A stretch of 51,437 bases of DNA, from positions 1 to 51,437 of the forward strand of contig JAFVAU010000015.1 in NCBI GenBank assembly GCA_017480345.1, written 5' to 3'. Source of the DNA: Bacteroidales bacterium (GTDB lineage Bacteria > Bacteroidota > Bacteroidia > Bacteroidales > UBA932). The position numbers and the translations under genes are program-made. Below the pieces are notes generated by a model, which was given only the letters and a program-made list of their open reading frames with translations, was not told where the DNA came from and ran no database searches. Positions 1-51,437 of the stretch are shown here, piece after piece. The number at the start of each line of letters is the position of its first letter. Positions within the stretch are counted from its first letter, which is position 1.

Positions 1-2
1 AC

Positions 3-173
3 AAGGGGAAGATGCGCCATATCACCCCGTTCGTCGGTGACCAAGTGGACATCTGCAAGGCCTTCGGACTCGATATCCCTGAGGGATGCGCCCCGCTCTA
101 CCGATCCCGCAAGGCTCCCGCGAAGCGTCCAGGAAGGCCTAAGAAACCGAAGGCGGTGAAACTGGAGAGTTAA
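3..173 (+). CDS. C-terminal fragment of an unknown protein (5' end outside window)
   Basis: An open frame enters from the left edge and stops at TAA 171-173, leaving 56 residues. The end of the protein is strongly basic and contains KRPGRPKKPK, which resembles an AT-hook (GRP core flanked by Lys/Arg). I do not recognise the family. It is followed by about 110 bases with no convincing gene; a second frame stays open from 160 to 267 but has only an internal ATG at 241. The codon use is unremarkable and no ATCGGCC heptamer occurs here, unlike the rest of the window. Confidence 0.45.
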   Translation, partial: KGKMRHITPFVGDQVDICKAFGLDIPEGCAPLYRSRKAPAKRPGRPKKPKAVKLES

Positions 174-283
174 TTGTACAAAAAATTGTAAAACTTACGA
201 GGGAACGGAAAGCTTGACGAAAGCCGGCTACTCCGTCATCATGACCCTGAACTGCAAGAAGAGATAATTCCTGAACACCCCAC

Positions 284-319
284 AAAAAAGTCCGAAGCTC
301 CACGCTCCGGACTTTTTTT
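284..319 (-). terminator. Rho-independent terminator of guaA
   Basis: Stem GTCCGgAGC/GCTtCGGAC is flanked by A6 and T7 runs, so it can work in both directions. It lies 16 bases beyond the guaA stop codon and also faces the gene entering from the left. Confidence 0.85.
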
Positions 320-334
320 GTGCCTTGCCGCAGG

Positions 335-1912
335 CTATTCCCACTCAATGGTTGCCGGGGGTTTGGAGGAGATGTCGTAAACTACCCGGTTCACACCGCG
401 GACTTTCCGGATAATCTCATTGGACACATCCCGCAGGAAATCGTAGGGAAGGGGGAACCAGTCGGCCGTCATGGCATCCGTAGACACCACGGCACGGAGG
501 GCTACCGGATTCTCATATGTGCGTTCATCTCCCATTACACCAACGCTCTTTACCGGCAGCAGAATCACGCCGGCCTGCCAGATGGCATCGTAGAGGTTGG
601 CGGCCTTCACGCGAGGGTCTGAAGCGGAAGGGAAATCCATGCCTGAACAGTCGTAGGCGCGGAGGTCGCGAATGAAAATGTCATCGGCCTCCCGTAGCAC
701 CGAGAGCTTTTCTTCGGTGACTTCTCCGATAATGCGGATGGCCAGCGACGGGCCCGGAAAAGGATGGCGGCTTACCAGCTCCTCCTTGATGCCAAGGGCA
801 CGGCCTACGCGGCGAACTTCATCTTTGAATAGCATCCTGAGCGGTTCCACAATTTTGAGGTTCATCTCCTCCGGCAAGCCACCCACATTATGGTGACTCT
901 TGATTTTGGAGGCGATGCCGGGGATGCCGGCGCTCTCAATAACATCCGGATAAATGGTCCCTTGGGCCAACCAGCGGGCGTTTTCTATCTTTTTGGCATA
1001 GGAATCAAAGGTCTCCACAAACAGCCGGCCGATAATCTTGCGCTTGGCCTCAGGCTCCGTCACGCCCTTGAGAGCCTCAAGGAAAGCCGCGGAGGCATCG
1101 GCCCCGATGACATTCAGGCCCATATCCTTGTAGGAGGCCAGCACTCCCTCGAATTCGTTTTTCCTGAGAAGGCCGTTGTTCACGAAGATGCAGGTGAGCT
1201 GGTCTCCGATGGCCTTGTGCAGCAGAACGCCAGCCACGGTGGAATCTACGCCGCCACTCAAGCCCAGAATGACTTTTTCCGTGCCGATTTTCCGCCGAAG
1301 ATCCTCCACGGTTGTATCAATGAAGGAATCCGGCGTCCAATCTCCTTTGCACCCGCAGATACCCAGGGCGAAATTCTCCAACATGCGGGAGCCTTCTGAG
1401 GTATGGAATACTTCGGGGTGGAACTGCACGGCATACGTGGGTTCGTCCGCGAACTGAAAAGCGGCGTTTACAACATCCGCCGTAGAAGCAATGACCTGCG
1501 CGCCTTTTGGAAGGGCCGATATGCTGTCTCCATGGGACATCCAAACCTGAGTCTGGCGGCTCACGCCCTTCAGGAGCGGGGATTCCGCCGTCACCGTAAG
1601 AATGGCGCGGCCGTACTCCCGGGTGTCGGAGGCTTCCACCTTTCCGCCACCGATATATGAGAGGTACTGGGCTCCATAGCAGATACCAAGCAGCGGAAGG
1701 CGGCCCCGGAAGGGGCTTAAATCGGCCTGAGGGGCATTGGCATCCCGCACGGAGCAGGGGCTTCCGGAAAGGATAACGCCTTTTACCGAAGCATCTATGT
1801 CGGGTACCTTGTTGTAGGGATAAATTTCGCAGAAAACATTCAGTTCCCTCAGGCGACGTCCGATGAGCTGCGTAACCTGGGAGCCAAAGTCTAAAATGAG
1901 GATTTTGTCCAT
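335..1912 (-). CDS. guaA: GMP synthase (glutamine-hydrolysing)
   Basis: Converts XMP to GMP using ATP and glutamine, the last step of guanine nucleotide synthesis in the cytosol. The N-terminal class I glutamine amidotransferase has the nucleophile motif LLGICYGAQ and AVQFHPEV. The ATP pyrophosphatase domain has the P-loop SGGVDS, and the dimerisation domain ends in PPATIEWE. The frame can be extended to a TTG at 1921, but that codon lies inside the -7 box at 1919-1926. The ATG at 1912 gives 525 residues, the usual family length, and is therefore preferred. It is transcribed divergently from pyrG, another glutamine amidotransferase, and glnN downstream of pyrG makes their common nitrogen donor. 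Confidence 0.97.
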
Positions 1913-1918
1913 TGCCTT

Positions 1919-1926
1919 CAAAAATA
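1919..1926 (-). promoter_or_regulatory. -7 promoter box of guaA
   Basis: On the minus strand this reads TATTTTTG, matching the Bacteroidota consensus TAnnTTTG. Only 6 bases separate it from the ATG at 1912, so the transcript should have almost no leader. This fixes the guaA start. Confidence 0.65.
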
Positions 1927-1961
1927 TCTTGCAATTTACGAATTATTTTCGAGAAAATCTC

Positions 1962-1969
1962 TATCTTTG
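1962..1969 (+). promoter_or_regulatory. -7 promoter box of pyrG
   Basis: TATCTTTG, a full match to TAnnTTTG, 25 bases upstream of the pyrG ATG. It is divergent from the guaA box 35 bases away. Confidence 0.75.
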
Positions 1970-1972
1970 AAC

Positions 1973-1992
1973 CCCGGTATATAAATATCGGG
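1973..1992 (+). promoter_or_regulatory. Hairpin in the pyrG leader abutting the start codon
   Basis: Arms CCCGGTAT and ATATCGGG pair over 8 positions (one G-T) around the loop ATAA. The hairpin fills nearly the whole predicted leader and ends two bases before the ATG. It could affect translation initiation or CTP-dependent control of pyrG, but that is inference from position only. Confidence 0.4.
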
Positions 1993-1994
1993 CT

Positions 1995-3614
1995 ATGAAC
2001 ACCAAGTATATTTTCGTTACGGGAGGAGTGGCATCCTCTCTGGGAAAAGGGATTATCGCGGCCTCCCTGGCCAAACTTCTTCAGGCTAGAGGCCTCCGCG
2101 TCACCATCCAGAAATTCGACCCTTATCTGAACATAGACCCCGGAACGTTGAACCCCTACGAACACGGGGAATGCTATGTGACGGAGGACGGGGCAGAAAC
2201 GGACTTGGACCTGGGGCATTATGAACGCTTTCTGGGGGTATATACCTCGCAGGCCAACAACGTTACCACCGGCAGAATCTACAACACCGTCATTACAAAA
2301 GAAAGGGAAGGCGCGTATTTGGGAAAAACGGTCCAGATTGTCCCCCATATTACGGATGAAATCAAACGCAGAATGCTTCTTCTGGGCCAAACCGGAGACT
2401 ACGACGTCATCATCACGGAAGTGGGTGGCACCGTGGGCGACATGGAAAGCCAGCCATTTGTGGAGGCCATGCGTCAATTGCAGTGGGAGATGCCGGAAGA
2501 AGATTTCCTAAGCATCCATCTTACCCTCATTCCTTATTTGAAGGCGGCAAAAGAGCTCAAAACCAAGCCCACACAGCACTCCGTGCAGGAATTGCAGTCA
2601 CAAGGAGTCCATCCGGACATCATCGTCTGCCGTACCGAAAAAGAGCTGACGCCGGAACTCCGGCGCAAGATTGCCCTTTTCTGCAATGTAAAGCCCGGCC
2701 ACGTCATCCAGTCCATGGATGCCTGGAGCATTTACCAGGTTCCGTTTAATATGGAAGCGGAACACTTGGATGAGGTGGTTGTGAATAAATTGGAAATTCC
2801 GGACCTCCCGGCGCCGGATTTGAGCAAACTGAAAAGTTTTCTGGAAAAGCTGGCACATCCGGAGTCGGAAGTAAACATAGCCCTTGTTGGAAAATATGTA
2901 GAGCTTCAAGATGCCTACAAGAGCATTCAGGAGAGTTTTGTCCATGCCGGAGCGGCCAACTGCTGCAAAGTGAATGTTATCACGGTTCAGGCCGACCACA
3001 TTACCCCCGAAAATGTTTCTGAAAAACTCTCCCGCGTGGATGGTATTCTGGTGGCCCCGGGCTTTGGCGCCCGCGGTCTGGAAGGGAAAATCTGTGCCGT
3101 CCGCCACGCCAGGGAAAACAAAATCCCCTTCTTTGGCATTTGTCTGGGGATGCAAATGGCCGTGGTGGAATTTTCCAGAAACGTCTTGGGCTGGGCCGAC
3201 GCCGCCTCCACCGAAGAAAACCCGGACACCAAGCACCCGGTAATAGACTTGATGGAGGAGCAGAAAAAAACCACCCGGAAAGGAGGGACCATGCGCCTGG
3301 GGGCTTATCCCTGCAAGGTGCAAAAGGGAACACTGGCCTCTCAGATATACGGCAGGCAAATGATTTCCGAGCGGCACCGGCACCGGTATGAACTTAATAA
3401 CCTTTATGCCGACGAATTGCAGGCGGCAGGCCTCCACGTGAGTGGAATCAATCCTCAAAGTCGCCTGGCAGAGATTGTTGAGATTCCGGAGCATCCCTTT
3501 TTTATCGCCACTCAGTTCCACCCGGAACTGAAGAGTACGCCGGAGCACCCTCAACCCATTTTTGTTCACTTTGTCAAAGCGGCATTGAACCATAAGAGTA
3601 ATAAAAATAGTTGA
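1995..3614 (+). CDS. pyrG: CTP synthase
   Basis: Makes CTP from UTP, ATP and glutamine. The synthetase domain opens with KYIFVTGGVASSLGKGI (P-loop) and has the conserved KFDPYLNIDPGTLNPYEHGE segment. The C-terminal class I amidotransferase has the nucleophile motif FFGICLGMQ and the His/Glu motif TQFHPE. The length of 539 residues is normal. The ATG at 1995 is the only sensible start, two bases after a leader hairpin. glnN follows 4 bases after the stop, so the two are probably cotranscribed and the product of the second (glutamine) is a substrate of the first. Confidence 0.97.
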   Translation: MNTKYIFVTGGVASSLGKGIIAASLAKLLQARGLRVTIQKFDPYLNIDPGTLNPYEHGECYVTEDGAETDLDLGHYERFLGVYTSQANNVTTGRIYNTVITKEREGAYLGKTVQIVPHITDEIKRRMLLLGQTGDYDVIITEVGGTVGDMESQPFVEAMRQLQWEMPEEDFLSIHLTLIPYLKAAKELKTKPTQHSVQELQSQGVHPDIIVCRTEKELTPELRRKIALFCNVKPGHVIQSMDAWSIYQVPFNMEAEHLDEVVVNKLEIPDLPAPDLSKLKSFLEKLAHPESEVNIALVGKYVELQDAYKSIQESFVHAGAANCCKVNVITVQADHITPENVSEKLSRVDGILVAPGFGARGLEGKICAVRHARENKIPFFGICLGMQMAVVEFSRNVLGWADAASTEENPDTKHPVIDLMEEQKKTTRKGGTMRLGAYPCKVQKGTLASQIYGRQMISERHRHRYELNNLYADELQAAGLHVSGINPQSRLAEIVEIPEHPFFIATQFHPELKSTPEHPQPIFVHFVKAALNHKSNKNS

Positions 3615-3618
3615 TGAT

Positions 3619-5793
3619 ATGGCAAATTTCAGAGAAAAAGCGCTTCAAGCCGCAGCGGCCCATGAGGCAAAGAGATATTTTGAAGAAGCTGGTCCCGTTT
3701 CCACATATTTCGGGCAAAATGTATTTTCTCCGGAAGTTATGCGGGAATACATGTCTGCACAGGCCTATGAGGCCGTTTTGACGGCGCGCAAGACCGGGGA
3801 GAAAATCGACCGGTCTCTGGCCGATGAGATTGCCTCCGGCATGAAGTCCTGGGCCACGGAGCGGGGAGCCACCCATTATACCCATCTTTTCCAACCCCTC
3901 ACCGGTTCCACGGCAGAGAAGCATGAGGCGTTCTTGTCCCTGGAAGACGGAGCCGCCATGGAAAACTTCAAGGGAAACGCCCTGGTACAACAGGAGCCGG
4001 ATGCGTCCAGTTTTCCCAACGGAGGGCTGCGGAACACCTTCGAAGCGAGGGGATATTCGGCCTGGGATCCCCATTCCCCCGCTTTTATACTGGATGAGAC
4101 ACTCTGCATCCCCTCGGTGTTTGTCTCTTATACCGGGGAGGCCCTGGACATGAAGGTGCCTAACCTGAGGTCTATCCAGGCCCTGGACGATGCCGCCACT
4201 GCCGTGGCCCGTCTCTTCGAGCCGGATGTCCGGCATGTGCGGGTGAACGTGGGCCTGGAGCAGGAGTATTTCCTGGTGGACGAGGCCCTCTATAACGCCC
4301 GACCGGATTTGCAGCTGTGCAGCCGCACTGTGATAGGCCATACATCGGCCAAAGACCAGCAACTGTCCGACCATTACTTCGGGGCCATTCCGTCTCGGGT
4401 TGCGGCCTTTATGAAAGACTTTGAAACGCAGGCTTTCAAGCTGGGCATTCCCCTGCAGACCCGCCACAACGAAGTGGCTCCGGGCCAGTTTGAGTGTGCC
4501 CCTGTCTTTTCCGAAATCACCACGGCCATTGACCAAAACATGCTGCTGATGATTGTGATGCAGAAGGTGGCGGAAAAGCACCATTTAAAAGTCATTTTCC
4601 ACGAGAAACCCTTCCAAGGGGTGAACGGAAGTGGAAAACACTGTAACTGGTCCATGCAGACAGACACAGGCGTAAACCTGCTCTCTCCGGGAAAAACACC
4701 GGAAAAGAACCTTCGCTTCCTGTCCTTCTATGTTGCGGTAGTAAAAGGCGTCTGCCGGCACCAGGACCTCCTCATGGCCTCCGTCTGCTCGCTGAGCAAT
4801 TCCTATCGCCTGGGTGGTCATGAGGCCCCGCCGGCAGTGATGTCCGTCTTCTCCGGCTCTACACTTACGCATGTGTTCCAGAGTCTGCTTCAACCGGAAG
4901 GTCTTGCCCAGGAGGCAGCCGTCAAAAAGAGCATCGACCTGATAGGCTCCCTTCCGGAAATCATTCCGGACAATACAGACCGCAACCGCACCTCTCCATT
5001 CGCCTTCACAGGCAACCGTTTCGAGTTCCGGGCCGTTGGAGCATCGGCCAATGCCGCAGCCAGCACGTATGTGCTCAATGCCGCCGTGGCGGAAAGTCTC
5101 AAAGATTTCCAGGCCCGCGTAGAAGAGAAGCTTGCACGAGGAGAGGCCAAGGACAAAGCCCTGCTGGCCGTCATCCGCGCCTTTCTGGAAGAAGCAGCCC
5201 CGGTGATGTTCGAAGGAAACGGCTATAGTCAGGAATGGCAGCGGGAAGCCGTCCGCAGAGGCCTTTCTCCCGTCACCAACGTGCCCCTGGCTTTCCAAAC
5301 CTTCCGTAAAGAAAAATCCGTGGAGCTTTTCTCCCATACGGGTGTCCTTACCCCCAGCGAAATTGAGGCTCGCGTAGAGGTCCAGGAAGAAACCTACGTG
5401 AAAAAGATGCAGATTGAAGCCCGCGTGCTGGGAGATGTCTGCCTCAATCACGTGATTCCGGCCGCCGTCACCTACCAGAACGTCCTTATCAGAAACATCC
5501 AGGGAAGCAAGGAAATCTTTGGTGAGGAGTACCTCCACCTTTGTGAGGCCGACATTGAGACCTGCCGAAAAATTGCCGGATTCATCAATGCCCTGTCCGC
5601 CGATGTCAAAACCCTGGTGGAGACCCGCAAAAAAGCCAACCGCATGGAGAACATGCCGGAACGGGCCTACGCCTACTCAACGGAGGTCAAAACCCTGATG
5701 GACAAAGTACGCGAGAGTGCCGACAACCTGGAAATGCTGGTGGACGACGCCCTGTGGCCGCTTCCCAAATACCGGGAGTTGCTGTTCTTCTAG
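3619..5793 (+). CDS. glnN: Glutamine synthetase type III
   Basis: Makes glutamine from glutamate, ammonia and ATP. The length of 724 residues and segments such as [31 protein letters not shown] and [12 protein letters not shown] identify the large GSIII class typical of Bacteroidota, rather than the roughly 470-residue GSI. It lies 4 bases downstream of pyrG and is probably in the same transcript. Its TAG stop overlaps the TAG stop of convergent guaB in the tetranucleotide CTAG, so no terminator separates them. Confidence 0.95.
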
Positions 5794-6863
5794 TAATTCG
5801 GTGCTTTTTTGGCGATGGCCACGTCGTGCGGGTGGTTTTCCTGCACGGTGGCGGGGCTTATCTTAATGAAACGGGCGCTGTGAAGGGCTGTGAGGTCGGC
5901 GGCGCCGCAGTAGCCCATGCCGGAGCGGAGACCGCCCTCCAGCTGGTACAGGACATCGGCCACGGGGCCTTTGTAGGCCACACGGGCCACCACGCCTTCG
6001 GGAACCAGCTTCTTGACGTCTTTCTGGAAGTAGCGGTCGGCGCTGCCGGCCTCCATGGCATCGATGGAACCCATGCCACGGTAGCCTTTCATCTTGACGC
6101 CGTCCACTTCCACCACTTCGCCGGGGGCTTCGTCGGTGCCGGCGAACATGCTGCCGCACATGACGCAGTGGGCGCCGGCGGCCAGGGCCTTCACCACATC
6201 TCCGGAGTAACGGAGGCCGCCGTCGGCAATCACGGGCACGCTTTCTCCGGCCACGGAAGCCACGGCCGCAATGGCGGTGAGCTGGGGCACACCCACACCC
6301 GCCACGATGCGCGTGGTGCAGATGGAGCCGGGGCCGATACCCACCTTAAGCCCGTCCGCGCCGGCGGCAATGAGGTCCCGGGCGGCCTCGGAGGTGGCAA
6401 TGTTGCCCACCACCACGTCCAGCTCCGGGAAGGCGGCCTTGATGGCCTTCAGGGTGTCTATCACGCCCTTGGAGTGTCCGTGGGCGGAGTCCAGCACCAC
6501 GGCATCCACGCCGGCGGCCACCAGGGCCTTCACGCGGTCCAGGGCGTCGGCCGTGATGCCCACGCCGGCAGCCACGCGGGCGCCTCCGTCGGCTTTTACC
6601 TTGGCCACCTGGGCGGCCTGGGCCTCGATGCCCATGTTCTTATGGATGACGCCGATTCCTCCGGCCTGGGCCATGGCCAGCGCCATGGGGGCCTCCGTCA
6701 CCGTGTCCATGGCGGCCGATGCGAAGGGAGAACCCAGGTAGATGTGCTTGGAGAATCGGCCCTTCAGAGAGACCTCCCTGGGAAGGACCTGGGAGAAGGC
6801 GGGAACCAGCAGGACATCGTCAAAGGTGATTCCGTCGGGGATGATTCGGTCTTGGAGGCTCAT
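5790..6863 (-). CDS. guaB: IMP dehydrogenase lacking CBS domains
   Basis: Oxidises IMP to XMP with NAD, the committed step to GMP; GuaA upstream uses XMP. The TIM-barrel core is complete: the FDDVLLVP start, the loop [17 protein letters not shown] with the catalytic Cys, and the flap around [19 protein letters not shown]. The protein is only 357 residues because [17 protein letters not shown] runs directly into GARVAAGVG, where the roughly 120-residue Bateman (CBS pair) module sits in ordinary GuaB. GMP reductase is less likely because the IMPDH-type flap and NHPHD-containing tail are present. Start and apt stop share one base (TAATG), suggesting coupled translation. Confidence 0.93.
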
Positions 6864-7441
6864 TATTCAGACTCTTTTACGTGGATGAGGGACTTGACGG
6901 GGGCGATGTCTTCCAGACGGGCGCGACCGGGGAGGTCGTCAATCTCTACCAGAAACACGAAGTCCTTCACCTTTACCTTGTAGCTCTTTCCGTCAATGTA
7001 CACCGTCTGGGCATTGAGGCCCTGGGCCAGGCCGCGGGCCGTGCCGCCGGTGGCCAGGATGTCGTCGAAGAAAGTGATCTCGATGGTGTCTCCGGATGGC
7101 GCGGAAGCGGCCAGGTCCGACTTGCGGAAGTACACGTGGTCCGGACCGTACTCCTTCATGATTTCCACCTGGATGAGGTCTCCCTCCTTGAAGGGAAGCT
7201 TGCCTTTCTTGCGCAGGGGAATCAGGTTCCTCACGATGTTGTTTCCATAGAGCATGCCGGCGCCGAAGAGGAAGCCGCGCGCCTCGGGGGCGGCCACGTT
7301 GGGGGCGTCGCAGAGGGCGGCGAGGTCGTCACAGAGGTGCCGGTACAGCTCCTTGTCCTGAAGGAAGGGAATGATGTCCACGAAGTTGACTCCCTTGATG
7401 GGGAAGTCCGGATAGAATTTGACGTACTTAGAGTAATCCAT
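6863..7441 (-). CDS. apt: Adenine phosphoribosyltransferase-like protein
   Basis: A type I phosphoribosyltransferase of 192 residues. The PRPP-binding loop is visible in [14 protein letters not shown], and the N-terminal part ([18 protein letters not shown]) resembles Apt, which salvages adenine to AMP. The substrate assignment is by resemblance; xanthine or another purine base is not excluded. It sits between the hemerythrin-LuxR gene (2-base gap) and guaB (1-base overlap) in one operon. Confidence 0.8.
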
Positions 7442-7443
7442 AA

Positions 7444-8373
7444 TTATTCAACAGAATTCATGTCTATCAGGTTGTTCAGGAGGGCGTACACGGTGAGCCC
7501 GGCCACCGTCTTGATGCCCGTCTTGCGGGTGATGTTCTTGCGGTGGGTGATAACCGTGTAGATGGAGATGTTGTGCTGGTCTGCAATCTCCTTGTTGAGC
7601 ATGCCCTTGGCCACGCTCACCAGGATTTCCTTCTCGCGGGCGCTCAGCTCCTCCCCTTCCGGGCGGGCGGCGGCCACCACTTCTTCCATGCGCATGACCA
7701 TGGGCACCAGGATGTCGTCCTCAATATGGGTGTGCTTCCGGAGGTCCTGCTCCAGCGAGTACAGGTAGAAGAGGACGCTGTAGGCCTCCTGCCGGTCTCC
7801 CCGGGGCGGAAAATACATCATGATAAGGTTTTTCAGATCGGCCAGCTTTTCCTCCACGTTGGTGTGGTTCTCCTCGTATTCGCCGATGGTGAAGGCGTTG
7901 CCGTCCTCCGAATTGAGCATCTTCTCCACATAGGGGAACACCGTCTCCTCTTCATATTGGAAGTGGGCCAGCAATTCCTCCTTGTACTCGTTAAAGAAGC
8001 GCCAGAGCACGTTTTTCTGCTTTTCGTCGCAGTCTCTTACCATCTTCCGGAGAGACTCTTCCAATGCGGGAATCACGCTGCCCGTATAATAGCTATGGGA
8101 GTTGCGGAGGTAGTCCAGGATGCCGCCAAGGTCTGCATTTTGGAGCTCCTCCCGGCTGGGCCGATACCCCTCCGTCACATACATGCGGCACAGCATGAGG
8201 AAGGTGCCGGGGTCTACGCCCGCCTCACCGCAGACTTCCTCAACCGTCTTTTCTCCGAATCCCAGGTGGAGTCCCATGCGCCCGAAAACCCCGAAGAGGG
8301 CATAGTCGGCGTCCAGGAGGTCTGCCATGTGCATGGCAGCACTCATTCCTTTACGCTCGCGTGGGTTTTTCAT
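7444..8373 (-). CDS. Hemerythrin-domain sensor fused to LuxR-type DNA-binding domain
   Basis: 309 residues in three parts. Residues about 15-65 resemble the N-terminal domain of the RIC/YtfE/ScdA iron-repair family but lack its Cys-Cys pair. Residues about 85-230 are a hemerythrin (HHE) domain with likely di-iron ligands H92, H136, E140, H169, H213 and E217. Residues about 240-305 are a LuxR/NarL helix-turn-helix (LSAREKEILVSVAKGMLNK). The architecture predicts a transcription factor that senses oxygen, nitric oxide or iron state through a di-iron site. It is the first gene of the operon with apt and guaB, so control of purine salvage and GMP synthesis is possible. ATG 8373 follows the -7 box by 6 bases. 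Confidence 0.85.
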   Translation of the reverse strand: MKNPRERKGMSAAMHMADLLDADYALFGVFGRMGLHLGFGEKTVEEVCGEAGVDPGTFLMLCRMYVTEGYRPSREELQNADLGGILDYLRNSHSYYTGSVIPALEESLRKMVRDCDEKQKNVLWRFFNEYKEELLAHFQYEEETVFPYVEKMLNSEDGNAFTIGEYEENHTNVEEKLADLKNLIMMYFPPRGDRQEAYSVLFYLYSLEQDLRKHTHIEDDILVPMVMRMEEVVAAARPEGEELSAREKEILVSVAKGMLNKEIADQHNISIYTVITHRKNITRKTGIKTVAGLTVYALLNNLIDMNSVE

Positions 8374-8379
8374 AATTCA

Positions 8380-8387
8380 CAAAGTTA
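8380..8387 (-). promoter_or_regulatory. -7 promoter box of the hemerythrin-LuxR/apt/guaB operon
   Basis: TAACTTTG on the minus strand, 6 bases before the ATG, so the leader is nearly absent. It is divergent from the nhaC promoter. Confidence 0.65.
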
Positions 8388-8408
8388 GTTATTTTTTCGA
8401 AAATAGCG

Positions 8409-8416
8409 TAACTTTG
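8409..8416 (+). promoter_or_regulatory. -7 promoter box of nhaC-queH
   Basis: TAACTTTG followed by C, 23 bases upstream of ATG 8440. Confidence 0.7.
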
Positions 8417-8439
8417 CAGTCCCCAAACGAACTGAATTT

Positions 8440-9765
8440 ATGGCCATTCACACAGAAAAAACGCAGCATCGGGCGCCGGCCGCACGCAAAATGAACGGCT
8501 GGCTGGCCCTGAGCCCACTTTTTGTCTTCCTGGCGGTATACCTGGCCGGCTCCATCGTGGCCCACGATTTTTACAAGGTGCCGGTGGCCGCGGCCTTCAT
8601 CATTGCATCGGCCTATGCCCTCCTTATCACGCGAAGCGTGGAGAAGACGGACGACAAGATTGCCATTTTCTCCGAGGGCGCGGGCAACCAGAACGTGCTG
8701 CTGATGATCTGGATTTTCGTGCTGGCGGGGGCTTTTGCCGCCACGGCCAAGGACATCGGGGCCATTGACGCCACGGTGAACGCTACCCTGCGGGTGCTGC
8801 CCGGGAACCTGCTGTATGCCGGTCTTTTCCTGGCGGCCTGCTTCATTTCCATGGCCATCGGCACGTCTGTGGGGACCATTGTGGCGCTGGTGCCCATTGC
8901 TTCCGGCATTGCGGCGGAGGTGGGAGTGGGCGTTCCCTTCATGACGGCCATCATCGTGGGCGGGGCTTTCTTCGGAGACAATCTTTCCTTCATTTCAGAC
9001 ACCACCGTGGCGGCTACGGGGAGCCAGGGATGCTCCATGCGGGACAAATTCCGCGTGAACCTGTGGATTGCGGCTCCGGCGGCCATCCTGGTCACGGGGC
9101 TGTATGTGGTGCTGGGACTTTCCGTGACGGCGGCCCCTTCCGCCGCACCCGTGCAATGGATAGGGCTGCTTCCCTACCTGCTGGTGATAGGCCTGGCGCT
9201 GGCGGGGGTGAACGTGGTCACCGTGCTGGCCATAGGAATTGGCGTAAACGGCATCATAGGCTGGTGTACAGGCGCTTTTGACTTCGTGGGCTGGATGGCT
9301 TCCATCGGCGGAGGCATCGGCTCCATGGGAGAGCTCATCATCGTGTCGCTGCTGGCGGGCGGCCTGCTGGAAATCATCCGCTACAACGGCGGCCTGCAGT
9401 TTATCACGGGCGGCCTTACCCGGCGCATCGCAGGCCGACGGGCCGCTTCCCTTTCCATCGCCGCCCTGGTGTCCCTGGTGAACCTGTGCACGGCCAACAA
9501 CACCATCGCCATCATTACGGTGGGGCCTCTGGCCAAGGATATCACCGAGCGCTTCGGCCTGGATCCGCGCAAGACGGCCTCCATCCTGGACACCTTCTCC
9601 TGCCTGATGCAGGGCATCATTCCCTATGGGGCGCAGATGCTCATGGCCAGCGGCCTGGCGGGGGTGTCGGCCCTGGCTATCATCGGCCACCTGTATTATC
9701 CCTTTGCGCTGGGCGTCATGGCCTTCCTTTCCATTGTCCTGCGCTTTCCCCGGAGGTATTCCTGA
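8440..9765 (+). CDS. NhaC-family Na+/H+ antiporter-like membrane protein
   Basis: 441 residues with about 11 hydrophobic segments. The conserved central segment GGAFFGDNLSFISDTTVAATGSQGCSMRDKF is characteristic of the NhaC family in the inner membrane, which exchanges sodium (or an organic anion, in malate-lactate relatives) for protons. Substrate cannot be settled from sequence. The stop TGA shares its last base with the queH start (TGATG), so the two are cotranscribed although functionally unrelated. Confidence 0.85.
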   Translation: MAIHTEKTQHRAPAARKMNGWLALSPLFVFLAVYLAGSIVAHDFYKVPVAAAFIIASAYALLITRSVEKTDDKIAIFSEGAGNQNVLLMIWIFVLAGAFAATAKDIGAIDATVNATLRVLPGNLLYAGLFLAACFISMAIGTSVGTIVALVPIASGIAAEVGVGVPFMTAIIVGGAFFGDNLSFISDTTVAATGSQGCSMRDKFRVNLWIAAPAAILVTGLYVVLGLSVTAAPSAAPVQWIGLLPYLLVIGLALAGVNVVTVLAIGIGVNGIIGWCTGAFDFVGWMASIGGGIGSMGELIIVSLLAGGLLEIIRYNGGLQFITGGLTRRIAGRRAASLSIAALVSLVNLCTANNTIAIITVGPLAKDITERFGLDPRKTASILDTFSCLMQGIIPYGAQMLMASGLAGVSALAIIGHLYYPFALGVMAFLSIVLRFPRRYS

Positions 9766-10337
9766 TGAAGACGCCCCTGTATATCGAGGTGCCCGGAGGG
9801 GCCGACAAGATTCTCCTGCACGCGTGCTGCGCCCCGTGCTCCAGCGCCATCGTGGAGTGCCTGATGGAACGCGGAATCACCCCCGTCATCTTCTATTCCA
9901 ACTCCAATATCTTCCCGCGAGAAGAGTACGACCACCGGCTTAACGAATGCATCCGCTATGCCCGCAAATGGGGCATCGAGATTGTGGACGACGTGTACGA
10001 CCACGATGCCTGGCGGCTCTGCGCCCGGGGCCTGGAGACGGAACCGGAACGCGGAAAACGCTGCCTGGAATGTTTCAAGCAGCGTTTGTTACGGGCGGCG
10101 CAATATGCCTCCCAGAATGGATTTGAAGTTTTGGCCACCACCCTGGCCAGCTCCCGCTGGAAAGACCTTTCCCAGGTGGACCAAGCCGGCCGATGGGCCT
10201 GTGAACAAGTTTCCGGCGTTACCTGGTGGGCCCAAAACTGGCGTAAGGGCGGGCTCCAGGAACGCCGGAATCAAATTATCAAAGAAGAAAACTTCTACAA
10301 CCAGCTGTTCTGCGGTTGCGAGTTCTCCCGCTATTAG
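9765..10337 (+). CDS. queH: Epoxyqueuosine reductase QueH
   Basis: 190 residues. Catalyses the final reduction of epoxyqueuosine to queuosine in tRNA; QueH is the alternative to the cobalamin enzyme QueG. Diagnostic cysteines are in LLHACCAPCSSA (residues about 18-29), RCLECF (about 99) and FCGCEF near the C terminus, a set expected to hold an Fe-S cluster and neighbouring metal. The start is the ATG overlapping the nhaC stop; an earlier in-frame extension runs through nhaC and is not real. The TAG stop overlaps the TAA stop of the convergent barrel gene in TTAG. Confidence 0.9.
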   Translation: MKTPLYIEVPGGADKILLHACCAPCSSAIVECLMERGITPVIFYSNSNIFPREEYDHRLNECIRYARKWGIEIVDDVYDHDAWRLCARGLETEPERGKRCLECFKQRLLRAAQYASQNGFEVLATTLASSRWKDLSQVDQAGRWACEQVSGVTWWAQNWRKGGLQERRNQIIKEENFYNQLFCGCEFSRY

Positions 10338-10996
10338 AAGCAGAAGTTAACACCAGCCTTGATCTGGTTGCGGCCGGTACGGAGGTTGTCATACTTGTCC
10401 ACGTCCAGCAGGTTGTGGTCGTAGCCAACGGTGAAAAGGACATCCCCCACCTGAACGCCGATGCCGCCGCCCAGATAGATGTTGAAGGGATTGCGGTTGC
10501 CGTTCTTGCTGTCGTAGTGGTTGTACTGCTCACCATCGGAGAAAGTATACTTAAGGATGTTGGCCGTGCCCCTTACGTTGGTCTTGGCCATGACGCCATA
10601 CTGGAAGTTGGGACCCAGGAAGGCCATGATCTTCAGGTCTTCGTTAATCTCGTAGCTGTAGCTGAAGTTCACGGGGATGTTCAGGGCCAGCTCGGTGTAA
10701 TTACCCATCACGGTAAGACCCATATTGGCGTTGCCGCCAGTGGCGTTCTCATTGTGCATGAGCATGTTCAGATAGAAACCGGGAGCCACGCCGAATCCGG
10801 AGCCGCCCAGCTTGAAGTTGTAGCTGGCACCCAGATAGAAGCCGTGATAAGTGGTTTTGTCCACCACCTTCTTGTCATTGTCCTTGGTGTTCTCCATGGA
10901 GGCCAGGTAACCGGCGCCTATCACCACCTGGGCGTAAGCCTGGCTGCCGGCCAGCAGCATCGTTGCTGCAAAAAGGGTTGCAAATACTTTTTTCAT
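10334..10996 (-). CDS. Outer-membrane beta-barrel protein (porin-like), copy 1
   Basis: 220 residues. A signal peptide (MKKVFATLFAATMLLAGSQA, cleaved near AYAQ) is followed by alternating amphipathic strands and a C terminus ending in Phe (KAGVNFCF), as expected for a small 8-stranded barrel inserted by BAM. Its paralogue at 11170-11787 shares the TELALNIPV-type strand, the EINEDLKIMAFLGPNFQ pattern and overall size. Function unknown; such barrels in Bacteroidota are usually annotated as porin family. Confidence 0.85.
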   Translation of the reverse strand: MKKVFATLFAATMLLAGSQAYAQVVIGAGYLASMENTKDNDKKVVDKTTYHGFYLGASYNFKLGGSGFGVAPGFYLNMLMHNENATGGNANMGLTVMGNYTELALNIPVNFSYSYEINEDLKIMAFLGPNFQYGVMAKTNVRGTANILKYTFSDGEQYNHYDSKNGNRNPFNIYLGGGIGVQVGDVLFTVGYDHNLLDVDKYDNLRTGRNQIKAGVNFCF

Positions 10997-11069
10997 AGTA
11001 TTAAAGATTAAAGATTAAAAATTAACAAAATACCAACTTTTAGGGATTGACCGCCTTCACCATTCACGC

Positions 11070-11077
11070 TACCTTTG
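11070..11077 (+). promoter_or_regulatory. Promoter pointing into the gap between two minus-strand genes
   Basis: TACCTTTG, a full -7 match, preceded by GGGATTGAC at 11043-11051 with 18 bases between. The feoAB promoter has the same GGGATTGAC and the same 18-base spacing. No gene on the plus strand follows; the only thing downstream is the terminator at 11134-11166. Confidence 0.55.
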
Positions 11078-11081
11078 CATC

Positions 11082-11166
11082 AGAAAATATAGCCATATAG
11101 TTTAGGTAATATCAGATCCTTTTATTGTTGTTCAAAAGCACCTCGCCGGGATGGCGAGGTGCTTTT
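11082..11166 (+). ncRNA. Candidate small RNA between two barrel genes
   Basis: Bounded by the plus-strand promoter (-7 box 11070-11077) and a perfect 14-bp terminator-like hairpin, giving a transcript of about 85 bases with no ORF of note. Both neighbours are on the minus strand. Start and function are inferred; no known RNA family is recognised. Confidence 0.35.
11134..11166. terminator. Bidirectional terminator-like hairpin
   Basis: Perfect 14-bp arms, AAAAGCACCTCGCC and GGCGAGGTGCTTTT, around loop GGGAT. The A and T runs are in the stem, so it can stop transcription of the barrel gene ending at 11170 and of any plus-strand transcript from 11070. Confidence 0.8.
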
Positions 11167-11169
11167 GGA

Positions 11170-11787
11170 TTAAAACAGGTAACCTACACCGAAGTGGAGG
11201 AACTGGCGGCCCACCTTAATGCGGTCCGTAGTGGACAGGTTGAAGAAACCGAAGTCGTAGCCGATTTCGATGCGGAGGATCTCACTCACCTCCACACCGG
11301 CGGCAATGCCCCAGTAGATGTTGAACAGGGAGCGGGACTCCCCAAAGCGATTGTCTTTTTTCAGAAGGGCATAAGTAGTTCCCTGATTGTCCCGAACGTT
11401 ATGTGTGAAGGCAAACTGGAAGGCAGGGCCCGTCTGGCCAAACACATGGAAGTTCTCGTTGATTTTGTAGGTGTAGCAGGCCTGAACCGGGATGTTGAGA
11501 GCCAGTTCGCTCACGCTGAAAGCATTGAACTGGGCATGACGGCCGAACAGGGCGGAAATGTTGGCGCCGGGAAGGACAGCCAGTCCGTTAACATACTTGT
11601 CCAGGCTGTAATAATAAGTGGCCCCTACATAAAAACCGTCCAAACTTCCCTTATAGGGAACGTAGTTGTCTCCTACAACATACTTGGAATTCTCAAAAGC
11701 ATGGATGTAACCGCCATTGGCCACAATCTGGGCCTGGGCCAGCGTACCCACAAACAGGGCAGCTGCAATGAGGATGAATTTTTTCAT
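11170..11787 (-). CDS. Outer-membrane beta-barrel protein (porin-like), copy 2
   Basis: 205 residues with signal peptide MKKFILIAAALFVGTLAQA, then amphipathic strands and a terminal aromatic (HFGVGYLF). It is a diverged paralogue of the barrel at 10334-10996: both contain ELALNIPV and a strand with FQ(F/Y) after a GP. The gene has its own promoter (-7 box 11817-11824), and the hairpin at 11134-11166 separates it from copy 1. Confidence 0.85.
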   Translation of the reverse strand: MKKFILIAAALFVGTLAQAQIVANGGYIHAFENSKYVVGDNYVPYKGSLDGFYVGATYYYSLDKYVNGLAVLPGANISALFGRHAQFNAFSVSELALNIPVQACYTYKINENFHVFGQTGPAFQFAFTHNVRDNQGTTYALLKKDNRFGESRSLFNIYWGIAAGVEVSEILRIEIGYDFGFFNLSTTDRIKVGRQFLHFGVGYLF

Positions 11788-11816
11788 ATTGATACTACTA
11801 TTTATTTTCTAGCCTG

Positions 11817-11824
11817 CAAAAATA
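11817..11824 (-). promoter_or_regulatory. -7 promoter box of the second barrel gene
   Basis: TATTTTTG followed by C on the minus strand, 29 bases before ATG 11787. Confidence 0.6.
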
Positions 11825-11835
11825 CACATAATTTT

Positions 11836-12855
11836 TTACAACTTGATAAAAATCTTTTTCCGGTACAGCGGAAGGGCTATCAGATAGATCAGAAGCAGAC
11901 AGCCCAGGGAGAAGAGCAGGGAGGTCCATTCATTCACGCCCACCTGCCGCATGGCCCAGCTCCGGAAGCCGGTGAGGGAGAAGGTCCAGGCCAGGACGTC
12001 GCTCAGCAGATAGCAGAAGATGGCGTTGCTTCCGAAGGTGCGGAAAAAGCCCGTATGCTTCCACACGCCCGTCTCGTCTATGAGATAATGGAGGAGGCTA
12101 AGGATGAGCGTATCGGCCCCGCAGACTATCATAACAAAGGTGGGAGACCAGATTTTCTTGTTCACGGGCAGCAGCCACTGGAGCAGGAAACCCGCCACCA
12201 GCAGGGTCGTGCCCCAGGAATCCATCTTCCGGAAATCCTTGGAGGCGAAGATTTTCCCCATCAGAAAGCCGATGAGGGTATGCGCCACGGCCGGAAGGGT
12301 GGACAGCAGGCCCTCGGGGTCTATGCCCTTGTCATTATAAAGATGGGGCTCCCCCAGGACGGCCCGGTCCAGGCGGGCTACGATGTTCTCCGGCCCGTAG
12401 AGGTATCCGTCAAAAAACAGCAGGATGCCGGCATACAGCAAAAGCAGGCCTCCGGCTATCCAGGGGATGTATTTCTGCTTCACCGTGCAGAGGATGACGG
12501 CCGATATGCCATAGCACAGCGCCAGCCTCACCAGCACGCCGGTGAGCCGGAGGGAGCTGCGGGAGGCGATGAGCATGCTGATGGTGTTCACAAGCAGCCC
12601 CACGCCTATGAGCAGCACAAAGCGCCGGAGCATTTTCCAGTTCAATTTGAACTCCTGCTTCTTGAGGGAGAAGTACATGGAGGCTCCCATCACGAAGACG
12701 AAGGAGGGGAAGATGAAATCCGCCAGGGTGAAGCCGTTCCAGGCGGCATGGCGCATCATGGGCAGGACGGCGCTCCAGGAACCCGGCAGGTTGGCCACAA
12801 TCATGAGGGCGATGGTAAGACCTCTCAATACATCTAAGGAAATTACGCGTTTCAT
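11836..12855 (-). CDS. NagX-like membrane acyltransferase (HGSNAT/DUF5009 family)
   Basis: 339 residues with about ten membrane segments. The N terminus SLDVLRGLTIALMI, then HAAWNGFTLADFIFPSFVF, are hallmarks of the heparan-alpha-glucosaminide N-acetyltransferase/NagX family (COG4299), which moves acetyl groups across a membrane onto a glucosamine. Relatives sit in N-acetylglucosamine utilisation loci, but nothing next to it here is sugar-related. The exact acceptor is unknown. ATG 12855 is 4 bases from its -7 box. Confidence 0.8.
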   Translation of the reverse strand: MKRVISLDVLRGLTIALMIVANLPGSWSAVLPMMRHAAWNGFTLADFIFPSFVFVMGASMYFSLKKQEFKLNWKMLRRFVLLIGVGLLVNTISMLIASRSSLRLTGVLVRLALCYGISAVILCTVKQKYIPWIAGGLLLLYAGILLFFDGYLYGPENIVARLDRAVLGEPHLYNDKGIDPEGLLSTLPAVAHTLIGFLMGKIFASKDFRKMDSWGTTLLVAGFLLQWLLPVNKKIWSPTFVMIVCGADTLILSLLHYLIDETGVWKHTGFFRTFGSNAIFCYLLSDVLAWTFSLTGFRSWAMRQVGVNEWTSLLFSLGCLLLIYLIALPLYRKKIFIKL

Positions 12856-12859
12856 TCTT

Positions 12860-12867
12860 CAAAGGTA
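12860..12867 (-). promoter_or_regulatory. -7 promoter box of the NagX-like gene
   Basis: TACCTTTG on the minus strand, only 4 bases before the ATG, so probably a leaderless transcript. It lies back to back with the feoAB promoter. Confidence 0.6.
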
Positions 12868-12896
12868 GGACTTTTTCTTCAGAATCCCTACAAATG

Positions 12897-12931
12897 GGGA
12901 TTGACGGCAGCAGGGATAAGCCCTAACTTTG
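12897..12931 (+). promoter_or_regulatory. feoAB promoter
   Basis: The -33 element GGGATTGAC (12897-12905), 18 bases, then the -7 box TAACTTTG (12924-12931). The -33 nonamer and spacing are identical to those of the promoter at 11043-11077. The ATG is 26 bases after the box. I see no clear Fur-type palindrome. Confidence 0.75.
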
Positions 12932-12957
12932 CGCCCAGCGCAAAACCAACGACAACT

Positions 12958-15354
12958 ATGATTCTATCTGAACTTCAGACCGGCGAGAAGGCCGTCATCG
13001 TGCGTGTGAACGGACACGGCAGTTTCCGTAAACGCCTCATAGAGATGGGCTTCATTACCGGAAAGGAGGTGAGGGTGGTGCTCAACGCTCCGCTCAAGGA
13101 CCCTATTGAATACGAGATTATAGGCTATAAAGTATCCCTGCGAAGGGAGGAAGCCCGCCAGATAGAGGTGGTGACGGAGCAGGAGGCCCGCGAAGCCCTT
13201 GTGAGCGATGAGCATCTCCAGGCCCTCCCCGGAGATTTGGCCGAGAAGGAACGCCTGGACAAGGCCCTGGCCCACGTGGCCGAAGAACGCCACCACAACA
13301 TCCGCGTGGCCCTGGTGGGAAACCCCAACTGCGGCAAGACGTCCCTTTTCAATATTGCCTCCGGCAGCCACGAGCACGTGGGTAACTACTCCGGCGTGAC
13401 GGTGGATGCCAAGGAAGGGCATTTCAAGTATAAGGACTACGAGATAACCCTGGTGGACCTGCCGGGCACCTATTCCCTGAGCGCCTACTCCCCCGAAGAG
13501 CTGTATGTGAGAAAGAACCTCCTGGACGCCATGCCGGACGTGGTGGTGAACGTGGTGGACGCCTCCAACATTGAGCGCAACCTGTACCTGACCACCCAGC
13601 TCATCGACATGAACCTGCGGGTGGTGATGGCCCTGAACATGTACGACGAGTTGCAGCACAAAGGGGACAAGCTGGATACCAAGCAGCTGGGCTACCTTCT
13701 GGGCATGCCTGTGTGCCCCACGGTGAGCCGCGACGGACAGGGCATTCCGGAGCTCTTCGATACGGTGATCAAGATTTACGAGCAGTCGGACCCTCACCTG
13801 GCCCGCCACATCCATATCAACCACGGAGCGGAGCTGGAAAAGAGCATCAAACGCCTGCAGATGATTCTGTACGGCAACGAAGACATCCGCTCGCAGTATT
13901 CCACCCGCTACCTGGCCATCAAGTATCTGGAAACGGACAAGGACGTGGAAAAGACGCTCTCCGGCATTCCGGAAATCAAGGCCCTGCAGCAGGCCCGCAC
14001 CGAAGAGGAGAACCGGATCCGCGAGCTGCTGGACACATCGGCCGAAAGCGCCATCGTGGATGCCAAGTACGCCTTCATCCAGGGCGCCCTGGCAGAGACC
14101 TATGAGAAATACCAGGAGGAGCGGCCCCGGCGCACCCTCACGGACAAGATAGACGCCATCGTCACCAACCAGTGGGCAGCCTTCCCCATCTTCATCCTGC
14201 TGCTGTGGTTCATTTTCTGGGCCACCTTCACCATCGGCCAGTATCCCATGGACTGGATTGACGCCCTGGTGGCCTGGACGGGAGAAAAGGTGGGAGCGCT
14301 GATGGCCGACGGCTGGCTCAAAGACCTGGTGGTGGACGGTATCATCGCGGGCGTGGGAAGCGTGCTGGTGTTCCTTCCCAACATCATGATCCTGTATTTC
14401 TTCATCTCCATCATGGAGGACAGTGGCTACATGGCGCGCGCGGCCTTCATCGTGGACAAGCTGATGCACCGGATCGGCCTGCACGGGAAGAGCTTCATTC
14501 CCATGGTGATGGGCTTCGGCTGCAATGTGCCGGCCATCATGGCCACGCGCTCCATCGAGAGCCGCAAGAGCCGCCTGGTCACCATCGCCATCATTCCCTT
14601 CATGTCCTGCGCGGGCCGGCTGCCCATCTTCGTGCTCTTCGCGGGGGCGTTCTTCCCTTCTTCTCCGGCCACGGCGCTGCTGGGCATCTACCTGCTGGGG
14701 ATTGTGCTGGCTATTTTATCGGCCCTTGTGCTGTCGAAATTCGTCAAGGACGACGACCTTCCTTTTGTGATGGAGCTGCCGCCTTACCGCATCCCTACGG
14801 CCAAGGCCACCTGGCGCCATACCTGGGAGAAGGGCAAGCAGTACCTGGAGAAGATGGCCACCACCATCCTGCTGTTTTCCATCGCCATCTGGTTCCTGGG
14901 CTACTTCCCGCGGCACGAGGATGCCTCCACGGGCTATCAGCAGGAACATTCCTACATCGGCATGCTGGGCAAGGCCATCGAACCGGTGAACGAGCCGCTG
15001 GGCTTCAACTGGAAGATGGACGTGGGCCTGCTGGCCGGCGTGGGCGCCAAGGAACTGGTAATTAGCACCATGGGCGTAATGTATGCGCAGGACGGCGAGG
15101 AATACGAGGGCCTGGGCTCGGAGGAAGACACCCAGCTGCAGGCGGCGCTCAAGAGTACCGTACCCACCGCGGCGGCGCTGGCCTTCATGGTGTTTGTGCT
15201 GCTGTACTTCCCCTGCATAGCCACCTTCGTGGCCATCAAGAACGAGACGCACTCCTGGTGGTGGGCCATCCTGCTGGCGCTCTACACCATCCTTATTGCC
15301 TGGGTGTGTGCCTTCGCCGCTTTCCGGATAGGACTGCTCATTTGGCCGATATAG
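12958..15354 (+). CDS. feoB: Ferrous iron transporter, FeoA-FeoB fusion
   Basis: 798 residues. Residues 1 to about 75 are a FeoA SH3-like domain (MILSELQTGEKAVIVRVNGH). The FeoB GTPase follows with G1 GNPNCGKTS (about 122), G3 DLPGTYSLSAY, G4 NMYDE, and a long helical stretch. The membrane part has the two gate motifs MGFGCNVPAIMATR and FMSCAGRLPI. It imports Fe2+ under anaerobic conditions. The frame extends to a TTG at 12901, but that lies upstream of the -7 box, so ATG 12958 is the start. FeoA-FeoB fusion is common in Bacteroidota. No feoC is seen. Confidence 0.95.
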   Translation: MILSELQTGEKAVIVRVNGHGSFRKRLIEMGFITGKEVRVVLNAPLKDPIEYEIIGYKVSLRREEARQIEVVTEQEAREALVSDEHLQALPGDLAEKERLDKALAHVAEERHHNIRVALVGNPNCGKTSLFNIASGSHEHVGNYSGVTVDAKEGHFKYKDYEITLVDLPGTYSLSAYSPEELYVRKNLLDAMPDVVVNVVDASNIERNLYLTTQLIDMNLRVVMALNMYDELQHKGDKLDTKQLGYLLGMPVCPTVSRDGQGIPELFDTVIKIYEQSDPHLARHIHINHGAELEKSIKRLQMILYGNEDIRSQYSTRYLAIKYLETDKDVEKTLSGIPEIKALQQARTEEENRIRELLDTSAESAIVDAKYAFIQGALAETYEKYQEERPRRTLTDKIDAIVTNQWAAFPIFILLLWFIFWATFTIGQYPMDWIDALVAWTGEKVGALMADGWLKDLVVDGIIAGVGSVLVFLPNIMILYFFISIMEDSGYMARAAFIVDKLMHRIGLHGKSFIPMVMGFGCNVPAIMATRSIESRKSRLVTIAIIPFMSCAGRLPIFVLFAGAFFPSSPATALLGIYLLGIVLAILSALVLSKFVKDDDLPFVMELPPYRIPTAKATWRHTWEKGKQYLEKMATTILLFSIAIWFLGYFPRHEDASTGYQQEHSYIGMLGKAIEPVNEPLGFNWKMDVGLLAGVGAKELVISTMGVMYAQDGEEYEGLGSEEDTQLQAALKSTVPTAAALAFMVFVLLYFPCIATFVAIKNETHSWWWAILLALYTILIAWVCAFAAFRIGLLIWPI

Positions 15355-15363
15355 CCTTTTTGA

Positions 15364-15472
15364 GGTGACAACTAACTCGCTGACAGACAGCGCATTATAC
15401 AACATTTCTCGTTCGATTTTCGAACGAGAAATGTTGTATAAATAAATGACAGCCAATTACTTAGCTGTCACC
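15364..15472. repeat. Composite inverted-repeat element between feoB and mdh
   Basis: Outer imperfect arms GGTGACAACTAA (15364-15375) and TTAGCTGTCACC (15461-15472) enclose a perfect 22-bp hairpin with a 3-base T loop (15395-15416 and 15420-15441). A second small dyad TGACAGC/GCTGTCA lies at 15447-15470. The size (109 bp), terminal inverted repeats and AT-rich centre look like a MITE. It may also act as the only terminator between convergent feoB and mdh. No flanking target duplication is obvious. Confidence 0.55.
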
Positions 15473-15477
15473 AGAAA

Positions 15478-16464
15478 TTAAAGGTTGGCGTTGTCTTTGG
15501 CCCAGTCCTTGACGGCGGGAACGATACCCAGCTCCACAATCTCGTCGCGCATCTTGACAAGGTGCTCGTAGGAAGCGTCCAGAGCGGCCATTTCCTCGGC
15601 GGTACCCTGGGGAGCGGTGAAGTGGCAACCGGTCTTGTCGATGGTGGTGGGCATGGCCATCATCACGTTCTTGTACTTGCCTTCGTTCACATAGGTGCCG
15701 GCGGGCCAGGTGAAGACCTCGCCGCCCATGGCGGCCTCGATCATCTTCACGGCCTGGTAGGCAGGGCTCTGGAAGGAGCTGCGGCCACGGAGCTTGATAA
15801 TATTGGAACCACCCTGGATGGTGTTGTGCTTGATTTCTTCAAAACGCTCTGCGCTAAGACCCATCTCTGCGAGGGGCTTGCCGTCCACCTTCACCTGGGA
15901 GGCGAACACGGCCATGGCCTCACCGTGACCACCGTAAGTATGGGCGCCGGTGACCTTGCACTGCTGTACGCCGAACTCCTGGGCCAGGGCTTCCTGCAGA
16001 CGGGTGCTGTCCAGAGCGGCCAGGGAGGTGAGCTGGGAAGGCTTGAGACCGGAGTGGATGAGGGCGGTGAGGGCCGTCACATCGGCCGGGTTGAAGATAA
16101 CCACCACGAACTTGGCGTCCGGGCAGTACTTCTTGATGTTGTCACCGAAGTCGGCGGCAATCTGGCAGTTGCCCTTCAGGAGGTCTTCGCGGGTCATGCC
16201 TTCCTTGCGGGGAGCACCACCGGCCGATACGATGTACTTGGCATCCTTGAAGGCCACGGCGGGGTCTATGGTGGCGGTGAGGTTCACGCCGGGGAAGGCG
16301 CAGTGGTCCATCTCTGCCAGAACACCCTTCAGGCCGGGTTCAAAGATATCGTACAGGCAGATGTTGGGGGTGAGACCCAGCATGCAGGCGGTTTGCACCA
16401 TGTTGGAGCCAATCATGCCGGCAGCACCTACGATGAGTAGCTTTTCGTCAGTAAGAAATTTCAT
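15478..16464 (-). CDS. mdh: Malate dehydrogenase
   Basis: 328 residues. Interconverts malate and oxaloacetate with NAD(H); in gut Bacteroidales it works in the reductive branch that leads to succinate and propionate. The Rossmann motif is LIVGAAGMIGSNM. Substrate-binding arginines are in GAPRKEGMTRED and DSTRLQ, and the catalytic His is in GAHTYGGHGE. ATG 16464 follows the minus-strand -7 box at 16496-16503. It converges on feoB across the inverted-repeat element. Confidence 0.93.
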   Translation of the reverse strand: MKFLTDEKLLIVGAAGMIGSNMVQTACMLGLTPNICLYDIFEPGLKGVLAEMDHCAFPGVNLTATIDPAVAFKDAKYIVSAGGAPRKEGMTREDLLKGNCQIAADFGDNIKKYCPDAKFVVVIFNPADVTALTALIHSGLKPSQLTSLAALDSTRLQEALAQEFGVQQCKVTGAHTYGGHGEAMAVFASQVKVDGKPLAEMGLSAERFEEIKHNTIQGGSNIIKLRGRSSFQSPAYQAVKMIEAAMGGEVFTWPAGTYVNEGKYKNVMMAMPTTIDKTGCHFTAPQGTAEEMAALDASYEHLVKMRDEIVELGIVPAVKDWAKDNANL

Positions 16465-16495
16465 GATATTATTGTTTAAAATGATTTCAGGACTA

Positions 16496-16503
16496 CAAAG
16501 ATA
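16496..16503 (-). promoter_or_regulatory. -7 promoter box of mdh
   Basis: TATCTTTG on the minus strand, 31 bases before the mdh ATG. Confidence 0.7.
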
Positions 16504-16546
16504 CGAATTTCCCCGAAAAGATTCGTTGGAATTCCCAAAAATGAAT

Positions 16547-16554
16547 TATCTTTG
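16547..16554 (+). promoter_or_regulatory. -7 promoter box ahead of the structured RNA and PPTase gene
   Basis: TATCTTTG followed by C. The nearest convincing start codon is 171 bases further on (16726), much longer than any other leader in the window, and the interval is filled by the structured RNA. Confidence 0.7.
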
Positions 16555-16560
16555 CACCGA

Positions 16561-16711
16561 TATTTTGTAACGAAAAGTATGGAGCCTCCCAGTCCGGTCA
16601 AATCCAACTTGTTAGCGGGCGTCAATTCTGACGACCCCTTGTCGCGATTGCTTACCAGATAAAAGGAAACCCGGTGCACCCTGTGCAGCCGGGCGCTCAT
16701 GCGTTTTCGTC
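16561..16711 (+). ncRNA. Candidate structured RNA (three-helix fold), leader or stand-alone
   Basis: A closing helix pairs 16570-16585 with 16695-16710: seven pairs ACGAAAA/TTTTCGT, then five, then three, with single-base bulges. Inside are hairpin P2 (16617-16637, GGGCGTCA/TGACGaCCC, loop ATTC) and hairpin P3 (16670-16693, CCCGGTGCA/TGCAgCCGGG). A promoter lies directly upstream and the PPTase ATG 15 bases downstream. I do not recognise it as 6S, SRP, tmRNA, RNase P or a known riboswitch. A 27-codon ORF (16579-16662, MEPPSPVKSNLL...) overlaps it and could instead be a leader peptide. Confidence 0.45.
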
Positions 16712-16725
16712 CAAAACAACCTTAT

Positions 16726-17364
16726 ATGGGACTTTATTTAAAGAAGAAACTGGAAAACGAAGCCACCATCGGCGTGTGGCAGATCACGGAAACCGAGGAG
16801 GAGCTGACGGCCCTCAGCGCCACCCCCACGGACGAGATGGAGGAAATTTCCTTCATCAAGAGCGAAAGCCTGCGTAAGCAGCGCCTGGCCGTACGCGCGC
16901 TCCTGAACACCCTCTTTGAAGAGAAGGTGTACCTGAGCCACCACGACAACGGCAAACCCTACCTGGAGAACAATCCGGTGAATATCTCCATCACCCATAC
17001 GGAAAAGTATGTGGCTGTCATCCTCCACGATGAGGAAGACTGCGGCATAGACGTGGAATCCCTGGACCGGGACTTCAGCGCCGTGGAGAAGAAAGCCCTC
17101 TCCGAGGACGAGATAGACGACCTGGAAGACGAGAAGCGCAACGAGCAGCTGGCCATCTACTGGTGCGCCAAGGAAGCCATCTTCAAACTCCTGAGCCGCT
17201 ACAACGTGGACTTCGCGGAACAGATAGAGGTGGAGCGCTTCCGTCCCCGTGGAGAAGGAGAGTTGGAAGCCACCTTCATTGACAAGAACGAGGACGAGCA
17301 GGAGTTCGACCTCGAATACATGACCTTCGACCGCCACGTCCTGGTGTGGGTGGTGGGAGAATAA
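16726..17364 (+). CDS. Sfp-type 4'-phosphopantetheinyl transferase
   Basis: 212 residues. It moves phosphopantetheine from CoA to a serine of a carrier protein. The family motifs are GIDVE (Mg2+ and CoA binding) and WCAKEAIFKL (WxxKEA); NISITHTEKYVAVIL precedes them. The frame opens at ATG 16699, but that codon lies inside the closing helix of the RNA. ATG 16726 gives a normal N terminus and is preferred. No carrier-protein or polyketide genes are nearby, so the substrate is probably the fatty-acid acyl carrier protein. Confidence 0.85.
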   Translation: MGLYLKKKLENEATIGVWQITETEEELTALSATPTDEMEEISFIKSESLRKQRLAVRALLNTLFEEKVYLSHHDNGKPYLENNPVNISITHTEKYVAVILHDEEDCGIDVESLDRDFSAVEKKALSEDEIDDLEDEKRNEQLAIYWCAKEAIFKLLSRYNVDFAEQIEVERFRPRGEGELEATFIDKNEDEQEFDLEYMTFDRHVLVWVVGE

Positions 17365-17413
17365 ACGCCCTTTGTTGAAAACTTATCGGCCCAAGTAACA
17401 CGAAGGTTATATT

Positions 17414-17473
17414 TTAGAAATATTCTAATTTAGAAATTTTTATAAGCTGTTGGTTGACAAACAATTAACAGCT
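17414..17473 (+). promoter_or_regulatory. Inverted repeats upstream of nrdDG
   Basis: TTAGAA-ATA-TTCTAA at 17414-17428, and AGCTGTT/AACAGCT with a 15-base spacer at 17445-17473, lie 60-120 bases before the nrdD -7 box. They are candidate operators for oxygen or dNTP control. Neither matches the NrdR box closely. Confidence 0.3.
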
Positions 17474-17535
17474 TTTCGTTTGCGTTGTTGATAACTTTTT
17501 CTTGCAAAAGCTTGGGAAAGTTGATTCTTAACAAT

Positions 17536-17543
17536 TAACTTTG
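17536..17543 (+). promoter_or_regulatory. -7 promoter box of nrdDG
   Basis: TAACTTTG, with a TTG-containing -33 region at 17512-17514; 45 bases before ATG 17589. Confidence 0.7.
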
Positions 17544-17588
17544 TTCCCGAGGGAAAGCCCCCATGAACTCCAACTAGAACTAGACCCT

Positions 17589-19799
17589 ATGGTAAAAAGC
17601 GTACTTAAACGCGACGGTCGCCGCGTAGATTTCAACAATCAGAAGATTGTTGCCGCCATCCTGAAGGCAATGGACGTGACCGACGCCGGCGAAGACATTG
17701 TGCTCGCCGCCCAAATAGCCCAGAACATCTCCGAACTGGACCGTGACGAGATGACGGTGGAAGAAATCCAGGAAGTGGTGGAAAACCACCTCATGAACAG
17801 CCCCCGCCAGGAGGTTGCCAAGGAGTATATCCGCTACCGCAACAAGCGTAACATCGCCCGTAAGGCCAAGAGCAACGAGATTTTCGAAACCATCATCCAG
17901 GCCCAGGTGAACGACATCACCCGTGAGAACGCCAACATGAACGCGGACACGCCCGCGGGCATGATGATGAAGTTTGCCTCGGAAGCCACCAAGAGCTATG
18001 TGGACGAGTGCCTCCTGAGCGACCCCGTGCGCGACGCCGTAGCCGGCAACTACATCCACATCCACGACAAGGACTACTACCCCACCAAGAGCCTCACCTG
18101 CATCCAGCACCCCTTGGACAAGATTCTGGAGCACGGTCTTAAGGCCGGTCACGGGGAGTCCCGCCCCGCCAAGCGTATTGAGACCGCATCCGTGCTGGCC
18201 TGCATCTCCATGGAGACGGTCCAGAACGAAATGCACGGCGGCCAGGCCATCCCGGCCTTCGACTTCTATCTGGCACCCTATGTGCGCAAGACCTTCGAGG
18301 AGGAAGTGGAGAAGGTGGGCGCCATGATGAATGCCGATTATTCCGATCTCAAGACCGCCCCTATAGACGATTATCTCAAGCGTGACCTCACCGGCCTGCA
18401 GGGTAAGGACCGTGCCTTCCAGCACGCCATCAACCAGACCGTGGGCCGCGTACACCAGGCCATGGAGGCGTTCGTGCACAACATGAACACCATCCACAGC
18501 CGTGGCGGCAACCAGGTTGTGTTCTCCTCCATCAACTACGGAACGGACACTTCCGCCGAGGGCCGCTGCATCATCCGCGAGATCCTGAACACCACCTACG
18601 AGGGCGTGGGCAACGGCTCCACCGCCATCTTCCCCATCCAGATCTGGAAGAAGAAGCGCGGCGTTTCCTACCTCCCGGAGGACCCCAACTACGACCTCTA
18701 TAAATTCGCCTGCAAAGTATCGGCCCGCCGCTTCTTCCCCAACTTCCTGAACCTGGACGCCAGCTTCAACCAGGACGACGCCTGGAAGGCCGATGACCCC
18801 AAGCGCTACGAGCACGAGGTGGCCACCATGGGCTGCCGCACCCGCGTGTATGGCAACAAGTTCGGCCCCAAGACGTCCATCGGCCGCGGTAACCTGAGCT
18901 TCACCACCATCAACATCGTGAAGCTGGCCATCGAAGCCATGAACGAGGAGAAAGACAAGACCGCCCGCATCCAGAAGTTCTTCGGGAAGCTGGACTGGGC
19001 CCTGGAGATTGCCGCCCGCCAGCTCAACGAGCGTTTCGAGTTCCAGAAGACCGCCCTCAAGAAGCAGTTCCCGCTGCTGATGGCCGGCCTGTGGCTGGGC
19101 AGCGAAAAGCTGGATGACGAAGACACCATCGAGAGCGTGATCAACCAGGGAACTCTGTCCATCGGCTTCATCGGCCTGGCGGAATGCCTGATCGCCCTCA
19201 TCGGCAAGCACCATGGAGAGAGCGAAGAAGCCCAGGAACTGGGTCTGAGGATTGTCTCCCATATGGCCGAGAAAATCAACGGCTTCGCCGAGACCTATCA
19301 GCACAACTTCACCTTCCTGGGGACCCCGGCCGAAGGACTGGCCGGCAAGTTCACCAAGCGGGACAAGAAGACCTTCGGCGTGCTGCCCGGCATCACGGAC
19401 AAGGACTACTACACCAACTCCAGCCACGTGCCGGTGTACTATCACTGCACCCCGGAGCACAAGGCCATGATTGAGGGCCCGTACCACAAGTACGAGAACG
19501 CCGGCCACATCTTCTACGTGGAGGTGGACGGAGACGCCACGCACAACCCCGAGGCCATCATGCGCATCGTGGACCTGATGGACAAGTACGACATTGGCTA
19601 CGGTTCCGTGAACCACAACCGCAACCGCTGCATGGACTGCGGCTACGAAAATGCCGACGACAACCTCACCGAGTGCCCGCACTGCCACGGCCATCACATT
19701 GACACCCTGCAGCGCATTACCGGTTACCTGGTGGGCACCACGGACCGCTGGAACTCCGGCAAACTGGCCGAGCTCAAGGACCGCGTAGTGCACAAATAA
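17589..19799 (+). CDS. nrdD: Anaerobic ribonucleoside-triphosphate reductase
   Basis: 736 residues. Reduces NTPs to dNTPs with a glycyl radical, without oxygen. The N-terminal ATP cone (VLKRDGRRVDFNNQKI) is the allosteric site. The C-terminal zinc site is CMDCGY...CPHCHG, and the glycyl-radical loop is RITGYLVGTTDRW. An in-frame TTG at 17541 lies inside the -7 box, so ATG 17589 is used. It overlaps its activase gene nrdG by one base (TAATG). Confidence 0.96.
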   Translation: MVKSVLKRDGRRVDFNNQKIVAAILKAMDVTDAGEDIVLAAQIAQNISELDRDEMTVEEIQEVVENHLMNSPRQEVAKEYIRYRNKRNIARKAKSNEIFETIIQAQVNDITRENANMNADTPAGMMMKFASEATKSYVDECLLSDPVRDAVAGNYIHIHDKDYYPTKSLTCIQHPLDKILEHGLKAGHGESRPAKRIETASVLACISMETVQNEMHGGQAIPAFDFYLAPYVRKTFEEEVEKVGAMMNADYSDLKTAPIDDYLKRDLTGLQGKDRAFQHAINQTVGRVHQAMEAFVHNMNTIHSRGGNQVVFSSINYGTDTSAEGRCIIREILNTTYEGVGNGSTAIFPIQIWKKKRGVSYLPEDPNYDLYKFACKVSARRFFPNFLNLDASFNQDDAWKADDPKRYEHEVATMGCRTRVYGNKFGPKTSIGRGNLSFTTINIVKLAIEAMNEEKDKTARIQKFFGKLDWALEIAARQLNERFEFQKTALKKQFPLLMAGLWLGSEKLDDEDTIESVINQGTLSIGFIGLAECLIALIGKHHGESEEAQELGLRIVSHMAEKINGFAETYQHNFTFLGTPAEGLAGKFTKRDKKTFGVLPGITDKDYYTNSSHVPVYYHCTPEHKAMIEGPYHKYENAGHIFYVEVDGDATHNPEAIMRIVDLMDKYDIGYGSVNHNRNRCMDCGYENADDNLTECPHCHGHHIDTLQRITGYLVGTTDRWNSGKLAELKDRVVHK

Positions 19800-20305
19800 T
19801 GCGAATCCGCGTATTGGACATTCTGCATCAGACAATGGCCGACGGACCCGGTTTCCGTACGGCCATTTACTGTGCGGGATGCAGGCATGCCTGCAAGGGC
19901 TGCCACAACCCCGAAAGCTGGGATTTCAACGCCGGCCATTGGATGGAAGTGGAAGAGCTGCTGCAGGAAATCAAGGCCGATGAACTCTCCGACGTGTCCT
20001 TCTCCGGAGGAGACCCCTTCTACCAGGTGGAGGCTTTCACCGAGCTGGCCCGCCGCATCAAGGAAGAGACCACCAAGACCATCTGGTGCTGGACCGGCTT
20101 CACCCTGGAGGAGATTCAGGCATCGGCCCGGCTTTCCCAGCTGCTCCCCTATCTGGACGTGCTGGTGGACGGCCCCTTCATCCTGGAGCAGCGCGACACG
20201 GACCTGCTGTTCCGCGGCAGCCCCAACCAGCGCATCATCTACCTCCACGGCGCCCCGCCGGAGGACATCATCCCCGGCACCGTGGCCCTGGAGCCGTTGC
20301 GGTAG
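19799..20305 (+). CDS. nrdG: Anaerobic ribonucleotide reductase-activating protein
   Basis: 168 residues. A radical SAM enzyme that makes the glycyl radical on NrdD. The 4Fe-4S motif is CAGCRHACKGC (CxxxxxxCxxC spacing as in NrdG, from C22), followed by HNPESW; SFSGGDPF binds SAM. Its start shares a base with the nrdD stop, so translation is probably coupled. No terminator is evident in the 47 bases before the convergent barrel gene. Confidence 0.95.
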   Translation: MRIRVLDILHQTMADGPGFRTAIYCAGCRHACKGCHNPESWDFNAGHWMEVEELLQEIKADELSDVSFSGGDPFYQVEAFTELARRIKEETTKTIWCWTGFTLEEIQASARLSQLLPYLDVLVDGPFILEQRDTDLLFRGSPNQRIIYLHGAPPEDIIPGTVALEPLR

Positions 20306-20352
20306 GAGGGCGCCGAGAGAAGTGAAAATATGAAACATTAAAATCCTGTAAC

Positions 20353-21546
20353 TTACTTGCCGAAGGAGAAGCGCACGCCGGCCTCGATGTCGAAGCGGAG
20401 GGGCTGGACAGTGCGCAGGGAGCGCGGCTGGTTCTGCGTGGCGAAGAAGTAGCGGAAGCTGGGGTCCAGATAGAGGCCCACCACAGGGGTAAGCTTGAAT
20501 TCCACACCCAGACCGGCGCCGGCAGAGAACTGCGGAATGCCGTTCTTGGGCTGGTGGTACTGGATGTCTGAGGGGTTGTTGTGGATGAGGTAGTGGTTGT
20601 CCAGCAGCCACTCCACACCGCCGCCCGCAAAGACGTGCACGTTCCATCGGCCTTTGTTCACAAAGTTGTAATACACGTTGACCGGAATGCCCAGCCAGTG
20701 CTGACGGTTGTGTATGTCTGTCTGTTCCAGATAGAAGCCGTCTCCCTTGTAGCTTCCCACGAAGGTGCGCTGCAAGTTGGTGTAACGGATGCCGGTGCCC
20801 AGCGCCCACTTGGGCGAAAGGTTCCACTGGAAGCCCACACCCACCGAGAAGGGCAGGCTGAAGCTTACCTCCGGGCTTTCGTTGTAGATGCCCTCCTGGT
20901 TTCCAAGGGGCGGAGCGCCATAGCGGCGATACACGCCCTGGATGCCGGCCCGCTGGCTGGTCTGGAAGTTGCCAAACGCCGCCATGGAGAAGCCCGAGGC
21001 CTTCCCGGGGGCCGATTTCCCTGCCTCGAAAGCCAGCAGGTTAAGCGCTGCATTGACGTCTTCCCCCTTGACCTGAGGGGCCGATGCAGCCTTTTCCACG
21101 GCCGGAGCCTCCTCCGCTTTTTCCGGGAGGGGGGCCGATGCCTGCTGCTCCGGGGCCGGCGTTTCCTGAAGCTGAGGTTCAGAAACTATGGCGGGAGCCG
21201 GGGCAGAGGCCGCTGCGGCTAAACGAGGATTGCTCCGGGGAACCTGCACTTCCACAAGTTCTTCCTGGGGAAGGACGGTTTCCCCGGATTCCTCTGACAT
21301 AAATATTGATGAATAGTTAGAATGTTCCGGTGTAAGGACGGCGGGGGCGGACGGTTTCAGGAACACGAACAGGGCCACGGCGGCAGCGGCTGCCACGGAG
21401 GCCACAGACCCCCAGACGCGAAGGATGACAGCCCGGCGCCGACGGGCAAGGCCGGCGGCCACACCTTCCCACAACTCCGGAGAAACGGGCTCCTGAGCGT
21501 CCTGTAAGAGATTTCTTACCTGTATGTCAAATTCACGTTCTGTCAT
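20353..21546 (-). CDS. Anti-sigma-like N terminus fused to an outer-membrane barrel
   Basis: 397 residues. Residues 1-38 are cytoplasmic-looking and start MTEREFDIQVRNLLQDAQEP. Residues about 39-63 form one membrane helix after RRRR. Residues about 70-175 are a Pro/Ala/Glu-rich linker. Residues about 180-397 are amphipathic strands ending RFSFGK, an outer-membrane beta-barrel domain (PorT-like). ATG 21546 overlaps the sigma factor stop (ATGA), which argues for a regulatory partnership. An in-frame extension into the sigma gene is not real. Known in Bacteroidales as a porin-annotated family; the anti-sigma role is inference. Confidence 0.75.
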   Translation of the reverse strand: MTEREFDIQVRNLLQDAQEPVSPELWEGVAAGLARRRRAVILRVWGSVASVAAAAAVALFVFLKPSAPAVLTPEHSNYSSIFMSEESGETVLPQEELVEVQVPRSNPRLAAAASAPAPAIVSEPQLQETPAPEQQASAPLPEKAEEAPAVEKAASAPQVKGEDVNAALNLLAFEAGKSAPGKASGFSMAAFGNFQTSQRAGIQGVYRRYGAPPLGNQEGIYNESPEVSFSLPFSVGVGFQWNLSPKWALGTGIRYTNLQRTFVGSYKGDGFYLEQTDIHNRQHWLGIPVNVYYNFVNKGRWNVHVFAGGGVEWLLDNHYLIHNNPSDIQYHQPKNGIPQFSAGAGLGVEFKLTPVVGLYLDPSFRYFFATQNQPRSLRTVQPLRFDIEAGVRFSFGK

Positions 21547-22190
21547 TTTCCTTCTTTTATCATTTCCTGCAGACGAAGCCTGGCCCTTTGCAATTTGGAG
21601 CGCGAGGTGGCTTCCGTGCATCCCAGTTCATCGGCAATTTCCTTGTGTGAATACCCTTCCACTACATACATGTTGAAGACGGTGCGGGCGTCCGGAGGGA
21701 GGGCTTCGATGAGCCGCATAAGTTCCTTGTAGCCCATTTTCTCTATGGGGGTGGCCTCCTGCGTGAAGAGGCCGCGGGCCTCCGAGATGTCATCGCTCAG
21801 GCCCAGGGCATCCGTCTTTCTGAGATGCATCAGTGCAGTATTGACAAAGATCCTTCTGGCCCAGCCTTCGAAGGAACCGCTTCCCTCATAGCTGGAAAGT
21901 TTGGTGAACAGGGTGATGAATCCTTCCTGGAGCACGTCCTGGGCGTCTTCCCGGTTTCCCATATAACGCAGGCAAACGGCCATCATCTTGGGTGCCAGGG
22001 CATCGAAGAGGCGTCTCTGCCCTGCCCTGTCTCCTTCAAGACAGGCGGCAGCCAGGCGCTCCAGGGATGACGCTCCGGAAGGTGAATCTTCATCCGAAGT
22101 CCACTGTATAAGATGCAGTTTTGACCAAAAACGTTTCAATGGGTCCGAAATTTGTTTTAGTGGCAGAGACAAATTTCGCAAAAAATTCAT
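21543..22190 (-). CDS. ECF-type RNA polymerase sigma factor
   Basis: 215 residues. Region 2 spans about residues 65-135 (MGNREDAQDVLQEGFITLF recognises the -10/-7 element) and region 4 about 155-210 (ALPPDARTVFNMYVVEGYS, then HKEIADELGCTEATSRSKL). There is a 45-residue N-terminal extension before region 2, longer than usual, so a start further in is possible. The following gene overlaps by 4 bases and looks like its membrane anti-sigma factor. Divergent from the TPR-envC operon over 56 bases. Confidence 0.9.
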   Translation of the reverse strand: MNFLRNLSLPLKQISDPLKRFWSKLHLIQWTSDEDSPSGASSLERLAAACLEGDRAGQRRLFDALAPKMMAVCLRYMGNREDAQDVLQEGFITLFTKLSSYEGSGSFEGWARRIFVNTALMHLRKTDALGLSDDISEARGLFTQEATPIEKMGYKELMRLIEALPPDARTVFNMYVVEGYSHKEIADELGCTEATSRSKLQRARLRLQEMIKEGK

Positions 22191-22214
22191 AAACCCCCAA
22201 GAGGGTTGTTGGAT

Positions 22215-22228
22215 GTTTTGGCCAAAAC
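22215..22228. promoter_or_regulatory. Perfect 14-bp palindrome between the sigma gene and the TPR gene
   Basis: GTTTTGGCCAAAAC, directly upstream of the TPR-gene -7 box, inside the 56-base divergent promoter region. A near copy, GTTTTGACCAAAAAC, lies at 22118-22132 within the first codons of the sigma gene. Probable operator. Confidence 0.45.
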
Positions 22229-22231
22229 AAG

Positions 22232-22239
22232 TAATTTTG
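22232..22239 (+). promoter_or_regulatory. -7 promoter box of the TPR-envC operon
   Basis: TAATTTTG, 7 bases before ATG 22247, so little or no leader. Confidence 0.6.
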
Positions 22240-22246
22240 TATCCTT

Positions 22247-23881
22247 ATGAGAAAACTTCTCATCCTGATAAGCCTTTGCTGCCTGCCTGTCTTCTGTGCT
22301 TCCGCGCAGGAGGTGGAGGCCAATCTCATAGACGCCGTCACCCTGTACAGCAACGGGCGCAACAAACAGGCCCGGGAGCTGCTCCAGACCCTCTCGGTGG
22401 CCCAGCCGGAAAACGACGCCGTCTGGTACTACCTGGCATTGTCGGCCCTGAAAGACAGGAACTTGGAAGCGGCGCAGGAGGCCAGTTCCAAGGCCGTGGC
22501 CATAGACAGCAGCAATTATTGGTACCGTCGCATGCAGGCCCGCCTGATGGTGCTGCAGAACCTCCCGGAAGAAGGCATCGCACTCTATGAGGGCATGGTG
22601 AAAGACTTCCCCGACAACGACGGCGCCCTCTACGAAGTGCTGGACCTGTACCTCAAGAACCAGAAATACGAAAAGGCCCTGAAGGCCCTGGACGAGATTG
22701 AGAAGCTGCGCGGGCTCTCGGAAGAGGTGGTGCGCACCCGCTACGACGTATATACCGCCTTGGGCCGCCAGGACGAAGGCGCCGCCCAGCTGGAAAAGTT
22801 CAACGAGCAGTACTCCGTACCCTCCGTCCTCTCCATGCTGGGAGATTATTATCTGGCCGATTTCAAGGATTCCCTGGCCCTGGTGCGCTATGGGGAGGCC
22901 CTGGAGCTGGACAGCGCCTATATGCCCGCCGTGCTGGGCAAGTCGGAGGTGTACCGCCGGGGACGCCGCTACAAGGAGTATTTCCGGACGCTGGAGCCCT
23001 TCTTCCATTCGGAGGACATCCCCGCCTCTACCAAGAGCATGTATATCGGCAACCTCACCCGTTCCCTGGATCCCAAGATTCTCCAGATTCACCGGGCGGG
23101 CTTCGATTCGCTGGCCGTCATGGCCGGTAACGCCCATCCTACGGACAGCACCATGCTCTCCACCATCGGCTCTTATTATTATTCTACCGGAAGGCAGGAG
23201 GAGGCCGGAAAATGGTTCCTGAAGAATGCCCGGCTTTATCCCGAAAGCCTGAGCCAGACCGCCACCTATGTGCAGTATCTCCAGCTCCAGAAGCAGTGGG
23301 AGCCCCTGAAAGAGCAGTCTATGGACGCCTTCAAGCGCTTTGGAGAGCTGGCGTTCCTGGACTATGCCAGCCTGGCCTGCTACGAGCTTAAGGACTTTGA
23401 CGGCATTATCCGAAACAGCGAATATATTCTCTCCGCCTATCCCAAGGACAAGGAGCTCTGCGTGAACGCCCTGAGCCAGCTGGGAGACGCCTACCACTCC
23501 AAGGGAGATTCCAAGAACGCCTACAAGACCTATGAGAAGGCCCTGAAACTGAATCCGGACTACGCTCCGGTGCTCAACAACTACGCCTACTACCTGAGCG
23601 TGGAAGGGAAAAAGCTCAAGAAGGCCTACAACATGTCCAAGAAGACGGTGGAGCAGGAACCCGACAACGCCACCTATCTGGACACCTTCGCCTGGATCCT
23701 GCACCTGATGGGGAAAGACCTGGAAGCCAAGCCTTTCTTCAAGCACGCCATGCTGTACGGCGGCAAGGAGAGTGCCGTCATCCTGCGGCATTACGCCACG
23801 GTGCTGGACGCCCTGGGAGAGACAGAAAGCGCCAAGATTTATATAAACCAGGCCGCCCGCCTGGAACCCGAAGAAGAGTGA
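22247..23881 (+). CDS. Secreted tetratricopeptide-repeat protein
   Basis: 544 residues. A signal peptide (MRKLLILISLCCLPVFCASA) is followed by TPR helices throughout, for example AVWYYLALSALKDRNLEAAQ near the start and NAYKTYEKALKLNPDYAPVL near residue 430. A periplasmic or outer-membrane scaffold is likely. In many Bacteroidales this gene, a DUF4292 lipoprotein gene and envC form a block; here the middle gene is absent and the stop overlaps the envC start by 4 bases. Confidence 0.85.
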   Translation: MRKLLILISLCCLPVFCASAQEVEANLIDAVTLYSNGRNKQARELLQTLSVAQPENDAVWYYLALSALKDRNLEAAQEASSKAVAIDSSNYWYRRMQARLMVLQNLPEEGIALYEGMVKDFPDNDGALYEVLDLYLKNQKYEKALKALDEIEKLRGLSEEVVRTRYDVYTALGRQDEGAAQLEKFNEQYSVPSVLSMLGDYYLADFKDSLALVRYGEALELDSAYMPAVLGKSEVYRRGRRYKEYFRTLEPFFHSEDIPASTKSMYIGNLTRSLDPKILQIHRAGFDSLAVMAGNAHPTDSTMLSTIGSYYYSTGRQEEAGKWFLKNARLYPESLSQTATYVQYLQLQKQWEPLKEQSMDAFKRFGELAFLDYASLACYELKDFDGIIRNSEYILSAYPKDKELCVNALSQLGDAYHSKGDSKNAYKTYEKALKLNPDYAPVLNNYAYYLSVEGKKLKKAYNMSKKTVEQEPDNATYLDTFAWILHLMGKDLEAKPFFKHAMLYGGKESAVILRHYATVLDALGETESAKIYINQAARLEPEEE

Positions 23882-25089
23882 AAAAAGTCCTCTGCATAGT
23901 GCTGGTGGCCGTTCTCACGGCCCTGAGCGCCGGAGCGCAAAGTTCTTCGGTAAAGAAACTGGAGTCTCTTCGCGCCCAGCTGGAGAACGACATCAAGGTG
24001 CTGAACCGCCAGCTGGACCAGAACATCAAAAACAGCAACAAGGTCCTGAGCAACCTCACCCTGGTGAGAAGGAAAATCAGCGCCCGGGAGCAGCTCATCG
24101 CCACCTATGACAAGCAGCTGAAAGAGCTGAACGACTCCTTGTATGTGTGCCAGAAGGAACTGAACCGCCTGCAGGCCCGCCACGACACCCTCTCCCTCTA
24201 TTATTCCCGCCTGGTGAGGGGCGCCTACAAGAACCGGGACACACGCCTGTGGTACATGTATATCCTGTCCAGCGACTCCATGGGACAGGCCTTCAACCGC
24301 TTCGACTACTTCCGCAACCTTTCCACGCAGATGAGCGCGGAGGCGCTCAAACTGCGGGAGGCATCGGCCCAGCTGGAAGCGCAGAAAGAGCGCCTGAACA
24401 AGCTCAAGGCGCAGGTGAACGAAACCCGGAAGAAGGTGGTGAGCGAGCGTACGCAGCTCCAGAGCGAGGAGGGTGACGCCTCCAAGCTGGTGACGCAGCT
24501 CAAGAAAGACCGCCGCACCTACGAGAAGCAGCTCAAGGAGAAAAACCGGCAGAAGGAAGAGCTGAACCGCAAGATAGCGGAGCTCATCCGCCAGCAGACC
24601 CAAAAACAGCAGGGCGGCTCCGGCAAAAAGACCACCTCCGGCGGCTCCAAGACCACCTCAACCACCGTGGACACCAAACTGTCCAACGAGTTTGCCGCCA
24701 ACAAGGGCCGGCTTCCCTGGCCGGTGGAAGGTACGGTGGTGGAACGGTTTGGCAAGCACAGCCACCCCGTCTACAAAAACGTCCAGCTGCCTCAGAACAA
24801 CGGCGTTACACTGGTGGTGAAGCAAGGCGCCCAGGCGAAGGCCGTCTTTAACGGTACCGTTTCCCAGATAGTGGTGCTGCCCGGCTACAACCAGTGCGTG
24901 CTGGTGAACCACGGGGAGTATTTCACCCTGTACAGCAAGCTCAAATCCGTTTCCGTGAAAGCCGGCCAGAAAATCACCGTGGGCACGGTGGTGGGCACGG
25001 TGGACACCATTGGCGGAGAAGACCTCTTCCACTTTGAACTCTGGAAGGGCTCCACGCCCCAGAACCCGGAAAACTGGCTTCGCCAGTAA
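23878..25089 (+). CDS. EnvC-like murein hydrolase activator (degenerate LytM/M23 domain)
   Basis: 403 residues, starting with GTG at 23878 inside the TPR-gene stop (GTGA). After a signal peptide (MKKVLCIVLVAVLTALSAGA) comes a long coiled coil (about 25-240), a Gly/Ser/Thr linker (about 245-262), then a LytM fold. The zinc-binding residues of active M23 peptidases are changed: no HxxxD, YSKL in place of YAHL, and HFE in place of HxH. It is therefore probably an activator of amidases in daughter-cell separation, as EnvC is, rather than an enzyme. Confidence 0.87.
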   Translation: MKKVLCIVLVAVLTALSAGAQSSSVKKLESLRAQLENDIKVLNRQLDQNIKNSNKVLSNLTLVRRKISAREQLIATYDKQLKELNDSLYVCQKELNRLQARHDTLSLYYSRLVRGAYKNRDTRLWYMYILSSDSMGQAFNRFDYFRNLSTQMSAEALKLREASAQLEAQKERLNKLKAQVNETRKKVVSERTQLQSEEGDASKLVTQLKKDRRTYEKQLKEKNRQKEELNRKIAELIRQQTQKQQGGSGKKTTSGGSKTTSTTVDTKLSNEFAANKGRLPWPVEGTVVERFGKHSHPVYKNVQLPQNNGVTLVVKQGAQAKAVFNGTVSQIVVLPGYNQCVLVNHGEYFTLYSKLKSVSVKAGQKITVGTVVGTVDTIGGEDLFHFELWKGSTPQNPENWLRQ

Positions 25090-25116
25090 ATTTTTCCACG
25101 TTACCCCTTCCCTAAA

Positions 25117-25137
25117 TCCCTTCCCTCGGGGAAGGGA
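25117..25137. terminator. Hairpin between envC and ispE
   Basis: Perfect 9-bp arms TCCCTTCCC/GGGAAGGGA with loop TCG, placed between two convergent genes. There is no strong T tract, so efficiency is uncertain. Confidence 0.6.
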
Positions 25138-25146
25138 CTTACTTTA

Positions 25147-25989
25147 TTAATCCTTCGTACGAGCAAAAATGCCAAAACAGGCGCTGCCGCTGCCGGACAT
25201 GGCGGCATACACGGCGCCGCGGGCATACAAGTCCTCCTTCACCTGCGCCAGGGCCGGATACCGGGCAAAGACCGTCTTTTCAAAATCGTTCTTCAAGTCT
25301 TCTTTCCAAGTGGAAACCGGCTGCGAAAGCACCTCCCGGAGCGGTTTTTCCGGCTGCTGCGGCACAATGCCGCGGTAGGCGTCGGCCGTTGAGACGGCGA
25401 TGCCCCCGGGAATCACCACTTCCAGCCGATAAGCGTCCAAATCCAACTCATAGGGCTCCAGCACCTCGCCGCGGCCGCTTCCGAACATGGGGCGGTTGTA
25501 CACGAAGAAGGCGCAGTCGCTGCCCAGACGGGCGGCATAGGCGGCCAGGGCGTCGTCGGCCAGCGGCAGGCCGGAAAGCTGAGCCATGGCGCGGAGGGCG
25601 AAGGCGGCGTCCGAAGAGCCTCCTCCCAGGCCCGCCCCCACTGGAGAGAGCTTCTCCAGATAAATCTTCATGGGCGGGAGGTCAAAATCTTCCGAGAGCA
25701 GGAAATAGGCCCTGGCCGTAAGGTCCTTCAGCGGGTCCCAGTCCACCCCTTCCTTCCGGGCAAGGGTGATCATGAGCTTCCCGTCGGCCGATATGGCCTG
25801 GGTGAGCGAGGCATACCGCTCCTGCAGGGAGGTGAGGGTGCGGCTGTAGTCGTCTCCGGTGACAATCTCCAGGCGGTCTGCGATTCCGGGGTACGGGACA
25901 AAGAGGGTTTCCAGGTTGTGGAAGCCGTCCGGCCGCTTTTCCAGGACGTTGAGTCCCAGGTTGATTTTGACGTTGGGCATGCAAATCAT
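25147..25989 (-). CDS. ispE: 4-diphosphocytidyl-2-C-methyl-D-erythritol kinase
   Basis: 280 residues. Phosphorylates CDP-methylerythritol in the non-mevalonate isoprenoid pathway. The GHMP kinase motif SPVGAGLGGGSSDAAFAL binds ATP, and MPNVKINLGLNVLEKRPDGFH is the typical N terminus. The open frame runs up to 26046, but the -7 box at 25995-26002 leaves ATG 25989 (MICMPN...) or 25980 as the start; 25989 fits the family N terminus. Confidence 0.93.
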   Translation of the reverse strand: MICMPNVKINLGLNVLEKRPDGFHNLETLFVPYPGIADRLEIVTGDDYSRTLTSLQERYASLTQAISADGKLMITLARKEGVDWDPLKDLTARAYFLLSEDFDLPPMKIYLEKLSPVGAGLGGGSSDAAFALRAMAQLSGLPLADDALAAYAARLGSDCAFFVYNRPMFGSGRGEVLEPYELDLDAYRLEVVIPGGIAVSTADAYRGIVPQQPEKPLREVLSQPVSTWKEDLKNDFEKTVFARYPALAQVKEDLYARGAVYAAMSGSGSACFGIFARTKD

Positions 25990-25994
25990 GGTCA

Positions 25995-26002
25995 CAAACT
26001 TA
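25995..26002 (-). promoter_or_regulatory. -7 promoter box of ispE
   Basis: TAAGTTTG on the minus strand, 5 bases before ATG 25989; this decides the start codon. Confidence 0.55.
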
Positions 26003-26115
26003 ATCAAAAATCGGTTAAAACACACAAAAAGCATGTAAAACAACACAACTTTTTTTACGATTGTAGGAATTCCCGGAGTCTTTTCCCACCTTGCCGGAGC
26101 AAAAAAGTGTGTGCT

Positions 26116-27354
26116 ATGAAAAGATTACTTGCCATCGGCCTGCTGCTTGCGACCGTCATCAGTTGCCGGGACCCCCTTTTCGATTCCCTGCCCCGTTATA
26201 TGAGGGAGCATGGACGGACCTTGCCTTCCTCCGGCGGAACTTCCGGAGGAACGTCTCCGAAAGATTCCACGCTAACGCCCTCACCTGAGGAGCCGCCAGC
26301 CCCGCCGGACCCTTCCGTCTATGTGACCGCCTTCCATTATACGGATACGGAAAACTGGGAGACGGACTCCCTGGGGGCGGCCGAACTGCTCTTTTTCAAG
26401 GACGAAGAGCTTCTGCTGCGCCTTCCGGTGGACACGCCGCCGGACCCGGAGAGGCACCGGATCTGGGACGGGCAGCTATGGACGGATGCCACGGACGGCT
26501 TCGTGACGCGGGTGTTCCGGAACGGAGAGGAAGCGTTCCGTTTTGACGGCCAGGAGCAGCTGCGGGGCTTTCTGGTCAAAAACGGCGAGGTGCATACGCT
26601 AGGACAGCGCCCCGGCCGGGACGGCCTGTGTTACCGGATTAACGGCCGGGAGGTGTTTTCCTCCGCGAAAGGCACTGTGCTGGGCAGCCCCTCGGACCCG
26701 GAATGGGAAAGCGGCGCCCTCACCCCGGACGGAGATGAGGTATATTACACCTACAAGGACGACGGAAACTACTTCGTGATGCAGGGCTCCAAATACCACC
26801 TGGCGGTCTCTGAACGCGGCGCCGACGCCTTCTACGATTTCCGGGTAAAAGACGGCGAGGTGCTCCAAGCCTACCGCAAAGGCAATGTCTACTACCTGAA
26901 AAGCGGAGAAAGGGAGCTGGCCCTCAACGCTTCCGGCAGCCTGGTCATCTCCTGCAAGCTGGTTCCCTTCGGGGCCGATGTGGTCCTCCGGGGCGTCAGC
27001 CGGATTTCCTCCACGGACTTCCTGTTCTGGTATTTCGACACCTCCATCCCCGGCGTCCGTAACCGGATTTCCGGGAAATCGGCCCGAAGCGGGCTGGTCC
27101 TGCAGGAAGACGGCTGGCTGTTTGCCGATGCCGCGGCCGACGGCAGCATCGGCCGCCTCCTGCTCTCCGGGGAAAAGGTCGATATGCCAAAGGGAGAATA
27201 CTACCTGGCTACGCCCCAGTGCCTTTTTTACAAGGACGGGCATTATGCCGCCGCCCTCAGCGGCCGCGCAGGAAGCAAGCCCACGGTGGTCTATGACGGG
27301 AAGGCGCTGGCCTATTCCTTCAACGGTTATTTCACCTCTGTAAAACTGCAATGA
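26116..27354 (+). CDS. Lipoprotein of unknown function
   Basis: 412 residues. MKRLLAIGLLLATVISC is a lipobox signal, cleaved before C17. Residues about 38-68 are a Gly/Ser/Thr then Pro-rich linker. The rest is made of short beta-strand-like units with recurring aromatic-Gly turns (YKDDGNYFV, YRKGNVYYLKSGE, FYKDGHYAAALSG), suggesting a beta-propeller of about 6-7 blades. No catalytic motif or family is recognised. It is probably cell-surface or periplasmic. It ends one base before the yifB start and may be cotranscribed with it; no clear promoter is seen. Confidence 0.7.
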   Translation: MKRLLAIGLLLATVISCRDPLFDSLPRYMREHGRTLPSSGGTSGGTSPKDSTLTPSPEEPPAPPDPSVYVTAFHYTDTENWETDSLGAAELLFFKDEELLLRLPVDTPPDPERHRIWDGQLWTDATDGFVTRVFRNGEEAFRFDGQEQLRGFLVKNGEVHTLGQRPGRDGLCYRINGREVFSSAKGTVLGSPSDPEWESGALTPDGDEVYYTYKDDGNYFVMQGSKYHLAVSERGADAFYDFRVKDGEVLQAYRKGNVYYLKSGERELALNASGSLVISCKLVPFGADVVLRGVSRISSTDFLFWYFDTSIPGVRNRISGKSARSGLVLQEDGWLFADAAADGSIGRLLLSGEKVDMPKGEYYLATPQCLFYKDGHYAAALSGRAGSKPTVVYDGKALAYSFNGYFTSVKLQ

Positions 27355-27355
27355 G

Positions 27356-28915
27356 ATGCTGGTAAACATTCATGGAGCCAAATGCGTGGGCATTGAAGCC
27401 GTGCCCGTGACCATAGAGATTGACATTACCCTGGGGGTGGGCATCCACCTGGGAGGCCTGGCCGATGCCGCCGTGAAGGAAAGCCTCCTGAGGACGGTGA
27501 CGGCCCTGCAGGCCAAGGGCTTCCACGTGCCCGGAAAGAAAATTGTAATCAACCTGGCCCCGGCCGATATGCACAAGCAGGGAAGCGGCTACGACATCCC
27601 CATCGCGCTGGGCATCATTGCGGCCTCCGGGCAGCATCATCTTCCCGAGCTGGAGAACTACCTCATCATGGGAGAATTGGGCCTGGACGGCAGCGTGCGG
27701 GCGGTGAGCGGGGCCCTTCCCATGGTGGAGCTGGCGGCCCGGCAGGGGCTCAAGGGCTGCATCCTGCCGCAGGTGAGCGCCCTGGAAGCCGTGGACTTTA
27801 CGGAGCAGCTGCTGTTTGGGGTGAACACCCTGGACGACGTACTCCGCATCCTGGGCGGCAGCGAGGACGTGTCCGACCTCCTCATCTGGAACAGCGAAGC
27901 CTATGGCCGGGCCCTGCGGGAGCAGGACACGCGCCCCGCCTCCTATATGGATTTTGCCGATATCATCGGCCAGGAGGGGGCCAAACGCGGGGTGGAGATT
28001 GCCTGCGCCGGCGGGCACAACGTACTCATGGTGGGCGCCCCGGGCAGCGGGAAGAGCTCCATCGCCAAGGCCATCGCCGGCATCCTGCCGCCCATGACGC
28101 GGGAAGAGAGCGCCATCACCTCCAAGGTGTATTCCGTGGCCGGACGCTCCGGCGGCGGGGTGGGGCTCATGCGCACGAGGCCCTTCCGGGCGCCGCATAT
28201 ATCGGCCTCCAAAGCGGCCATGCTGGGAGGGGGCAGCGGAGAGAACATCCTGCCCGGGGAGGTGTCCCTGGCAACGGGCGGGGTCCTTTTTGCCGATGAG
28301 TTCTGCGAGGCCCCAAAAAGTACGCTGGAGGCCCTTCGGGGGCCCATGGAAGACCGGCGGGTGACCATCTCCCGGCTCAAGGCCAAGATTGAATATCCGG
28401 CCTCGTTCATGCTGGTGGCGGCCTCCAACCCCTGCCCCTGCGGCTACTACGGGGAAGGCGACCGCTGCACCTGCACGCCCGGCCAGCGCCTGGCCTATCT
28501 CTCCAAGCTCTCCGGCCCCATCATGGACCGGATAGACATCCAGATCTGGGTTCATCCGGTGCAGACCACGGCGCTGGTAAGAGGCGGGAAGGCGGAGCCA
28601 TCGGCCGATATTGCCCGGCGGGTGCTGGCGGCCCGGGAAATCCAGCGGAAGCGGCTGGAGGGGAGCGGCATTTTCACCAATGCGGAAATGTCTTCCAAGC
28701 AGATGGAGCGCTTCTGTCCCTTGAGCGAGGACTGTAAACAACTGCTGGAGAGGCTGATAGACAAGCTGGGGCTGAGCGCCCGGGCCTACACCCGCATCGT
28801 CAAGATTGCCCGCACCATCGCGGACCTCGCAGGCTGCGAAGACATTCTGCCCGAGCACCTGTCCGAAGCCGCCAGCTACCGCTTCCTGGACCGCCGGAAT
28901 ATTCTGGATTTGTAG
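27356..28915 (+). CDS. YifB/ComM-family AAA+ ATPase (Mg-chelatase-like)
   Basis: 519 residues. An N-terminal Lon-protease-like fold (residues 1 to about 165) precedes the AAA+ domain with Walker A GAPGSGKSS (about 224-232) and Walker B VLFADEFCE, then a C-terminal Mg-chelatase-type domain with the cysteines CPCGYYGEGDRCTC. ComM relatives are hexameric helicases that extend recombination branches during natural transformation, but the family also occurs in bacteria not known to be competent. It starts one base after the lipoprotein stop. Confidence 0.92.
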   Translation: MLVNIHGAKCVGIEAVPVTIEIDITLGVGIHLGGLADAAVKESLLRTVTALQAKGFHVPGKKIVINLAPADMHKQGSGYDIPIALGIIAASGQHHLPELENYLIMGELGLDGSVRAVSGALPMVELAARQGLKGCILPQVSALEAVDFTEQLLFGVNTLDDVLRILGGSEDVSDLLIWNSEAYGRALREQDTRPASYMDFADIIGQEGAKRGVEIACAGGHNVLMVGAPGSGKSSIAKAIAGILPPMTREESAITSKVYSVAGRSGGGVGLMRTRPFRAPHISASKAAMLGGGSGENILPGEVSLATGGVLFADEFCEAPKSTLEALRGPMEDRRVTISRLKAKIEYPASFMLVAASNPCPCGYYGEGDRCTCTPGQRLAYLSKLSGPIMDRIDIQIWVHPVQTTALVRGGKAEPSADIARRVLAAREIQRKRLEGSGIFTNAEMSSKQMERFCPLSEDCKQLLERLIDKLGLSARAYTRIVKIARTIADLAGCEDILPEHLSEAASYRFLDRRNILDL

Positions 28916-28916
28916 T

Positions 28917-28926
28917 ATAGTACTAT
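28917..28926. promoter_or_regulatory. Operator-like palindrome before the HicB-like gene
   Basis: ATAGTACTAT, a perfect 10-bp palindrome 6 bases upstream of the -7 box at 28933-28940. HicB proteins repress their own operon through a C-terminal DNA-binding domain, so this is a likely autoregulation site (inference). Confidence 0.35.
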
Positions 28927-28932
28927 TTTTAG

Positions 28933-28940
28933 TATCTTTG
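28933..28940 (+). promoter_or_regulatory. -7 promoter box of the HicB-like gene
   Basis: TATCTTTG, only two bases before ATG 28943; the transcript would start at or inside the start codon. Confidence 0.6.
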
Positions 28941-28942
28941 CC

Positions 28943-29362
28943 ATGTCAACCAAAGAAAAATTGATTGAACGGTTCAAAAAACTGCCGAAAGACTTTACGT
29001 TTGACGAACTTGTTAGCCTGATGACGAAAAATATGGGAAGACTAACTTATAAAGGATACACAGGCTCTGTTGAATATGACGACAGTGTCAATAAGCTTGT
29101 TGGAAAGGTTTTGGGGATGAAACATTCCCTTATCCTCTATGAAGGAGACGCCTTGGATTCTCTCAAGAAGGATTTCGAAGAGGCTGTTGATGACTACATA
29201 GAGGAATGCAACGCCAACAACATTGCACCGGAGAAACCGTTCAGCGGAAAAACCGTTATCCGAATGGGAACGGAACTACACCAGGCAGCTACCCTAAAAG
29301 CGAAGGATTTGGGAATAAGCCTGAACGATTTTATCAAACGAGCAATAGCAGCAGCAGTCTAA
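28943..29362 (+). CDS. HicB-like antitoxin with a HicA N-terminal remnant
   Basis: 139 residues. Residues about 31-139 match the HicB pattern: a degenerate RNase-H-like domain (RLTYKGYTGSVEYDDSVNKL), the linker EKPFSGKTVIRMGTELH, and a ribbon-helix-helix-like end (DLGISLNDFIKRAI). Residues 1-29 (STKEKLIERFKKLPKDFTFD) instead match the start of Bacteroidota HicA toxins, whose catalytic His region is absent. The simplest reading is a deletion that fused the hicA start to hicB, leaving an orphan antitoxin. The gene is more AT-rich than its neighbours. Its stop overlaps the tsaE start by one base. Met31 could be a native hicB start. Confidence 0.7.
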   Translation: MSTKEKLIERFKKLPKDFTFDELVSLMTKNMGRLTYKGYTGSVEYDDSVNKLVGKVLGMKHSLILYEGDALDSLKKDFEEAVDDYIEECNANNIAPEKPFSGKTVIRMGTELHQAATLKAKDLGISLNDFIKRAIAAAV

Positions 29363-29787
29363 TGAAACACTTGATTCAGATAGCCTCGCTCTCAGATTTG
29401 GGGCGGGCGGCAAAAGAGTTCCTGCAGGCCATCGGCAAGCACACGCTGGTGGCGTTCTACGCACCCATGGGGGCCGGAAAAACCACGTTTACCACCGCCC
29501 TGTGCAAGGAGTTGGGGGTACAGGAAGATGCCATCAGCTCCCCCACCTTCGCCATTGTGAACGAATACCGCGGCTATGAAGGCCGGCCCATCTACCACTT
29601 CGATTTCTACCGCATCGAGAATCCGGCAGAAGCGCTGGATATCGGCCTGTACGATTATCTGGATTCCGGGGAGCTGTGCCTCATGGAATGGCCGGAGAAC
29701 ATTGAGTCCCTGCTGCCGGAAGAGACCCTGGAGGTACACATTACCGTACAGCAGAACGGCAGCCGCCTGGTGGAGTGGGAAGACTAA
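29362..29787 (+). CDS. tsaE: tRNA threonylcarbamoyladenosine biosynthesis ATPase TsaE
   Basis: 141 residues. The P-loop ATPase partner of TsaB/TsaD in making t6A37 on ANN-decoding tRNAs. Walker A is APMGAGKTTF; SSPTFAIVNEY and HFDFYRI are family signatures. The frame extends upstream in the HicB-like gene, but ATG 29362, overlapping that gene's stop (TAATG), gives the normal length. Its stop overlaps the stop of convergent anSME in CTAA. Confidence 0.93.
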   Translation: MKHLIQIASLSDLGRAAKEFLQAIGKHTLVAFYAPMGAGKTTFTTALCKELGVQEDAISSPTFAIVNEYRGYEGRPIYHFDFYRIENPAEALDIGLYDYLDSGELCLMEWPENIESLLPEETLEVHITVQQNGSRLVEWED

Positions 29788-31007
29788 GGCCGCATCACTT
29801 CTGCCGGAGCACGCCCCTGTAAAAGGAGCTGCCGCATGCGGTCAAAAACGGGTGCGGCATGGTCGAAGAACATCCGGTATCCCTCACACAAGACATTCAC
29901 GCCCGTCTGCGCATCCCGGTGCTGTGGGCATTCGCCGTGGCAGGCGGGCAAGTACGGACACTGCTGACAGCGCCGCGGAAGCGTAGTCCATTTGCGGTAG
30001 GCGAAGTCCGCCACGGCCGGCTGCGCCATCAACTCCCGGATGGGCGTTTGCAACACGTTTCCCAAGCGATAGCGAGGATACACAAAGTGGTCACAGGCAT
30101 AAAGATCCCCGTTGTGCTCGATGACGGCATTCCCCTGGCAGGTTTTTCCGAAAACGCAGACTCCCTCCCGCTGGCCACACCAGGCCGAGAGGGTGGAATC
30201 GAAGAGCTGGACGAAATATCGGCCCACATCCTGCCGGACCCAGGTATCAAATACGTCACAAACAAATTTTCCGAATCCCGGAGCCGATACCGACCAGAAG
30301 GCCGGTGTGGCGCCCGGTGTGCCCGGTTCCACAATCTGGGGACGCGCTTTGCGACCCCTTAATCTGACAAATTCCACAACGGGAAGAAACTGCATGTAAC
30401 GACTGCCCGTTTCCTTGAGGAATTGATATACCTCCGCCCCCCGGCCCTCGCCGGCCCGGTTCACCGTAGACAAGGTGTTGAATTCCACCCCCTGCTCCCG
30501 CAGCAGTTTGAGACCGGCCATCACCCGGGAAAAAGTGGGGGCGTCGCCCCTGTCCAGGCGGTAGCGGTCATGAATGTCCTGCGGACCGTCCAGGGACAGG
30601 CCCACCAGGAAGTTGTTCTCCCGGAAGAAGCGGGCCCAATGGGCATTGAGCAGCGTCCCGTTGGTCTGGATGGAATTGAAGACCTTTTTTCCGTCGGCAT
30701 ACTTGCGCTGGAACTCCACTGCCTTCCGGAAGAATTCCAGTCCGGTCAGCAGCGGCTCTCCCCCGTGCCAGACAAACTGCACTTCGGGCACATCATTGGC
30801 CCGGATATAGGCCCGGGTCACCTGTTCCAGAACCTCCAGGGTCATCCTGGGCTCTTTTCCGCCATAGAGTTCCGCCTTGTCCAGGTAATAACAATAGGCA
30901 CAGGCTAAGTTGCAGAGCGAGCCGGCCGGTTTCAGCATGATATTGAAGGCCGACGGTCCCGTGAGACGGGCGGCATCTTCCAACGGTATGGCCTGTCCGC
31001 TTCTCAT
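29784..31007 (-). CDS. Anaerobic sulfatase-maturating enzyme (radical SAM)
   Basis: 407 residues. Oxidises the active-site Ser or Cys of sulfatases to formylglycine without oxygen. The radical SAM cluster motif is CNLACAYC (residues about 32-39). SPASM-type auxiliary cluster cysteines lie in the C-terminal third (CVFGKTCQG, CDHF, CQQCPYLPACHGECP, C of NVLCEGY). It overlaps the sulfatase at 31004-32542 by 4 bases, and all three sulfatases in the locus have Ser at the modified position, which is the class this enzyme serves. Confidence 0.93.
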   Translation of the reverse strand: MRSGQAIPLEDAARLTGPSAFNIMLKPAGSLCNLACAYCYYLDKAELYGGKEPRMTLEVLEQVTRAYIRANDVPEVQFVWHGGEPLLTGLEFFRKAVEFQRKYADGKKVFNSIQTNGTLLNAHWARFFRENNFLVGLSLDGPQDIHDRYRLDRGDAPTFSRVMAGLKLLREQGVEFNTLSTVNRAGEGRGAEVYQFLKETGSRYMQFLPVVEFVRLRGRKARPQIVEPGTPGATPAFWSVSAPGFGKFVCDVFDTWVRQDVGRYFVQLFDSTLSAWCGQREGVCVFGKTCQGNAVIEHNGDLYACDHFVYPRYRLGNVLQTPIRELMAQPAVADFAYRKWTTLPRRCQQCPYLPACHGECPQHRDAQTGVNVLCEGYRMFFDHAAPVFDRMRQLLLQGRAPAEVMRP

Positions 31008-32542
31008 TTCCCCTCCCGCTCCCGGCGGATGATTTCCTGCATCCGGGCCACAAGCTCAGGATGCGCCGATGCTACATTCTGGTGCTCGCGCGGGTCTTCG
31101 GAGAGCCGGAACAGCTGGGGGATTGGCTTATAACCCGTTTCGCTGCCCGGAGCCCAGCTATACTGTGCCGGACCATCGCTGGGCTCGACATACTTCCACT
31201 CCCGGGTACGGATGGACAAGGTACGGTTGTTCGCCTGCTCCACCACATAGCGGCGGCCTTCCGAATCGGCCCCCATCCAGGCCTCAAGGGCATTTTCGCT
31301 GTCCGGAGCACAGCCTTTGGGCATGCGTGCATCCAGCAGGGAGGCAAAGGAGGCAAAGAGGTCGATGTGCGAGACCAGCGCTTCAGACAAGCAGCCCACG
31401 GGAACATGCCCGGGCCAGCGGAGAATCGCCGGAACGCGGGCTCCAGCCTCATAGACACCGTATTTGTTGCCCCGGATGCCGCCCGCGGGGTCATGTCCAT
31501 TCAACAGTTCCGCCGCCTGGTCCATGTATCCGTCTTCCAGCACCGGTCCGTTGTCGCTGGTCACAAGAAGGACGGTATCATCGGCCAGGCCCAATTCCTC
31601 CAGTTTCTGCATCACGGCTCCCACGGTCCAGTCAAATTCCGCGATGGCATCTCCCCTGAGGCCCATTCCGCTCTTCCCGCGGAAACGCTCATGTGGAAAA
31701 CGGGGCACATGAACGTCGTTGGTGGCCAGATAGATAAAGAACGGCCGGTCCCGATGGGCCTCCATGAACTGAAGGGCATGTACCGTGATGGAATCCGCAA
31801 TGTTTTCATCTTTCCACAAGGCCCTGCCGCCGCCCTTCATATAGCCGATGCGTCCGATTCCGTTCACGATAGCCTGGTTGTGGCCGATGCCCGGCGTCGG
31901 TTGCAGATTATACAGCAGCTCCGGATGGTCCTTTGCCAGCGGTTCTCCGGGGAAAGGGGCATGATAACTGACCTCGATGGGGGCCGATGGGTCCCAGTCC
32001 GCCACTTGCCCGTTCTCGATGAACACACAGGGCACCCGGTCTCCGGTGGCCGCCATGATATAAGAATAGTCAAAGCCGATATCACCCAGGCCGGAAGGCA
32101 GCGGTGCGTTCCAGTCCTGCTCTCCGCCCTTATCTCCCAGCCCCAGATGCCATTTTCCGAAAGCCGCCGTAGCATATCCGGCGTTCTTGAACAAATCGGC
32201 CAGGGTGTACTGCTCCGGACGGATAATCATGCCGGCATCCCCCACGGCGATATCCGTATCGGGACGGCGCCAGGCGTACTCCCCCGTCAGCAGCGAATAA
32301 CGGGAGGGAGTGGATACCGAAGCCGTTGCATAGGCGTTGGTAAAACGTACGCCCTGGGCCGACAGGGCATCCGTATTGGGCGTCCGGACATTTCGGGCGC
32401 CATAGCAGCTCAGGTCTCCATAGCCCAGGTCATCGGCCAGGATGACAATCACGTTGGGAAGGCGGGGAGCCTCCGGTTTTGGCTGGGTGCAGGACGCGGC
32501 CGCCAAAGCGCCGCCGGCCAGAAGCAGGGATTGGGGTTTCAT
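31004..32542 (-). CDS. Ser-type sulfatase lipoprotein, first of three
   Basis: 512 residues. The lipobox LAAASC gives a surface or periplasmic lipoprotein. The sulfatase signature STPSRYSLLTG has Ser to be converted to formylglycine. Metal-binding ADDLGYGD (near the N terminus) and TSDNGP, plus GKWHLG, complete the active site. It is an S1 (arylsulfatase-type) sulfatase; substrate unknown. The track to a TTG at 32551 adds three codons, but ATG 32542 is preferred and lies 19 bases after the -7 box. It is followed by its maturase in the same operon. Confidence 0.92.
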   Translation of the reverse strand: MKPQSLLLAGGALAAASCTQPKPEAPRLPNVIVILADDLGYGDLSCYGARNVRTPNTDALSAQGVRFTNAYATASVSTPSRYSLLTGEYAWRRPDTDIAVGDAGMIIRPEQYTLADLFKNAGYATAAFGKWHLGLGDKGGEQDWNAPLPSGLGDIGFDYSYIMAATGDRVPCVFIENGQVADWDPSAPIEVSYHAPFPGEPLAKDHPELLYNLQPTPGIGHNQAIVNGIGRIGYMKGGGRALWKDENIADSITVHALQFMEAHRDRPFFIYLATNDVHVPRFPHERFRGKSGMGLRGDAIAEFDWTVGAVMQKLEELGLADDTVLLVTSDNGPVLEDGYMDQAAELLNGHDPAGGIRGNKYGVYEAGARVPAILRWPGHVPVGCLSEALVSHIDLFASFASLLDARMPKGCAPDSENALEAWMGADSEGRRYVVEQANNRTLSIRTREWKYVEPSDGPAQYSWAPGSETGYKPIPQLFRLSEDPREHQNVASAHPELVARMQEIIRREREGK

Positions 32543-32561
32543 CGTCGTCAATTTCTTTCCT

Positions 32562-32569
32562 CAAAGGTA
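32562..32569 (-). promoter_or_regulatory. -7 promoter box of the sulfatase-anSME operon
   Basis: TACCTTTG on the minus strand; divergent from the box at 32591-32598, with 21 bases between them. Confidence 0.65.
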
Positions 32570-32590
32570 GTAAACAAAAAATAAAAAGCC

Positions 32591-32598
32591 TATTTTTG
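32591..32598 (+). promoter_or_regulatory. -7 promoter box of the second sulfatase
   Basis: TATTTTTG, 5 bases before ATG 32604; a leaderless transcript is likely. Confidence 0.6.
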
Positions 32599-32603
32599 TG
32601 ATT

Positions 32604-34193
32604 ATGATGGACAAAAATACTTTGCTTTTAACCCTTTCCGGCGCGGCGCTGGCTGCTTCCTGCTCTTCTGGAAAAGAGGCGGAGAAACGGCTGAATGTGG
32701 TATATATCATGTGCGACGACCATGCGTACCAGACCATCAGCGCGTACGACCGCCGCTTCATGGAAACCCCCAACATAGACCGCCTGGCCGCGGAAGGGGC
32801 CCGTTTCACCAATTCCTTTGTGGCCAATTCCCTGAGCGGACCTTCCCGGGCCTGCATGCTTACGGGCAAACACAGCCACAAGAACGGCTTTACCAACAAC
32901 GAGCACGGCATCTTTGACGGCAGCCAGCAAACACTGCCCAAACTGCTGCAGGCAGGCGGCTACCAAACCGCCATGGTGGGAAAATGGCATCTGGTGAGCG
33001 AGCCCACCGGTTTCGATTACTGGGACATCCTCACCGGCCAGGGAGACTATTACAATCCCGTTTTCATCCGCAACGGCGAGAAACTGGTACGCCGCGGCTA
33101 CTCCACCGACATTACCACCGACGTGGCCTTCGAATGGCTGGAGTCCCGCGACAAGGACAAACCCTTCTGCCTTTTCCTGCATTACAAGGCCCCGCACCGC
33201 AGCTGGATGCCGGACACCCGGGACCTGGGGAAGTTCGATGACAGGGAGTTTCCCCTGCCGGAGACCTTTTATGACGATTATGCCGGACGGAAGGCCGCGG
33301 CGGCACAGGAAATGAGCATCCTGGCCGACATGAACGTCATCTACGATCTCAAGATGGCCGACAGGGAAAACGAAATCCATACCCCGGAAAATCCCCATCT
33401 GGAAACATACGGCCGGAGCCTTTACCGGCAGGACCTCGCAGCCGGAGTGCTGGTGGAAGGACGGATGGATGCGCAGCAGCAGGCCGCCTGGGATGCATAT
33501 TATGACCCGCTCATCGCCCGTTTCAAGGAAGAACGGCTGGCCGGAAAGGCGCTCTACGAGTGGAAATACCAGCGCTACATGCGGGACTACTGCAGCGTCA
33601 TCCTCTCGGTGGACCGCAATGTAGGGCGTGTGTATGAGTATCTACGGGATAATGGACTGTTGGAAAATACGGTCATAGTCTACACTTCGGACCAGGGATT
33701 CTTCATGGGAGAGCACGGGTACTTTGACAAGCGCTATATGTATGAGGAGAGTTTCCGCACGCCCCTGCTGGTCCGCCTGCCGGGAGGGATGAGGGGCGAC
33801 ATCCCGGAAATGGTGCAGAACATAGACTACGCGCCCACCATCCTTGAAATGGCCGGCCTTCCGGTTCCAGAAGACATTCAGGGAGAGAGCTTCCTGCCGC
33901 TGCTGCAGGGAAAGGAGGTGAAGGACTGGCGCCAATCCCTGTATTACCATTATTATGAATACCCGGCCGAACACAGTGTGCGCCGGCATTACGGCGTAAG
34001 GACGGAGCGATACAGCCTCATGCACTTCTACAACGATATGGACGAATGGGAACTCTTTGATCTGCAGGAAGACCCCATGCAATTGAAGAATCTCTATGGA
34101 CAGGAGGGATACGAGTCCATCCAACAGGAACTGCTCACCGAACTGGTGCGCCTGCAACGGGAATATGACGACCCCGCCTTGGCCTTTAATTAA
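32604..34193 (+). CDS. Ser-type sulfatase lipoprotein, second of three
   Basis: 529 residues. The lipobox AALAASC is followed by metal-binding MCDDHAYQ, the signature SGPSRACMLTG (Ser to formylglycine), GKWHL and SDQGFFMGEHGYFDK, the last typical of the S1 group that includes N-sulfoglucosamine and iduronate-type enzymes. A GTG at 32598 falls in the promoter; ATG 32604 or 32607 is the start. It has no ATCGGCC heptamer. It is divergent from sulfatase 1 and upstream of susC, from which it is separated by susC's own promoter. Confidence 0.92.
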   Translation: MMDKNTLLLTLSGAALAASCSSGKEAEKRLNVVYIMCDDHAYQTISAYDRRFMETPNIDRLAAEGARFTNSFVANSLSGPSRACMLTGKHSHKNGFTNNEHGIFDGSQQTLPKLLQAGGYQTAMVGKWHLVSEPTGFDYWDILTGQGDYYNPVFIRNGEKLVRRGYSTDITTDVAFEWLESRDKDKPFCLFLHYKAPHRSWMPDTRDLGKFDDREFPLPETFYDDYAGRKAAAAQEMSILADMNVIYDLKMADRENEIHTPENPHLETYGRSLYRQDLAAGVLVEGRMDAQQQAAWDAYYDPLIARFKEERLAGKALYEWKYQRYMRDYCSVILSVDRNVGRVYEYLRDNGLLENTVIVYTSDQGFFMGEHGYFDKRYMYEESFRTPLLVRLPGGMRGDIPEMVQNIDYAPTILEMAGLPVPEDIQGESFLPLLQGKEVKDWRQSLYYHYYEYPAEHSVRRHYGVRTERYSLMHFYNDMDEWELFDLQEDPMQLKNLYGQEGYESIQQELLTELVRLQREYDDPALAFN

Positions 34194-34289
34194 AAAAGGA
34201 CCCTCTTATTTTAAATGGACACCCCGCCTTTTTTACAACAACCTCCGGTTATTTTTAAAAACCAAGGGTTGTTTATTAAAAATAATTCT

Positions 34290-34297
34290 TATCTTTG
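34290..34297 (+). promoter_or_regulatory. -7 promoter box of the susCD-sulfatase operon
   Basis: TATCTTTG followed by C, with TTG at 34269-34271 as the -33 element; 56 bases before ATG 34354. The 160-base gap after sulfatase 2 has no other gene. Confidence 0.7.
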
Positions 34298-34353
34298 CGA
34301 GTAGAATAATCCTAAACCAAATATATAACACTAACCTTTTTAACCAACACATC

Positions 34354-37300
34354 ATGCTAAAAACAATCCGTAGAGCCTTCATGACGGCAACAGCCTTCCT
34401 GCTGGCGTCCACTTTTGTGCTGGCACAAAGTCCGCAGACGGTCCAGGGAAAGGTCTCTGACCCTTCCGGTGAACCGGTCATCGGCGCCTCCGTGTTCGTT
34501 AAAGACACCCAGAACGGTGCCATTACCGATGTCAACGGAGCGTACTCTCTCTCCCGCGTCAAGACGGGAGACATCCTTGTCTTCTCCTGTATCGGCTACA
34601 CTTCTCAGGAAATAGCCTGGATGGGGGGGCACTAAATGTCACCCTTCAGGAAGACACTGAAATGCTGGAAGAAACCGTAGTCGTCGGTTACGGTGCCCAG
34701 AAAAAAATGAACTTGTCCGGCGCTGTTTCGTCCGTCAAGATGGACGAAGTGCTGGGAGACCGCCCGCAGCCCAACGTGGCGGCTGCCCTCCAGGGCGCCA
34801 TCCCGGGCCTGTATGTCACTTCCGGCTCCAGCACGCCCGGCCAGACCGGTAAGAGCATCCAGATCCGTGGTACCGCCTCTTTCTCCGGCAGCAGCACCTC
34901 CGTTTCCGGAATCTCCCCGCTCATCCTCATTGACAACGTTCCCGGTGACATCGACGCCCTGAACCCGGAGGATATCGAATCCGTGACCGTCCTCAAGGAC
35001 GCTTCCGCTTCGGCCATCTACGGTGCCCGCGCCGCCGCCGGTGTGGTGCTCATCACCACCAAGCGTCCCAAGCAGGCCGAGAAGGTCAAGATCAACTACT
35101 CCAACAACTTCGGCTTCGTGAACGCCATCAACACGCCTTCCCAGGTAGATGCCGTCACTTATCTGAATATGTACAAGGAGGCCTTTGACACCAATCTGTA
35201 CGGAGCCGCCCAGAGCCAGAACATCGACTCCTGGCTGGGTTACATCCAGAAGTATAAGAACAATCCCGCCTCCCTTTCCTCCGAGGGCAAGCTTACCCCC
35301 AACGGCATCTTCACCGCCGATGCGGACGGCTTGCGTTACTACCTTACGGACGAAGACCAGTACAAGCGTATGCTGGAGACCGGTTTCTCCATGAACCACA
35401 ACCTGGCCGTGACGGGTGCCACCGACCGGATCCGTTTCCGCATCTCCGCCAATGCATACAATGAGAACGGTCCGCTGTACAGCAAAAAAGACATTTACAA
35501 ACGTAAATCCGTCAACGGTGTTGTGTCGGCCGATATTGCAAAATGGTTTACCCAGGAGCTGGACATCTATTACACCCAGCAAAACCGGGAATACCTGAAC
35601 GATGAAGCCGGCGCCCTGTACGGTGTACGTACGCCCAACTTCCTGCCGGACGGCGAGGATCCGCTGGGATACACCATCCGCACACCCCGGAACATCATTG
35701 AAAACTCCAACGTGCGCTATACCAGCATTGCACAGCCCCGTATTTTCACCAAATCCATTTTCCGTCCCATCAAAGGCCTGGACCTGATTTTTGAATACAC
35801 CTACCAGCGCAAGGGAACCGATTACAACTATTTCTCCGGAAAATACACCTATACGGACATCCAGCTCAATGTGCTCAACGGCCCCGAACACGATTATTAC
35901 AACACGCGCCGTTCCATTGAAGACCGGAACAGTATCAACGCCTACGCCACCTACGCCTTCGAGCCTTGGAAAAACCATCACTTCCAGGTGATGGCCGGTT
36001 TCAACCAGGAATACTGGAACTATTCCTACTATGAAACCCGCGCCGAAGACCAGGCCATCCTTTCCATCCCCTCCATGGGCAATGCCCAGGGGAAAGTGAC
36101 CACCAATGACCTGTATCAGGATTATGCCCTGCGAAGCGGCTTCTTCCGTTTCAATTACGATTATGACGGCAGGTATATCCTGGAAGTGAGCGGTCGTTAC
36201 GACGGTTCCTCCAAGTTCCCCAAGAACTCCCGCTTCGGCTTCTTCCCGTCCTTCTCCCTGGCCTGGAACATTACCCGTGAACCCTTCATGCAGGGGACCA
36301 GAGGCTGGCTGGATCTACTCAAACCCCGTTTCTCTTACGGCTCCATCGGCAACCAGTCTTCCGTAGGTTACTATGACTACATCTCTTCTCTGGCCATGAA
36401 TACCCAGGGAAGCACCTGGCTTAGCGGAAATGATAACGGATACGTGACTGTCATCGGCGCTCCAGGCATCATCAGTAACAACTTTACCTGGGAAACCATC
36501 TACACCACCAACGTGGGTCTGGACTTCGCCCTCTTTGGCAACCGTCTCACCGGAGCCTTCGAGTGGTTCCGGCGCGACACCAAGAACATCCTCTCACAGA
36601 GCGTGGCCATGTCCGCCGTCCTGGGCGCCGCTGCACCCATGCAGAATGTAGGTGCCCTGCGCACGCAGGGATGGGAATTCAACGTGAACTGGCGTGGTAA
36701 CATCGGCCGCGACTTCGGTTATCGCGTAGGCTTCAACATCTGGGACTACACGTCCAAAGTGACGTCCCTCAAGTTCAACGAAGAAAAGAACCTGGATTAC
36801 CTCTATGTGGGTAAAACCGTCGGGGAAATCTGGGGTTACGAATCTGATGGCTTCTACACCGTGAGCGACTTCTCCGACCTGGCCACCTGGGCTCTCAAGG
36901 ACGGTGTAACCACCGTAAGCGGTGTTTCTCCCCGCCCCGGCGACTACAAGTTCCGGAACCTCCACGACAACCAGTACGGCGAAGATGACGTAAACAACAT
37001 CAACACCGGCAAGAACACGGCTGACGAACCCGGAGACCGCAGGGTGATCGGTAACACGACGCCCCGCTTCCAGTATGGCGTGAACTTGGGCATCAACTTC
37101 AAGGGCTTCGACCTCAGCGTTATGCTCCAGGGAGTAGGCAAGCGCGACTACTTCAACAGCGGTCCCTACTTCTATACCTATAACTCATCCGATCCCATGT
37201 GGCATCCTGTTTACACCGGAACGGACAATTACTGGAAACCCAAGAGCACCGACGCCTCCAGCCCCGACTACTATGTAGCCGAGAATCCCAACGCCACCCT

Positions 37301-37583
37301 TCCCCGTATCTATGGTAACGTGGGCAACGCCGGCTACAACCGCCGCACCAACACCCACATGCTTGCCAAAGCCTCTTATCTGAGAGTGAAGAATATCACC
37401 CTGTCCTACACCTTCCCCCAAAGATGGATGAACAGTATTTATGTAAGTAATCTCCGCGTCTATGTCAGCGCAGAGAATCTCTTCACCTTTACCAGCCTGC
37501 CCAAGGGAATCGACCCTGAAACCCTCAGTTGGTCATATCCGCTGTACCGCACGGTTTCCTTTGGTTTGAACCTCACTTTCTAA
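34354..37583 (+). CDS. susC: SusC-like TonB-dependent receptor, frame interrupted at a G7 tract
   Basis: Imports an oligosaccharide through the outer membrane with SusD. A signal peptide (MLKTIRRAFMTATAFLLAST, ending VLAQ) and a CarboxypepD_reg-like domain (VQGKVSDPSGEPVIGASV) precede the plug (EETVVVGYGAQKKMNLSGAV, SIYGARAAAGVVLITTK) and the barrel, which ends SFGLNLTF. The reading frame stops at 34635, right after seven G at 34623-34629. Adding one G joins it to the frame 34662-37583 and restores GYTSQEIA...LNVTLQEDTE, the normal family sequence, giving 1076 residues. It is either phase-variable, a recent mutation, or a sequencing error. Confidence 0.9.
34623..34629 (+). repeat. Homopolymeric G7 tract in susC
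   Basis: Seven consecutive G immediately before the premature stop TAA 34633-34635. Eight would restore the full reading frame. Confidence 0.85.
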
Positions 37584-37596
37584 AGCTCTGACAGAT

Positions 37597-39702
37597 ATGA
37601 AAAAGATTCTATATGCCATATCCCTCACCGCCCTTTTGATGGGAGTGAGTTCCTGTAACGACGCCTATCTGGACCGTACGCCGAAGGGTGCCATCACGGA
37701 AGCATCGGCCTTTGCCTCCTATGAGTCCAGCGCGGCCTATGTCCTTACGCTGTACGATGTATTCAACGGCTATACTTTCCTCCAGGGACCGTCCTGCCTT
37801 GTGAACAGTCCGCTGGCTACATCTACCCGTGACCTGTATTCCGGCCTGCTGGACAACTACAACAGCGGCTGGTCAACCATCTCCAACAGTTTTGCCAACC
37901 AGACGGAAGTAATTCCCACATCGGCCAATTCCTATTCCTACCCGTACGTGTGGATCCGTCGGGCCAATATCCTGCTGGACCATCTAGACGAGATGGAAGC
38001 TACCGATGCTCAGAAAAAACACCTGGAAGCCATCGGACGTTTCTTCCGCGCCTTTGCCCACTATGCCCTCCTGGTAAACTACGGAGACTGCATCTATGTG
38101 GACGAGACGGTTACGGACGACTCCGAAGTGATGACCGCCTCCCGGAATTCCCGTCAGTTTGTAGCCGACAAAATTTACAATGAGCTGGACTGGGTGATTT
38201 CCAACATCCAGGACGATCTGGCCGCCCCCAACACCATCAACAGCGATGTGGCCAAAGCCATGATGTCCCGCTTCTGCCTCTTTGAAGGCTCCTGGAGGGA
38301 GTATCACCAGGTGGCCGATGAAAGCGGTACGGTAACCAAGGCCCAACTGCTCGCACGCTGCGTTTCCGTCTCCAAGGAGCTGGCCGACAAGTACCCGAAT
38401 CTCTATACCGGAGACAGCAACGACAAGCATCCCGGCAAAGGCTGGGGCCAGATGTGGACTCGCGACGACTTGGGCAATGTGCCCGGCGTTCTCCTGTACA
38501 ATAAGTATGTGGAGGATGTGAAGCAGCACCGTATGGGTCACTACGAGCACATTGCATCGGCCTGTCTTGAAATGCCCCAGAGCACCGTAGACCTTTACCT
38601 GCCCGTGGACGGCCTGCCCATCCACAACGCCGCCGTAAAGACGTACGACTATGACGGGGTCACGAAGAGTTACACCGAATCGGCCGCTCCGTACGATTAT
38701 GCCAACGCCGACCCTTACAAGACTTTCCGCAAGCGCGACCCGCGCCTGTGGCAGATGGTGGTCCCTCCGTATAAGGTGATTCGCGAAGCCAATGCCAACC
38801 TGTGGAATCCCGATGAGAATTCCGACGGAAAGTATCTGGAATTTGTGAACCAGTTTACCCCCCGCGGCGTGAAGCAGGACAACGGCTACCTGGTTCCCAA
38901 CTTCAGCGTGGACTATCACCAGATCGAGAGTCACAAGTCCCTTCCTTCCACCAACTGGGCCGGCAATATCCTACCCAACGTCCCGCACACCCAGAGTGGT
39001 GCTGCCGGCGGTCCCGGTTCCAAAGACGGCAAGATTGGTTACTTCAACACCTTCCCCTTCCAGAAATGCAAGAGCGGCTACTTTGTATGGAAGCAGGTGG
39101 CCAACTGGGACAAGCAGAACTCCACCTTCGTGATGGACGTGGCCGACAAGCCGCTGTTCAAGATAGAAGAAGTACTGCTGAACTATGCCGAGGCCGCCTT
39201 CATGACCGGAGCGTTCAACCAGAGCGTGGCCGATGCCACGATCAATAAACTGCGTGACCGCGCCGAGGTAGGCCGCATGACCGTGGCCAACATCAATGCC
39301 AACTTCGACCCCGACCGCGATCCTTCCGTGGATCCCGTACTCTGGGAAATCCGCCGCGAGCGCCTGATTGAGCTCATGGGCGAGAGTTTCTCTTTCGAGG
39401 ATGTCCGCCGTTGGAAGAAGGCCGACTGGTTCGTGAACAAGCACCAGTATGGTGTATGGGTGAATGCTGACGATATGGCCAACGTGGAAACCCACACGGG
39501 CGGAAGCACCGGCCTGATGGACAACGCTACCCATCTGGAAGCTTCTGCTGCCACCGTAGCCGCCCAAGGCGGTGGTCACCTGTACTACTTCCTGGATCCT
39601 GTCAAGGCAGGAAAGGGCTGGCTGGACAAGTACTACCTCTTCCCGATTCCTTCGGAAGAACTATTGCTGAACACCAATCTTAAGCAAACCACCGGATGGT
39701 AA
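37597..39702 (+). CDS. susD: SusD/RagB-family glycan-binding lipoprotein
   Basis: 701 residues. The lipobox LLMGVSSC anchors it at the cell surface, where it forms the lid of the SusC channel and binds the glycan. Typical features are the N-terminal LDRTPKG, TPR-like helices with YPYVWIRRANILLDHL, and the C-terminal IRRERLIELMGESFSFEDVRRW and YYLFPIPSEELLLN. It starts 14 bases after susC and overlaps sulfatase 3 by 7 bases, so the three are one operon. The ligand is unknown; the company of sulfatases suggests a sulfated glycan. Confidence 0.95.
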   Translation: MKKILYAISLTALLMGVSSCNDAYLDRTPKGAITEASAFASYESSAAYVLTLYDVFNGYTFLQGPSCLVNSPLATSTRDLYSGLLDNYNSGWSTISNSFANQTEVIPTSANSYSYPYVWIRRANILLDHLDEMEATDAQKKHLEAIGRFFRAFAHYALLVNYGDCIYVDETVTDDSEVMTASRNSRQFVADKIYNELDWVISNIQDDLAAPNTINSDVAKAMMSRFCLFEGSWREYHQVADESGTVTKAQLLARCVSVSKELADKYPNLYTGDSNDKHPGKGWGQMWTRDDLGNVPGVLLYNKYVEDVKQHRMGHYEHIASACLEMPQSTVDLYLPVDGLPIHNAAVKTYDYDGVTKSYTESAAPYDYANADPYKTFRKRDPRLWQMVVPPYKVIREANANLWNPDENSDGKYLEFVNQFTPRGVKQDNGYLVPNFSVDYHQIESHKSLPSTNWAGNILPNVPHTQSGAAGGPGSKDGKIGYFNTFPFQKCKSGYFVWKQVANWDKQNSTFVMDVADKPLFKIEEVLLNYAEAAFMTGAFNQSVADATINKLRDRAEVGRMTVANINANFDPDRDPSVDPVLWEIRRERLIELMGESFSFEDVRRWKKADWFVNKHQYGVWVNADDMANVETHTGGSTGLMDNATHLEASAATVAAQGGGHLYYFLDPVKAGKGWLDKYYLFPIPSEELLLNTNLKQTTGW

Positions 39703-41150
39703 AATTATCCCACGCACTACTTTTAGCAGGAGGCGCCGCAACGGCGGCCTCCTGCTCTTCCAACAAAGCGGAAATTCCGCCGGAGCGCCCCAACGTGCTC
39801 TTTATCCTGGCCGATGACCTGGGCTGGGGAGACCTGGGCTGCTACGGGCAGGAGCGCTTCTCCACGCCCAACATCGACGCCCTGGCAGCGGCCGGCCTCC
39901 GTTTCACCCAAAGCTATTCCGGCACCACGGTGAGCGCCCCTTCGCGCTCCTGCCTCATTACAGGAACCCACAGCGGACATACCGCCATCCGCGGAAACCG
40001 GGAGCTGGCTCCGGAAGGACAGTTCCCCCTTCCCGCCGGTGCCCAAACCCTTTTCCATGACTTCCGGAACGCCGGTTACACCACCGGCGCGTTCGGAAAA
40101 TGGGGACTAGGCTTCGTGGGCAGCAGCGGAGACCCTGAGGCGCAGGGTGTGGACCGGTTCTACGGATTCAACTGCCAGCTGCTGGCCCACAGTTACTACC
40201 CGGACCACCTCTGGGACAACGGGAAGCGGATAGAACTTCCCGACAACCGGAACGATGACAGCTATGGCAGCGGCTCCTATGCCCCGGACCTGATCCACGC
40301 CAAGGCGCTGGAGTTCCTGGAGGGGGCCGCGCAGGACGGGAAACCCTTCTTCCTGTGGTATCCCACCACCATTCCGCATGCAGAGCTGCTGGTTCCGGAA
40401 GACAGCATCATCCAAAACCTCCGGGGAAAATATCCGGAAACGCCCTTCCAAGGCGCCCGTCCCGGAGACCCCTACTTCCTGAAAGGGGCCTATGTGGCCC
40501 AGGAACACCCCCACGCCACCTTTGCCGCCATGGTTTCCCGCCTGGACCACTATGTGGGGGAGCTGGTGGACCGGCTCAAGGAACTGGGCCTGTATGAGAA
40601 CACCCTCATTATCTTTTCCTCCGACAACGGCCCGCACCTGGAAGGCGGGGCCGATCCGGATTTCTTCAACAGCAACGGACCCTGGAGAGGTTATAAACGG
40701 GATGTGTATGAGGGCGGTATCCGCGTTCCCCTGATTGTTTCCTGGCCCGGACACATTGCCCCCGGCACCCAGACGGATTTCCTCTGCTCTTTCTGGGACC
40801 TGATGCCCACCTTCCGGGAGCTCACTGGCAGCGGATCGGCCGAAGGAATGGACGGGGTGAGCCTGCTTCCGCTCCTCACCGGTGCGAAAGGTCAGAAAGA
40901 ACACGACTATCTGTACTTCGAGTTTCAGGAAATGAACGGCCGTCAGGCCGTTCGGCAAGGGCCGTGGAAGCTGGTCCACATGGCCATCCGTTCCGACAAT
41001 CCCCGTCTTGAACTGTACAATCTGGATGAAGACCCGGGAGAGACCCATGACCTGAGCGCTTCCATGCCCCGGAAGGTGCAGGAACTCAAGGCCCTGATGG
41101 ACCAGGCCCATATTCCCAACCCGGACTTCCCGGTTCTGAAGGGAGAATAA
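39696..41150 (+). CDS. Ser-type sulfatase lipoprotein, third of three
   Basis: 484 residues. The lipobox ATAASC is followed by ADDLGWGDLGCYG, the signature SAPSRSCLITG with the Ser that becomes formylglycine, GKWGLG, and SDNGPHLEGG. It resembles the arylsulfatase A-like S1 group. ATG 39696 overlaps the susD stop (ATGGTAA). Its TAA directly abuts the TAA of convergent sufD, with no base between. Confidence 0.92.
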   Translation: MVKLSHALLLAGGAATAASCSSNKAEIPPERPNVLFILADDLGWGDLGCYGQERFSTPNIDALAAAGLRFTQSYSGTTVSAPSRSCLITGTHSGHTAIRGNRELAPEGQFPLPAGAQTLFHDFRNAGYTTGAFGKWGLGFVGSSGDPEAQGVDRFYGFNCQLLAHSYYPDHLWDNGKRIELPDNRNDDSYGSGSYAPDLIHAKALEFLEGAAQDGKPFFLWYPTTIPHAELLVPEDSIIQNLRGKYPETPFQGARPGDPYFLKGAYVAQEHPHATFAAMVSRLDHYVGELVDRLKELGLYENTLIIFSSDNGPHLEGGADPDFFNSNGPWRGYKRDVYEGGIRVPLIVSWPGHIAPGTQTDFLCSFWDLMPTFRELTGSGSAEGMDGVSLLPLLTGAKGQKEHDYLYFEFQEMNGRQAVRQGPWKLVHMAIRSDNPRLELYNLDEDPGETHDLSASMPRKVQELKALMDQAHIPNPDFPVLKGE

Positions 41151-41753
41151 TTACAGACTTCTGACCGCTGCTTCGATTTCCTCTTCCCGCCCTTCGGGGA
41201 TCACCGGGGAGAGGAAGGAGAGCATCTGGAGGGTGCGGGCTTCGGCCTCCGGGATGCCGCGGGAGCGCATGTAGAAGAGCTCGTCGGCATTCAGCTGCCC
41301 CACCGTGGCACCGTGGGAGCACTTCACGTCATCGGCATAGATTTCCAGCTGGGGCTCGGTTTTCACCTGGGCTTCCGGGGTGAGGACAATGTTGTGGTTC
41401 TCCTGGTAGGCCTCCGTCTGCTGGGCGTCGGGGGCCACCACGATGGCGCCGTGGAAGCCGATGCGGGCGCTGCCGCCGGCGATGCCGTGGATTTTCTGGG
41501 TGGAATGGCAGCCCGGAGCGCGGTGGTGCATGAGGATGCGGATGTTCACCTGCTCCTCTCCGCCGCTCAGGTAAAGAACCTTCACATGGGCCTGAGCGCC
41601 GGGGCCCACCAAGTCTATGTTCACGTCAATGTCCCGGGACTCTCCCGGCAGCACCACGTACTGCAGGTTCAGGGTTTGCCCGGCCTCCACGCGGAAGAGA
41701 TTGCCGGTCGGGCCGGCAATGACGAACGGATCTATGTATCTGCCATGTCCCAT
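41151..41753 (-). CDS. sufD: Short SufD-like Fe-S assembly scaffold protein
   Basis: 200 residues, less than half of the usual SufD (about 430-450). It has the beta-helix core and the conserved C-terminal part EIYADDVKCSHGATVGQLNA and RSRGIPEAEARTLQ, but lacks the N-terminal helical domain. The frame can be extended into sufC, but that sequence (Cys/Ser/Pro-rich) is a shadow of sufC; ATG 41753, one base after the sufC stop, is the start. It should pair with SufB around the SufC ATPase. No degraded N-terminal part is visible upstream. Confidence 0.85.
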   Translation of the reverse strand: MGHGRYIDPFVIAGPTGNLFRVEAGQTLNLQYVVLPGESRDIDVNIDLVGPGAQAHVKVLYLSGGEEQVNIRILMHHRAPGCHSTQKIHGIAGGSARIGFHGAIVVAPDAQQTEAYQENHNIVLTPEAQVKTEPQLEIYADDVKCSHGATVGQLNADELFYMRSRGIPEAEARTLQMLSFLSPVIPEGREEEIEAAVRSL

Positions 41754-41754
41754 A

Positions 41755-42489
41755 TCAGAACTGGTCAAAGCCTTTGGATTCGATGGCGTCGATGAGGTCC
41801 CGGCCACCGGTGTACACGATGCGGCCGGCCTTGAGCACATGCACCACGTCCGGCTGCACATATTCCAGCAGCTTGTGGTAGTGGGTGATGATGATGGCGC
41901 TCTTGGAGGGCGTGCGGAGGGTGTTTACGCCATCGGCCACTATCTTGAGGGCGTCCACATCCAGGCCGCTGTCCGTCTCGTCAAGAATGGAGAGATCGGG
42001 GTCCAGCAGGGCCATCTGGAATATCTCGTTGCGCTTTTTCTCGCCGCCGGAGAAGCCCACGTTCACTTCCCGCTTGGCAAATTCCGGCTTCATCTGCACC
42101 AGGGCCATCTTCTCCTTCATGAGTTTGAGGAAGTCTCCGGCCTTGAGTTCAGGGAGGCCCTGTGCCCCCCGCTTGGCGTTCACGGCGGCCTTCATGAAGG
42201 CGGTGATGGTGACGCCCGGAATCTCTATGGGATACTGGAAACTGAGGAAAAGACCCGCCCAGGCACGTTCCTCTGGACTCAGGGCCAGCAGGTCCTGTCC
42301 CTTGTAAAGGACGCTGCCCTCCGTGACCTCATAGTCCGGCCGGCCGGTAAGGACGGCACTCAGGGTGCTTTTTCCCGCACCGTTAGGGCCCATGACGGCA
42401 TGCACCTCTCCCGGGCCGATATGAAGGTCTATCCCCCTGAGTATTTCCTTGTCGCCAATCTTGGCATGAAGATTCTTGATATCCAGCAT
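41755..42489 (-). CDS. sufC: Fe-S cluster assembly ATPase SufC
   Basis: 244 residues. A soluble ABC ATPase of the SufBCD scaffold. Walker A GPNGAGKSTL (residues about 36-45), signature FSGGEKKRNEIFQ, Walker B LSILDETDSGLD, and the H-loop ITHYH are intact. It lies between the PnuC-like gene (one base) and sufD (one base) in one operon. Confidence 0.95.
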   Translation of the reverse strand: MLDIKNLHAKIGDKEILRGIDLHIGPGEVHAVMGPNGAGKSTLSAVLTGRPDYEVTEGSVLYKGQDLLALSPEERAWAGLFLSFQYPIEIPGVTITAFMKAAVNAKRGAQGLPELKAGDFLKLMKEKMALVQMKPEFAKREVNVGFSGGEKKRNEIFQMALLDPDLSILDETDSGLDVDALKIVADGVNTLRTPSKSAIIITHYHKLLEYVQPDVVHVLKAGRIVYTGGRDLIDAIESKGFDQF

Positions 42490-42490
42490 A

Positions 42491-43108
42491 TTATCTTTGT
42501 TTTCGATACAATTTTATCCACGTGGCCAGCGACCACAGGCCGTTAATCAGGTACAGGGCGCTCACAACGGACATGAGCACATTGCCCACGCTCAGGTGCA
42601 AGGCAATCTGCGTAAGGTTCACCAGCAGCCAGGCCATCCAGCAGTCCCACTTCTTCATGGCCGACAGGAGCTGCGCCAGCAGGATGAGCACGGTGACGCA
42701 GGAGTCCAGGTAGGGGTGCGGATCGGCCGGGAAAAGACGGTCCAGCGTCCAGCCCCAGACGGCGGCCACCACAAGCACGGACACGATGGCCAGCACCCGC
42801 TGGTTCCAGCCCAGCATACTTACCTTGAGACTGTTGTCGGCTGCTTTTTCCTCTTCCCGGGGATGCGTCCAGCGGTAATGGCCCAGCAGGTTGATGGCCA
42901 GCGAGACCGGCTGCAGCAGCAGGCTGGCGTACAGGTTCCGGTGCCAGAACAGCAGGAAGAGCGCCGCCGTGTAGAGGTAGCCCACCCAGAAGTTGTATTT
43001 GGAATTGCGCCCGGCCAGGAACACGCAGGTGAGCCCCAGGACCGATGAAATGAGGTCCAGCAGGAGCACCGGGCGGCCGGCAATTTCAAATATGATGGTG
43101 TCTAACAT
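42491..43108 (-). CDS. pnuC: PnuC-like nicotinamide riboside transporter within the suf operon
   Basis: 205 residues with about seven hydrophobic segments. The resemblance to PnuC (nicotinamide mononucleoside/riboside or thiamin facilitated diffusion) rests on NSKYNFWVGYLYTAALFLLF, the following LGHYRWTHP, and the WDCWMAWLLVNLTQIALHL helix. The frame extends to 43144, but ATG 43108 lacks the repeat-encoded residues and is preferred. It lies between sufB and sufC, which are normally adjacent. Confidence 0.7.
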   Translation of the reverse strand: MLDTIIFEIAGRPVLLLDLISSVLGLTCVFLAGRNSKYNFWVGYLYTAALFLLFWHRNLYASLLLQPVSLAINLLGHYRWTHPREEEKAADNSLKVSMLGWNQRVLAIVSVLVVAAVWGWTLDRLFPADPHPYLDSCVTVLILLAQLLSAMKKWDCWMAWLLVNLTQIALHLSVGNVLMSVVSALYLINGLWSLATWIKLYRKQR

Positions 43109-43120
43109 TCTTTTGTATTT

Positions 43121-43147
43121 GAGATGCCCGGTCATGCCGGGCATGAC
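43121..43147. repeat. REP-like palindrome between sufB and pnuC
   Basis: GAGATGCCCGGTC-ATG-CCGGGCATGAC. Arms ATGCCCGG/CCGGGCAT pair around five bases, and an alternative GTCATGC/GCATGAC pairing is also possible. The same outer sequence recurs at 46561-46588 inside the EPSP synthase gene. Confidence 0.65.
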
Positions 43148-43150
43148 ATT

Positions 43151-44587
43151 TTAACCAACTGAACCTTCGAGGGATACCTGCAGGAGTTTTTGCGCCTCCA
43201 CGGCAAATTCCATGGGAAGACGACTGAGCACCTCGCGCGCATAGCCGTTCACAATGAGCCCCACGGCTTCTTCCGGGCCGATGCCCCGCTGATTGCAGTA
43301 GAAGAGCTGGTCCTCCGATATTTTGGAGGTGGTGGCTTCGTGCTCCACCGTGGCGGTAGGGTTCTGCGACTGAATCACGGGGAAGGTATGGGCCCCGCAG
43401 CGGGAACCGATGAGGAGGCTGTCGCACTGGGAATAGTTGCGGGCACCCTGGGCTCCCTTGCCCATTCTCACCAGCCCCCGGTAGCTGTTCTGGCTCACCC
43501 CGGCCGATATGCCCTTTGACACGATGCGGCTCTTGGTGCCCCGGCCCAGGTGGACCATCTTGGTGCCGGTATCGGCCTGCTGGTGGTTGTTGGTGACGGC
43601 CACCGAATAGAACTCCGAGGAGGAAAAATCCCCCTTGAGGATGGTGGAGGGGTATTTCCAGGTGATGGCGCTGCCGGTTTCCACCTGGGTCCAGCTCAGG
43701 TGGGAGCCGTCTCCCTTGCAGATGCCGCGCTTGGTCACCAGGTTCAGGATACCGCCCTTGCCGTCGGCGTCTCCGGGGTACCAGTTCTGAACGGTGGAGT
43801 ATTTGACATCGGCCCCTTTTTCCACGACGATTTCCACCACGGCGGCATGCAGCTGCTGCTCGTCCCGCATGGGGGCGGTGCAGCCTTCCATGTAGGAGAC
43901 GTAGGAGTCTTCATCGGCCACGATGAGCGTGCGCTCGAACTGGCCGGTGCCGCGGGCGTTGATGCGGAAATAGCTGCTCAGCTCCATGGGACAGCGAACC
44001 CCCTTGGGGATGTAGCAGAAGGAACCGTCGGAGAAGACGGCGCTGTTGAGGGCCGCGAAATAATTGTCCGTGGGCGGAACCACCGTGGCCAGGTACTTGC
44101 GCACCAGGTCCGGATGCTCCTTCACGGCCTCCGAGAACGAGCAGAAGATGATGCCCTTCTCCGCCAGGGTTTTGCGGAAGGTGGTGGTGACGGACACGGA
44201 GTCAAAGACGGCGTCCACGGCCACCACGCCCGCCAGCACGTCCCGCTCCTTGAGCGGAATGCCCAGCTTGTCGAAGGTTTCCGCCAATTTGGGGTCTATC
44301 TCCTTGGGGCGGTCCTTGTCTTTCTTTGGGGCGGCAAAATAGATGATGTCCTGAAAATCAATCTCCGGCAGGTCCAGATGCGCCCAGCGGGGCTGCGGCA
44401 TCTTCTGCCAGGCGCGGAAGGCGTTCAGGCGGAATTCCAGCAGCCACCCGGGCTCCTCTTTCCGGGCCGATATGAGCCGGATAATCTCTTCGCTGAGGCC
44501 CTTGGGCAGGAACTCCTGCTCCACGTCCGTCACGAAGCCTTCCTTGTATTCTCCGGAGGTGAACTGCTGTATGATATCTTCTGCCAT
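43151..44587 (-). CDS. sufB: Fe-S cluster assembly scaffold protein SufB
   Basis: 478 residues, full length. Central scaffold on which clusters are built. It shows [19 protein letters not shown], the segment [39 protein letters not shown], the beta-helix core, and SRCGAHTFP with [16 protein letters not shown] at the C terminus. It is the first gene of the operon sufB-pnuC-sufC-sufD; no sufS or sufE is in the window. ATG 44587 is 8 bases from its -7 box. Confidence 0.96.
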
Positions 44588-44595
44588 AGGGACTG

Positions 44596-44603
44596 CAAAG
44601 ATA
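44596..44603 (-). promoter_or_regulatory. -7 promoter box of the suf operon
   Basis: TATCTTTG followed by C on the minus strand; 8 bases before the sufB ATG. Confidence 0.7.
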
Positions 44604-44606
44604 CGC

Positions 44607-45641
44607 TTATAACGCCAAATCTACAAGGACGATGGCGGCCATGGCTTCCACAATGACCGGCGTCCTGAGGGCGAAGCACACATCGTGCCGCCCCGGGATG
44701 CCGGCTTTGGCTATGCTGGAGGTGGGTTTGAAGGCCACGCGGAACACCAACGGATTGCCGTTGGTGATGCCGCCGTTCACCCCGCCGGCGTGATTGGTCA
44801 CAGGCGGCTGCGGGCGCTTGTGCCTGCCGCAGCAGTGATGCCCCTCGCCCTCCTCATGGTGGCAGCCGCCTTCGCCATGGCAGCATTCGTGGTCCTTTTC
44901 ACCCTCGTGGTGGCAGTGGTGCTCCGGGAAGGGGTCGTTGTGCTCGGAGCCTTTCATGTCGGAAGCCGCAAAACCGTCGCCAAACTCGATACCCCGCACA
45001 CCCGGAATGGCAAAAATGGCATGGGCAATCTGGCTTTCCACACTGTTCCAGAAGGGTTCACCCAGGCCGATGGGAACGCCCTCCACGGTGCATTCCACCA
45101 CACCGCCCAGGGAGTCTCCCTCCTCCTGCGCCGCCTTCAGGGCTTCCGGCCAGGCCGATGCATCCGTAAAGCCGCCCAGCTTCACCAGGCGGGCGCCAAA
45201 CTGCGCAAAATAGAGCATCTTCTTGGCAATGACGCCGGCAGCCACAATGCCCAGGGTGAGGCGTCCGCTAAAATGGCCGCCGCCGCGGGGGTCGTTGAAG
45301 CCGCCGAATTTGAGGTTGGCGGTGAAATCGGCCTGACCGGGACGGGGATTCTTCCGAAACTGCTCGTAGTCCTGACTGCGGGTGTTTTCATTCTTGAAGA
45401 GGATGGTGAGCGGGGCGCCGGTGGTGCGCCCCTCGTACACGCCGGAGACAATCTCCGGGAGGTCGCTCTCCAGACGGGGCGTGGTGCCCAGGGCGCCGGC
45501 CTTGCGGCGGGCCAAATCCTTCTCAAAATCCGCCTCGCCAAGCGGAATGCCCGGCAGTACGCCGTCCACGGTGACCCCGATGCGAGGGCCGTGGGATTCA
45601 CCGAAAATGCTTACTCTGAATTTATTGCCGAAGATGTTCAT
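44607..45641 (-). CDS. aroC: Chorismate synthase with a His/Cys-rich insert
   Basis: 344 residues. Converts EPSP to chorismate using reduced FMN. Family motifs are intact: [48 protein letters not shown], and [14 protein letters not shown] followed by [16 protein letters not shown]. Between the last two, where the family has about ten residues, residues about 239-280 (44802-44927) form an insert with about 11 His and 6 Cys ([18 protein letters not shown] and so on). It is in frame and fully open, and lies in the loop over the FMN site, so it probably binds metal. ATG 45641 overlaps the aroD-aroA stop (ATGA). Confidence 0.95.
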
Positions 45642-47656
45642 AATCTATTGAATAGTTCGTTGAAGTTAGGGAAGGACTTGGCCACGCAGTCCACGTCGTC
45701 TATCTCTACGGGGCTGTCGGCACCCAAGGCGGCCACTTTGAGGGCCATGACCATGCGGTGGTCGGAGTGGGAGTGGAACTTGCCGCCTTTCAGGAGGCGG
45801 CCGGTGGCCAAACGCTGGGAGAGGCCCATGCCCTCCACCACCATCTCGTCTTCTTCCACCCGGACGGGAACGCCCATCTGCCGGAGGGCCTCTTCAATGG
45901 CGGCGGCGCGGTCCGTCTCCTTGTGGCGGAGCCGCTCCACGCCCAGGATGTGGCTCTCGCCGGGGCAGAAGGCCGCCAGCACGGCTACCATGGGGAAGAG
46001 GTCGGGGCAGTTGTTGAGGTCTGTATGGAAAGGGCTCAGCGGGGCTCTCCGCACGTGGATGGGGCCCGTGGGGCTGTCTGTCTGGGACATGCAGGCCCCC
46101 GCCTGGATGAGGATGTCCATGATGGAAATATCGGCCTGGAGGCTCTCGGTGTCCAGACCTTCCACCTCCACTTCGCCGAAGAGGGCGCCGGCCACCAGGA
46201 AGGGGGCTGCGCCGGACCAGTCGGCCTCGATGGAAAAATCGGCCGCCTGATACCGCTGGCCGCCCTTCATGAAGAAGTTCACGCCCGTGCAGAGGCTCCA
46301 GTCCTGCGTTTCCATGAAATCTTCCCCGCCTTCCATCTCCGAGCTCATCCGGATGCCGAATTTCTTGAGCACGTCCACCGTGATGAAGAGATAAGGGATG
46401 CTTCGCGGCTCCTCAACGTACAGGGCCGATTTCCCTTCGGCCAACGGCAAGGCCGCCAGCAGGCCGGAAAGGAGCTGGGAGCCGCCTTTGCCGGATACGT
46501 CGGCCCGGCCGGGGATGAGGGGGCCGGCCACCGTGAGGGGGAGATAGCAGTCCTCCCGGCGAGATGCCCGGTCGGTGCCGGGCATGACGGCCCTCCCGTC
46601 ACTCCCGGCTTGACCGGGAGTCTCCGGGTACAACCGCACGCCATAGGCGGCCATGATGTCGTGGGCACCCGTGAGAGGGCGGCCCAGGAGGGTTTTCTCT
46701 CCCGTTATGCGCACCGGCTCCCTATTCAGGACAGAGAGCAGCGGCACCATCAGGCGGGTGAGGAAGCCGGATTCTCCGGTGTGGAGTTCCTTCAGGTTCA
46801 GGCATCCGGGCTCTGCGCCAATACCCTCTATTTCAAGCGTTTGACCGTCTATCTTTACTGTTGCGCCCAGGGCCCGGGCCACGGCCAGCGCGCTCTCGTT
46901 GTCTCCGCAGGGGGAATAGCCACCCAGGCGGGAAACGCCCTGCGCCAGCGCTGCGGCAATGATGGCGCGCTGGGCAAAACTCTTGGAGGAGGGCATCGGG
47001 AGGGAACTGGCCTTGACAAAGCGGAAGTTTCCGTAGAGGGCCTGTGCCATTTCGGAGGCCTTCCACTGGCCGGGGGCGGTGGCCTCCTCCTCGCTCACGC
47101 AGGCGTAGGTGAAGGGGGCGCCCTGCTTCAGGGCTTCCATCCGGGATTCACGTCCGGCCTCTCCCATGGCAAAGGCCACCAGGGTGCCGGGGGCGGCGCT
47201 GCCGTAGAGGGCTTTTACTGTGTCGTTATCGGCCTTGGAGGTGGCGGTGGTAACGATTTTCACCACTTCTCCGCCGAAGCTGCGGGCCCGTTCCAGGATG
47301 GATTGCAACACCGGCAGCGGCGGGGTTTCCGTGAAGTTGTGGTAGGAGCGGATGAGCACGGTGCCGCAGGAACGGCAGGCCTCGCGGATGCGTCGGCCCA
47401 CGGCGGCGGGGGCTTCCATCTCCAGGTCCACGTACTTGGCTCCGGCCCGGATGGCCTTCTCCAGGATTTCCGGGGCCTGGGACTCCTCGCTCAGGCGGCA
47501 GGTGGCGATGAGCGGCACGTCCGAGTCTTCGAACAGCTGCTGAATCTCGTCGTCGTCCAGAGCGCAGCGGTCCAGGCGGATTTCCGCCATCTCCACGGTC
47601 TCCAACAGTTCCAGGATTTCCGGAAGTTCCTTATTCTGTATGCTAACGCAGATCAT
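45638..47656 (-). CDS. aroDA: Fused 3-dehydroquinate dehydratase (type I) and EPSP synthase
   Basis: 672 residues carrying two shikimate steps. Residues 1 to about 205 are type I dehydroquinase: AEIRLDRC, ATCRL, catalytic H106 (SYHNF), Schiff-base K133 (VVKIVTTATS) and AMGEAGRESR. Residues about 211-672 are EPSP synthase: SSLPMPSSKSFAQRAII, GESGFLTRLM, GRADVSGKGGSQLLSGLL, HSDHRMVMA. Residues about 344-366 (PGQAGSDGRAVMPGTDRASR) have no counterpart in the family and are encoded by REP-like hairpins. The start overlaps the aroB end by 14 bases. Confidence 0.93.
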   Translation of the reverse strand: MICVSIQNKELPEILELLETVEMAEIRLDRCALDDDEIQQLFEDSDVPLIATCRLSEESQAPEILEKAIRAGAKYVDLEMEAPAAVGRRIREACRSCGTVLIRSYHNFTETPPLPVLQSILERARSFGGEVVKIVTTATSKADNDTVKALYGSAAPGTLVAFAMGEAGRESRMEALKQGAPFTYACVSEEEATAPGQWKASEMAQALYGNFRFVKASSLPMPSSKSFAQRAIIAAALAQGVSRLGGYSPCGDNESALAVARALGATVKIDGQTLEIEGIGAEPGCLNLKELHTGESGFLTRLMVPLLSVLNREPVRITGEKTLLGRPLTGAHDIMAAYGVRLYPETPGQAGSDGRAVMPGTDRASRREDCYLPLTVAGPLIPGRADVSGKGGSQLLSGLLAALPLAEGKSALYVEEPRSIPYLFITVDVLKKFGIRMSSEMEGGEDFMETQDWSLCTGVNFFMKGGQRYQAADFSIEADWSGAAPFLVAGALFGEVEVEGLDTESLQADISIMDILIQAGACMSQTDSPTGPIHVRRAPLSPFHTDLNNCPDLFPMVAVLAAFCPGESHILGVERLRHKETDRAAAIEEALRQMGVPVRVEEDEMVVEGMGLSQRLATGRLLKGGKFHSHSDHRMVMALKVAALGADSPVEIDDVDCVAKSFPNFNELFNRL
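46561..46627. repeat. Tandem REP-like hairpins inside the EPSP synthase coding sequence
   Basis: Hairpin 1, ATGCCCGG/CCGGGCAT (46564-46585), shares GAGATGCCCGGTC and GCCGGGCATGAC with the intergenic repeat at 43121. Hairpin 2, ACTCCCGG/CCGGGAGT (46601-46621), follows after 15 bases. The pair is translated in frame as an extra stretch of about 20 residues. Confidence 0.65.
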
Positions 47657-48644
47657 CTATGGCCTCGTTTACGGTAAGTTCTTGGATAACAGGCTCTCCC
47701 GGCGCTTTCAGGAGGATGAATTTCACCTTTCCGCCGGCGGCTTTCTTGTCTTTGCGCATGGCTTCGCCCAGGGCTTGAACCGGGTAAGGGCTCTGCATAG
47801 GGAGGCCCAGGGCTTCGAAATCGGCCTTTATCTGCTCTTCCAGGCCTTTGGAGGCCAGGCCGATTCTCTCCGACAGCCGTGCAGCCAGGACAATGCCCAT
47901 GGCCACGGCTTCCCCGTGGGTGATGTCTTCGCCCTTCTCCTGCGCCAGATGCTCGATGGCATGACCGAAGGTGTGGCCCAGGTTCAGCAGGGCCCGCTCC
48001 CCCTTCTCGTAAGGGTCCCGGGAGACGATATCGGCCTTGATGGAGGCCGCCTTGAGGATGAGCTCCGGCCGGTTTTTCACCCCGTTTTTGACGGCGGCGG
48101 CATAGGCTTTGGCGTCCCTCAGGAGGAAGGTTTTGAGCAGCTCCGCCTCTCCGGCCTTGAACTCGCGCTCCGGAAGGGTCTTCAGGACTTCCGGGCACAG
48201 GAGGGTGAATTCCGGCATCCGGAAGGCCCCCAGCATGTTTTTGTAATGGTCCAGGTTTACGCCGGTCTTGCCACCCACGGCCGCATCTACCTGCGAGAGG
48301 AGGGTGGTGGGCACATTGGCGTAGCGGATGCCGCGCTTGTAGATGGCGGCCGTGAAGCCCACCAGGTCCGTGGTGATGCCGCCACCCACGGCCACAAGGA
48401 GGGCGCCGCGGGAGGCATCGGCCTCCATGAGCTGCCGCTCAAGGGCCAGCACGGTGTCCATGGTCTTGCTCTCTTCGGAGCTTTCCAGGCCGATATAGGC
48501 CTTCGCCGGAGGAAGGTCTCCCAGGAGGGATTCCAGCACCCAGGCCACGTTCTGGTCAAACACCACAATGAGCTCCGGCTCCTTTGCCAAAAGGGCCTGG
48601 GCCTCGTCGAGGGTCACGATTTTAGGGCGGGCTATTGCATCCAT
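47643..48644 (-). CDS. aroB: 3-dehydroquinate synthase
   Basis: 333 residues. Makes dehydroquinate from DAHP; needs NAD and a divalent metal. AVGGGITTDLVGFTAAIYKRG and NVPTTLLSQVDAAVGGKTG are signatures, and NLGHTFGHAIEH supplies metal ligands. The open frame reaches 48692, but the extra residues overlap the esterase gene; ATG 48644 overlaps the esterase end by 13 bases and is preferred. The operon order is esterase, aroB, aroD-aroA, aroC. Confidence 0.95.
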   Translation of the reverse strand: MDAIARPKIVTLDEAQALLAKEPELIVVFDQNVAWVLESLLGDLPPAKAYIGLESSEESKTMDTVLALERQLMEADASRGALLVAVGGGITTDLVGFTAAIYKRGIRYANVPTTLLSQVDAAVGGKTGVNLDHYKNMLGAFRMPEFTLLCPEVLKTLPEREFKAGEAELLKTFLLRDAKAYAAAVKNGVKNRPELILKAASIKADIVSRDPYEKGERALLNLGHTFGHAIEHLAQEKGEDITHGEAVAMGIVLAARLSERIGLASKGLEEQIKADFEALGLPMQSPYPVQALGEAMRKDKKAAGGKVKFILLKAPGEPVIQELTVNEAIDDLR

Positions 48645-49864
48645 TTGAGCATATAGGCTTCTCTCTCCACAGCCCAGACATCCTCCAGCCACATGGCGTG
48701 GCCGCAGGTGGGAACGCAGAGGTATTGTTTGTCAAGGGTGCCCAGGTTGTTGTAGATGGCAAAGTTGGTATGCGGCGGGCAGGTAGGATCCTGCAGGCCG
48801 AAGGCCATGTATACCGGGCATTTCACCTGAGGGGCGAAGTTCTTGACGTCAAAGTAGCGGAGCATGGCAAAGAGCTCCTCGTGGGGGATGCCATCCTTAT
48901 CGGCCTGGTCCATCACTTCGTGGACCGGCCAGTACACGATGCGGGCGTAGTCCGGGTAATCCCCCAGGAAGGGGACGGAGACGGCGATGGCGCGGATGCG
49001 CGCATCCAGGGCGGCCGATACGAAGGTAAAGGCACCACCCTGACTCTCTCCCCAGGCCAGGATGCGCTCCGGATTGGCTTTTTCCAAGCTGGCGGCAAAG
49101 TCCACAGCGCGCCTGACGTCACAGAAGGCGCCGCGGTAGTAGAAATGCTCCTTGCTGTCTATGCCGCGGTCTATCCAGCGGTCCTGTCCATTTTTGAAAA
49201 TGCCCTGGTCACGGACGCTCACCAGAAAATCGATGCGCTCCGGGTTGGCGGATGGGTCGAAGTAATAGGACTCCGCCCCATAGCCCATGTACTGGATGCA
49301 GACGGGGTACTTGCCGGGGGCGTTGGGGATGGAGATGACACCTCCGGAGATGGCGCCGTCCAGGGAGGCGTAACGCACTTCATAACAGGTGCGAAGGTGG
49401 TTGGAAAAGTCTTCCACCACGGTATACTCCGGCTCCAGGGGCACCTGGTCCAGCTCCTTCAGGGCATCCTGCCAGAAGGCCCCAAAGTCCTTGGGGGCGT
49501 CGGGGGCGCTGACAACGGCCTCCGGCCTTATGCCGATATTCCAGCGGAGGGAGTCCCTCAGACGGACCTGATAGAAGCCCGGTTCCAGATTTCCCAGTGC
49601 AGCTTCCAGGGTGCTGTCGGCCTTTACGGTAACGGTGGCGGCAAGCACGGTGTCCGGGCTGGGGGCCATGAGGGAGACGTCCTTCACCAGCACCAGGGAG
49701 GCCTCGCCGGGGGCGGCGTCAACGTGGGTAGAAAGGGTGTAGGGGCCTTTTTCAAGGAAGAGCCAGCCCAGATCCGGCTCGCTTCGGCCGGTAGAGATTT
49801 CCTGCCGGGGAGCGCAGGTGCAAGCCATGATGGCCACTATCCCCAGATAAAGTATCCGTTTCAT
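48632..49864 (-). CDS. Acetyl xylan esterase-like (CE7) lipoprotein
   Basis: 410 residues. A lipobox (IVAIMAC) and an N-terminal beta domain (about 25-125) precede an alpha/beta hydrolase. The nucleophile is in GESQGGA, the acid in FGLQDPTCPP, and the His in PTCGHAMW, as in the CE7 acetyl xylan/cephalosporin C deacetylase family. The usual role is removing acetyl groups from sugars. It heads the shikimate operon, to which it has no obvious link. ATG 49864 is 5 bases from the -7 box. Confidence 0.88.
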   Translation of the reverse strand: MKRILYLGIVAIMACTCAPRQEISTGRSEPDLGWLFLEKGPYTLSTHVDAAPGEASLVLVKDVSLMAPSPDTVLAATVTVKADSTLEAALGNLEPGFYQVRLRDSLRWNIGIRPEAVVSAPDAPKDFGAFWQDALKELDQVPLEPEYTVVEDFSNHLRTCYEVRYASLDGAISGGVISIPNAPGKYPVCIQYMGYGAESYYFDPSANPERIDFLVSVRDQGIFKNGQDRWIDRGIDSKEHFYYRGAFCDVRRAVDFAASLEKANPERILAWGESQGGAFTFVSAALDARIRAIAVSVPFLGDYPDYARIVYWPVHEVMDQADKDGIPHEELFAMLRYFDVKNFAPQVKCPVYMAFGLQDPTCPPHTNFAIYNNLGTLDKQYLCVPTCGHAMWLEDVWAVEREAYMLKWMQ

Positions 49865-49869
49865 CTCTA

Positions 49870-49877
49870 CAAAGATA
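49870..49877 (-). promoter_or_regulatory. -7 promoter box of the esterase-aro operon
   Basis: TATCTTTG on the minus strand; 5 bases before ATG 49864. Confidence 0.65.
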
Positions 49878-49910
49878 GCGGAAAAATTTGGCAGTTCCCT
49901 GAATTTGGCG

Positions 49911-49918
49911 TATTTTTG
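49911..49918 (+). promoter_or_regulatory. -7 promoter box of the tRNA-Leu gene
   Basis: TATTTTTG followed by C, 12 bases before the mature tRNA. Confidence 0.65.
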
Positions 49919-49930
49919 CAGTCCATCCCT

Positions 49931-50014
49931 GCCCGGATGGCGGAATTGGTAGACGCGCTGGACTCAAAATCCTGTGGTAGCAATACCGTGCGGGTTCGAT
50001 TCCCGCTCTGGGCA
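49931..50014 (+). tRNA. tRNA-Leu (anticodon CAA)
   Basis: Class II tRNA. The acceptor stem GCCCGGA/TCTGGGC is closed (one G-T), the D-arm TGGCGGAATTGGTAGACGCG is typical of Leu, and the T-arm is GCGGGTTCGATTCCCGC. The anticodon loop CTCAAAA gives CAA, reading UUG. The anticodon stem has one T-T mismatch. CCA is not encoded. Confidence 0.95.
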
Positions 50015-50020
50015 CGAGCA

Positions 50021-50059
50021 AAATCCGTAACAATCTCGAAATGAGGTCGTTACGGATTT
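50021..50059 (+). terminator. Terminator after tRNA-Leu
   Basis: Perfect 11-bp arms AAATCCGTAAC/GTTACGGATTT, followed by a T-rich run. Confidence 0.75.
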
Positions 50060-50069
50060 CTCTTTTCTT

Positions 50070-50090
50070 TTTGCACGACATTTGCACAAC
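50070..50090 (+). repeat. Direct repeat next to tRNA-Leu, possible recombinase arm sites
   Basis: TTTGCACGAC (50070-50079) and TTTGCACAAC (50081-50090), 11 bases apart and differing at one base. Such paired arm sites are found at ends of tRNA-targeted integrative elements; no integrase gene is in the window. Confidence 0.35.
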
Positions 50091-50426
50091 AGAATGTCTG
50101 CCCCGTCATCTTGCTACTACATCGGGAAGAATCCGCTGTATGCCACTGGTGACTACCGTCAGCGTATGGAAGGAGTGTTCATCAAGGCAAAGCAGCAATG
50201 ACGTAAAGATACGAAAAAACCGCCCGGGAGCCTTCTCATGAGGACTCTCGGACGGCTTGGTCGTGCTTGCTATGGTCACGGGATGTGAGGGTTATTCCCA
50301 CATCACTATGTGTCATTGCCCTTTTTGTCTGACTGAAAAGTTCTGCCAGACAAAAAATGTGCCTGCAAGCTTATTGTGTCATTTGTTCAAAGAACGCGTT
50401 TGGCGGGTGCTGGTGTTGTCGGTGTC
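50091..50426. other. Gene-poor stretch with hairpins and a 35-codon ORF
   Basis: Holds a short plus-strand ORF at 50094-50201 (MSAPSSCYYIGKNPLYATGD...), which could be a gene remnant and is not recognised. A strong hairpin at 50214-50255 is followed on the minus strand by T6 and looks like the terminator of the repeat protein gene. An imperfect dyad GATGTGaGGG/CCCaCATC lies at 50282-50305. Confidence 0.4.
50322..50356. terminator. Bidirectional terminator-like hairpin
   Basis: Perfect 10-bp arms TTTTTGTCTG/CAGACAAAAA; it lies 71 bases beyond the stop codon of the repeat protein gene. Confidence 0.6.
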
Positions 50427-51437
50427 TTAATTGACCGTGCCGCCGTTGTTGGTTATAGTTCCTGCGACAGCTGCGCCACCGGTACCAGCAGAACAATCGA
50501 TCTTATTTCCACTGCCACCGACTGTACCGTTAGTGCCGTTGGTTTTGTTCAGCGTGCCACCGGTCAAGGTTGCATTGCCGCCGATGGCAGCGCCGCCATT
50601 GCCTGCATAAAGCTCCGCACCAAAATTACTGATGGTAATACTACCACCGTTGCCGCCTGTGGCTGTCACTGTGCCGTCTGTGATGGTCACAGAACCGACA
50701 ATGGCAGTGCCGCCGGCTCCTGCATAACCATCAGGTCCCAATGTGCTACCACTAAAGCTGCCGCCGTTGCCGCCTGTGGCTGCCAGGGTGCCGCCACTTA
50801 CAGTTACATCTCCGCTGATGGCTGCAGCGCCAGCTCCTGCTCTACTATCACAACCACTACCGCCAGCACCGCCATTACCGCCCGTGGCTGTCAGCGTTCC
50901 GCCGCTGACGGTCACAGCACCATTGATTGCTATGCCACCGGCTGATTTTGTCACTTCATCCTCATATTCACCGACACTGCCGCCGTTGCCGCCCTTAACT
51001 GTCAGCGTTCCGCTGGTCAATACCAGTGTACCAGTACCTGCTACGGTTGAAGCAGTGCTTTCATTTGTACCGTTGACGTTCATCGTACCGTTACCCTGGA
51101 TGGTGAGCGTTGCGCCGCCGGCAAGGCTGATGCCCTTGTTCAGGGTGAGCGTCTCGCCGTCGGTCAGCACCAGTGTCACGTCGCCGCTCACGGTGATGGC
51201 ATCGCTGTAGGTCAGGCCGCCTGCGGGCACGGCGAAGGTGCCTGCCGTCCATGCGGTCGTAGTGTTGTCAAGCGGTGTGGATGCGCTGCCCTCCGTAGCC
51301 TGTCCTCCTGCGAGTGTCTCGCCGGTGGTCCAGTCCTGTACGGTGACGCTTGCCACCTCAATCCTGTTCTTACCCACTACGAGGTTGAAGGTGTAGCTGT
51401 TGCCTGCCTCCAGTTCGGGGATGCCCTTCACGAGGAG
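50427..51437 (-). CDS. Fimbrillin-like protein with a glycine-rich repeat C terminus (5' end outside window)
   Basis: The frame is open to the window edge, so the N terminus is missing; 336 residues are visible. It begins with GNSYTFNLVVGKNRIEVASV and TVQDWTTGE, typical of the end of fimbrillin-family (FimA/Mfa-like) surface proteins. Then follow beta-strand units and about five repeats of 30-35 residues built on AIxGxVTVSGGTLTATGGNGG, probably a beta-helix or beta-roll. The last repeats diverge. It is likely a surface-exposed adhesin or fimbrial subunit. Codon use in the repeat part (many AC-rich Thr codons) and absence of ATCGGCC set it apart from the genes left of the tRNA. Confidence 0.7.
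   Translation of the reverse strand, partial: LLVKGIPELEAGNSYTFNLVVGKNRIEVASVTVQDWTTGETLAGGQATEGSASTPLDNTTTAWTAGTFAVPAGGLTYSDAITVSGDVTLVLTDGETLTLNKGISLAGGATLTIQGNGTMNVNGTNESTASTVAGTGTLVLTSGTLTVKGGNGGSVGEYEDEVTKSAGGIAINGAVTVSGGTLTATGGNGGAGGSGCDSRAGAGAAAISGDVTVSGGTLAATGGNGGSFSGSTLGPDGYAGAGGTAIVGSVTITDGTVTATGGNGGSITISNFGAELYAGNGGAAIGGNATLTGGTLNKTNGTNGTVGGSGNKIDCSAGTGGAAVAGTITNNGGTVN

Follow-up and report, generated by a model that had tools for sequence, protein, structure and literature searches.

What is a long, histidine- and cysteine-rich stretch doing in a loop of chorismate synthase, and what keeps it there? The question is raised by the aroC gene of the window, by which we mean the entire stretch of Bacteroidales DNA that was analyzed (51,437 nucleotides). 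An earlier note on this DNA had claimed a His/Cys-rich insert of about 40 residues in AroC, and the claim holds: the loop between GSEHND (residues 231-236) and NHAGG (from residue 283) is 46 residues long and contains 11 His and 6 Cys. Counted from GS to the residue before GG, the segment is 55 residues long in the window versus 20-22 residues in 20 AroC proteins from other genera of the family, a net excess of about 35 residues. The features of the gene, and the second group of proteins with a similar array, are collected in Table 1.

Table 1. The aroC gene of the window, the parts of its protein discussed in the text, and the ManA-like carriers of an array (residue numbers are those of the window AroC).
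Feature	Coordinates	Strand	Remarks
aroC, predicted chorismate synthase	44607..45641	minus	344 aa, stop codon within coordinates; PF01264, TIGR00033, AlphaFold model
Long loop, residues 237-282, GSEHND to NHAGG	44796..44933	minus	other genera of the family have about 11 residues here
His/Cys-rich array proper, residues 241-274	44820..44921	minus	composition; purifying selection indicated among relatives
C-terminal cap HHCCGRH, residues 268-274	44820..44840	minus	among the commonest loop ends; frequently retained within the main clade
Shortened second loop, residues 311-316, AKAGIP	44694..44711	minus	6 residues vs 20 in most compared relatives
ManA-like array carriers L232, L233, L234, L235, L237, L239, L245, L248, L264, L266, L268, L270			

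The gene is predicted by profiles and by the modeled fold to encode chorismate synthase, its enzyme activity being a prediction as well. Pfam family PF01264 matches the protein with 328.8 bits (cut-off 27) over the complete profile (1-327 of 327), and the NCBIfam model TIGR00033 (aroC) scores 286.4, above its cut-off of 212.2. The scores for NF003793 (307.9, cut-off 321) and NF009113 (105.7, cut-off 799) lie below the cut-offs. No other PF01264 match occurs in the window's genome, which is 91% complete. The AlphaFold model has a mean pLDDT of 90.1, and all 28 of its Foldseek matches at E <= 0.001 are chorismate synthases, with TM values by query length of 0.54-0.78. The gene order at the locus is aroB, an aroD-aroA fusion, aroC, sufB, a PnuC-like gene and an ABC-type (SufC-like) gene. 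The fusion (45638-47656) is a 672-aa open reading frame in which a type I dehydroquinase domain is joined to an EPSP synthase domain; its end overlaps the aroC start by 4 bases. The PnuC-like transporter gene (42491-43144) lies between the SufC-like gene and sufB; a PnuC-like gene is found in the flank of 15/30 carrier loci and 7/31 other loci. No RNA family scored above threshold at 43000-49000.

The His/Cys richness of the loop exceeds chance. Its best 41-residue stretch holds 18 His and Cys residues, the highest value among the 176 stop-to-stop frames of at least 100 codons in the window; the runner-up, at 8844-8966 on the plus strand, has 14 in 41 residues and is a frame of unverified gene status. 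The array is predicted to be disordered, because the pLDDT values over residues 241-250, 251-260 and 261-270 are 61, 50 and 49, in models from a program (AlphaFold) that models no metal. By Pfam profile the array appears to match no known metal-binding domain family: searches with three arrays returned no family at E <= 1, and a PDB search with one array returned no chain at E <= 10, both being searches that serve short low-complexity queries poorly. A candidate for a second His/Cys insert in the window's genome was discarded. The array query found AroC and one further match at E 0.16, which falls on a TonB-receptor-like gene and off-frame readings there and was taken for chance. Among the papers listed by literature searches, no title or abstract opening describes such an insert in AroC or ManA.

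Relatives of the window were surveyed for the same loop. AroC searches matched 95 of 101 genomes in the genus and 372 of 398 in the family, and the best 80 loci from a scan of named genomes were used. With fetched stretches included, the collection came to 218 loci. Six were set aside (four matches of a repeat search and two from the array search of the window's genome), and 205 of the remaining 212 were parsed. When a carrier is defined by a loop with at least 4 His and at least 2 Cys, a comparable loop in an open frame is found at 55 of the 205 parsed loci, many of which are two copies of one genome; the insert is therefore not an assembly accident of a single genome. For the tree we removed 27 sequences that scored below 345 bits, none of them a carrier, and 25 whose cores were identical, which left 153 distinct AroC cores: 40 carriers, 107 with a short loop, 4 with a long loop poor in His and Cys, and 2 in which the loop is deleted. 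All carriers with a genus code belong to the window's genus. The named carriers, which have no genus code, are Bacteroidales or Bacteroidia metagenome-assembled genomes, several of them labeled as rumen, reticulum, omasum or abomasum. Records named Candidatus Cryptobacteroides (L063, L074, L086) are among the near relatives that lack the array, and the genus is presumably Cryptobacteroides. None of the 20 AroC proteins from other genera of the family has it, and outside the family the reading covered a few distant loci. The array query also had the window's genome as its sole match among 393 genomes of the order (206 genera). Absence in such searches is weak evidence, because the array queries recovered only 8 of 12 known AroC-array genomes among G000-G100, missing G003, G053, G063 and G085.

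In an AroC tree built without the loop region, the main clade consists of carriers throughout (33/33, SH-aLRT 93). A second clade, also entirely of carriers (6/6, SH-aLRT 98), is nested among short-loop species, and a single carrier (L089) lies just outside the main clade. On the quick tree the array label occupies three places with three changes, two of them forced by starred branches; a single clade of carriers was not rejected by the AU test (p 0.27). In the second loop of the enzyme, all 34 carriers of the main type have 6 residues and all 6 of the second type have 20. The insert-free L014, L024, L057, L017 and L060 likewise have 6 residues there, and 104 of the 107 short-loop sequences have 20-21. 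Two separate origins of the array are suggested mainly by this difference in second-loop length, and recombination that carried the array from one lineage to another would fit equally.

Carriers also show how such a loop may be lengthened. The array of L041 contains a 36-bp tandem unit (2.6 copies, 98% matches), and a recent tandem duplication lengthened it. A dispersed repeat, TGTCATTCTGAGCGNAGCGAAGAATCT, is found in 8 of the 40 His/Cys loops with at least 22 of its 26 fixed bases, always on one strand and in one frame. The copies in the loops read CHSERSEES or nearly so; when each of these eight loops was codon-shuffled 100 times, no shuffle matched more than 19. Of 61 genomes in the genus, 22 contain a 24-base pattern of the repeat, and none the reversed control. 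The window's own loop has no copy, and the core motif is absent from the window at up to 2 mismatches. By eye, the dispersed repeat CATTCTGAGCRNAGCGAAGAATCT is an imperfect palindrome, with 8 copies in the window's genome and 49 in G041. The repeat copy reads CHSEHGEES in L037 and CHSEDGEES in L009. This may mean that a captured segment changed towards the wording of the array, in one case by a His and in the other by an Asp, and the reverse order also fits. Four long loops without His/Cys (L011, L013, L020, L187), three of which (L011, L013, L187) share a repeat-like wording of the GGAEQSEA kind, mark the AroC loop as a site open to insertions. The palindromic elements of Rickettsia are short dispersed repeats that lie in frame inside ordinary genes. 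The repeat copies described here are likewise in frame, with the difference that the captured repeat sits within an array whose His and Cys seem to be selected.

A permissive loop, free length, tandem duplication and repeat capture could all be accommodated by nearly neutral low-complexity growth, in which polarity is kept only since hydrophobic residues would harm folding. The earlier note had offered a related way to dismiss the insert, namely its absence from close relatives or free variation in both length and His/Cys content. The relatives do carry the insert, and of the two properties only the length turned out to be free; the His/Cys content is kept. Among 37 distinct arrays, 18 nearest pairs were compared by a frame-blind DNA alignment of the array interior. 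Over 1651 bases, differences at codon positions 1, 2 and 3 number 48, 48 and 185, so that third positions hold a share of 0.66 (185/281), versus 0.43 for codon-shuffled partners. The share is 0.75-0.76 in longer blocks, with 0.76 in those of at least 45 bases at 75% identity. For the whole loop, the same 18 pairs give 72, 75 and 287 differences over 2373 aligned bases, and the 450 bases of enzyme before the loop give 228, 133 and 922. The trio L015, L016 and L090, which aligns free of gaps, gives 1/1/20, 2/2/18 and 1/1/19 at the three codon positions. Cys is the best kept residue in aligned codons (95%), followed by His (90%), Glu (81%), Gly (79%) and Asp (58%), and 16% of the kept Cys and 31% of the kept His are written with a different codon. 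These patterns indicate that the residues of the array are under purifying selection while its length is free.

Neutral growth is therefore unlikely. Third positions hold about two thirds of the differences, well above the shuffled value, and the foremost conservation of Cys is not predicted by polarity alone. No tandem repeat is detectable in the DNA of the window's array at score 30, so its residues appear to have outlived any founding repeat, and an array of similar residue types is present in ManA, as described below. Polar residues could likewise be preserved by a role in thiol or redox chemistry, or because a tolerated loop has to avoid hydrophobic residues, but hardly with Cys foremost. 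Relatives share the insert, and its ends are often kept in the main clade; the number and positions of the ligands in the middle of the array are not fixed.

The location of the loop could suggest a different role, in which metal bound by the loop, or its disulfides, would gate the FMN/EPSP pocket and tie chorismate output to metal or redox state. The loop directly follows the conserved GSEHND motif, and chorismate synthase uses reduced FMN (PMC3509576). The active site of the window enzyme is also not wholly ordinary. The first of its two near-invariant histidines, His17, is kept. The second, at residue 103 (45333-45335), is Gln in the window (rows L001 and L002) and in two relatives (L032 and L042), and the same position is Thr in L131 and L132. 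His occupies it in 195 of the 201 sequences in which the motif was located; the motif was not located in 4 of the 205. By alignment offset, residue 103 should correspond to His110 of the S. pneumoniae enzyme, described in the same source as the proton donor to FMN (PMC3509576). Enzymes with Gln or Thr at this position may be slow, or the function may have been relocated.

Several observations nevertheless make a gate decidedly unlikely. The carrier loops range from 28 to 102 residues between GS and NHA in the 40 carriers, whereas the geometry of a gate would be expected to be constant. In two close relatives, L017 and L060 (the latter present again as L189), the whole loop and the HND of the motif are deleted (GSENTHKGG and GSEQDHSGG), and the AroC genes are otherwise open frames of 327 residues. 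In L046 the loop has shrunk to 19 residues with 4 His and 2 Cys. The array is thus inessential to the group. A role as carrier is favored over control of the reaction because of these losses and because an array of similar kind recurs in ManA, and on the same grounds the earlier suggestion that the insert ties AroC activity to redox state or metal supply finds no support.

The recurrence was detected when an array query matched mannose-6-phosphate isomerase (ManA) in G025. A His/Cys array precedes the C-terminal cupin part in 12 of 34 ManA-like proteins, which belong to other lineages; an example is CHCGEECHCGEECHCHEEGHECHCHEESHECHCHAHESHAHEG in L237. The sample is biased, as 30 of the 34 were the top matches to a query that itself bears an array (8 of these 30 have one) and 4 were obtained with array queries. 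Among the twelve, L248 is incomplete, and for L268, which gave no Pfam match at 0.001, the name ManA is based on similarity. Five weak array matches outside AroC and ManA were rejected: L227, L229 and L231 offered no convincing array gene, and L269 and L277 no frame above threshold. The modeled L237 protein has pLDDT below 50 at residues 261-269 and 273-310. Four pairs of ManA arrays show 10, 7 and 38 differences at codon positions 1, 2 and 3 in 255 bases. Four AroC-array genomes (G003, G053, G027, G036) were each represented by one ManA-like copy, none with an array, and some of these genomes hold further copies. In seven ManA-array genomes (G007, G023, G025, G031, G038, G055, G066) the AroC loops are all short; G020, G024, G468, G476 and G507 were left out, their AroC being absent, interrupted by unknown bases or outside the reading. 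Array queries of 200 genomes each placed no genome in both the AroC and the ManA lists. The apparent exclusivity of the two hosts is a pattern rather than a test, given that the lineages share ancestry and some carriers escape the queries.

The neighborhood of aroC raises the idea that the array is an assembly or partner module that joins AroC by metal or charge to, for example, neighboring shikimate enzymes, or into higher oligomers. In the window, aroB, the aroD-aroA fusion and aroC lie side by side, and within flanks of up to 3 kb AroDA is found at 29/30 and AroB at 27/30 carrier loci. Non-carrier loci, with distant ones included, also have AroDA (18/31) and AroB (13/31), and we regard a partner module as very improbable.

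The best explanation appears to be that a flexible stretch of His, Cys, Glu and Gly has grown in a permissive loop of AroC and is selected as a metal-binding sponge, most likely for zinc; we assign this reading a probability of roughly 0.6. The loop would grow by duplication and by in-frame capture of dispersed repeats, and selection would keep Cys and His while the length drifts. The array would bind a divalent metal through Cys-Cys-His and His-x-Cys clusters and Glu. AroC would serve mainly as its carrier, providing solubility and abundance, and the cell would benefit from cytosolic buffering or storage of metal, with the chorismate reaction unchanged. Metal binding, which the earlier note had proposed with zinc, nickel or copper as candidates, is the most natural reading of a true insert with selected His and Cys, and we infer it from sequence and from analogy with known proteins. 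Nickel has become less likely among the metals because neither NiFe hydrogenase nor urease was found in 101 genomes, many of them incomplete. Zinc or copper is likelier, and the choice of zinc is presumptive. A broader form of the idea is that the metal buffer is an array hosted by a lineage-specific housekeeping enzyme, AroC in two clades and ManA in others, and built from duplicated codons and captured repeats, as a kind of distributed metallothionein. We offer this extension tentatively and regard it as doubtful.

Known systems provide partial parallels. The GroES protein HspA of Helicobacter pylori has a His/Cys-rich tail that is described as a nickel sequestration domain and is said to be absent outside the genus (PMC4671568). 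As with AroC, a housekeeping protein carries a seemingly genus-limited His/Cys stretch, a metal role of AroC being suggested by this likeness. The HspA stretch is a C-terminal tail linked in that account to nickel, hydrogenase maturation and nickel resistance, whereas the AroC stretch lies inside a biosynthetic enzyme, as a loop of variable length. Hpn of gastric Helicobacter strains is described there as very His-rich with one or two Cys-Cys motifs (PMC4671568). Hpn and Hpn-2 are, in this description, small free-standing proteins proposed as nickel stores, while the AroC array is built into an enzyme and is rich in Cys (13.9% over the 40 carrier loops). Chorismate synthases with an added function are also on record: those of fungi and of Mycobacterium tuberculosis are described as bifunctional, with an added flavin reductase (PMC7144000). 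There the added function acts on the cofactor, and the available portion of the description mentions no His/Cys array (PMC7144000).

If metal is bound, uncultured gut bacteria would have turned an essential and well studied biosynthetic enzyme into a holder of metal, possibly on more than one occasion, and a second enzyme, ManA, would do likewise in other lineages. The series of species with and without the array would then offer a way to ask how DNA repeats give rise to disordered metal-binding segments and how these become subject to selection. It would also mean that metal buffering can hide in enzymes annotated as ordinary.
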